From assembly GCF_000003815.2 (NCBI RefSeq), contig NC_049979.1, forward strand, positions 11,130,471-11,194,470: a stretch of DNA of 64,000 nt. The letters are read 5' to 3'. The translations under genes and the position numbers were made by a program. This DNA is from Branchiostoma floridae. Lineage: Eukaryota; Chordata; Leptocardii; Amphioxiformes; Branchiostomatidae. Under the pieces are notes generated by a model. That model saw only the letters and a program-made list of their open reading frames with translations, made no database searches and was not told where the DNA came from. Of the stretch, positions 1 to 64,000 are shown piece after piece. The first letter of the stretch is position 1. Every line of letters begins with the position of its first letter.

Positions 1-59
1 GCCATGTTGTTGTATAGACTTTACTTTATCCAAGTACGTCGTCGTTGGATTCATTTACA

Positions 60-60
<1 letters not shown>

Positions 61-121
<61 letters not shown>

Positions 122-122
122 G
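61..122. repeat. (CA)n microsatellite
   Basis: About 28 uninterrupted CA dinucleotides followed by a short CG-rich (CGCGCGCG) transition. The open frame across it encodes only Thr-His repeats and is not a gene. Confidence 0.95.
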
Positions 123-2317
123 CGCGCGCACACAGTTTGCCACGTACATGCGTCTTTTCCTCCCAAGTAGATTCCTTCGGAAACAGGATTTTACCAACTT
201 TCTAGCATAAAACGATTAATTAAAAAACCAGAGGAAACACTCATTGAGGGCATGCCTCTCCAGTAATTGTTGAAAAATGTTCTAGTCTCTTACACAAATT
301 GATAGAAATAAACATATGCTATCTATAACGAAATTATAGCTACTTACGTAGGTCGCCTTCAAGCCCTGCTCATGAGAACGTAACAGAAGGCAGGATTTGT
401 ACAATAGATGCCTTTGCCACTATCGTTAAAATTTCTTTCTCACAGGGGGAGAGACTTTATCTTGCAGTGCGGATTTGTCCCGGTGCCACTTCCGGCTGCA
501 CTGTCGTCTAACCTGTCCGTTCACCTGAGGAAAACTATTCAAATGTTTAAGTCTCACCTCTGACATGGGAAGCTACTTGGAAGCGTATAAACATCATAGC
601 ATGCAGTATAAGTAAATGTTTTTTCAAAGGATAGGATATACCGTTATAGGATAGCTGTAGATAGGGACGACGGATTTCCATGTTGTCGAAAATGAGCAAC
701 ATTACATACGTTATGCAAATTAGAACCTAATCCAATGTAGTAAAGTAGGTCACACCTTGTGTTGTGTCGTTGTATTGTTTTGGCCCGACACGGAAACGAC
801 CTGCCTGATTCTGAACAATGGGATATCACTATGTGACGCACAGGTTCCGAAGAGAAAGGAGGACCAAACCACTACAACTTAAGTACCGATTCATTGCACA
901 CTGATCTTTATGACAGAACTCGTCTAATTATATATAACTACCACAACAGTCAAGCAGGTGTGATGTAATATATTATATATAAGAGAGAGAGAGAAGAGAG
1001 AGACCTTTTGATGTAAGGAAAAGGTAATGTAGGTTTGAGTCCCCAGCAGGTTGCTCTTGAACTGCAGAGACATTTTAGTTCATTAGACACCTGTCTCGTC
1101 TTTACCCCAAGGCGGCACTACATGTAGATTTGGACAACCCAGTAACACCAGGGAAGCCTCACAAGCCGAAAAAATCACTCCTGGTAGATCCGCCATGCTG
1201 TTCATCAAGCATGCATTCAAGATATAATTGCTACAATTTCATTTGCCATTCGCTTATAGATTGCTTCCATTCCGTGCAGTCAGCACCAATGGACCCAAAA
1301 CACTTCAGATGACACAAAGCAGTGCAGTATGTACTTTGTATTAAAATGCGACACACATGGAAAGCTTTGTCTAAAATGTTTCTACACAAATACATATCTG
1401 GGAAAATATACTGTTTTCGTATATGATTTGTTTTCTCCTTCTTATAAATTTGGCTATGTGCATAGTACTAGTAGCATATACAGTTCAACTAACTTGCGGC
1501 AATACGACAGCCTTGTTATCATTTCATGTTACCTCGGCGCACAGCTGAATTCGAAATACATACCCATTATCACAAAACTGATCTGTCGTAAAATCTAACC
1601 TTTATGTGTTTATGTCAGGGCAGCCAGGTTTCAAACGGGTATACAATACCAAGCAATATTTCAATCAATAACAGTTATATGTCCGACATAACAAGCCCAA
1701 GCAGTAAACGTTATGTGAAGGTTAAGACCGCATGATAAAAAGAAAAGCAGTAGATGATTTAAGGATTGAACAAATACTAAACCATGGTTCTAAAATCACT
1801 ACAAAACACACCTTCAACATGTTTATCAGTTAATCCTCTGATTAAAACACTGTGCCTTTTGATTCACAGTATACAAACACTATGCAGTGTATTATCTATT
1901 TACAACCATGGCTTTGTAGTACCAGAGAAAAAAATTAATTGTATGGATACATATTATTTGCCAATATAATACTTAAATGTATGTAGCAATTAATTAATTA
2001 GAGATTACTAAAAAGGCATCAAAACTATTCGATGACACAATGTGCGCAATATCTTTATATTTAATACAGAGATAATAAAGGTACTTCTGTAAATAGTGCA
2101 AGTCACAGTATTCCAGATATTTCTTATCCAGTTAATGGCTGATCTTAGAAGAGAGAGGTCGAAATCTTGAAACTATACACACACTCAAAAAACGTCTAGT
2201 ATATTGCCATGAGGCCGGTATGGAGGCTGACAAACCGAGGCCTATTCACAAGTAATACACACTAGTTAGAATCAAAATCAAAATCTATGCACCTCAACAA
2301 CTACCGCGGCACACAGG
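123..2317. other. Intergenic stretch downstream of the SLC1 transporter gene
   Basis: No gene-like open frame or recognisable exon was found on either strand. A short GA-rich tract lies near 980-1003. An ATTAAA-type poly(A) signal on the minus strand (plus-strand positions 2060-2065) lies about 250 bases downstream of the transporter stop codon and could end its transcript. The rest looks like ordinary AT-rich non-coding DNA. Confidence 0.6.
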
Positions 2318-5300
2318 CTACAGCTTGGTGACATTCATAGGAGCTTTGCTGTGTCCATTGTAGGCGGGAGGACCTTCCATGGCGACCTCCTCATAGTCGC
2401 TGGGCACGGGCGGCAGTGTGCCGCGCACGTGATGGTCGATGATCCCTGCGCCAATGGAGTCTCCCAGCACATTGGTGGCAGTCCGGAAGCGGTCCCTAAG
2501 AAGAAAAAAGAATCTGATAGTATCCCGGCAAGGCCTCTTCAAAGATAACTGTTTTTTTAGACCCGTTTTAATGTGCCCTCTGTACTGGACGCTGAAACAA
2601 ATCGCTACACGAGAGACAACGTTCTCTGCAATCTGTTACATTTCCAACAGGCAAGGGAAGACCTATGTCTGAGTACATTCTGCTATCGTTACGTGACCGA
2701 TACCTTTTCATCGTCTGATACGTCTACATTATTAACAATGACAATGACAATGAAGTGATATTAACATGGATATTCGCATCTTCTCCAATACAGCTCAGCT
2801 TAGATCATGATAATACAATGGCATGTAGTTATACTCACAGGAACCAATCAATGGCGAAGAGCAGAGTGACGTCCTCGATCGGCAGCCCCACAGCCGTCAG
2901 CACGATCACCATGGTGATGAGCCCAGCTGACGGGATCCCGGCAGCCCCGATGCTGGCAGCAGTGGCGGTAACGCTGTCCAGGGATGGCATACCACGTCAT
3001 TATTCAACTGTTCATGATGCTTAAACGCGTGTGAGAATATATATATATGGCTACCATCAATTGCATGTCGTTCCTTTAACACGACGAAGAACGGGACGAC
3101 CGACTACTACTGTATCAACGAGGATAATAGCATGCATTCAACAGTACACGCTTTATCTTCTCCTGTCGTGCTTTTACACTTTTTGTTATGACGATTAATT
3201 AAGGGTGACGTCTGACCGTCTTTTGTGCAGGCAGTGGTCTTCATCAGACCTCTTTGAGAGTAGAAGGCTTTGCACTCCTCCTATCTATATGACTAGCCAA
3301 CTCTTCAGGCAAAATATTCCCCTTAGCCTGGCCAATTTTTACAATTAAAGTCCTCAAAGGTCCTTAAAGTATAATGGAGGCTACTGGGGCAGAGTGCAAA
3401 GACAACCCTTTAGCTCACCTGACGGCGACGATCTGCCCGAAGTTGAGCGTGATGCCGTTGACCTGGGCGATGAAGATAGAGGCGACGGCCTCGTACAGCG
3501 CAGTGCCGTCCATGTTGATGGTGGCTCCCACCGGCAGCACCAGGCGGGCCACGCGCGGATCCACGCCGTTCTTGTCCTCAAGGCAACGGATGGTTATGGG
3601 TAGAGTGGCAGAACTACGATTGTAAATAAAAGTACTATATAGATAAAAGCTATAGACAACTTAAAATCGCGATCACTGCTTGTTCAAAACACCACAGATA
3701 TCAAAACCGGAATTTCCTCTTGGTAAGCCGCCAAGGGGTCCATTCTGTTTTACACTCTAAGCTATAAGTTAAAAGCTTTGTGCCTTGTGTCAGACTATTC
3801 CATCCGCACTGCCTCTCAACATGACGTGCGTTACACTCGCAACGACATTATGACTTGCGATTTGATATCGGAACAAAAAAGTCTAAAACCGATTGTATTG
3901 CCGTATACAACATTCGAAGTCTGCGGTCGTATTACCTGGAGGCGGTACCAAACGCCGTAACCAGGGCCTGGCCTATCCCAGCGATGTACTTGAACGGGTT
4001 CTTCCTGGTGAAGATCAGGTAGAGCCCGGGGAGTATGATGAAGCCGTGAATGGCCAGCCCTGTGCATATCAAGGAGACGCAGGTTGTTGTGAGGTCGCAA
4101 AGAGAACTAAGAATGATACTGTGTTGGTATTAAAAATAACCAAAAATGTTGTCGTACTGAGTCCGCAGACTTTTTGCAGTCTTTACAACTGAAGATAGTT
4201 GGAAGAACAAACGTATGCGGATTTCCTGTTTACCCTTATTAATTGATTTACGAACTGTTTGCAATAACTAGTTACGACTTAAGTATATCTACACAAACTC
4301 GGTCGACAAGTTATGACAGGTAATAGAAGTATCTTACCGGCAATGACCGTGACCATGTACATGCCGAGCTGCCCCACCAGTTTGGCTGGGTCGATCATCT
4401 GCATGATCTTGCCTGCAATCAGGAACATGATGCCGATGGGAGAGTACCTGTAGGCAACATGACACATTCAAGATTAGTAGGTCTGATTTTTTCACGCAAA
4501 GCACATGTGCAATATGCACACTTATACTGATCAGTCGTAGTATTAAAGTGGAAAATCGGAAAATCTATTGTTCAATCCGGCCAAGGCCCTGTACGTAGTT
4601 GTGAGTTCAAACAGTTCAGTGAGGCTTCACAAAGACAACAAAAACATATTCAGAAGTATTTGCCCCAAAACTATCGTCGTCCTGATCTACAAGGGTTTTA
4701 TCCAAGGCAGTTCATCAGTTTCCATGGGCAACAATTTCGCTTGTGAAACCTACCACATGATGAGGTAGACCAGCGTCATGATGCAGTCGTTGAAGATGGT
4801 GAAGACCTGGACCAGAGGCTTGCCCTTCTCGCCCATACGGCCCAACACCACCCCGAAGAAGATGGAGAAGGTGATGATGCCCAGCACATTCAGACGGTTA
4901 GAGTAGCTGGAAGGTAAACAATGACTTTGATTGTGCTAATATAGGTTTTATAAGCATGATAGGCTTTTATTACTATTCGACATCTTCGATTCTCAATAAC
5001 ATAAGTTTCTCAACCAAATGGATACGTTTTGCAAACAGTCAGGCGTTTCAGATAGCATGCCCGTCATTCCTCAGTGACGTTTTGTCAGTAGCTTTTAAGT
5101 CAAGACAAGAGACAGTGGGTGATGTCTTCAATGTCTGTTTTCAGAACTTATGTGGTTGCTTGAGTAACGTTTGTATTGAGTATCACATTACATGGATGTC
5201 TAACCATCATCGACGTCGTCTTCGATTGTTATCACTCACTGTCCCGTATGTTTGATTTTTTTAATGTTTTCAGATAAACAGATACTCAACGTTTTAATCA

Positions 5301-8300
5301 AATGTACATGTGTCGGTGTTGGTATTTAATGTTAATACCGTAACTCCTGGTTTGAATCTATCGAAGTCAACATCAGCAAAAGACCTCACCCTCCCTGTGT
5401 CGTGTACACCGTGATCTCCTCCGGGATGGCTGTCCCGTTCATCATCATGGTGGTCATGGTAGCAGCCATGGAGGTGATGTTGGGAGGGGTGTAGGCCGGG
5501 TTAGGTACGGTCTGCTCCACGATCTGTGAGTTATACTGTAAAACACACGTGGGAGATTACAAACCTCCAATGACTCGTATCATTAATCACAGAATACAAC
5601 ATAACGAAAACACTGCAACGTAGCAAAACAAAGTGAAACAGAAAACATAACACTGTAAAAGCAAGCACATCGCAATCACTACGACGGGCAAGTCATATCA
5701 TATAACGTTACAGCACTAACGCCGAAGAAGGTATTCACTTCTGCATAAACGAGCGGCGAGTCTAGTGTTAGGAGGTTCCAGGGCTATATATTGAAATTAT
5801 AACGAAGACTTACCGACTGAAAGCAGGCTTGTGCAATGTTGTCCGGAAACATGTTCCTGAGTCAGGAATAAAGCAAACTATCTAAGATTTCACCGACAAG
5901 GCAACATGCACCACGTATAGGTATTGCACGTTGAACTTTTTAGAATAGACGATCGGTACCGGTAGTAAGCCCAGAGAGTAAGTTTGCCCAATTGTAAATT
6001 ATTCAAAACCTTTACAACATCGATGGACAAAGCAGCTTCGTATGGTGTGACGGGTGGATTGCCAGTGGCTAATTAAAACAAGAAATCTTTTAAGAAAAGC
6101 TGTGCATTGCCGCGTATTTTATGACTGAACTGCTGAGAGCGACACCTAGCTTCTTCAGTAGGAAATGCAGCAAAAGGGGATATTGGAAATTTACCTCATT
6201 ATCATAATTTATGTCACATGAATTATTGGCACATTAAACAGGTTTTGTAAAACTTTTTGACCCACAATGAATATGCATTATTTTTCATTACAAAATAAGT
6301 TCCTTCTGATGCAATTTGTGATATATCTTTATATAAACATGGTGAGTTAAAGCGTAGATTTATTACGCTGGACCACATACAGTAACATGCGTCTAGAAGA
6401 GCGTTTTAATACTCGCCTGGAATGTACCATTGTTTAACTAAGCCATGAAACTCGGCCGCGAATAGCCGCGAGTGAGCGAGCGAGCGATTAGCCGCGAGCG
6501 AGCGTGGTCCAGTGGATTGGCTTGCCTCCCTAATGTTTGTGTACCCTTAGGGGTCAACTACATATGAGTATGGTCATTGTATCGAATGGTCATTACTAAT
6601 TTTGAACTGTCACCTTCCAGCAAAAAGAAGGGCCTTTGGAAGGGGCTTTGGAAGGGCTGGGTTAAAAGGTCCGTCCATTGATCCAACCATGGAAGAAAGC
6701 TGGCATAAGGCATTGCCGCTGGCGCGGCAATGCAAAAAAAACAGAACGGACCATAAATTACCAAGCTACCATACGGAGAACAGTAGAGAAGGTAATCCAA
6801 TGCTACCTGATGAGGTCCAGGAAGGAATCTGCAGCGCTGACCCTGCGGGAACTACCCGCTCTTGCAATGGCGTCCGGGTCGCCCTGTCCAGGGTGGATGC
6901 TCACCACTAGGATGATGCCTAAATAAGACACACACACACATATAAAATAATTTTTTAATGGTGATTGCACTTTTACAGAAAGATCACCTCGACATAGTCA
7001 TTCAGGTATCATCGTAATCAACTACGTTCATGACTGTGTTGATAAGCAGCTTGTATCATATAAATAATGATGTTTATCTAAAGATTCATTCCCAAAGCCC
7101 AAATGCAAGTGTGCAGGCGATGTGATAACGTAAAATGGTAGAAGAAAAGTCTCATATTTCTACGCAAATTACTGGGCAAAGGCAGCTTTGTTATCTCCTT
7201 TGTAGCAGTGATTAGTGACTAGTAGCCTCACACTGTATGATTTTGATTTTAGTAAAACTGTGATTTTTTAGGTTTTCTAGATACACACCTATGATGACAG
7301 CGATCAAAGTGGTGCCGGCATAGTACGCCACTGCCCGACCGCCTACTCTGCCGGAGGTCTTGGCGTCCAGAGCGGCCAGGGCAGAGATTATACTGCAGAG
7401 GATGAGCGGCAGGATCATGCACTTCAGCATCCTGATGAACAGCTCCCCCGGGAAGGAGAAGTAGGCGATGTTCTGTAAATATCACATACCATGAACAACA
7501 TTATGATTAATACTAGATTTCTCCCAACACACAGAATTGACTCACGAATTTTTCCCGATCTTCTGGTCTTCTTCAAGATTGCTCATAAGAATGTGGAAGG
7601 TTCTGAGCAATCTGGTCCTCACTTATCATGAACACGGCCATAGGCTGATCGAGTTGGTATCCGGTAAGTTCAATCTTTGTGTATAACAGTATTCTACGTT
7701 TTCCATACCGACAAAGACAAACTTTCATGTTGGTAAAAGATGAACATATATCATCAATGAGACAGCGGCCTTGCCCTCACATAATCTCCAAGCAGAAGTA
7801 AAAAGGCGAAATCGATTCGAAACGTTTCTCACGGTCCATGTACTGCCGAGCAGTGGGCCTCTCTACTAGTTTAAGAAACGATACGAGGGTGAGTCAGAAA
7901 GTAATGCAAGTGGTTTCATAACAGAGTCGTTCTTTGATCGAATGAGTTGAAATTTGGCACAAAGGTTAAGACATATCTTCTCTTGAGATTGAAATATCAA
8001 AATGTGTTGCTCATTACTTTATGAGTGACTGAGCTGCTTTCAAGGTGACCACACCCTTGGTATCCCGTCAGAAGAAAAGAGAGGTCCAATTAACGTACAA
8101 TTAAGAATATCCCTAAACCAATGTTTGCTATTGTAGGAGACTAAGCCTGCACATGTAATAAGCTGCATTTCTGTATAAGCCACACGCTTAATTTTAACTC
8201 TGAAATCTGAGCAGTTTTTCTTTTTTCGTTGCTGGTGTAGAGTGAGGTATACGCGGTCTTCAGGGTCATGAGATCTGCGGTGCTATTATTAAAACTTTCC

Positions 8301-9100
8301 GTAGCCTTCTTTTCCATTAACAAAGAGAAATGAAACTTAGCACACTTTTTGGCCTTTAAACAGTTAATAACTGTATAAAGTTTCGTTTCTTTTAGTTAAT
8401 GGAAAAGTAGTCTTTTAACCAACAACTCACGAATTCGTGTATAAATCCAACAGCTCTATAACACAACTTACTGCATCCTAGCAGCTGTAAATAAAGAACC
8501 ATTACGAGTTTAGAGATGAAAATTGGCACGCAGTCTATAGAGACATTTGGTATCATACATGAGTAATTTCAACTTCCTACAGTGATTTTTAGTGGGTCAG
8601 ATTTAGAGGAATCCCTAGTCTGTCAAGGTACTAAGGGTGTGTTCATCTTGAAATCAACTCAGTTGCTCATAAAATAATAAAGACCAGATTTAAAACATTC
8701 AATCTCAAGAGGACATATATCGCTACTTTTGTGCCAAATTTCAACTCAATTGATAATAAAACGAGTCTGTTATGAAACCACTTGCATTACTTTCTGACTC
8801 ACCCTCGTACAATTTGACCTGCCTTTCTACATATGCTTGGAGATTAATTAGTTGGTGCACAGTTCTATACAGAAGTGTGTACATGTATGCTTGCCTGTGT
8901 CGTGTGCGTACGTGGCAGTGTGGATATGTGCTTACCTGTTCTGACAGGTTGGCCATACGCATGAGGAACCCCATGAGGATCCCCAGCCCCACCCCCAGGA
9001 TGGTCAGGAGCAGGAGGAGGTTGTCCTTGAACCACTTCTTGCACTTCTGTCCCCGGGTGAGACCGTAGTCCACATCCTCTATCTCAACAGGACCGTCCAT
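2318..9100 (-). CDS. SLC1A: Excitatory amino acid transporter (SLC1 / EAAT family), 11 coding exons
   Basis: Sodium-coupled glutamate/aspartate transporter of the plasma membrane. Coding exons in gene order: 8936-9100, 7289-7472, 6807-6918, 5814-5856, 5390-5535, 4754-4906, 4338-4447, 3936-4059, 3419-3613, 2839-2973, 2318-2495. All junctions are GT/AG and every phase agrees. The total is 1545 bases, 514 aa, normal for EAATs. Visible family signatures are HP1 serine run ASSSATLP (about 344-351), NMDGT (379-383, sodium/substrate site), the HP2 loop ending AAGIPSAG, and DRFRT (about 457-461). The arginine in DRFRT is the position that separates acidic-substrate EAATs from neutral ASCT carriers. 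NITSM and NGT in the large extracellular loop are possible N-glycosylation sites. The protein ends VTKL, which fits a class I PDZ ligand. The ATG has a purine at -3, and an acceptor (plus position 9110-9111) lies just upstream, so a non-coding 5' exon must exist. Subtype is not resolved. Confidence 0.95.
6075..6113. repeat. Left-end repeat shared with 44598-44637
   Basis: About 38 of 42 aligned positions agree with 44598-44637, starting AAACAAGAAATCTTTT and ending in CATTGCCGCG here and CCTTGCCGCG there. The terminal GCATTGCCGCG is an inverted copy of the right arm of the hairpin at about 6730-6741, so 6075-6745 may be one non-autonomous element of about 670 bases. Confidence 0.55.
6403..6745. 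mobile_element. Right part of a dispersed repeat with terminal hairpin (intron of the SLC1 gene)
   Basis: This segment is similar to 55376-55560. Shared blocks are ATGTACCATTGT (6421 region), AAGGGCCTTTGG, and GGTCCGTCCATTGATCCA just before the end. The local copy carries an extra GCGAGCGAGCGA-rich insert of about 170 bases. It ends in a perfect 10-bp stem with a TGGC loop (GCATTGCCGC / GCGGCAATGC) near 6718-6741, followed by an A-run. It stops only about 60 bases from the exon at 6807-6918. A matching left end lies at 6075-6113. Confidence 0.6.
7884..8807. mobile_element. Mariner-like MITE with very long inverted repeats, in SLC1 intron 1
   Basis: The element is flanked by TA on both sides (7882-7883 and 8808-8809), the target duplication of Tc1/mariner elements. 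The ends begin CGAGGGTGAGTCAGAAAGTA on both strands, and similarity between the arms continues, imperfectly, for about 200 bases. A second inverted pair, CTTTTCCATTAA / TTAATGGAAAAG, sits at about 8308-8407. No transposase-like frame is visible, so it is non-autonomous. Confidence 0.8.
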
Positions 9101-9110
9101 GTTTCTTCAC

Positions 9111-9621
9111 TGCAAGAGAAACGAACACAAAACTCAGTTGTTTGGGAACACCAATGATAAACGTACTTTCCTGTATTTATTGTTGCGAAATCTTTTGTAC
9201 GGGAGCAGTGGCGTGTGTCTGTCACAACACGGTGGAATGTCCACGCTTATTTTGACCCCAACTACACAAACACCGGTCTACATTTATGGAAGAATAAACT
9301 AAGCCCCAAGACTTCAGTTTCCACGACCTTATAATACTGTATCAACTCATGCAGTTCCATTCTATGCATGTCATTGTAATTTTTGAACACAGATTATTAT
9401 GGAATGGGGGAATAGTGTGTGTTTGGGCGGGAATGGAGTGGGATAGATCAAGAGGACAATCCTACAATGCGACAGGTGGCTCATCCGGGTTTCATAGCCA
9501 CGCTGTTGGCATTGCGCCCTACACGGATACTTGCGTGTGTAAACACTATCATGTACTGGCTGTATTCGCGAAGTCCGCAAATGTATGATGCGCACTTATA
9601 TTCTCAATTATACAATTTGTG
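9111..9621. other. Region upstream of the first coding SLC1 exon
   Basis: The minus-strand acceptor at 9110-9111 means this is the 3' part of a 5'UTR intron of the transporter gene. The non-coding first exon and promoter were not located. No other coding signal was seen. Confidence 0.5.
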
Positions 9622-9840
9622 GTGTCGGTTGTGGCGTAACTGGTAGAGCGTTCGGCTCGGAATCTATAGGTCCTGAGTTCGATCCCCGTCGTGCCCCGAC
9701 CTTAGATTTTCCTCACTTCACCCAGGTGTAAAAATGGGTCGGGGAGGTAAAAGACTACTTTTACCTATGTGGCACTGATAATATAATTTACAAAACTTAA
9801 GTGCAGTGCCACATTGTCCATGTCTGTCCAAAAGCAAATA
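9622..9840 (+). mobile_element. tRNA-derived SINE
   Basis: The first 75 bases resemble a tRNA gene with internal RNA polymerase III promoter. The A-box is TGGCGTAACTGG (9632-9643) and the B-box core is GTTCGATCC (9677-9685). An unrelated tail with an internal GTGCCACAT-type repeat continues to about 9840. The acceptor and anticodon stems are poor and there is no T-run terminator at the tRNA end, so this is a SINE and not a functional tRNA gene. Confidence 0.7.
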
Positions 9841-10166
9841 GAAAGAAAATCATACACTCAATATTCGTGATAATCGTCTCAACATCGGCTTATGAGGACT
9901 CTTCTTGCATTCTTTATTGTGACCTACAGGAGCATTAACCCATTTTAGAAGAAGAAATACCACCGCCATTTTGACATAGCTTTCTCTGAGGTGCACACTG
10001 CGTGCCAAGGCCGTCTTGTCAGTATTTAAACGCCCCATGAAGTGCACTGACATTTGACTCAATGACATCTTATCTAGACTTGTTTCACCACTTGTGAGCA
10101 CTCGGGTGAGCGATCTGTTTTTTTCTGCTTTGACATAACAACAAACAGCGAATGTTCAAACGTGTA

Positions 10167-10739
10167 CGAGGGGCATTCAATAAGTAATGTCCCTGACCCA
10201 TTTCCCATAGCAGGAGATTAATGAAACTTGGCACAGTTATTAGTCTTTCTCTTCATAGGAACCACCCAGAGTTTTGCATTTCTCCCATCATTTGATGTAG
10301 CTCTGGACACCGTTCTTGTAGGACATCCCAGGTTGGTCCTCCGACAGATGCCTCATCAATGGCAGAAGAGGGACGACCAGGTCTGGGAGCTGTTTCCACA
10401 GACTTCCGACCTTGTTTGAATTCAGGATGCCAGCGTTTTACAAGGTCATATGATGGGGCATCATCACCATAAGTTTTTTTCATTTCATCAAAAGTCCCCT
10501 TTGGTGTGCGTCCTTTCAAATACAAAAACCGGATCACTGCGCGACACTCAACTTGCTCCATTTCACACCTGGTCCATTTCACACCTGACTCAGTTCAAAC
10601 ACCAGTAAATCAGTAACCACAATTAGTTCAGAGCTGTTTTTTGCAACATAACCTATAGAGATATGACTTATTACACATGCAAAATCTAGATCAGACAACT
10701 GGAAGTGGGTCAGGGGCATTACTTATTGAATGCCCCTCG
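10167..10739 (-). mobile_element. Truncated mariner element with transposase N-terminal fragment
   Basis: TA duplications at 10165-10166 and 10740-10741 flank inverted repeats starting CGAGGGGCATTCAATAAGTA that are near-perfect for about 33 bases. A minus-strand frame at 10253-10582 encodes the helix-turn-helix N-terminal region typical of mariner/SETMAR-type transposases (KGRTPKGTFDEMKKTYGDDA, then RPGRPSSAIDE). The catalytic DD34D/E domain is missing, so this is a non-autonomous deletion derivative. Confidence 0.9.
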
Positions 10740-10741
10740 TA

Positions 10742-12179
10742 CGTGCAGGAATATCACATTGGGACATCTCAAACCAACCATTACATTCGGTATACATTCA
10801 ACCTACGCATACGACCAACATAATGTACTATTGGCCATGGATGTGTGTTTGTTGTTTTGGTCTATGTCTGACATACCATAGTGTTGTGCGTTGCCTGAAG
10901 ACTGTACAGTAGTTCTTTGTTAATGTTGCGGTAAGGAATTTGCACACAGGTCTGAACACTGATCCAAGTTCTACCCCCGGTGTCATGGTGGACAGACTCT
11001 AACTCGCCAGTGTTCCAGCCAAAAACTGTACATACTAACTGTCCAATCGAAACAGCGTGACTTGACACTCACTAGATCTGAATAACACTACAGATTTGCA
11101 GACTGACAAGAAGGTGACACCAAGATGGCACAGTAGTATGTTGAGAGCAATTCTCCGAAGGAAAAAATATGTAGATTGTCACTGTTGTGTTGCTAACTTC
11201 TTGTTACTTTTGAAGTTATAACATACACTGTACATTGTCATCTACGCGTGCCGAGAATGTAGTGAAAATGGATCCGGAATTGAAAGTAGGTACTGGCACA
11301 ATCGAAATGATTGTGAGAACAATAATTTACCTTTTCTTTTACATTGATAACATCAATCACCGCGTAAAGCTAGAAGCCTTCAAAAATTCTTACTTGGGAG
11401 AGGGTGAGAGCATACTAAATCTCCTTGTCTTTTGGTCAGCAGCAGACAGCCGTTGAAAGCTGCTTATAAGATTTGACGGGGCTTCTTTTTTCCATTGTTG
11501 ACTTCGATTAATTTTGATAACGTTGGTTGGTAAACAAAGCTCGCGAACGAAACAAAACAACAACACCAGGTAGGTATACGCTCAGGAGCAAAGCTTACGT
11601 GTCAATCGAAGCAATATGCCAATGGCGCCATCTTTTCATGTGGAGGAAGCGAGAAATGGACCAACAAAAACTGTTGCTAGAGAAAGAAAGAAGAAAAGCT
11701 GCATATCTATAACGGTTAAACCCAACAACCTTAGAAAAACGGGGGAAAAGTACGTTTGCAGGAAACAAGCGATACATCTAGACCTCTAATAACCAAATAA
11801 CCCCCCTTGTATAAGAGATTGTTTCAGGAAGGCCATATATACGGTATGTACAGGGAGCTTTTGGTAGATTCTAGGTCACACGGCTATAGCAGAACAATGC
11901 AAACATCGTGTTTAGTTTGTGCCACCGTTGCTACCGGTACACTGTTCAAGCAGTGTCGGATGACACACGGATCGTCACAACCCGGTCAATGACCCCACTG
12001 GTAGCACATATTAGAAATTGTGGTGCTTGTCGGTTTGACCAGTACTTGGCTTCTTAGAGAATAAACGTAGAATGATGTCATTATAGGCATTCATTGAGTG
12101 ATAACTGTAATGTAGCCTTTGGTGGCACGGACAAATTTCTAATTCTGTTTAACACATTGACAACCAAGAAGAAAACTGG
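10742..12179. other. Intergenic stretch without recognised genes
   Basis: The longest open frames are short, have no motif I recognise, and lack paired splice signals. Nothing is supported here. Confidence 0.5.
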
Positions 12180-12219
12180 GGAACCAAGACAAACCAAGAA
12201 TGTAACGTTACACGTTGCA

Positions 12220-12950
12220 ACTCTCTCTCCGTAGTACACGTCTCACAACTTGTAGGTTATAACATTTCAGTCGCGCTACAATAAGCCTATAAAAGCCCTG
12301 AATCATGCCTACATGCGTAATTTGACCTTCACCGACAAGAACACTTGATGTTAATAGTGAAGTGCCCATTTCCGATACTTTAGTGCATTATGCGTGCCAG
12401 GTTCTGTTTGTGTATAATGTGCAGAGATAGTTGCATGCTGAGTGGGGGGTAATGAGTGATATTACAATGTAGTCTATTGCACGTACATGGATATTAAACT
12501 TCCTCTCGGCGAAACCCAGGCCAAAAGCAGATGTAAAGTTACTTGTAATGTAAACCTTCTCTCTCATTGGTAAGTTACATAACATTGTCACCATTGCTAC
12601 ATATGTAGTCTGTGAAGGCCCTAAATCATAGCTGTAGGCGTAATTTGAGGTTCGCGGCACAAGGTAGCGTATTCCATTTCGGCATGGCCTACCTCATAAT
12701 TCCGGCAAAACAAAAATCAAAGGTATTTCACACAACCATTAAACTGTGAACGCCAGGCATACTGCATTATGTTTTAAGTTACAGGTAACTTGCATATTCT
12801 CTCTCTCTCTCTCAGACTCCTAGTTCAGCCAGTTGTAGATCATAACATTCTCATAACAGCACAACAGTCTCACTACACGATAATCTGTAAGGCGTAAACC
12901 AGGACTGCAGGCGTAATTTGAGGTTCGCAGCAACAAGTTAGTAATTAAAG
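12220..12950. repeat. Three diverged tandem repeat copies, unit about 270-330 bases
   Basis: Copies start near 12220, 12545 and 12790. Each runs CT-rich tract, then a TATAACATT or close variant, then ends at GCGTAATTTGAGGTTCGC (12640 and 12915) or the diverged GCGTAATTTGACCTTCAC (12315). Related words GCATTATG and GCCAGG also recur between copies. No coding capacity is evident. Confidence 0.6.
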
Positions 12951-15900
12951 TGTCAATACGCGACATTTTGTACAGTGGGCTTAACTCACTGTTTGCACAT
13001 TGGGCTTAACTTTGCTTCAAATGCGCCTGTTTTTGACAAGCACTCTTAAGTCTCAGTAAGTCTCAGTAAGTATCTGTAGCATATACAGGCCAGTATATCT
13101 GGGAACGGAGGACTCAGTACTGAGACATTGCGTGAAGAAACATGCCTAAGGCTACATCATGCCCTGAGACTCAGGTTAACGTAAGGTCAGCTGTGGCGTA
13201 CTACATACTACAGTACCAGTTATGGCGCAGTCACGTTCGTCGTAGAACGTCGTGTGATTTTGATGTCGTAGAATCTTCAAGGAGGCTGTGACAGAACCAA
13301 ACGCCGTGAAGAATATGGGACAGTCTTTTCCGTTACATGAGTTGAGGTTGCAGGACACATGCATGGCTGTCCAAAGAATGCCCTCTCAGTAGGAGATCGC
13401 GTGACGTACTACTGTGATCGGGGCTTGGTGCAGTGAATCCTTAACAAGGTGTTAAGACGCGCCCTTAAGCTAGCATGGAGAATTACTACAGGGTTTTAGA
13501 CTGCTCCAATACCGAGCTACAATGCATTCACAAGAAGAAACCTCAATACAAACTCACCCAAGTGTTGTCAAGCGATGTTTTGCCCTACCGATCCGGGTTA
13601 CTGTGTGGTCCTCAGCAACGTCTTGATTTGTTGTCGGCAACAAGGTTGTGCCAGGAACACCTGTGGAAAGTTTTGAGTCAGGGGAGAGACGGTTAAGAGA
13701 CAAATCACTGCCCGTGGAGACTAGGTGAATGTTACAAGGTTATCCTTCAGCGAAGTCGAATGCTATACCCCGTGCCTGACTGGGACTGGGGGGTACACAT
13801 TTGCATATGAATGCTCTTCTCACGTTTCACGCTCTGTCGAATTACAGGTGAGCCTCAGGGCGTCGTCCTGTTAAGGTTCGCTTTATTACCAGCCGGCGAG
13901 CGCTGTGCGACCTTTGAGCGACCAAAATTGCAGTTTTGTGACCATTGATTTCATAACTGGAATATGACGCGATGAAAAAGTATGAGTTTGTAGACAAAGA
14001 AGCACACAAAACGTACTTTATCTATGAAATTCGTTGGGCGCCGGCCAAATGTTTGGTCGTTCTGCTGTCCCTCTGTGGTCGCAGCCTGTAGTGACAAGCA
14101 AATGGGGTGTAACAGTTTAGAGGCAGAAATTACCGCGGCACTTATAGGCTACACTGTAGTTCTGTTGGGCGAGCAACTCAGCAAGTTCTTGAAAAAGATC
14201 GACTGTCATTATCGACTTCCCCAGTAACATGAGTTACATGACAGGAAACGTTCTTCTGGCGTCATGATGATAACTAGGAACAGTGCGCAGATCTTCCGAT
14301 GTGGTAGTAAGAAGTCTACCATGATCGAAGCCCGCAGGCATTTCCTTCGGATATGACATAGGCAAATAGGTTTGATAGTTAATAGGTAATTTATCGCAAC
14401 TATTCCTTACATTAGTAATATATGACCGTTAGTTCCTTCTAGCCTCCTTCGCTGCTGGTGGAGGGCCCTCGGTGCGATTGAAGTAAACACATACGCCAGG
14501 TTGTTATGTCGCGAAAGTATTTTCTGCACAAACACGACCTTCGTGGCATTAGAACCTGTAAATATATATGGTGAAAATCGTAGAATCAGCGCCTCCACCC
14601 CCCACATTAACAGCCAGTGGCTCATGAAGGGCTGCCAAAGAGGCTGTTGCCACAGCAAGTAAATTTTTAATATGTATGACATCCTCTGCAGACTGCAAAA
14701 ATAATGAGATAGGGCGACATTGGTTCATATCTTCGATAAAGAATCCGGATTTGAATTGTACATTTTATCACTTGGAAAACTTCGTATAGATCGGTTCATG
14801 TTTGTCCGTGACTCTACTGAGTTTCAAACCCCCTGTGACGTACGAATGCTGCTGTGGTGCTCTCAGCCCGACGTCGGGTCATGACAGACAGGCTTTTTGT
14901 CTTTTAGTCACCCGTTTCCTTGTTTCAGGGTTTGGCACCAGCTGTATATCCCTAGCTTCAGTAAATGTACGGGACTCGGATGCTAACTCAAACAAGGAAA
15001 CGGGTGAGTAGAAGACAACTTTGAAAGCCCGTCAGAGTGCATGCTTGTATAACGTTATATGTATATGCCAAACATCGTACCCATGACAACAGTTCCGACA
15101 GCACGTTTCGCAAGGTAGCAAACTTAGCTTTGCTCGGGGTGAGCGCACATGTATCGTTTATCGTGAAAGATCGAGCTTCCCGAATGGACAAAATCGATGC
15201 ATCATCAATTATGAGACGGCCAGACTACGTTTAAACGCAATTCAACTCATTAAGTCGCGTTTGTAAACATCCCAAGAAAGTGAGCATATAAATCAGTGTG
15301 GGAAAGAGGTAATAAATGGTTGTGGGTAAGTCATAAAAATGTAAGCTAGCTATTCATCCCGGCAGAGCTGCAAAATAGTTGAATTTGGTAAAACATGACT
15401 TATACATGTTTCTGGGGAGTCGGCAGAGCAGAAAGGCTTCAGAAAGGCTGTCTGCTTTAGTTTGACGTCGATATAACCTAACTTCAGTGTAACTCCGTCT
15501 CTTCAGACTGTGCCTTAACAAGGGGTTGGCGCAAAAGGTTACATAAACGTGAAGGCATCATCATCATCACATAAACGTGTATCCATGTGCCTTATAAAAT
15601 CGCAACACTGCCATTAAATACTTAAGTCAGTAGAATGAAAAGCTGCTCCTACTTGCCAACCCACCAACTGCGGACCCTCCTGCTAAAGTGAATCTGCTGC
15701 AACGCCTGTCTGTGACTTTGTCTTGGGCGATTTCCAAACTTGACCTTAAACATCCGGGCAACTCAAGCAGACTACTATGTATACCTATATTATGCTTGTG
15801 TTACTAGTATCGCTGTTATATAATCACATTGTAGATTCTCTTTCGTTTGCTCCGAAACCTTCGTTACAAGACGTTAGAAGCAGGAAATCAGACAAAGGCA

Positions 15901-16267
15901 ACTTATTCATCGGGCCTGACGTAGAGCACTAATCTGTGTCCAATTTTTTCTTCTAAACCTTCAAGGGTTAGTGAATTTTCTTCATTCGTGCTAAGTCTCT
16001 GTTTGTCTCGGGAAGCCCTTGGAGACTTAGCCGTTCGGGTCAAATGGGGACATACTCTGTGGGGTACAAAACAGTCACCGGTATTGACCGCAGTGACAAC
16101 ATCGCGTAATCTCCAAGCACATTTAGAAAGGCAAAATCGTCACGATTCTCCAGCTCCCCGCCTTCCGAGCACTAGACCTTTCATTCCCGATGGATAATGG
16201 TTAGTTCTGTTACTTCGTTTGACTTTGTGGAAGTCGTGCCGTCAAATGATACCTCCATCAAATCGTA
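12951..16267. other. Intergenic stretch; weak coding-like debris only
   Basis: No gene could be built. A frame at about 13395-13435 reads VGDRVTYYCDRGL, reminiscent of a sushi/CCP repeat, and 13600-13860 contains cysteine-rich frames with stops, so a decayed exon is possible but not shown. An inverted repeat CACCCGTTTCCTTGTTT / AAACAAGGAAACGGGTG spans 14909-15006. Confidence 0.4.
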
Positions 16268-16410
16268 ATGCTGGCCAAGAGTACTCTCCAAGCAGAGGTT
16301 GAGTCGCGGAGATATAGTAGTAGTCGGAAAATTTACCGGCGCGCTACTACTAATAGTTCTATAACGTTATCTCCGCGTCCCAACCTCTCCCTGAAGAGTA
16401 GGCCCAGAGA
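16268..16410. mobile_element. Short inverted-repeat (MITE-like) element
   Basis: The left arm GAGTACTCTCCAAGCAGAGG, then GCGGAGATA and TAGTAGTAG, is mirrored imperfectly by CTACTACTA, TATCTCCGCG, then CAACCTCTCCCTGAAGAGTA. The arm contains the CTCCAAGCAGA word found at the ends of other fold-back elements in this window. Confidence 0.6.
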
Positions 16411-17231
16411 GTTTAAACTGCCTTGGCCGACGTAGCAATTTTGGCACCGGAAAATCTGCTTGGAGAGGGCTGTGCCAAGGGAGGTAACGTTATCTTTTGA
16501 TAGCGCTGTGAAAGTACAGCGGAAGCAGTAGATCCCTTTGGTTAATACGTATACTGAACCAGGGATGCTAACGGAGCTTAGGAGATGGACTTCTTGGCAC
16601 GACTTCCTGTCAACTGGATGAAAGCCAAGGTAACTGTCACACGTGCACTGAGTCCAAATAATGCCTATTGTTTATTCCTGTTGTGTTTCGGCCTAGTGTA
16701 AGTTGCCAAGTTTGCCAAGCTCCAATTTCCTCAAGCAAGTGTAAAGAATTGTTACAGTTTAGTTGAAGGCAAGTATGATTTGTTTTATGCAAGGCAAGTA
16801 TGATTTATTGAAACTATAACAGCACAATACATCGTGGAGCAACAGGCAGCAATGTTGACGTTGTGCCACTCACATTGCAAAAAGATACAATATTTTTATC
16901 AATACGACCAAGGACGTTATGACACACAAATACCCAAATACCGCTTTCGCCCTGCAGTTCTTCTCATCTCCGCACAACGTCGTGGCGGCCTCCGTGGCAA
17001 GACCACTTTGGTTACCGACCACCGGTTAGCGAAGTTATCGATGACGTAGCTGGTGATCGCACCAGACCTAAATAAACACAACATGAGTTTCGAAATTAGT
17101 TCTGCCAAAATAAAGCTTACATTTAGTATAGATAATTGATAAATGTTATTCGATTTACAGAAAGTCTAATATTGTTTTGTACTGGCGACAAATTTAAGTA
17201 GATATCCATGGCATTTTTGTATGTTTTGCTG

Positions 17232-17665
17232 NNNNNNNNNNNNNNNNNNNNNNNNNNNNNNNNNNNNNNNNNNNNNNNNNNNNNNNNNNNNNNNNNNNNN
17301 NNNNNNNNNNNNNNNNNNNNNNNNNNNNNNNNNNNNNNNNNNNNNNNNNNNNNNNNNNNNNNNNNNNNNNNNNNNNNNNNNNNNNNNNNNNNNNNNNNNN
17401 NNNNNNNNNNNNNNNNNNNNNNNNNNNNNNNNNNNNNNNNNNNNNNNNNNNNNNNNNNNNNNNNNNNNNNNNNNNNNNNNNNNNNNNNNNNNNNNNNNNN
17501 NNNNNNNNNNNNNNNNNNNNNNNNNNNNNNNNNNNNNNNNNNNNNNNNNNNNNNNNNNNNNNNNNNNNNNNNNNNNNNNNNNNNNNNNNNNNNNNNNNNN
17601 NNNNNNNNNNNNNNNNNNNNNNNNNNNNNNNNNNNNNNNNNNNNNNNNNNNNNNNNNNNNNNNNN
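17232..17665. other. Assembly gap (434 N)
   Basis: Run of N. Open frames crossing it are artefacts. A non-coding first exon or promoter of the PCNX4 gene could be hidden here or in the flanks. Confidence 1.
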
Positions 17666-18412
17666 CTGTCAAGAATGTTCCGCCATCTTGGATTTTTTTA
17701 CGGCTACCATGGAGCAAATAAATACATATGACGCAAATGGCTTGATATGGTTAATATAATTCAGCTGTACGTCAAATAAACGGAGAGAGTATATAACCAG
17801 AGTATCATCAGATGTTACAGGTGAAGCACCTCCAAGGTATGAAGCTCTATTTTATTTCTACTTTCTAGAATCGTTTTGTACGCGGCCGCAAGGATAGGCA
17901 GGTAAATCTGATCTGGTACAGTACGGGGCCGCAAGTTTATTATAATATCAAGAAACTGATGAACTATATATGGTTCCGATAGCACCATGTCAAACCAGTC
18001 ATACGTATAATCATAGAATGTGCTCCGAAGCTGAAAATACAGTTCTGTTCATGAATGACGTGATACTTCTAAAGCGAAGATCACTACTCTACTCTATTTT
18101 ATTTTAAAGCAGATGCGAAAGAATTCAGGTGGCACTTTCACCTGTTGGCCTGAAACAAATCTCGGGGAAACAGGTTCCCTATCAGCCTCGTCCAGGTGTG
18201 AAGTTTTAGTTTAGTTTTAGATCGTGTTGATGATCCTAAGTATGCCGATCTAATTAATTCTAATGTCTCAGCAGCTTATCTGAATTTGGGTCATCCAAAA
18301 ATGAGGTGCTCCAGTCAGTCTAGTGCACTGAATTTGTATCTATGTAAATATTGTCTTAGTATTTGTTTGCATATGTAGTAATTATTCTCTCTCTTCTCTC
18401 TTATAATTTCAG

Positions 18413-32150
<13,738 letters not shown>

Positions 32151-33317
32151 GGGGAAAACACACATCTCCACCCAGGTCTAGTTAAAACTTAAAACTACCC
32201 CACTTATTGTTCAGGAGCCCATGCCATTAAGTTTTGTTGCTCATTCTGACACACTGTCATTTTAAGCTTACAAAAATACTTTTCATGAATTTCATTGTCA
32301 ATTTTTTGATGATGAGGTGAAACTTTTGTCTGTCCCAAAAAGGAATTTTTCATTACAAGGCAGAGGGACAGTCCTAGAGACCACAGCCCTGCCTCAACAA
32401 ATCCGGTAATAATTATTGTGATTTTAAACTTTTGGTTCCCAGACAGGGCTGCTTTCTTGACTTACAGAAATACATATTGATGAATGTCTTCTCTGGTGTG
32501 TGGTCAGTGCTGAATCAATCATATGTCTTAGATACCTCACTATTTAGTTGTACATGTGTATCAAGCAAAATGTGTTGTAATATGAAGTTGTCCATATTTA
32601 ACTATATTGTTCAGAATATTTCCAAATGGGATGACTTGAACAAAACACAAAACATTGTGCACATGGGTTGGAGTTGTCGGTCGGCAACGTCTGTGGTAGC
32701 TATGAATTTTGGCAAATCAACCTCTGGAAAGTCATTTTCATCTTAGGTGTAACCATAGTTGCAAACTATGGAGGTAGAATAGGGTGTTGGTTCCAGGGTA
32801 CACCCAAGTCCCAGCCAGCACCAACCTTGTTGTCTTGAATCGTGTGTTTATATGATTTATAGATTAATGAAAATGATCTTTTGTGAAGATGCAAACTGCT
32901 GAATCACATTAGGCTTGGATACCTCACTGCTTACATGCAAATGTATGTTGGACCAAATGTGAAATATGTGATTGATAATAATTTTGTACGAAAACATGAT
33001 TTAACATTTACATGATGTATCTATATTGTCCAGGATATTTTCAGTCATAAACTTGGGTGGCCTCTTTATACAACACACCAATGCACCATATATCAGACCG
33101 AGTGTGATGTTTATGATATATATTTTGTAATGTAAGTTGGAACTGTATTGGTATATGTAATTAACTACCTATTTTTAACTTCTTAAACCAAAGATTTATC
33201 TGGTTAGTCAAAGACACAGGTCAAAAACTGGTGGAGGAAATGTGTTCTGTACAGATATGTGAATATATTTGTGAGATATTTTTGTATCTGAAACTTAGAA
33301 TGTTGTTTGTTTCATGT
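32151..33317 (+). other. PCNX4 3'UTR and downstream DNA
   Basis: No separate gene was seen. The end of the PCNX4 transcript is uncertain; AATAAA signals on the plus strand occur at 33408-33413 (inside a transposon) and 34339-34344. Confidence 0.4.
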
Positions 33318-34170
33318 AAGGCCACGTTGATTTGATTATATGGATGACATCCGCGCTCGCACCAATTTTCGGCCATTTCCAAAAAAAAAAAAAGTTTTCA
33401 ACCACACAATAAATTTTGCAAAGCAGCTGTAAAATGAGCACAAATATTCTGTACATTTAAAAAAAAGTATCAGAAAACAGATAACTAATGCCATAGAATG
33501 CCAAAATGAATCTAAAGTCAGAAATAAGATGTGAAAGGACAGAAAGAAAAATCTATTGTTGGTTGGGGGAGGTACCAGTACAGAAAATTCAGGCCCAGTG
33601 GATCATTTCCAGGTCCGGACATGAACCTGGACCTGATTGTCTGTGGAAACTTGAGAACTGGCAATACTCAAAACAATGGTAATTGGTCAATTTTGCTACA
33701 AAGGAATCTGTTTGGTGGATTATTGGACTCCCACTGCATTTTAAAATCCCATCTCCATGTAATAAAGGCTAACTGTCTCTGTACCTTTGACTGTAGAAAC
33801 TTGGGGCAATTGACTATAAACTCTACTTGACTTCGCTCTTGTTGTCTTCTTGGCCCCCCGGTTAGACCCCAAATGGCTGGCGACATAGTGTGTCCATTTT
33901 GTAATTGGCGAAACCTGTTCCTCTGTTGTTTTTTTCAGGTCTGTTTTTTCGGATTGGTCCAAGAAGAAAAAAATGTTTTGCACCCGTATGATGTACTGGT
34001 CCCTACACCTAACTGTTGGTATACCATACTATGTGTGTTTAGTCCTATGTCCAACCTTACTGAAGGCAACTTTTTTTTTTGGCCAAACTTTTTTTTTATT
34101 CGCTCGCTCGCATCAGTTTTGGAGTTCCCGGAGGATGTCATCCATATAATCAAATCAACATGGCCTAATG
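33318..34170. mobile_element. Inverted-repeat element, long copy
   Basis: The ends are GGCCACGTTGATTTGATTAT on the left and the inverse of GGCCATGTTGATTTGATTAT on the right; both continue ATGGATGACATCC, giving arms of about 33 bases with one or two mismatches. The interior has A/T homopolymer runs and no transposase frame. A short copy lies at 35730-35920. Confidence 0.75.
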
Positions 34171-35241
34171 TAACAAAACTGTAAAAAGGGTTGATATTAA
34201 TCAGTAGTTATTGTGGAATTTATAGATTTAGATGTTTTATGCTGTTGCAATGTATAATTTGGTGGGACTCAAAGTTATGTCTTCATTATAATATTATGAA
34301 GAGGTGAATGTTGATAGAATTGTTACTTTGACATTACAAAATAAAAGAAATTAAACAGTCACTTTTAATTTGTGCACAGATTACAATAGATTGACATTAT
34401 GATGTGTATTGCACATGGGACCAAATGGAGCTTTTGAACCACAGCAAAGTACAATCTTCTCAAGACTGTCAAGTTGGTAATTTTTCAAAGACATATTTAT
34501 CTACATGTTTCCAAAGTTTTTTATGAAGTGAGTGTTACTACTAGTACATTCCACCTCAGTAATGTTAAAATTGATTGTAAATAATGGTGAAATACAATGC
34601 AAAGTGAAGCTGACTCATGGGTTCTTTTTTGTACTTCATGTAAGAGGCAGTGGTTAGTATTTAAACGACATTGCACAAGTGTCAAGTTGAACTGTTTTGT
34701 TGAACCTTCTCCCTGAGATAGCTGTATAATTATATTCTTTCAGCACCGAGTTTTCTGTGCACATCTGTACTTTTACAGTATAATGAAATTTGAAACAGAA
34801 TAGTGATGCTTACAACATTTAACAGGCATTAGATTAATATGTATATTTTTTATGATGCTTGCTCTGAGCCAACTTCTTCACTTTTACTTACAAACATTGA
34901 AATTAGTCTCATCTACAGGACATTCCGTTTCATCTCATCCCTTAGTCTAACCGTTGGGGCACCACAGAGGACATGTCAACCAGTTTTCTCCACCCTTCTC
35001 GGTTGTCTGTATTTCTTTAGGTGTTTCACTTTGTGTGTGTATCATGTCTGTCAATTCTCTGATATTATCTTCCCTGTTGTCTTCCCCTCTTTCTTGCCTA
35101 CTGGATAGTTCCCTGGATGATAGTTTTGGCTAGTTGCGATGACTGACACATAGCTGTATAACTTCATGAATTGGTATCTTCCCACTGGCTTTTTTTGCAG
35201 CAGACAGTAGGACTGGTTGCAACTCAAGGACCAAGTGGTGT
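34171..35241. other. DNA between the convergent PCNX4 and DHRS7 genes
   Basis: AT-rich. 34860-35110 contains a frame in which GTTGGGGCACCACAGAGGAC resembles retrotransposon reverse-transcriptase debris on the minus strand, but stops interrupt it and I cannot assign it. It must hold the 3'UTR of DHRS7, and perhaps that of PCNX4. Confidence 0.35.
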
Positions 35242-38200
35242 TTACTGCTTTTTCTTGCCCTCCATGATGGCCTTCATTCGTCGCTTGGCAAAATTTGTTG
35301 ACATCCTGTTAAACAGATAAAAGGTATGTCTGACTCAGCATGTTTCAAAATCAACATAGATCTAAGGAATGTCTCAGAACTTTATATCTAATGTACCAAA
35401 ATAACTGCCCAAAAGTTCAATAGATGTCTAACTTGAACCCAAACTCCACCCCTGTAACTCCATCATAAAATAAAAACATGGATGATTACCTCCTTGCCAG
35501 GGCAGGTACTGGCAGATAACTGCTGATGTAAGCGTAGGTCAGGTAAGGGTGCCTCGCTACCCAGATCTCATCTAGCCTGTTAGCCATGCCGACTGCGAGA
35601 AGTCTCGCACAGCGGGCTGTGGGCATGTCATTATCACGCATGGGGTCCATGGTAGGGTCCAATGTGCCAGTCTGTAGGAAATGTACATTGAAGCAAATGA
35701 GCCCGTAGATGTACATTTGAATGTCAATAAAGCAATGTTGATTTGATGATATGGATGGCATCCATGCAGATGTGTTTAATAGTCATTTGTTCAACCTCCC
35801 TGACCACTTGGATGAAGGCAACTTTATCAAAATAAAAATCTTATTGGACATTCGATCAGTTTTGGGGTTCCCATAGGATGTCATCCATATAATCAAATAA
35901 TCAAATCAACATGGCCTAATATGAGGATTTCAGTAACAAGAATATTTTACAACTTTGCTGCCAAAATGCTACATTATTAATTTAAGCACCTTGAAGAACC
36001 ATTCAGAGAAACTCGCCTAACCTTGTCTGGTTCTCCCGCCATCGAATTCTTCCCAACATTTGATACAACTGGCCCAGGACAGGCCAGGAGTATGTTGATA
36101 TCATACGAGCTCGCAACAAGCTCAGCTCGCAATGCTCCAAACAATCCCTAAAGCAAAAGAAGTGACAAACACACATTGGTTCAAATGTCAGCAGTCATTT
36201 TTGAGCAGTCACAATTGAGGAAAAGGGAAACACTTCTTGCTCAACAAGATTCGTACTGTTTAGATCAAAGTAGTCAAACTCAGGAGGAAATACAAAGAAA
36301 TAGCCAAAGAAAGAAGTGTTACACCCTTATGATATTCCTACACCCACTAACTCACGGCAGAAGGGTATCTGAATGGCAGGTGGTCCTTATGGCTTAGTTA
36401 TGCATAGATTGCCACCAGTATAGTTTTGTTAAATCTTCAGCACAGTACTTACATGAATGGCAAACTTGCTCCCACTGTAGGCAGACCCCACAGGAGTGGG
36501 GATAAAGCCTGACAGGCTGCTGGTGACCATGATCTGCCCCTTCCCCCGCTCCATCATGTGCGGAAGTACAGCCTTCGTCAGGGACACCTGGCCCAGGACG
36601 TTCAGCTCCAAGATGTGCCTGTCCCCAGCCAGGCTCGTCTGCCAGAACACAGACCGCTGACTGCGGCCACTGTTGTTCACCAGGACGTCAATCTTGGTGA
36701 AGAAAAGGAAAAAAACGTTAAACTCTTAAGGTGATACAGGCTGATCATATTCATTTTTTTTCATCGGTTTGGCTGTTGCTGCTGCTGAGCACACATGGCC
36801 AGGGCTGACCAACTAGTCTGTGATAATTTTTTGCAAAGGTCTAGCTCTGCTGACAGAGACAAAGACAGACCAAATGGAATTTGACATGGTCTAAATTAGC
36901 AACAATAGTCTAAATTAGCACATAAAAGCTATATTATAAATGATCTTGAATAGAGTCTATTGAGGGTATGGCTGATTGTAATTTTTAATATCCAACCAGC
37001 ATACTAGCTTGTATACTAGAAAAACTATCAATAGATCACTTCAATAAGAGATAGTGAATTTCATGTGCATAGGATTCCTTTCACCATTTGGCATACAAAA
37101 ATGTGACCATACCCTGCCAAAGTGAGCGAGAACCTTCTCCACACACCCAGCGTGGGTGTCAAAGGCAACAGAGTCTAGTGGTAAAACCAGGACGTCATCG
37201 CCAGAAACTTTCCCTGTCCCTGAAAAAAACACAGCACAGTCCTATTTTTACACAAAAAGATGTTCTATGAAGGAGGTAAGTTTTTATTATCCAATTGTCT
37301 TGTCAATGGTAACTGAGTTATTCTATTCCTCAGGCCTGGTATCACCCACCAATTTTGCTGCTAAAGGTACCACAATGGCCAATTTCAAAAATTGATGCTA
37401 CAGTCATATACAGACATAAAGCTGTGACATTTATAGAAGACATATATGATGCTAGCTGGAATAATACAGTTCAAACTTTTTCAAATGTGTATTTTAGCAT
37501 TGCAAACAACTTTAAATTTATCTCAAGTAGGAATGCAATACAGTATTACTGTACTTAAGTTCAAGACATTTACCAAGGCAAGATTCCTTGACTCTCCTTA
37601 GCTCGTCCTCCCTCCTGGCTGACAGCACCAGTTTAACCCCTGTCCTGCTAAGCTCCACAGCCAGGGCCTCTCCTATCCCGCTGGACGCTCCTGTGATCCA
37701 CACCACCTTACCTGCCAGCTCCCCTGCCACAAACATTATAGGAGGCAGATGTGCTGGTTACGTACTTGTAGTTGTAAGTATACAATCATGTAGATCTAGA
37801 ACTTCCAGTTCTTTGATGTCACACTTTTCTCTGCTGACATGCTCTTCGTGATAAAAGTACATGTATCAGGTGATTAATGTATTGAGCTCTATAAGCCTTT
37901 GGGCAATATGCTTGCAAATAAAGCTACAATGTACATGTATTACGAATTATATGTGTAACATTATATGCCACTCATTGACATTGCCTCACACTGAATGACA
38001 AATGTATAATGATGAAGAGATTTACATTACCAATACCAACCATTGAGAATGAACATGCAATGCAAAGGATGAACCCATTGCTCTCTTCCCCATGCATAAT
38101 GGTCTATGAAGAATCATAGCCAATTGCTAGATGAATGATCAGACTTATACTTGTAGACCATTGCCATACCTGGAGACTTTCCGAACCTCTCGTACCACAT

Positions 38201-38287
38201 GAGTGAGAGATCCCCATCAGACAGCAGCAGCCTCACCATCTGTACCAACAGGACCAGCACAACTCCAGACACTAGCAACTCCAGCAT
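35242..38287 (-). CDS. DHRS7: Dehydrogenase/reductase SDR family member 7, seven exons
   Basis: NAD(P)(H)-dependent short-chain dehydrogenase/reductase; the vertebrate DHRS7 acts on steroid and retinoid carbonyls at the ER membrane. Coding exons in gene order: 38170-38287, 37574-37723, 37113-37219, 36453-36692, 36022-36147, 35490-35671, 35242-35305. All phases agree. The total is 987 bases, 328 aa, close to the human protein. An N-terminal hydrophobic anchor ([20 protein letters not shown]) precedes the Rossmann fold. It shows TGASSGIG (cofactor loop), VLVNNSG (NNAG-type motif), the S...YSGSK catalytic serine/tyrosine/lysine, and CPGPV. The C-terminus KKKQ fits a KKxx ER-retrieval signal. An upstream ATG at 38312-38314 is probably intronic, since TTTGTTCCAG precedes the chosen start context CCGCCATGC. 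It is convergent with PCNX4. Confidence 0.96.
35730..35920. mobile_element. Inverted-repeat element, short copy, in a DHRS7 intron
   Basis: AATGTTGATTTGATGATATG on the left and the inverse of GGCCATGTTGATTTGATTAT on the right, with ATGTCATCCATAT before the right end. Same family as 33318-34170 but only about 190 bases long. It lies in the intron between the 36022-36147 and 35490-35671 exons. Confidence 0.7.
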
Positions 38288-38314
38288 GGCGGAGATCTGG
38301 AACAAACAGGACAT

Positions 38315-40010
38315 AATGCGAGGTTAAAGCTTTCGTCAAGTTAGGGACCACTCTCTTTTCATACGGGAGCGCCACCTAGTGGTGGGAAGTAGCTCCAGTC
38401 AGTATTACAGTGAGGAAGGTAGCACCAGAACCACCAAAATGTTGCCAAGTTGTGCAAGAAACAACATATACTATCCATTTATGAATCTGAAGGCATGCAA
38501 GGGCAACTGGTAGAGAGGGCCTAGTGATCTGAGTCAAATCCGATGTACTTCATGGACACTTTAACAAACCAAACCATCCCCAAAGACACTATATATCTGT
38601 GATCACCTTTTAATACCCAAAGCTCAATGTACATAAATCAACTCAGGTTGGACAAAAAATTACTGCAGTCTTGCAATCCTTCTTGTGCTTATAGCATTCA
38701 ATGGTTCCTATTAAGGTTAAGCCTCTTAAGGGCACAATGCCCATTACCTCCTGCGAGCCTAACATAGTGCATCATACAATGTTAGAGATAAGATTTAATT
38801 CATATTCATGTTTTAAAAGATCAGACGTGTTTAACCTCCCAGACAGCTCAAAACGCGCTCCAAATTTACCTGCTCGAAGACCTGCACTGCACGTTGTTGT
38901 AATGGACCGAAGGCCAGAGGGCAAAGTGCCAAACTTCCTGCAGCCATACCACCATCCTCGCACTGCAGGTGGATTTTTTTAGCTGGGTTATTGTTCCGCG
39001 AGCAACAAACAATAAAAACGCCCCTACAAGAAGAACATGTAAACCTTTAATTGCTATGGAGCGGTAGTTAAAACTTAACATGTATTTGGAGTTATACTTT
39101 TAAGTGATCCGCGAACATTGCATACTGATATGCCTCCCCTATGATTACATTGGTACAACCAAAAAATTGTAAGTACAAAATACCAAGGCTGATCAATCAT
39201 TGACCATATATTACCTTGTAATCAGATTGAACAGGTAAGTGAACTAGGTTCTACTAAATGACTGCAGCTAGAAGTTGTCTGACAATTTTGTAACAGGTGG
39301 TTGGTAGGTCAGTCCGTGCACTACTACACGTCTGCAATACGCCGAGTCGCCGGTAGGACTGCTGTTGTATTGGGACATGCGATAATCCACTTATCTTCAA
39401 GCAGATGTCCCACCAGTTCGAGTAGGAAACAGTAACGTTGTCGGAATTTACTGCTTCAAAGTTAAGGAACCACCCCATATACCTGCATATTAGTGCCAGG
39501 TCCCGTGCATATGTATAGTTACACGAGGGCAAAGACTTTATGTGATTGATCAAATCTGCATCTGCGCCACAAAAGAACCAACAGATATAACGTTAACGTT
39601 GACTTTACCGGTCCTGATGCTGACTGTTTTAACCAATGTTTCATAATCGATGCATGTACCAACGACGTCGCCAAGGGAAACTACATCGTCGCCGTGATAG
39701 GACAACCCAACATGCACATTCAGTCAGGGGATTCTTTTCGGATAAAACATAACGTTACATGTCATACTTGTAGACTTTGATACTCAACGGAGGAGTGACC
39801 ACAATCATGTGGCTGTACGTGTTCTAGAACTGCATACTAAAATGCTATACATCGTAACTGTTTTTTCGAACAAGAGACAAAGATACACAGTGACGTATAT
39901 TCTCGAACGCAGTGTTCGGAGACAAACCGACAGTGTCTGCGTCTGGCAACTGTAAACACAAGTTTCACTCAGTTTTGACTAGGAGGATCGTGACAATTCG
40001 GTTTTGGAAG
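38315..40010. other. Shared upstream region of DHRS7 and the DLGAP-like gene
   Basis: The two genes are divergent, about 1.7 kb apart between start codons. The stretch must carry both promoters and probably a 5'UTR exon of DHRS7. No TATA box or unambiguous CpG island was identified. A CTTCAAGCAGATGT word (related to the MITE end at 29101) lies near 39397. Confidence 0.45.
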
Positions 40011-42197
40011 ATGGGTTTCATGAACGTGACAAAACATGGACTCGGTCTTGTTCTGCTGGCGTCGGTTGGCGCCCTGAGTGTCCTCTATGTGTCATGGAAA
40101 TGCACACAGGGGGAGAAGAAAGACAGGAAGGGGAAAGGGGGCGCCAAGAAGGAGGAAGAGGTAGATGCGGCGCTCAAGCTGGATGATGTTGCCACAGGTG
40201 ACGCTATTGCAGCCAAGGTACGCAGCAGCGATGTGAAACGGTTTTAAGTGCGGTGTTGAAACAGTCTTTTCAGTTTGAACGCGTCAAAAGTTTAGCTTCC
40301 GTCATTAAACGTATACGTCGCTTTGACACTTTACAGACTTGGACCAACGTATTTATAAGAACAGCCTGGTATCCAGTCCTGTCTTCTGTCCTAGATCCTC
40401 TCCGTATTTGCGGAGAGGACAGAAGAGACTCGGGAGCTATATTTAAGTACCATGGATACCAGGCTATTTTAAAACAACACGTTTTCCCCTCTTGTACATT
40501 GCGCGATTCTTACCTGTTCACGTCGTTCATAATCATTAACATGTAATTCATGACGTTTGACAGTTTTCACTTTAAAGTGCGTATTTACACGTAGGTGCAG
40601 GACTCTCCTGTTGCCTCAAATCAGACCTATGCGACGGAGCCTTTCTGTGGCCCCGCCGCATTCCTGCGGCGTGTGCAGGAGGAGAGGGAGCGCCTGACGG
40701 GGCGCTGTGCGGATGCTGAGATGTACCAGCACTGGAACCTGCCCTCCGCTGGTACGTCCTACACGAGGCCTTCAGGGAGTGAAGTCTGCAATTCTCACTA
40801 AACTTGCAAGATGTCGTTCTTAGCTAATGTCAAGTTCAACACAGCGTATGTAAACGTTAAAGCGCATGACATGTGTTTCTCTTGCCCCAAATTAAATTGC
40901 ACATTGTCTTTTCAAAAAAGATCTACGTATGAAGCCATTTTCTCCTACGTACGCCCACTAGTTAGGAGAGGAATCTCCAACCAGATCCCGCTCTGTTTAG
41001 CTCATCTTATTGTTTTAAGTGCGTTTTTATGGTATGTTGAAAACGTCCTTTCTGTAGATCCTTTTCTCTTTCAACTTCTGCCGCCTTACTTGCGGAAAGC
41101 GAAGAAAAGCGCGGACCATTAGATAAAGATATGACGTTGAACACTGACCCGGACGCGAATACATTATTTCTTACAGTAATTGTATTAATCCAAATAAAAG
41201 ATGCTGCACATCAAAGCGGTACTTGCTGTTTGGCACTCAGCATTTGGGAGGACTTTCACTTTAACGTTAATTTCACACGCAAATTTTTTTTCCAGTTCTG
41301 GAGCGTGTGAGGAGTGCGATTGGCCAGTCCATCCTCATCACTACCAACAAGAAGTCCACCATGGCCACCTTCGAGGAGCTGTGCCGGGTCGCCATGGTGA
41401 GTTTGTGGGAGACACATGTTGATAGAAGCGGATACATGAAGCTGTGTAGTCATGTTTTTTAAGAAGGATCTGTGATGTCGGGGAGAACTGTACTTAAGTA
41501 GGACGTGTTTGCCATGAAACACCAATGTTATAAAGACGCACAGATCGATCCTAAAGTTGCATTTCTTCTTACAGGCGCCAGGTGGCGACAACCCGTACCG
41601 ACCAACGATGAATGACCTGGCTGCGTACTGGGACCTAGTGGAGAAGCAGGTGATTACAACGACTTGAAGTAATGATTAAAAGATATAACAGCATCTAATA
41701 ATATGCACAATTTTGTCAGTCAATGTGTAACAATATATCCAACAACATTTCAGACCGGGAATTGAATAAGAAAGAAAGGTGAATACAAAAGCGCTTAAAA
41801 ATGTACGTAGAAATATCAAACGTTAGTTCTATAAACTATAGACATTCTGTTGACTTCTTCACGTCTCGTAAGACTCGTATGTATCTGGTCCTTTGGAGTG
41901 AGTTGTACATTAAGATTTTTCCTTTATTATAAAAACAAGAGTTTATGAAAAAAGCAGGTTAGACTTCGACTGGTTTCTGCTTTAATAGCTTTTTTGTCGG
42001 CCCTACGCATCCTGTTTGTCAGGTAGAAAGTCCGACTAAAAAGGCCTAAAATGTCAAAAACAGCCGGAGCCTAACGTCTGCTTGGAAATTAAAACAGCCC
42101 CAACATACGTCTTGTTTCCTCAAACCTTCAGGTAAAGAAGATCGACCTGCTTTTCGACGAGGTGCACGCACTAGTGAAGCAGGAGACCATGATCTAG
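40011..42197 (+). CDS. Membrane-anchored mini-DLGAP (GKAP-domain) protein, five exons
   Basis: Exons 40011-40217, 40595-40751, 41296-41396, 41575-41649, 42132-42197; all GT/AG with matching phase, 606 bases, 201 aa. The first ATG of the frame is 40011. Residues about 8-27 (GLGLVLLASVGALSVLYVSW) form a single membrane segment, followed by a Lys/Glu-rich linker. Residues about 86-198 match the C-terminal GKAP helical domain of DLGAP proteins: FLRRVQEERERLTGRC, a VRSAIGQS block, FEELCRVA, then the hallmark NDLAAYWDLVEKQ and LLFDEVHALVKQ. DLGAPs are cytoplasmic scaffolds of roughly 600-1000 aa. This protein lacks their N-terminal guanylate-kinase-binding repeats. It ends ETMI, compatible with a class I PDZ ligand, as in synaptic DLGAPs. 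AATAAA lies at 42487-42492. Function is inferred only: a tethered adaptor. Confidence 0.85.
40365..40470. mobile_element. Fold-back element with AGCCTGGTATCCA ends, in an intron
   Basis: AGCCTGGTATCCA near the left edge is mirrored by TGGATACCAGGCT at about 40453-40466. Inside, CTTCTGTCC and CTCTCCGTATTTGCGGAGAG form further complementary pairs, so the roughly 100 bases can make one long hairpin. It is in intron 1 of the DLGAP-like gene. Confidence 0.7.
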
Positions 42198-42618
42198 TTC
42201 TGACCTCTGTCAAGACAGTTACAATCGTATCTGCCGACATTTCCTTTTATGTGTTGCATTAAACTGTACTACAGTTAAGAGTCATCGTGTTATACCTGGA
42301 AGTTGGGGGTTTCCATTTGTACATGGATTTCTAGGAACGTCATATCTTTACTTCAGTTGTTTCAAAAGACAGACATATTGCAGTCACAAAGGTCACAATG
42401 TCTACCATGTATCACGTTGCATTTGCATATCTGTATTCCCATACAGTCTTCCAAGTCCCAATACTGATGTACACTCATGTGAAGTAAATAAACGTTAACG
42501 TTGTATGGGGTGTGTTCTTCTTTTGTCTCTGTGTTTATTTATGTTATATGGCAACGCTACTGTTTTGTCGGTAAACTTGGATGTCGCCACACAACGCGTT
42601 ACTCATATTATCCTCATC

Positions 42619-42966
42619 NNNNNNNNNNNNNNNNNNNNNNNNNNNNNNNNNNNNNNNNNNNNNNNNNNNNNNNNNNNNNNNNNNNNNNNNNNNNNNNNNN
42701 NNNNNNNNNNNNNNNNNNNNNNNNNNNNNNNNNNNNNNNNNNNNNNNNNNNNNNNNNNNNNNNNNNNNNNNNNNNNNNNNNNNNNNNNNNNNNNNNNNNN
42801 NNNNNNNNNNNNNNNNNNNNNNNNNNNNNNNNNNNNNNNNNNNNNNNNNNNNNNNNNNNNNNNNNNNNNNNNNNNNNNNNNNNNNNNNNNNNNNNNNNNN
42901 NNNNNNNNNNNNNNNNNNNNNNNNNNNNNNNNNNNNNNNNNNNNNNNNNNNNNNNNNNNNNNNNNN
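42619..42966. other. Assembly gap (348 N) next to a GAAA microsatellite
   Basis: Run of N ending directly at (GAAA)n at 42967-42990, so the gap probably reflects a collapsed or unassembled simple repeat. Frames crossing it are artefacts. Confidence 1.
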
Positions 42967-42990
42967 GAAAGAAAGAAAGAAAGAAAGAAA

Positions 42991-43577
42991 AATACGCCTC
43001 TTTCGTCACAAATACAAGACAACAGCCACGTTTTGATGTTTTTTGTCCATAAAATATGTCATGTGTCTGCCGACCTTAGGGAAATTGTGTCTTGAGTCTA
43101 AAGATTGTCGCCACTCTGCCTCGGGCCATCAAGAAAACCGTCCTTTGTTTAATAGCATGTCTGATTGTAAGGATTCGCGATAATGTGAACGCCTCGAGGC
43201 ACACAGACAACTCACTCCGTCGTAAACCGCAAAACACCTGTCGGTACCAGGCACAGAGGCAAACAGGCATGACAGCAGGTACAGAGGCAAGGCAGCCGCA
43301 CCAACGCCTGCTGTATTACCCAACGTTCTGGAATACATCTCTAATCTCAAGTCGTTGGGAAGAGTGTAGGTCACTGTAGAACACATGTGAAAATGTAACT
43401 TGAGTGGGGCACCTTTTTGATTCTGTCTTGCGGAAATTAGATTTTGCTGTGCCTCGCTAAGAGGAATCACTTTGTCGATTTCCGTATCTAAACGAAGATC
43501 AATAACTCCTCTGGCGATGCTCCAAAGATGAACACAATCCCTCTCTTTCTGTCTGTCTCACTCACTCAATCTCTCAG

Positions 43578-43622
<45 letters not shown>

Positions 43623-44597
43623 TACATACATACATACATACATACATACATACATACACATACAGAGTCACAGACATTGTCCTAGATTTCCTTACATCAA
43701 CCCATTTTTGAGGAAATAGTATGGGTTTCAATGGGTTGGTCGCCAGAGATCAAAGTCACTTTTGACCCAAATTTTTTCCACCTACTTGATCTTAGAAATA
43801 ACTACTGCAATGTTTTTCTGGATACAGGTGGGGATATTTCTAAGATCAACCCAGGACAAGGAAGTCAACTGGTTATCAGAATATTACTGCTGTAGTATAA
43901 TACAACTGGAACCAAGCCCAGAGTCAATGTCCAGTTGGCAATGGAATAGTTTTTTTATTTTGAAAAATTTTGAAAAAAAAAGTACCCCCACAGCTAGGAA
44001 ACTCTTCTCTGAAGTTGCCCACTAACACCCCCCCCCACACCCAACCATCGGTTGTGTCGATTGCAGTGTTATCACACGAAACATCTTATCCCGTTGCTCA
44101 GGGGGATAGCGTTGTCTGTTCGATTGCCGGAGGGTCTTTTCTCACTCAATCATCCGATGACGTCAATGCGTGAAATGATACACCGACTGTGACGTCGCTA
44201 ATAGAAACGTGAGATCTATACCTGTCCAACGCATGCGTATGTCATACTTTTTGTTCCCTAAAGCTGCCCGGTCGGGCCCCGGTTTGGAAATGTGACGTTA
44301 AGAGGCCATGTTGATACCATTCTCATGCACGACCCAATGTCGTCCATTTCAAGTGTGTATTGTTTTTTAAAAAGTTCTTATGGGAATGAAGCATGACTTA
44401 AGGATGATCCCCAGTCCTGTCTACATCGAAACATGTTTTGCCAAGCAACAGAAGAGAATAAGCATTTAAAACTCTTTAGAGGAATTTTCCTTTTTCTGAA
44501 TTGCACGAAAGCTAATTTTCTAATTGGGTGACCTCGCAATTGCGCTACGTGCAGGTATGCACGTCTACGTCGTGAAAGCCCTAGCGGACAGTTGCTA
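42991..44597. other. Intergenic stretch with microsatellite
   Basis: Holds a (CA)n tract followed by a (CATA)n tract at about 43579-43660. No gene-like frame with motif or splice support was found. Confidence 0.5.
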
Positions 44598-44746
44598 AAC
44601 AAGAAATCTTTTTAAAAAAGCTGTGCCTTGCCGCGTGGTAGGAATATCGTCAGGAAAAAGTGGGTCGGCACTTCAAGCCCGGCAAGGCAAAATGCTGTGC
44701 GTTGGCGTGCAGTAGGGATAATTTGCTTGTCTGCTAAATACGTATT
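44598..44746. repeat. Repeat end with inverted CCTTGCCG motif and a piece matching the Helitron gene
   Basis: 44598-44637 matches the SLC1-intron repeat at 6075-6113. GTGCCTTGCCGCG (44624-44636) is mirrored by CCGGCAAGGCAAAA (about 44688-44701), a possible hairpin with a 50-base loop. Bases 44707-44743 match 52048-52084, inside the Helitron reading frame, at 34 of 37 positions. Confidence 0.55.
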
Positions 44747-44931
44747 ATGGTAGCGAAAGCCTTGTATTGATCTGTTAATCTTGTTGTAAATATATGTAGG
44801 TGTCTTAAAAAATGATGTTGCATTTTCTGACGTTCGACAACTAATAAATATGAAATAATTAGACCTTATTTCAAGGATATACAGTAACAATTTTAATTTA
44901 TTTCATTTCTGTGAAAGGATAGCTGAGTGAG

Positions 44932-45850
44932 TACTGTATGGTTAGCAGGAGTTCAGGTACTTTGGTCAGCTGAGAGGGTACAGCATGCACAGCAGGCGTC
45001 CAGGTATTGTGGCCAGATGAGTGGGTACTGCATGCACAGCAGGAGTCCAGGTATTGTGGCCAGCTGAGTTAGTACCGCATACACGGCAGGAGTCCAGGTA
45101 TTGTGGTCAGCTGAGTGGGTATTGCATGCACAGCAGGAGTACAGGTACTGTGGTCAGCTGAGTGGGTACTGCATGCACAGCAGGAGTCCAGGTACTGTGG
45201 TCAGCTGAGTTAGTACCGCATACACGGCAGGAGTCCAGGTATTGTGGTCAGCTGAATGGGTACCGTATGCACAGCAGGAGTCCAGGTACTGTGGTCAGCT
45301 GAGTGGGTACTGCATGCATGGCTGGAGTCCAGGTACTGTGGTCAGCTGAGTGGGTAATGTATGTATGGCAGGAGTCCAGGTACTGTGGTCAGCTGAGTGG
45401 GTATTGCATGCATGGCTGCAGTCCAGGTACTGTGGTCAGCTGAGTGGGTACTGCATGCGTGGCTGGAGTCCAGGTACTGTGGTCAGCTGAGTGGGTATTG
45501 CATGCATGGCTGGAGTCCAGGTACTGTGGTCAGCTGAGTGGGTACTGCATGCACAGCTAGAGTCCAGGTACTGCGGTCAGCTGAGTGGGTACTGCATGCA
45601 CAGCAGGAGTCCAGGTACTGCAGTCAGCTGAGTGGGTACTGCATGCACAGCAGGAGTCCAGGTACTGTGGTGAGCTGAGTGGGTACTGCATGCACAGCTA
45701 AAGTCCAGGTACTGCGGTCAGCTGAGTGGGTACTGCATGCACAGCAGGAGTCCAGGTACTGTGGTGAGGTGAGTGGGTACTGCCTGCACAATTTGAGGTA
45801 CTGTGGTAAGTTGAGAGGGTACTATATGAATGACTGCAGTTCAGGTATAT
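44932..45850. repeat. 47-bp minisatellite on the 3' side of the Helitron gene
   Basis: About 19 copies of a 47-base unit containing TACTGCATGCACAGCAGGAG, TCCAGGTACTG and GTCAGCTGAGTGGG. Spacing is exactly 47 over most of the array; the last copies at the right are diverged. No coding role. Confidence 0.95.
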
Positions 45851-46523
45851 GTACTATGGTAAGATTGAACAATTAGTTAAAAATAAATTGTCTTTTGACA
45901 AATTTGAATTGAACAACTTATGTGAAACGTGTTGTTTATCAGATGGCATAGCTTTGTATATTGCAATATTTGATGTAGTTCATCAGAGCAGTGTGCATTT
46001 GTGCTAATCACAATGAAGTAAGGAAGGTGTGTTTGTCTTTACACAAATGACATTTGTAAACAATGCAAAGAATGGTTGAAGTGAAATCGTGTCAATTCTA
46101 TTCTAAAAGGTAATGCAGTGTTTGTATATTCTTTACATGCATAGTTTGCTTGGCTTCGTATGTATAGGGCTATTCAGACGTGATGTAAATTTTCTTAACA
46201 AACAAAAGGGTTTTCATATGGATGTGGGTCATAGTGACGACAATGGTCTGCCATGCTGCATTACCTATTTGTATTTCATTGCATCATAGCTGAAGGTAAC
46301 ACAGCCTTTTTCAGTCTTAAACTTTAATGGCAAATTTTCAGGTATTCTCCACAGTCAATAGTGGGTATTTGAACAGATCAGAAGGTATACAGTTTATTGG
46401 TATGTAAATGTTTTAAATGTGCAGTCGACAATGGTTGCAATTATGGTATTGAGTAAATAAGCTCTGTATTTGTTCAGTAGGTAATTTATGTTTACTGTCA
46501 TGATAATATATATAGTAGCATTG
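45851..46523. other. Spacer between minisatellite and Helitron stop codon
   Basis: AT-rich. A minus-strand AATAAA (plus 46393-46398) lies about 130 bases after the Helitron stop and is a likely poly(A) signal. No other feature. Confidence 0.5.
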
Positions 46524-49500
46524 TCATGTACTGTCTGGTTGTTGACTTGGTGTAATACTTTGAGTCAATCTTGTCATCTCTCTCAAGACAGATTGAAACG
46601 CTGTTATCCTCTTTGGTTCAAACTCTAGTATGGCCAAACCTTCAAGTGAGGTAACTCTGCTTAGAGCAACATATACCATTCCAGGGCTAAATACACTTGG
46701 TCCTATATCAAGTACAACTTTTGACAATGATAGGCCTTGTACTTTGTGGCAAGTTGATGCGTAAGAAAGTTGGAGTGGAAACTGTGTCCGGGTGAAAACA
46801 GTGCTGTAGCGTGCAAAGAATTTTGCTGTGATTGCTGAGATAAGAATAGCATTGTTCTTGGTAGGGTCTTGTAACATTTGACCAACCCTGGGATTGTCAA
46901 ACTTGACGTAGACTCCTGTAACAGTTGGCACATTTGAGTTGTATTGTTGGTCATTTTCAGAGTCTTGTGATAGGAAGTCCTCCACTGTACCCTGTGCACC
47001 ATTTACAAGTCCATCCTCGCTCAGAATGTTTCTTAGTAGCATGACTCGACAACCTTTAGCAAGGCGAAGTTCTTTCTCAAGTCCTGCTGTTTCACTGGTG
47101 TCTTCTGATATTAGATCTTGTTCAGGTATGTTGTTTGCATTGACAGGACCATCCGTCATTTCATCTCTTGCTGTCAGTACATGTATCTGAGTATCTGTTT
47201 GAGCATATAGTCTTTGCAGTTCTTGCATGTTATGCTCTATGGCCTTTTTCCTTGTTGGGAAAATGTGAAGAGCCATGGAAAAGGCAGATTGTTCAATCTC
47301 TGCTCTTCTTTTGATGCAAGTTGAAAGGAGGGCAATATCTGCATTGGTTGGCAGTCCAACTCGTACTCTGTTAAGGAGTTCTGTAAACTCTTTGTCAGTT
47401 TTTTGTCTGTGATTGACAGTTAAGAATAATGGCTTGAATAGTGATCTCCACAAGTGAGTGAAAGGTTCTTGTTGGTTTAGTGAATCTTCGAATATGAATT
47501 TTCCGAAGACCGGTTTGAGCTGGTAGAAATCACCAAAAGCTATGATGTTGAGGTTCCCAAAGTAGCTGTGTTGGTCAGCTGTAGTGTCTTTGATCTCTGA
47601 TAGGCGGAGGTGAATGTGTTCCAGTCTGACATTGCTGATCATGCTTATTTCATCAATGAAAACTGTGTGTACATTGCTGAATTTGCGTCGAAGTTGTGAC
47701 AGTTTCTCAGCACTGAGTGGTAGGTACTGGGTTTTACCTCTTCGGCTATGGTCAACAGGCAGTGATAGAGCTGAATGTACTGTGAAGCCACCAATGTTGT
47801 AGGCAGCGACACCTGTTGGTGCAGTGAGCATTACAGGAGATGTTGGGCAGTTTGATGTACGGATCAAGTACTCATTCAAAACTTTTATTAGAAAGCTTTT
47901 GCCACAGCCTGCTCCTCCCGTCACGAAGAGTCTCAACGGTTGTGGTTTTGGAGAGGCTCGGTCTGCTTGGTGTCTGTTCATCAGTAAAAAGTGTTCTTTC
48001 ACTGTGTTAAACACGTGCTGTTGGTCATGTGACATGTTATTGAGTGCGTCAAAGAATGCATCATCAGCCATTGTGTAGCGAGATACAGTATTCCATGCAA
48101 GTGAATCATCATGTAACATTGTGAGGTTTTCTGAAGATATCATGTCAATACTATTAGTTTGAGCAACAGATGCTGCTGCTTGTTCTGCATTTTGTGCTGT
48201 CCATTGTGCATCAAGATGAAGTCCTTCAGTGTTAAAGTCATGTTCAGTTTGCAACTGTTGGTGAGTCACATTGGGGGCAAGTGTGGTAGCAATAGATGTT
48301 AGATCATCTGACAGCAGGCGTACTTGCATGATAGCTTGTTCTATATCTGATGTGAAATGAAAATGCTGTGCAAGACTATTGTCAAATTGATCCTTCTTAG
48401 CAGAGAAAGCATCTTGAGCACAAGCATATTCAGCAAGGATGTCGTTTTCATTTCTCCATGGGTAGTACATGTACAAGAGACCGTAGAAATAGTCATCTCC
48501 ATTTCCAGAGGATAGTTTTGAACTTCTAACACATGCAAGCTTTTGACGTTTCTTTATCCATCTGTCACATTGTTGTAACTTGATAGTTTGAGAAGCTTCT
48601 GATGGCTCAATGGATGTAATGGAGTATGTTGCGGCAAAGGTGAATAATGACATTGTATCCCAGGGATTACCATGTGGTCTCATTGCATAGTATTGAGCTG
48701 TTCCCTTTGTGAAAATGTCAGATGATGAATCATCAAGTTTGTCGAGGTCATCTTTGGGTTTGAGCAGACGCATTCTTTTGTGTGGTGGTTTGGCATTGAT
48801 TGACACTGTTTGTCTCGATGATTGTATCAGTTGCAGGTTTGCAAGTCTGTAGCCAACTTCTTGTCCTCCAACTAGGCGGTGGCTGAGTACAGTGTTACCA
48901 ATCTGGGCTAAACGTGCTCTTTTTGTACTGTTAGGTGGTAGATGTGACAGACCAGCATAGATAGCTGTTTGAAGATTATCAGGCTCAGCTTTTGAGATGT
49001 ACATACATGCATAGTAAGCAGCACCATACTTTGACCCAACCATTTGTATGTCCATGTTAGACTGCATATGTAAGAGCAATGTAGGGCTATATGCATTGAT
49101 CCAGATGTCCTGTTGTGTTCGTTTTGTAACATAAAATTGTGCGCTGCGATTAGCATCAACATCTAGCCTGAGTCGTGTGGTCTGTGACACTTCTCGAGGG
49201 AAGTGAAATCGACACTTTGTTCGTCCCTTCTCACATGTTCTTGTGTGATGATGCCGTTGGTATTTGGACACTAGTTCATGTAAGAGAGAGTTTTCATCAT
49301 CAGGTAGCTGTGTGGACACATATTTGTCAATGAATTCAGGTGCTCTTTGCCTTCCTTCTATGGTATCAAGGTTGGGGGCATTCTCAACCCAGAACATACA
49401 GTGCAAGTGAGGAGAACCTCTTAACTGAAATTCGACACGAATCCAGTGGTCCGTAATCACACCAATAGGATGTTGCGGACTGTTCAATATGAAGCGTAGC

Positions 49501-52391
49501 AGTGCATCAGTGCGCCGGTTAAAGTGTATGGCACACATGACAGGGTCTGATCTCATCAGGTTCCATTTGTCTTGCTGAGGTAATGCTTTAGCTTCCTCAT
49601 ATGTCAGATCAGGATTGAGAGACATAAACAGCTCTGGCCAGTTCAAGTCATTTGCTGACACAGTGAGAAACCAAGTTGGTGGGCCAATTGTGTTGATTTT
49701 TGCTAGTAGGTTAAGCAGTTGGTCCTTAAAGTATGCTGCTGTTCCACGGATGTTCTTCATGAAAGTGTATGATGTGCTTTCAACATCTTCATGAATATTC
49801 TGACGCAGATCACCTGCTGTCAGAGGTTGTGGTGAAGATTGTGAGGTATCATTACCTTGCTTTTGCATTCTACACACAATTGATATCTGACTGTACAATT
49901 TCTTGATTTCATATGAGTTCAAAGCAAAGAAGAGCCAAGGGATATTTTTCCTCCAGATATCATTGATATTAAGTAGTCGTGACTGGAAGTACTGTAAGTC
50001 TGTCATAGGTATTTCTCTCATCTGTTGGAAACCATTACAACCATATGGATACAGCTGAGGGAAGCAGTGTTCCTCGAGGTCTTTCTCCTTAAAAATACTT
50101 TGTGGTGCTGATGTTTCACGAGGGAGAGATACTGATGGTACAGTGTCTGTTGCACTCTGCAACAGAGATTGTAAGGGAATATTTGGATTGATGTAGTTGC
50201 ATGGAAAAGCAGACAGCTCTGTGACATTAGAAGATCCATTTGATTGATGGATTTCATCATAGTTGGCAAGATTTGAATGGAATTCGCATGATGTTTCCTT
50301 CCAATCTTCAAAGGAAGCTATGTTTACATCTGAGTAAAGACTATTGTTAGTGATCAGCCATGTTAGAGCTTCATGCATGTGAGTATATCGCACAATGTAT
50401 TGTGGATCATTTCTTTGTGTTCTATCGTTAGTTTCGGAGGGATGTACTATTACGATTCCTGATGTGTTTTGACAGCGTGGTAAGAGATTGCAAGATGTTT
50501 CAATGTTGGTAGAGAAACTTATGGCTTGGCCTTGTTCACCATATTGTCCACCTGGTAGGATAACAAGCTTTACAAATGTGTACTTCAGGCTGACAAGTCT
50601 TGTCTCCATTCTAGTAAGCTGTTTTATACATGATGGGATATCACCTGGGTCCATATTGTTAGTCCAAGCATTGGGTATTGGGTTTTGTCTTTCAATAGCA
50701 GTTGAACACTTTGAACACAGATGGCATTGATCAGAGTTATTTTGATGTGCGTACTTCATAGTATCTGTTACAGAAATGTTGCAGGCTCTTACTTGCTCAT
50801 GAAATAAGAATTTTCTACACAGAATGCAATAGTATTTTGGTTGCTGCTGTATGTAGCAATGGAATGCTGGGAACTCTGATTTGTACCCTTCGTTAGTATG
50901 CTCAGTGTGACCTGTGCTATGTTCTTTCACATACTTGTTAGCAGCTGTATTCCTTTGGTAGTCACGGCACTTCTTTAGACGTTCAGCTCTATGCTGAGAA
51001 GTTTCATTAGCTGCTTTGTTTCTGTAGTTTAATCTTTGTTTTGCAAGTCTTTTTAACCTTTCGTCAGATGTTTCATTTTGTTTCCTGGCTTTGTTACATT
51101 CTCTTCGCTTAGCAAGTCTGTCTGCTTTTTTATCAGCTGTCTCTCTTTGTTTCTCGGCTTTGTAGCATTCTCTTTGCTTAGCAAGTATGTCTGCTTTTTT
51201 ATCAGCTGTCTCTCTTTGTTTCCTGGCTTTGTAGCATTCTCTTCGCTTAGCAAGTCTGTCTGCTTTTTTATCAGCTGTCTCTCTTTCTTTCCTGGCTTTG
51301 TAGCATTCTCTCCGCTTAGCAAGTCTGTCTGCTTTTTTATCAGTTGTTTGTGGTTTCTTAGTTTTAAAATGTGTGCATTGCTTTGCAATTCCGTCAGCAT
51401 TTTGTTCAGCTGTTTCTGTTGCTATGTTGGGTGTGTACTGTGTTCTTTGGTTTGCATAGCTGTCTGCATTTTGGTTAGTTGTTTGCTTTGTGTCACTTAC
51501 TTGTTGATACATGAACATGTCTTGTTTCTTTGCACTCAATTTGTGTTTCGCAGAATTATGTTGACCCTTTGAAGTCCTTGTATAAAAAGAAGATAGGTTT
51601 AGAGGTTGTAAGGTGCCTTCAATCAGTACCGATTTAGATGGTGGTACTAATGAGTTAACTTTCTGAGCCTGTAGAAAGCTGTGTGATCCCATTGGCTCAT
51701 TGTTGTCAGTCAGTGTCAAATAGCGTACATCCAGTTCCGTAACATCACTTGTCAATTCAATGTTTTCTGATTGCACTGCTACAAGCTCAAAGTTGCATGT
51801 TAGACTTGGTTTCCAATTAAGTGTTTGTAAGAATTGACAAAGGTTAGTAATCGTCATGTGCCTACTTAAAGCAGATGAGCCATTATCATCAGGCAGTGCT
51901 GTTGTTTGACTTCTGGCATGTGAATCATAAACAAAATAATTGTTACCAGTATGCAGTAAGGCTACTGTGGAACCACTTGATCCAGATGCTGTTATGAGCA
52001 AACATGTGTCAGATATAGCAAATGCTTCTTCTAGGGCTGTCTGCAATGTGTAGTAGGGATAATATGCTTGTCTGCTAAACACGTCTCCAGTATATCGCTC
52101 TTTGATTGTTATGTGCAAAGTGTTGTTTCCAATCTGCCAATAATTGGGCAGATCATCAACTGATAGGTAAGATACAGTAGGCGGTAGAGATGGTTTTATG
52201 CGGTTGTAAAGTGCATCACCTTCAAACAGTACAGTATCAAGATCTGTGGATGTCCAGGAAGTTGCTTGTTTGTTAGCAGAGTGATAAAGGATAGCTATCA
52301 AAGAATTTGCAGTACATTGTTTACCTCTACTAGTTTCATTGAAAATGTTGTTGCCTTGGTGGTAGTTTCCTGACAGTGTAGCTTCACACAT
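46524..52391 (-). CDS. Intact Helitron replicase-helicase with N-terminal cysteine-protease-like region
   Basis: A single uninterrupted frame of 1955 codons, no introns. Domains in order. (1) Residues about 20-165: a papain-fold/USP-like candidate with QCTANS (Cys26) and YDSHAR (Asp156, His158), spaced as in tegument-type deubiquitinases. (2) About 330-480: tandem basic repeats of 23 residues (ETADKKADRLAKRRECYKAR + KQR), STPR-type, probably DNA binding. (3) About 520-570: CxxC pairs (YYCILCRK, CHLCSKC) and then a DUF6570-like stretch (VILPGGQYGEQGQ). (4) Helitron-like Rep with HUH-type HLH (GSPHLHCMFW, about 995) and tyrosine motif YYACMYISK (about 1125). (5) Pif1-family superfamily 1 helicase: GGAGCGKS (about 1490), FIDEISMIS, FGDFYQLKPV, HKVQGLSLSK, VYVALSRV. 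These motifs look complete, so the enzyme could be active in rolling-circle transposition. Element ends are not certain. Confidence 0.95.
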   Translation of the reverse strand: MCEATLSGNYHQGNNIFNETSRGKQCTANSLIAILYHSANKQATSWTSTDLDTVLFEGDALYNRIKPSLPPTVSYLSVDDLPNYWQIGNNTLHITIKERYTGDVFSRQAYYPYYTLQTALEEAFAISDTCLLITASGSSGSTVALLHTGNNYFVYDSHARSQTTALPDDNGSSALSRHMTITNLCQFLQTLNWKPSLTCNFELVAVQSENIELTSDVTELDVRYLTLTDNNEPMGSHSFLQAQKVNSLVPPSKSVLIEGTLQPLNLSSFYTRTSKGQHNSAKHKLSAKKQDMFMYQQVSDTKQTTNQNADSYANQRTQYTPNIATETAEQNADGIAKQCTHFKTKKPQTTDKKADRLAKRRECYKARKERETADKKADRLAKRRECYKARKQRETADKKADILAKQRECYKAEKQRETADKKADRLAKRRECNKARKQNETSDERLKRLAKQRLNYRNKAANETSQHRAERLKKCRDYQRNTAANKYVKEHSTGHTEHTNEGYKSEFPAFHCYIQQQPKYYCILCRKFLFHEQVRACNISVTDTMKYAHQNNSDQCHLCSKCSTAIERQNPIPNAWTNNMDPGDIPSCIKQLTRMETRLVSLKYTFVKLVILPGGQYGEQGQAISFSTNIETSCNLLPRCQNTSGIVIVHPSETNDRTQRNDPQYIVRYTHMHEALTWLITNNSLYSDVNIASFEDWKETSCEFHSNLANYDEIHQSNGSSNVTELSAFPCNYINPNIPLQSLLQSATDTVPSVSLPRETSAPQSIFKEKDLEEHCFPQLYPYGCNGFQQMREIPMTDLQYFQSRLLNINDIWRKNIPWLFFALNSYEIKKLYSQISIVCRMQKQGNDTSQSSPQPLTAGDLRQNIHEDVESTSYTFMKNIRGTAAYFKDQLLNLLAKINTIGPPTWFLTVSANDLNWPELFMSLNPDLTYEEAKALPQQDKWNLMRSDPVMCAIHFNRRTDALLRFILNSPQHPIGVITDHWIRVEFQLRGSPHLHCMFWVENAPNLDTIEGRQRAPEFIDKYVSTQLPDDENSLLHELVSKYQRHHHTRTCEKGRTKCRFHFPREVSQTTRLRLDVDANRSAQFYVTKRTQQDIWINAYSPTLLLHMQSNMDIQMVGSKYGAAYYACMYISKAEPDNLQTAIYAGLSHLPPNSTKRARLAQIGNTVLSHRLVGGQEVGYRLANLQLIQSSRQTVSINAKPPHKRMRLLKPKDDLDKLDDSSSDIFTKGTAQYYAMRPHGNPWDTMSLFTFAATYSITSIEPSEASQTIKLQQCDRWIKKRQKLACVRSSKLSSGNGDDYFYGLLYMYYPWRNENDILAEYACAQDAFSAKKDQFDNSLAQHFHFTSDIEQAIMQVRLLSDDLTSIATTLAPNVTHQQLQTEHDFNTEGLHLDAQWTAQNAEQAAASVAQTNSIDMISSENLTMLHDDSLAWNTVSRYTMADDAFFDALNNMSHDQQHVFNTVKEHFLLMNRHQADRASPKPQPLRLFVTGGAGCGKSFLIKVLNEYLIRTSNCPTSPVMLTAPTGVAAYNIGGFTVHSALSLPVDHSRRGKTQYLPLSAEKLSQLRRKFSNVHTVFIDEISMISNVRLEHIHLRLSEIKDTTADQHSYFGNLNIIAFGDFYQLKPVFGKFIFEDSLNQQEPFTHLWRSLFKPLFLTVNHRQKTDKEFTELLNRVRVGLPTNADIALLSTCIKRRAEIEQSAFSMALHIFPTRKKAIEHNMQELQRLYAQTDTQIHVLTARDEMTDGPVNANNIPEQDLISEDTSETAGLEKELRLAKGCRVMLLRNILSEDGLVNGAQGTVEDFLSQDSENDQQYNSNVPTVTGVYVKFDNPRVGQMLQDPTKNNAILISAITAKFFARYSTVFTRTQFPLQLSYASTCHKVQGLSLSKVVLDIGPSVFSPGMVYVALSRVTSLEGLAILEFEPKRITAFQSVLREMTRLTQSITPSQQPDST

Positions 52392-52479
52392 TATGGATAA
52401 GTTGAATCAGTAACTTATACTTTAGAAATGTTCACACATTATGGATAAGTTGAATCAGTAACTTATACTTTAGAAATGT
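52383..52479 (-). repeat. 48-bp tandem duplication covering the Helitron start codon
   Basis: Two copies of a 48-base unit (plus-strand TTCACACATTATGG... at 52383 and 52431). The second copy lies upstream of the gene and repeats its start (minus-strand ATG at 52437-52439), creating a five-codon upstream reading frame, MCEHF then TAA. Confidence 0.85.
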
Positions 52480-52498
52480 ACAATGTATGTAGATTTCG

Positions 52499-52975
52499 AG
52501 TGTGCGTATAAGTGCAGTTTGCACGGTGAGTGCGAGAGCACAGAGGCAGGGGTTGGACTTGTAATTGGATTGAGTGCGAATGCACAGTCTGCGCACAGAG
52601 GCAGGGGTTGGACTTGTAATTGGATTGAGTGCGAATGCACAGTCTGCACGGTGGCAGGGGTTGAACTTGTTGTTGTATTGAGTGCGAATGCACAGTCTGC
52701 ACGGTGGCAGGGGTTGAACTTGTTGTTGTATTGAGTGCGAATGCACAGTCTGCACGGTGGCAGGGGTTGAACTTGTTGTTGTATTGAGTGCGAATGCACA
52801 GTCTGCACGGTGGCAGGGGTTGAACTTATTGTTGTATTGAGTGCGAATGCACAGTCTGCACAGTGGCAGAGGTTGAACTTGTTGTATTGAGTGCGAATGC
52901 ACAGTCTGCACGGTGGCAGGGGTTGGAAGATTGAGTGCAAAAGCACAGTCTGCACGATGGCAAGGATTGGTAATA
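52499..52975. repeat. 53-bp minisatellite on the 5' side of the Helitron gene
   Basis: About nine copies of a unit containing GAGTGCGAATGCACAGTCTG, CACGGTGGCAGGGG and TTGAACTTGTTGTTG. Unit starts include 52572, 52627, 52680, 52733, 52786, 52839, 52889 and 52933, so the period is 53 in the core with shorter or longer variants at the edges. Each unit includes the small palindrome GTGCGAATGCAC. The long frames through it are repeat artefacts. Confidence 0.95.
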
Positions 52976-55375
52976 AGTGGCAGTGATTAGACTTTGTCTA
53001 CTTGATGGCGTATTTCATTCAATATACACTTTGGCTTCAACACGGTCTGGTCTGTGCTGTGAAGAAATCTGCAATCGAAGACTGAAAGAGAAGGAAAACA
53101 ATTTCTTGTGTCAACATTAAAACCAACTGAAAGAGCATATGCATATTTAATTGATAGAATACTAGTGGTTTCTAAACATATGACAATGGAGGTTTAAATA
53201 GACCTTGACATGAATAAAGGGTAGCCAATTTCATGGCATTCTTCAATATTTGTTGTAGAGAGGATCTGCTCTCCACCGACAGCATAAATCTTTTTTAAAA
53301 ATGGGACCAAAATGAAGGCAATACGATAGAAACAGTCATGAGAAGACACTTAAAGATGGCAAACGTTAGTTGGTAAGCAAGAAAGTAAGACACGAATGTG
53401 CTCAATCATGTGAAAATAGAATTATCCGAAAAGAGGGAGGGGGGCTGTTTTGTTTCACTTCGTCTTTTCGTGTTTATGAAATTATGTTCACGGCCGGACA
53501 AACCAGCGTCATTTATTACACTTGTTAATAATTTGTTAACCTACAATGTCAGGGAAATACCACCCAGGTAACAAAATTGTCCGACAAATTATGCACAAAG
53601 AAAACTGATCTAACGGCAAGGAACCTTAATCCGACGGATTTGAGTATATTCAACACTGAACCATGAATAAACAAGCGGGCTTTTGCGCATTCCGGAAACT
53701 GTTTAGTGCACTGTTTACTATGTTTCCCCGGCCCTTAGTACACGTGCATTGGTCTCCCACTTTGCGTGGTTTGTAGAAAATATAACACTTCAAAGAGAGT
53801 GTAACTGATAGCAAGTCCCTTGGGATTCTATTCCCAGTGGAACTTTAATCCGTGACAATAATATAACAAGGCTGTTTATCAATGGATTTCATATTTACAA
53901 CGACATTAATTTGTATCAATCGGCAGCCACTTACTCGAGGTTTAAATGGCAAATCGGCATGTCGGTAAACTGCCGGTATCGCGATCAAAACTTGGCCCGA
54001 AAACACATCAACCAGCGGCAAATCAATTCTGCTGTTGCACTACACGGTTATGATGTTCTATGAAATTTTTCATCCATTGTTTGGTAAGCAAATGGCGGTA
54101 AATACGTTGTTTTGCGAATGGCTCCCCAAAAATATACCTGCAAAACACACTACAAACTCCCTACGGTACGTCCCCATGTCGGGGCCAGTTGGTTTCGCCG
54201 GTAAGATTCGTCTTGCTGACTTTGGATGTGAGCACTTTGACAATAGGGGTGAAGGGACGTACTTTCAAAATGGCGCATGTTCGGAAGGCCGCAGAATTGA
54301 CGTAACAAAGCCTGCACTGTATTTGAAACAGGGACTCTTCAAGGCATGTTGGTTGTCTTGAATGGACAGTTTATTAACTTTTTGCTATATTTACTGTGAT
54401 GATGAAGGAGTAATGTGAGGATGAAAAGTAGAAATCCTTGAAATTACGATACCTGCCCCCCTCCCACGGCTTGAATTACGAGATGTAAACATACCGGAAG
54501 ATGGATTAACTTGTCGCTGCAGCGTGCGATCTTTGTGAGCTCAATCTTACAAGGTTTTAAGTCGTATACCTAACTGGTTTTGTAAAGCACTCAAAAGAAT
54601 TTGCATACCGGAGCTAGTTTTTGACTGACAGATGGGTTCTGAAAATCACGGTTTAACCTCCCGTCACGGATAATAACGTTCCTTGCCGTTAGCTACGGCC
54701 TCACAAAGTCTGATAAAACAATGATTATTTTAGGAATCACTACGATAAAACTACAAGTTTGACATCTATATTAGCCAGAATATTATCTTACATATTCCAA
54801 GGCGTTACATTTTATTTCTGAATTAGCGATAACTTTGAAAGAAATGATGTTATAAAGACTAGGAAATTTATCTACGTACAAACCTGCTGATGCAAAATTG
54901 GACTCACACCGGAGTTTCTTAGGCATGCGTTCTGAAATGCGGCGCATATAGAATATGCATTGCAAACAAACACTTATTGCTTGCCGCAGGGCTAGGGTTG
55001 ATGTTTGAAATATAAAAAAAATGATCCTTAATATTATCTATTGCGACTTCTCGTGTGACGTTTTGTGCTGGCGCTCTCCTAAACTCACGTTAGCGTTTTG
55101 CTGCGGTCTCGGAAGGTCTCCCATGCGATCTGCAACGTTTTGATGACGTCATGGCTACTTATATATTCACATACAATTTATTAGCCTGATTCGAGAATAA
55201 TTTCATCTTTATGAATAGCTAATGCATTTTTTTTGCGAGATAATACACTTGATTTCATGCCACTCAAAATGAATTTAGAATTTTACCATACAAACGCTTC
55301 ATTCATTAAATGTAACCAAATATTAAATGCTTTTAGAACCGACCGCAAACAGAAACAAATACGTAAAACGGACGG
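52976..55375. other. Non-coding stretch upstream of the Helitron gene
   Basis: No gene-like frame. A perfect 15-bp inverted pair CTAACGGCAAGGAAC (53610-53624) / GTTCCTTGCCGTTAG (54678-54692) brackets about 1.1 kb; similarity extends a further 10-15 bases inward on each side (TTAATCCGACGG versus TTATTATCCGTGACGG). This could be a separate MITE or part of the 5' region of the Helitron. Confidence 0.5.
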
Positions 55376-55560
55376 TTTAAAATTCAACGAGGATGTACCA
55401 TTGTCTGCCTAAGCCGTCAAACTTGTCCATGAGAAAGGCGATTTGGAAGGGCCTTTGAAAGGGTCTTTGGAAGAGCAAGGTTAACAGGTCCGTCCATTGA
55501 TCCATGGAAAAGACCTGGCGTAAAGCCTTGCCTGGCGGCAAGGCAAAAAAACACCAGGAA
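55376..55560. mobile_element. Repeat end with terminal hairpin, relative of 6403-6745
   Basis: Shares ATGTACCATTGT, AAGGGCCTTTG and AGGTCCGTCCATTGATCCA with the SLC1-intron repeat. It ends in GCCTTGCC, loop TGGC, GGCAAGGC and an A-run. Compared with the other copy (GCATTGCC / GGCAATGC), both stem arms changed together (A-T to C-G), so the hairpin itself seems conserved. Confidence 0.6.
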
Positions 55561-56448
55561 CATTTGATGCCTGCTTGATTGCTTGTTTCATTTATCAATT
55601 GAACCTGATAGGACAAATGAAAGACATGCACCAGCTGGACCAATGTAGACACTGACATGAAGTACACAAGAAACTTTTCTTTAATTCAAACCACACTGAA
55701 CTCCTCTGTCAGTCTGGTGATAAGTGGGTAGAAATCTGGCTGTCCAATTAAAGTCTGTAGTACAAGTCTGCCAGGGAGACTGTCAGTGAACCACACATGT
55801 GGGAGGTGTTGATTACAGAACTTGCATGTGTTTGCATGGGTGGTGAACAGGATAAACAAGAGAAATGATACTGTAGGAATTTCTATTTGACAAAAGGTGC
55901 TGATTGGAGTGAAGGTAAACACCCGTGGAGTGTAGAGTGTTTGTAAACATAACTGGCAGTCACATGTTTGAAGTTCTGTAAAGGAGATTTGAACCTGAGT
56001 AGTACAAAGTTACATGTACATTGAGAAGTTCAAGGTCAGGAGTTTGATGTCTGATGTGTTAAAGAAAATGGGTAACATACATGTAGTTCTGCTGTTTATG
56101 ACAGTGGGAAAGAAAGAAAGAAAGAAAGCGGATGAGAACTTAATGCAAGTTTAGGGAATGATGGAAATGCTGTTTGATGACCCTTGTTTGTTCCAATGAC
56201 TGAATGAGACCCAGAGGGTTAGAATTTGCAATAAGAAACAGAATTATGTCTTGTTTTAGAATGTTTAGACGTTTCTAACTGTGAACTTCAGTGAAGTATA
56301 CTTAATGCACATTTAAAGCAGAACCAACAGCTACACTCGCTTAGAAAAGAGAGATGACCAAGCAGTAACTTGGCAGGGAACAATAGCAAGACAGGGACTG
56401 GTTAATCAACATCTGTAGCTGAAAGTATTTTTTCCTCTTCCCGTTTAG
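55561..56448. other. Stretch before the papilin-like exons
   Basis: Contains a short (GAAA)n tract near 56107-56128. The signal-peptide exon expected upstream of the papilin-like gene was not recognised here; the open frames have no motif. Confidence 0.4.
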
Positions 56449-59400
56449 ACGAGAAAGAAGAGGCAGAACTATGGTGCCACAGGAGAAGGAGAAGGGTGGA
56501 GCCCGTGGGGAGAGTGGGGACCGTGCTCCAGGACCTGTGGTGGAGGGGTGTCCTTCCAGGAGAGACTCTGCCTGGTCACCAGGTGAGACTACAAAGTGAA
56601 CCTATTCAGTCTCCAAGCAGATGTAGGGTCCCGCTCATTGTTTTATTCGTGTTTTTTAGGCGTTATGCAGGTCTTTCAGAGTTGGTTGATATTTTATCTC
56701 ACAATCCGGCCCACTAGAAGGACTCAGAGATCCCCATGTGTTCTCTGTTTAAGTTTAACCTCTGGCGGTGTGGTCCAATCAACGCTGTATCACCTTGGCT
56801 TGTAAAAAAGGACAAACAATTTTGAAGTGAAGAAAAGCTGTATGTCACGGTGGCATGGTAGTGAGTCAAGTCAAGGATCAGGACAGAGGCATGATGTTGC
56901 GGATATGATAGACTTTATTCAGGACAATCGGGGCACGTCCTACCCTGTCGGCGTCTGTAGCTCGAATCCCCCGCCCTCATACGTGTCCCTTCTCCCGACC
57001 CCTCTACATCTGGTCCCACTTAGTCCGGTGACATTCCCCACACCAGGGGTTAACAGTGACTTAACACGCTGTCACCTCGTGACACCCTCGTGACACCTCA
57101 CCCCTCATTTTTTTAAACAATTTCCACATTGTTGACAGCTGTTATCAATTATTGATCACCGGGACATATTATCAGGAAGATCATCACCGCTTTTCTTTTA
57201 CATACTTCTATACAATACTACTAATTCTTCTACAATGCAGGTCAGCGACATTCCGACATTTACAAAACAACAACAAAAACATAACAATTTACAACAACAA
57301 AAGTTCATCAAATGGTTGCCAGGTGTCCCGCGTCAACTTCCTCCTCGGCGGCCGGCTTGCGCACTTCCGGGTGTGTCCCGGAACCACAGGGAAACGACAG
57401 GAACTCCTCTGCCCGTCGGGAAGAGGCTTGTCTTGTCCACAGAGGCCTCCCGGCTGGATGCTCCCACGACGACGACTCTCTTACGACGTCGGGCCCTCGG
57501 GGCGTCGTTGTCTGCCGAGTCGTGCTGCGGAGTCTCGCCTGTAGAGGTTGGGGTCGGACAGGACAACGCAAAGCAACCACTGACGCACATACACCCGTCT
57601 GCTAACCTCGACACCTCACCTACGTCTCAACTCTTCTCTACCACTGCTCTCGCTCGCCTCTACCTCTCGACATTAACATTTCCTCAACAAATAAACACAA
57701 ACATACAGACTTTCCGACAATTACATGAAACGCCGGACACCCCTGACCTGCTATGCAAACATCATACGAACTACACGTTACTATCCCGGGGAGTAAAACC
57801 CACATGTTCTTTCTATAACGATTCTGTCTCTATCTGTACTGTCTATCTTACATCTAAACTGACCCATCTGGTGACTCCCCCCCACTGACTTCCGCCACGT
57901 CCGCATGATACTCGCTGCTCAGCTAATCTATACTGTATTCCTGATAGCACTGACATAATTTATCTAACATTGGTTGCCCACATTCTAACAAGTCTAAAAC
58001 TACTACAACAAAGCTGAACAAAGTAAGTAACAGAACTAGGCCGGTGTGCACGGTGCGCCAATGATACTATGCGAGCCCACCGACCTTCCTCCTGTGTCTC
58101 TCTCTGTATGGACTCCCTGCCCGGGCCTGCTCTTTCTCCGGTCACCATCCCGCCCGCCACGTGGCTGTCCAGCCTTGCCCCGGCCACTGCCGCTCTCTTT
58201 GCCGCTACCACAGGTCGTTACTGCCGCAGGCACTCCGGGCCGGCTCTCTGTCAGAGTAGAAGTCGGCCTGCATCTCTCGGACGACGCCTCCTCTGCTGCT
58301 TCCTCTCGCTCGCCTCGGCCACCGACACTCCCTCGCCGCCTTGCCCCTTGCTGGTCAACCCCGCGGGCTCGGTGCTCCGGATCGGCACTCTCTCCTACGT
58401 CTCTGAACGGCTCTCGTCTGCCCCTGTCCCGTCCGTTGAACTTGACTCACCCCAGCCGTACTACCAGATGTCACGGTGGCATGGTAAGTGAGTCAAGTCA
58501 AGGATCAGGACAGAGGCATGATGTTGCGGATATGATAGACTTTATTCAGGACAATCGGGGCACGTCCTACCCTGTCGGCGTCTGTAGCTCGAATCCCCCG
58601 CCCTCATACGTGTCCCTTCTCCCGACCCCTCTACATCTGGTCCCACTTAGTCCGGTGACATTCCCCACACCAGGGGTTAACAGTGACTTAACACGCTGTC
58701 ACCTCGTGACACCCTCGTGACATGTAGACCACCTTGGAATGTTGTTTCCATTGTTGTACAATGGAGTGCTTGTCTTGGTTGAAAACCAAGCATGTGTGTA
58801 ACCCTTGCGTGATGAAAGCCACATGTTCTATGCTCAAGTGTAGGCAGAGAGAATGGAGAACAACTGAAATAGGAGGAAGGGCAAAAGAATGCAGGATATA
58901 GGTTTTCAGTTCCTGACAAGCAAGATACAGGTTCTTTGTCACTAGTATAGCTGTTGATTTTACCCATAATTTCCCTAAGTCAATTTGACATAGAACATGG
59001 CTGGAAGAGCAAGATATAGTTGTCACTGTCAGATAGAATCAAATATGGCTGGATGTGTAATGAAGTGAATGTGTATTCAGTAGGTCCAGTAGGCAGATTT
59101 TTATCAGTAAAGGCTCAAAGGTTTTCACACCCCATTACCCCTTATTAATCCCTGCTCAAAGGCAGGAGGCCAGGCTCCCATGAGGGCTGCAGGGTATGGA
59201 GTGGTACTGTTACAGCTGGAGTGGGAGTTACTGTTTGCTTTGTTACAGGATTAGATTTCTAATTGTTGGGCTTAGGGGAAAGGCTCTACTGAGTCAAAAT
59301 CTTGAAGTTCAAGGCGGAAATGAGTTTGACTCTCTTCAGAGTCAAGTTGGAGCTCAAGTGTAACATCTGGCACATGTTTTCCCGTCCAAGTCTGGGGTAT

Positions 59401-61472
59401 ATTTCAGACTCAAGTTTAAGGTCAGGGCAATGGTGCAATAACTTCAATATAACCCTGAAAGCTGTTGCAAACCCCTTATTCACAAAATATGTTTTGAACT
59501 CTTTCTTGGTACATACTTTTTTGATTGTCCATCCCTGCTGTTACCTGCAATTAACGCTTGGGCAATAGTTTTCAATGAACTATTTAGTATTATTATTCTA
59601 TGAGGGCTAGAGGGAGGTTTTATTACTGAATCTGTACAGCATGATGAAGAAATTGTTGTGTATTATGGTGTAGATTTCTATATATTACTAAATCATTTGA
59701 AAACATTAAAATAGTCATCAGGAATTATGTTGACAAATCCCTGGTGTTGAACTTGTACAAATGAATGATTGGTGACTAATATGCTGTTCTCATTGATCTT
59801 CCAGGTCAGATGGCGGAGATAACTGTGTGGGACCGAGGAAGAATTATAGATCCTGCAACATACAGGTAGGTAGGAGGGACTGATCTCCAAGCAGATGTAA
59901 CGATCTGGTTAATTCTATGTCTTTTATTCCTCTCAAGGAGGTTGAAAAAAGGAATTTTTAACCTCCTTGTACCTCTTTAGTACCCCTTCATAGTTTTGTA
60001 GTTTTTTAACATCGGAAGAACTACAGTACTAGAGTAGAGGACATTGAACCTGGAAATCAGGTGTAAAAGTAATGAGTGGATATTGCATCTGCTTGGAGAT
60101 TGGGAATTGGAGCACATCTTCTTGTTGGTATGATAGATTAAGCCGACTGCTGCCTACCCCTGTGTCAGGGATCCCAGCAGCAGTATAATCAAATACTGGA
60201 TACTACTACTATGTTGTACCTGCTGAAAAAGAAATGCATGTGACTTTGTCCAGCAGGGGTTCATGAAACGTTTGAGTTTTGATTCAAGTGGTTCACAAGA
60301 TTCTCCACCTACAAATATGCCAGCAGTATTCATTCCAATTGCTCTTCTTGGTAATTACATGCACAAAAACTTTTCTCTGTCTTTGAAGTTGGGCAAATAT
60401 TTGGTCCATCCACCACCGCAGTTTGGCTTCATTAGTCTGTGCCATCAGATGGCATGCTCCACATGCAGCCACAGTCTGGTGGCTGTGCAAATGTTTTGGT
60501 CTCTCTGAAGAATCATATATGCTCAGGAACCTCTTCACTCACAAAGAGACCTCAAGCAATGCACAGACCAGTCAAATGTAGCTGTACAATGTAGGAGTGG
60601 CACTTTTTTCCACCATACTATGTTTCAGTGAATATTTCCCATGCCACATTCTTTATGAAGAACGTGCACAACAAGTGAGATTACGTGAAGTGATTAAACA
60701 ACTTAAAATCAGTCTAGCGGGGTTGGAAGTTGGTGTTTGCTAAACAAATGTCTGTTTCCACTAAAGAGAGCCCACACAAATAGCAGCACAAATTATCCCT
60801 CCAGGTCTGTGTAAATCTGTGTGCTGTTTGTTTGGACTTGTCTGCAAATGGGAAAAGCACACACACACAAGATGTCCAGGGCATGCTGATCCTCTGTAAC
60901 ATAAAAGGATAGGTTTCATATTTATTTGTCCAGCGTGAATAAAATCTGCATTCTTGGTGGTAGGTGAGAGGACTCCTGTTCGGTGTGCAAAGAGTACAGA
61001 CTTTGTTGTATATGACTCGACTTACATGGAACCAGTGTCCTCTGACTAGAGAACATGCCATTTGGAGCCACAGTGTGTTATTATGAACAGTTTGACTGTT
61101 CAAAGCAAAAGCTTATAGGTCGAGAAGTTGTCTGATACATAAAAAGCAATGTCATGAAAGTATGAGATTTCCAAGGAAGGGTATCATAACTAGACTTCAT
61201 TGTCCAATCTCAAAACAAAACTTGGCTTCTTCTTCCTTCTCCATACAGATTATTGATAAGTTTAAATAATTGAAATCCCAGACCAAGCTTATGTTGCAGG
61301 ACATTGAATGATTACAGTTGTGTTCACTATACCTGCATGTTAATGCCAGGCTTACTTTTTTTTCTGAAGGACTGTCCGGAAGGTTCTAAAGACTTCCGTG
61401 CGGAGCAGTGCTCCCAGTATGATGATGTGGCATTTGAAGGGCGCTTCTTCACTTGGATCCCGTACCTGGGAG
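56449..61472 (+). CDS. Papilin / ADAMTS-like extracellular matrix protein, N-terminal exons (partial)
   Basis: Three consecutive exons: 56449-56582, 59805-59865, 61370-61472, all GT/AG with matching phase. The first begins with a basic furin-like site (TRKKRQN) and then a thrombospondin type 1 repeat: [20 protein letters not shown] continuing FQERLC. The second reads [20 protein letters not shown]. The third begins the cysteine-rich ADAMTS-type module, [20 protein letters not shown], and ends WIPYLG. This order and spacing match papilin best ([14 protein letters not shown], DFRAEQC); THSD4/ADAMTSL6 is the alternative. These are secreted glycoproteins of basement membranes. The exon with the signal peptide lies upstream and was not found. 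The gene must continue downstream, since the third exon ends in phase 1 with a GTAAGT donor. Confidence 0.85.
56843..58722 (-). mobile_element. Young non-autonomous LTR retrotransposon (TRIM/LARD-like), 1.88 kb
   Basis: Two direct repeats, 56843-57095 and 58469-58722, begin TGTCACGG and end GTGACA and are identical except for one extra A (GGTAGTG versus GGTAAGTG). TGTA flanks both sides, a likely 4-bp target duplication. Orientation is minus: each LTR has AATAAA on that strand. TGGTAGTACGGCTGGGG begins 2-3 bases inside the 5' LTR as a candidate primer-binding site, and AAAAAAATGAGGGGTGAGG abuts the 3' LTR as the polypurine tract. The 1.37-kb interior is GC-rich with no gag, protease or polymerase motif. 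It sits in the first visible intron of the papilin-like gene. Confidence 0.9.
58723..59804. other. Papilin-like gene, intron 1, 3' part
   Basis: No exon or transposon end was recognised in this part; the open frames are short and unsupported. Confidence 0.45.
59882..60100. mobile_element. 219-base MITE with ATCTCCAAGCAGATGT ends
   Basis: GATCTCCAAGCAGATG at the left is mirrored by CATCTGCTTGGAGAT at the right. Same end word as the 110-base element in PCNX4 (29101-29210) but a different interior. It begins 17 bases after the papilin-like exon 59805-59865. Confidence 0.75.
60101..61369. other. Papilin-like gene, intron 2, remainder
   Basis: No exon or RNA gene recognised. Confidence 0.45.
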
Positions 61473-64000
61473 GTAAGTCCTTTGTATCCAATTGAATGTA
61501 GCATCCAGGTCAGTCTTTCACGCATGTTTAGGAGGCTTTTTATACCCCTTGTTAGTGGTCTGCCATTGCTCCCTCAAAAATGTGCAATTCATGCCTTCTA
61601 ACACTGTTATACAGTGAAAGATTCAAATTTTCCACAAGAAATCATATTTCTCAAAGCACTTAGCTGGACTCTACATCTGCTGAGAGATAAAGTCCTAAAT
61701 GTTTCGAAAGTAGGTCAGGATTTTTCTAGGCCACAGGCATGCCTTAGCCTTCAGCAGAAATCTGTCACTGTGTCTGTGATGGAGAAAGATCCTAATTTGA
61801 CTTAAACCAGTCCAACATTTCTGCATTAGGGATTGCCTGTAGCCCCCCTCTGTTCTGTTTGCCTGTCCCTTTGGGCAAAACGTGACCCAATTATGAGGCT
61901 CAAAATAAAAGTGGTTCTTAAACCAAAGGTTCTAAATAATAAACTCATGAAGACTTGTCAGAATAGCAGTAATGACCTCTGGTCTTCGTTAGTGGGTTTT
62001 TGATTGCTGCTGGTGCCGGTTAGAAGTAGAGAACCATACATGTGGGTCACAGGTATACTCACTAAAGTGTTCTTAAATTATTTTAACACTAACTGATTCT
62101 TACTTTATCCAGCCTATTACCTGACCTCTTACTGTGTTAATTTCCAAGCAGATGTTGTAAGACCAAAGACAACAACATTCATGTTACGGCCATCCAGGCA
62201 GATGTCAGAGGTGAAATTTTCTAGCTCCTATAGGTCCATGTAGGTCATTTGTAACAGGTCTAGATACAGACAGCAAAATAGAGCATGAGCAGGAAGATTA
62301 GAGAAGTATGCTACCTAAGACTAGTAAGAGGAATCCAGAAGCATCCTGTTAACCTGGAACTAGTTGAGGCACATTATCAAGCCCTAGCCTTAATTTTTGG
62401 TGGATTAACATATTGCTCAAAAACTTCAATGATTTTTATATCCAAAACCTGAAGTTTGTTTTCAAGTGCTGGCTAGGATATGAGAGGTTATATAGATTTT
62501 GTACAGTTTATAGACTTGACAAATTTGCAAGGTAAGTGCTTGAACAAAGACAGGCATAACTGATTGTGAGCTCAAGGAGGATTGAGTGTCTCCTAAGATG
62601 TTATGCTTCTGGTCTTAAGTAATCTGACAGGTGCTTGGCATCATGTCTCAAGGACTCCGGAACAGCCCAGGAAGCCCAAGAACAAAGGATGCCTTCCTGA
62701 CTACCATAATACAGTGTTTGAAATGAAAATGCCACTCATGCCATGATAGGATCAGCACATTGCGTCTCACCAGCCATCAGTGACCGTCTTCCGCCAGCTT
62801 TTACAACATTGCTAGTCCTCAGACAAACAGGGAGTTTGCAAGTGGCTTTGGATCTCATTAGGTGAAACAAAAGAAGAGTCCTTAAAATAACACCCTGTTT
62901 CCTGCAGCCGGTGAGAACTTTAAATACAACCTCAACGGAACAACAGATTTAGCTACCAGTGGGCTTTTAAGCCCTTAAACCAATATTGTACTAATCTTTT
63001 ATGATCTGTTTGCGTGAGGTTTTGGTGTTGTAAGCCAGGAATTACAATGATTGCAGACTACACCAGGACATGTTACAGTCTGCAAAGCCTCCGGAATCCT
63101 CTTATATGTTTGTCTAAGCCTCTGGTCTGAGTTGATGTTTTCCCTTGAAGTTTACGGAAACTGGAAAAGAGATGCTGCTTCCAACTTAACAGAAGCAAGG
63201 TGCATTATGTCAAGTCCATATATGGTTCAGGATCATTGATGTAACCATCAGGTCTGTTTCAATCTTTCATGAGAGGAAAACCTTTACAAGTAGTTTTTCT
63301 GTGTTTCAGACATAAACAGTAATCAGAAGAAAGGATATGTACCTTCATCTAAGGCTAGGGACCTGCCACCATGAACTGATAAAAGTGCCAGCATTGTTGA
63401 TCATGTGTACTACAGAATTCAGGGCTTTTTTAAAACCTCCTCATTCAGTCACAGCTATGTATAAAATATGATTGTATGACTGCTGATCTTGAATATGCTC
63501 CTAGTAGCAGATATTAAGGGTCTTTTGTGAATGTGAATGGATTGTTCTAATTGAATTTAAAGACTAATTTGAGCCCCAAATAACACAGTGTATCAGTGTG
63601 CTGACAGTGCAAATTTGTGGCTGACCATTGGGCAGCTGATGACAGTTTGGTCCCAACTGTTTGTGCTAGGCCACAGGATTGACTGATAGAAGAGGGAGAT
63701 GTTGACTCAAGCAGGCAGGCGTATTGTGAGAGAAATCAATCTCCTTACTTTCTAGGGTGGTCAGACTGATTGAAATGGTTTCTGCATATTGTAATTGTCA
63801 AAACTTGTTGTGCGGTACTTCTTGCAGAAATTCTATGTTATTGTAAAGACATGTTGAATACATTGGCTGAAAACTATAGGAGAGCACTTAAAAACCTGTT
63901 AATGATTTAAAACATTTTTGTACAATAGTTTTTGTGAGGTGTCTATACCTATAGACAGTATTTTATCAGGTTACCTCTTAGGTGACTTTGACAATGGCAT
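61473..64000. other. Downstream intron of the papilin-like gene, to window edge
   Basis: A segment after TTTCCTGCAG at 62909 reads GENFKYNLNGTTD, which faintly recalls the GENFYY block that follows the cysteine-rich start in papilins, but the intervening CELNC-type exon was not found and no donor follows. Single copies of the AAGCAGATGT end word lie at 62141-62155 and 62188-62200. The next certain exon must be beyond the window or missed. Confidence 0.4.

What the first reader, a model, noticed from the sequence alone, without database searches (positions are those of the whole stretch)
46524..52391. Intact Helitron gene with a protease-like N-terminus and STPR repeats
Seen: one open frame of 1955 codons with all Rep and Pif1 helicase motifs, no stops or frameshifts. 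Established: Helentron-type Helitrons can carry accessory cysteine proteases of the OTU family. Inference: this copy instead has a USP/tegument-type arrangement (Gln25-Cys26 ... Asp156-Ser-His158), followed by 23-residue STPR-type repeats. A deubiquitinase-like domain fused to a rolling-circle transposase would suggest that the element manipulates host ubiquitin signalling. The open frame implies recent activity.
Basis: partly seen in the sequence, partly recalled or inferred. Interest (0 to 1): 0.78.

Follow-up and report, generated by a model that had tools for sequence, protein, structure and literature searches.

The report
Rolling-circle transposon carrying a herpesvirus-like deubiquitinase
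This is a young jumping DNA element whose transposase begins with a predicted ubiquitin-cutting enzyme of a kind already known from herpesviruses and similar elements; in this genome the enzyme also sits in dozens of related elements, most of which seem to have lost the transposase.

Summary
The 1955-codon frame is real, on the minus strand (52391..46524). Its first ~208 residues match Pfam Herpes_teg_N above cut-off and a solved zebrafish Helitron deubiquitinase, PDB 8ADD (E 5.5e-11). So the protease is neither USP nor OTU but a VTD (viral tegument-like deubiquitinase), published in 2022 and already known from Helitrons (PMC9741609). Gln12, Cys26, Asp156 and His158 are invariant in three subfamilies; dN/dS is 0.26-0.36. 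Comparison of copies gives the element: 44597-55550, with Helitron2-type ends. No endonuclease was found, whereas the paper describes endonuclease-bearing Helentrons. Unexpected: a second subfamily, B, has 62 loci with an uninterrupted VTD, but only two helicases were found downstream of one. A 60-base VTD stretch is identical in 69 of 69 copies with 3 mismatches allowed. VTD-bearing, transposase-less derivatives thus seem to have spread very recently. Whether the enzyme helps them is open: 35 of 100 listed B 5' ends lack the VTD marks. Verdict: known kind, modest variant.

The parts
44597..55550 (-). whole element, 10,954 bp, Helitron2-type ends (the T-run base at the 5' limit is ambiguous by about 1)
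   Evidence: 5' and 3' limits from comparison with other copies of the subfamily; the window copy and C5 share 18 further bases beyond this 3' limit
55525..55550 (-). 5' end: T-run plus perfect 8-bp hairpin (55525-55544)
   Evidence: fold z -3.5, 0 of 200 shuffles as good
44624..44634 (-). 3' subterminal inverted repeat, 11 bases complementary to the 5' hairpin arm
   Evidence: subfamily B has a different 10-base pair of arms at the same place
44608..44620 (-). 3' terminal stem-loop, followed by ...CTTGTTT
   Evidence: the 110-base 3' end folds only moderately better than shuffles: z -2.0, 7 of 200 as good
46524..52391 (-). single open frame, 1955 aa
51768..52391 (-). VTD deubiquitinase domain, residues 1-208
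   Evidence: Pfam PF04843 4.6e-9 for the domain alone, PDB 8ADD
52356..52358 (-). Gln12 codon (aligned with a Gln of 8ADD)
52314..52316 (-). catalytic Cys26 codon
51918..51926 (-). Asp156-Ser157-His158 codons (Asp-x-His)
50940..51422 (-). basic 23-residue repeats, about residues 324-484 (69-bp DNA repeats at 51077-51347)
   Evidence: STPR model below cut-off
50319..50684 (-). DUF6570 domain, residues 570-691
49395..49811 (-). Helitron Rep domain, residues 861-999, with H995-L-H997 (label HUH recalled)
46977..47942 (-). Pif1-type helicase, residues 1484-1805 (PIF1 and 2B domains)
   Evidence: GGAGCGKS at 1492
44921..45790 (.). 47-bp minisatellite in the 3' non-coding part
52538..52970 (.). 50-53-bp minisatellite upstream of the gene

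Best explanation
It is an intact Helitron2-type rolling-circle transposon. Its single protein joins a VTD deubiquitinase, basic 23-residue repeats, DUF6570, a Rep nuclease and a Pif1 helicase. Rep would nick at the hairpin ends and the helicase would peel off the strand (known Helitron mechanism, inferred here). The VTD, through Cys26-His158-Asp156, would remove ubiquitin, most likely K48/K63/K11 chains as its measured zebrafish relatives do. That would protect the transposase or nearby replication factors from proteasomal removal during transposition (inferred; the purpose is also only proposed in the literature).
For: Shown: frame; domains; homology to the solved Helitron VTD 8ADD with Gln, Cys and Asp-x-His aligned; triad and Gln12 invariant in three subfamilies, B and C being 64% and 63% identical to the window's VTD; VTD dN/dS 0.36 (0.25-0.55), 0.27 (0.17-0.40), 0.26 (0.17-0.41); 70 of 70 genome-wide Pfam matches have no stop inside the match; hairpin ends, with 5'/3' complementarity kept in subfamily B despite different sequence. 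From a paper: three zebrafish Helitron VTDs cleave ubiquitin substrates (PMC9741609, passages).
Against: The fold was not confirmed by modelling: the single-sequence AlphaFold model failed (pLDDT 32). No activity or expression data. The VTD evolves faster than Rep (dN/dS 0.36 for residues 1-208 against 0.09 for residues 721-1000, window copy against B13). One broken A copy (C8b) has Lys in place of Gln25 and a frameshift in the VTD, and one C copy (L037) is also frame-shifted there. 'No stop inside' says little for B, whose copies are nearly identical by youth. In one search an unrelated fimbrial chain (3f85) also reached E 0.0011, with no single stretch passing, taken as chance. The insertion-site rule was not established.
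Confidence: 0.87

Rival explanations
1. The VTD is a catalytically dead or non-ubiquitin protease domain, kept as a binding module (as in insect iVTD proteins).
For: Inactive VTDs related to Helitron VTDs exist in insects (PMC9741609, section 6); dN/dS is higher than in Rep.
Against: All predicted catalytic residues are invariant in A, B and C; the closest solved relative is reported active.
Confidence: 0.07
2. The domain is a USP- or OTU-type deubiquitinase.
For: General papain-like resemblance; Helentrons often carry OTU (PMC4067079, passages).
Against: No USP or OTU model in the Pfam output up to E 1; Asp-x-His order and 8ADD homology.
Confidence: 0.02
3. About subfamily B only: its transposase-less elements are passengers, deletion derivatives too young to have lost the VTD, moved by Rep/helicase made elsewhere, with no role for their VTD.
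For: Near-zero divergence leaves no time for decay; the VTD lies near the 5' end, so deletions of the 3' part keep it by chance; 35 of 100 listed B 5' ends and 27 of 75 exact 3' ends have no VTD mark.
Against: Among VTD-bearing copies with an exact 3' end there are many different VTD-to-3'-end distances, several of them in several copies, and VTD-bearing copies occur with all three 5'-end haplotypes.
Confidence: 0.75

Closest known systems
VTD-bearing Helitrons of zebrafish (DrT1, DrT2; Erven et al. 2022, PMC9741609; PDB 8ADD)
   Same: VTD in the transposase frame, same catalytic residues, sequence homology 5.5e-11
   Different: The paper describes its VTD Helitrons as carrying a C-terminal AP endonuclease, with two VTDs (DrT1) or an added OTU (DrT2). 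Here there is one N-terminal VTD, and no endonuclease or OTU was found. The paper lists vertebrates, insects, cnidarians and molluscs as hosts of such Helitrons; 'amphioxus' and 'Branchiostoma' have 0 occurrences in its main text.
Helitron2 elements (as summarised in PMC5148889 and PMC4067079, passages)
   Same: Asymmetric/subterminal inverted repeats, hairpins, one Rep/helicase frame without endonuclease
   Different: The passages read here do not mention a VTD
HINE/DINE-1 non-autonomous Helentrons (PMC4067079, passages)
   Same: Subfamily B short forms have defined Helitron2-type ends but no Rep/helicase
   Different: HINEs and DINE-1 are described as lacking coding capacity; the B short forms keep an open VTD frame
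Herpesvirus large tegument protein deubiquitinases (UL36, M48, BPLF1)
   Same: Same Pfam family (PF04843), described as the N-terminal conserved region of the tegument protein
   Different: Compared only through the Pfam model; the host protein and setting differ

Membership tests
VTD deubiquitinase | Significant match to the tegument DUB family | tested here: met
   PF04843 29.9 bits whole protein, cut-off 25; 36.6 bits for the domain alone
VTD deubiquitinase | Catalytic Cys and Asp-x-His order | tested here: met
   Cys26, Asp156, His158 aligned with 8ADD, invariant in A, B, C
VTD deubiquitinase | Papain-like fold | tested here: inconclusive
   Homology to solved 8ADD supports it; own model failed, pLDDT 32
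VTD deubiquitinase | Ubiquitin cleavage | not testable with these tools
   needs biochemistry
Helitron (Rep/helicase) | Rep and Pif1 helicase in one frame | tested here: met
   PF14214 1.2e-25, PF05970 2.1e-24
Helitron2 | Asymmetric inverted repeats and hairpins at the termini | tested here: met
   11-base inverted repeat 5 and 27 bases from the ends, 5' hairpin, weaker 3' stem-loop
Helitron2 | Insertion between T-run and T or C | tested here: inconclusive
   T-run at the 5' limit in 8 of 8 copies printed; no empty site was sought
Helentron | C-terminal AP endonuclease | tested here: not met
   Frame ends after the helicase; no endonuclease model among the hits of the frame nor among those of 30 other frames of 51-184 aa on both strands, none of which reaches a Pfam cut-off
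Canonical Helitron1 | 5'-TC ... CTRR-3' ends | tested here: not met
   Ends TTTTTTGCC ... CTTGTTT
USP | USP-family match | tested here: not met
   None up to E 1 in Pfam
OTU | OTU-family match | tested here: not met
   None up to E 1 in Pfam
STPR repeats | 23-residue repeat matching the Pfam STPR model | tested here: inconclusive
   Period 23 strong, model 17.3 bits, below cut-off 27

The most novel reading that the evidence does not exclude
Subfamily B may be a deubiquitinase-only mobile element: derivatives that shed Rep and helicase again and again but keep the VTD because it raises their own chance of transposition or survival, for example by shielding a borrowed transposase or an ssDNA intermediate from ubiquitin-dependent removal.
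Probability: 0.17. Interest if true: 0.75.

Novelty: new variant of a known kind. Interest (0 to 1): 0.45.

Why it matters
Why transposons carry deubiquitinases is open. Here, very young, nearly identical elements with and without Rep/helicase, and with and without VTD marks, coexist in one genome, which makes the question testable. A VTD in a Helitron without endonuclease also widens the known setting and bears on the published idea that herpesviruses took their tegument enzyme from a Helitron-type transposon (PMC9741609, Discussion).

Tried and rejected
Rejected: USP/OTU identity; Helentron label; giant VTD fusions. One search listed open frames of 1565, 2318, 3640 and 4522 codons behind four B VTDs; the 651-base slices held from these four loci are wholly N, so those lengths mean nothing. 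Other frame lengths and the spans of the long B elements without VTD marks (up to 19 kb) may be affected by such gaps too; not checked.

Led nowhere: single-sequence AlphaFold. The second fold job was not used: the rule of that tool names loci of other fetch tools, and loci of this genome are not on its list. The search for related loci in viral contigs with the VTD found no relative. A 37-base likeness between VTD code and the 3' tail stayed unexplained.

Not claimed: selective retention of the VTD. The marks for it (many VTD-to-3'-end distances, all three 5' haplotypes) are offset by the VTD's place near the 5' end, by the youth of the copies and by the VTD-less ends. The list of distances is conditioned on having a VTD mark, and some differences may come from repeat-length change rather than separate deletions.

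Dropped rows: the dN/dS of C8b against the window is not used, because C8b is frame-shifted in the VTD; L037 is frame-shifted in the VTD and left out; 11 of 111 B 5' ends were not listed and could not be classed.

Literature: (six searches of the held open-access library) listed no paper whose title or abstract start speaks of transposase-less VTD Helitrons or amphioxus VTD Helitrons; subscription papers and preprints are not held. PMC9741609: outline, abstract, passages, section 6 whole, Discussion part 1 of 2. PMC4289320, PMC5148889, PMC4067079: passages only. The other papers: search listing only.

Full report
OBSERVATION. The frame is on the minus strand, 52391 down to 46524: 1955 residues, ATG to stop. 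Pfam gives, above curated cut-offs, Herpes_teg_N (11-163, 29.9 bits against 25), DUF6570 (570-691), Helitron_like_N (861-999), PIF1 (1484-1679), the Pif1 2B domain and overlapping general helicase models. The 23-residue repeats are real by autocorrelation, but the STPR model stays below its cut-off. I scanned 30 other frames of 51-184 aa in and around the element, 20 on the minus strand and 10 on the plus strand. None reaches a Pfam cut-off, and none of the weak hits (best E 0.00098, a zinc-finger model on minisatellite sequence) is an endonuclease, OTU or RPA.

THE PROTEASE. phmmer of residues 1-209 against PDB sequences has one convincing hit, 8ADD, E 5.5e-11; the next is E 0.19. A three-subfamily profile gives 8ADD at 4e-14; the next, a fimbrial chain at 0.0011 with no single stretch passing, is taken as chance. 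8ADD is DrT1-VTD2, the crystal structure of a zebrafish Helitron deubiquitinase (PMC9741609, table passage). Cys26 and Asp156-Ser-His158 align with its Cys and Asp-Ser-His, and Gln12 with a Gln. The paper states that Asp-x-His is invariable in VTDs and gives a mirror image of the usual papain-type site, so this is not a USP arrangement. It reports ubiquitin cleavage by three zebrafish Helitron VTDs, preferring K48 and K63 chains, with K11 for two of them (passages). Function here is inferred from that homology.

THE ELEMENT. The genome holding the window is available (513,431,437 bases; window = C1:11130471-11194470). A 692-base VTD query gave 40 scored matches out of 106 candidates: 7 at 98-100% (subfamily A, the window's) and 33 at 73-74%. 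Comparing A copies fixes the limits at 55550 and 44597: a T-run and perfect 8-bp hairpin at the 5' end, an 11-base inverted repeat 27 bases from the 3' end, a 3' stem-loop and ...CTTGTTT. The 5' hairpin beats 200 of 200 shuffles; the 3' end beats 193 of 200. Subfamily B has a different inverted repeat (10 bases) at the same place, so complementarity is kept while sequence changes. These are Helitron2/Helentron-type ends, not the TC...CTRR of canonical Helitrons (definitions from PMC5148889 and PMC4067079, passages). With no endonuclease found, Helitron2 is the better label. In the paper, VTD-bearing Helitrons carry a C-terminal AP endonuclease, so this is a variant.

INTEGRITY AND SELECTION. 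Of 7 A copies, 2 keep the full frame; they differ at 6 of 5868 bases, 4 residues. The other 5 have a first stop at codon 94 to 1619. The B and C VTDs are 64% and 63% identical to the window's, with the triad and Gln12 invariant (one copy of each subfamily). dN/dS is 0.36, 0.27 and 0.26, bootstrap upper limits 0.55, 0.40 and 0.41: purifying selection, weaker than on Rep (0.09 for residues 721-1000, window copy against B13).

SUBFAMILY B, THE UNEXPECTED PART. Genome-wide, Pfam Herpes_teg_N gives 70 matches (72 candidates, all scored), all over the cut-off, none with a stop inside; the tool's 14 control genomes give none. By position and score I assign 62 to B, 6 to A, 1 to C and 1 to a further type (C5:15.54M, frame 2041 codons). 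Of the 62 B loci, 49 have open frames of 214-566 codons; 6 have 1022 codons, ending just before the H-L-H motif of Rep in the copy printed (B13); 1 has 1985 codons (C18:13.97M, H-L-H motif present in the slice read); 4 have frames that run through N; C279 has 804 and C309 has 845. A short frame alone does not prove that Rep and helicase are gone. The helicase count speaks to that: a 600-base query from the window's helicase gave 17 rows, which I read as 16 places, all candidates scored. Only two, on C18 and C309, lie 4-6 kb downstream of a B VTD on the same strand. Gaps or stronger divergence could hide others.

The short form is 3234 bp. Of the 11 B copies that I read, 3 have it exact over its full length, 2 more have its exact junction, and the other 6 have longer or other forms. 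In 8 of 8 B copies the 621-base VTD is identical to that of copy B14; B12, B13 and B14 are identical to each other there. Counts of patterns: short-form junction, exact, 21; VTD Asp-x-His stretch, exact, 67; VTD Cys stretch, up to 3 mismatches allowed, 69, all with 0. In 62 loci both VTD stretches are at the exact spacing, in 1 they are further apart; 6 loci have only the first and 4 only the second. Of 75 exact 3' ends, 48 have a VTD stretch within 15 kb upstream and 27 do not. Of 111 B 5' ends with up to 2 mismatches, 100 were listed: 56 have both VTD stretches, 65 have either, 35 neither. VTD-bearing copies (both stretches) occur with all three 5' haplotypes: 37 of 53, 13 of 19 and 6 of 28.

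READING. The burst is very young, and most B copies with a VTD appear to lack the transposase. That the VTD is kept by selection is not shown: it sits near the 5' end, the copies have had no time to decay, and about a third of the ends lack it. I keep 'deubiquitinase-only selfish element' as the boldest reading not excluded (0.17).

MECHANISM. Shown: sequence homology, conserved catalytic residues, hairpin ends, very recent multiplication. Inferred from known families: nicking at the ends by Rep, strand displacement by the Pif1 helicase, ubiquitin cleavage by the VTD. Inferred and also only proposed in the literature: protection of proteins needed for transposition from degradation (PMC9741609, Discussion passage).

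NOVELTY. Not seen in the listings of six library searches: a VTD in an endonuclease-less Helitron2, or transposase-less VTD derivatives. Subscription papers and preprints were not searchable.

Noticed in passing
6076-6740 (minus strand): A ~665-bp element with ends like the A element's (81% over 113 bases near the 5' end, 92.5% over the last 40) and no other likeness to it; presumably non-autonomous.
   Followed up: partly
52048-52084 and 44707-44743: 37 bases of VTD coding sequence (about residues 103-115) recur at 92% in the 3' non-coding tail, same orientation.
   Followed up: partly
44579-44596: The two intact copies (window and C5:17.26M) share 18 more bases beyond the 3' limit that two other copies (C2, C18) lack, as if one round of transposition had ended late.
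   Followed up: no
52383-52479: Exact 48-bp tandem duplication spanning the start codon; BLAST offsets suggest that other A copies have one unit.
   Followed up: no
G000, B 5' ends without VTD marks (e.g. C3:7.20M, C6:9.20M, C15:16.97M): In 10 cases the nearest exact B 3' end lies 9-19 kb downstream with no VTD mark between; possibly captured host DNA, possibly assembly gaps or wrong pairing.
   Followed up: no
G000 C33:3843, C2:3200767, C422:39344, C19:5278039: Four helicase copies with no Herpes_teg_N match listed nearby; the first two score the same as the helicase of the 2041-codon element on C5:15.5M, the last two are 95-99% like the window's.
   Followed up: no
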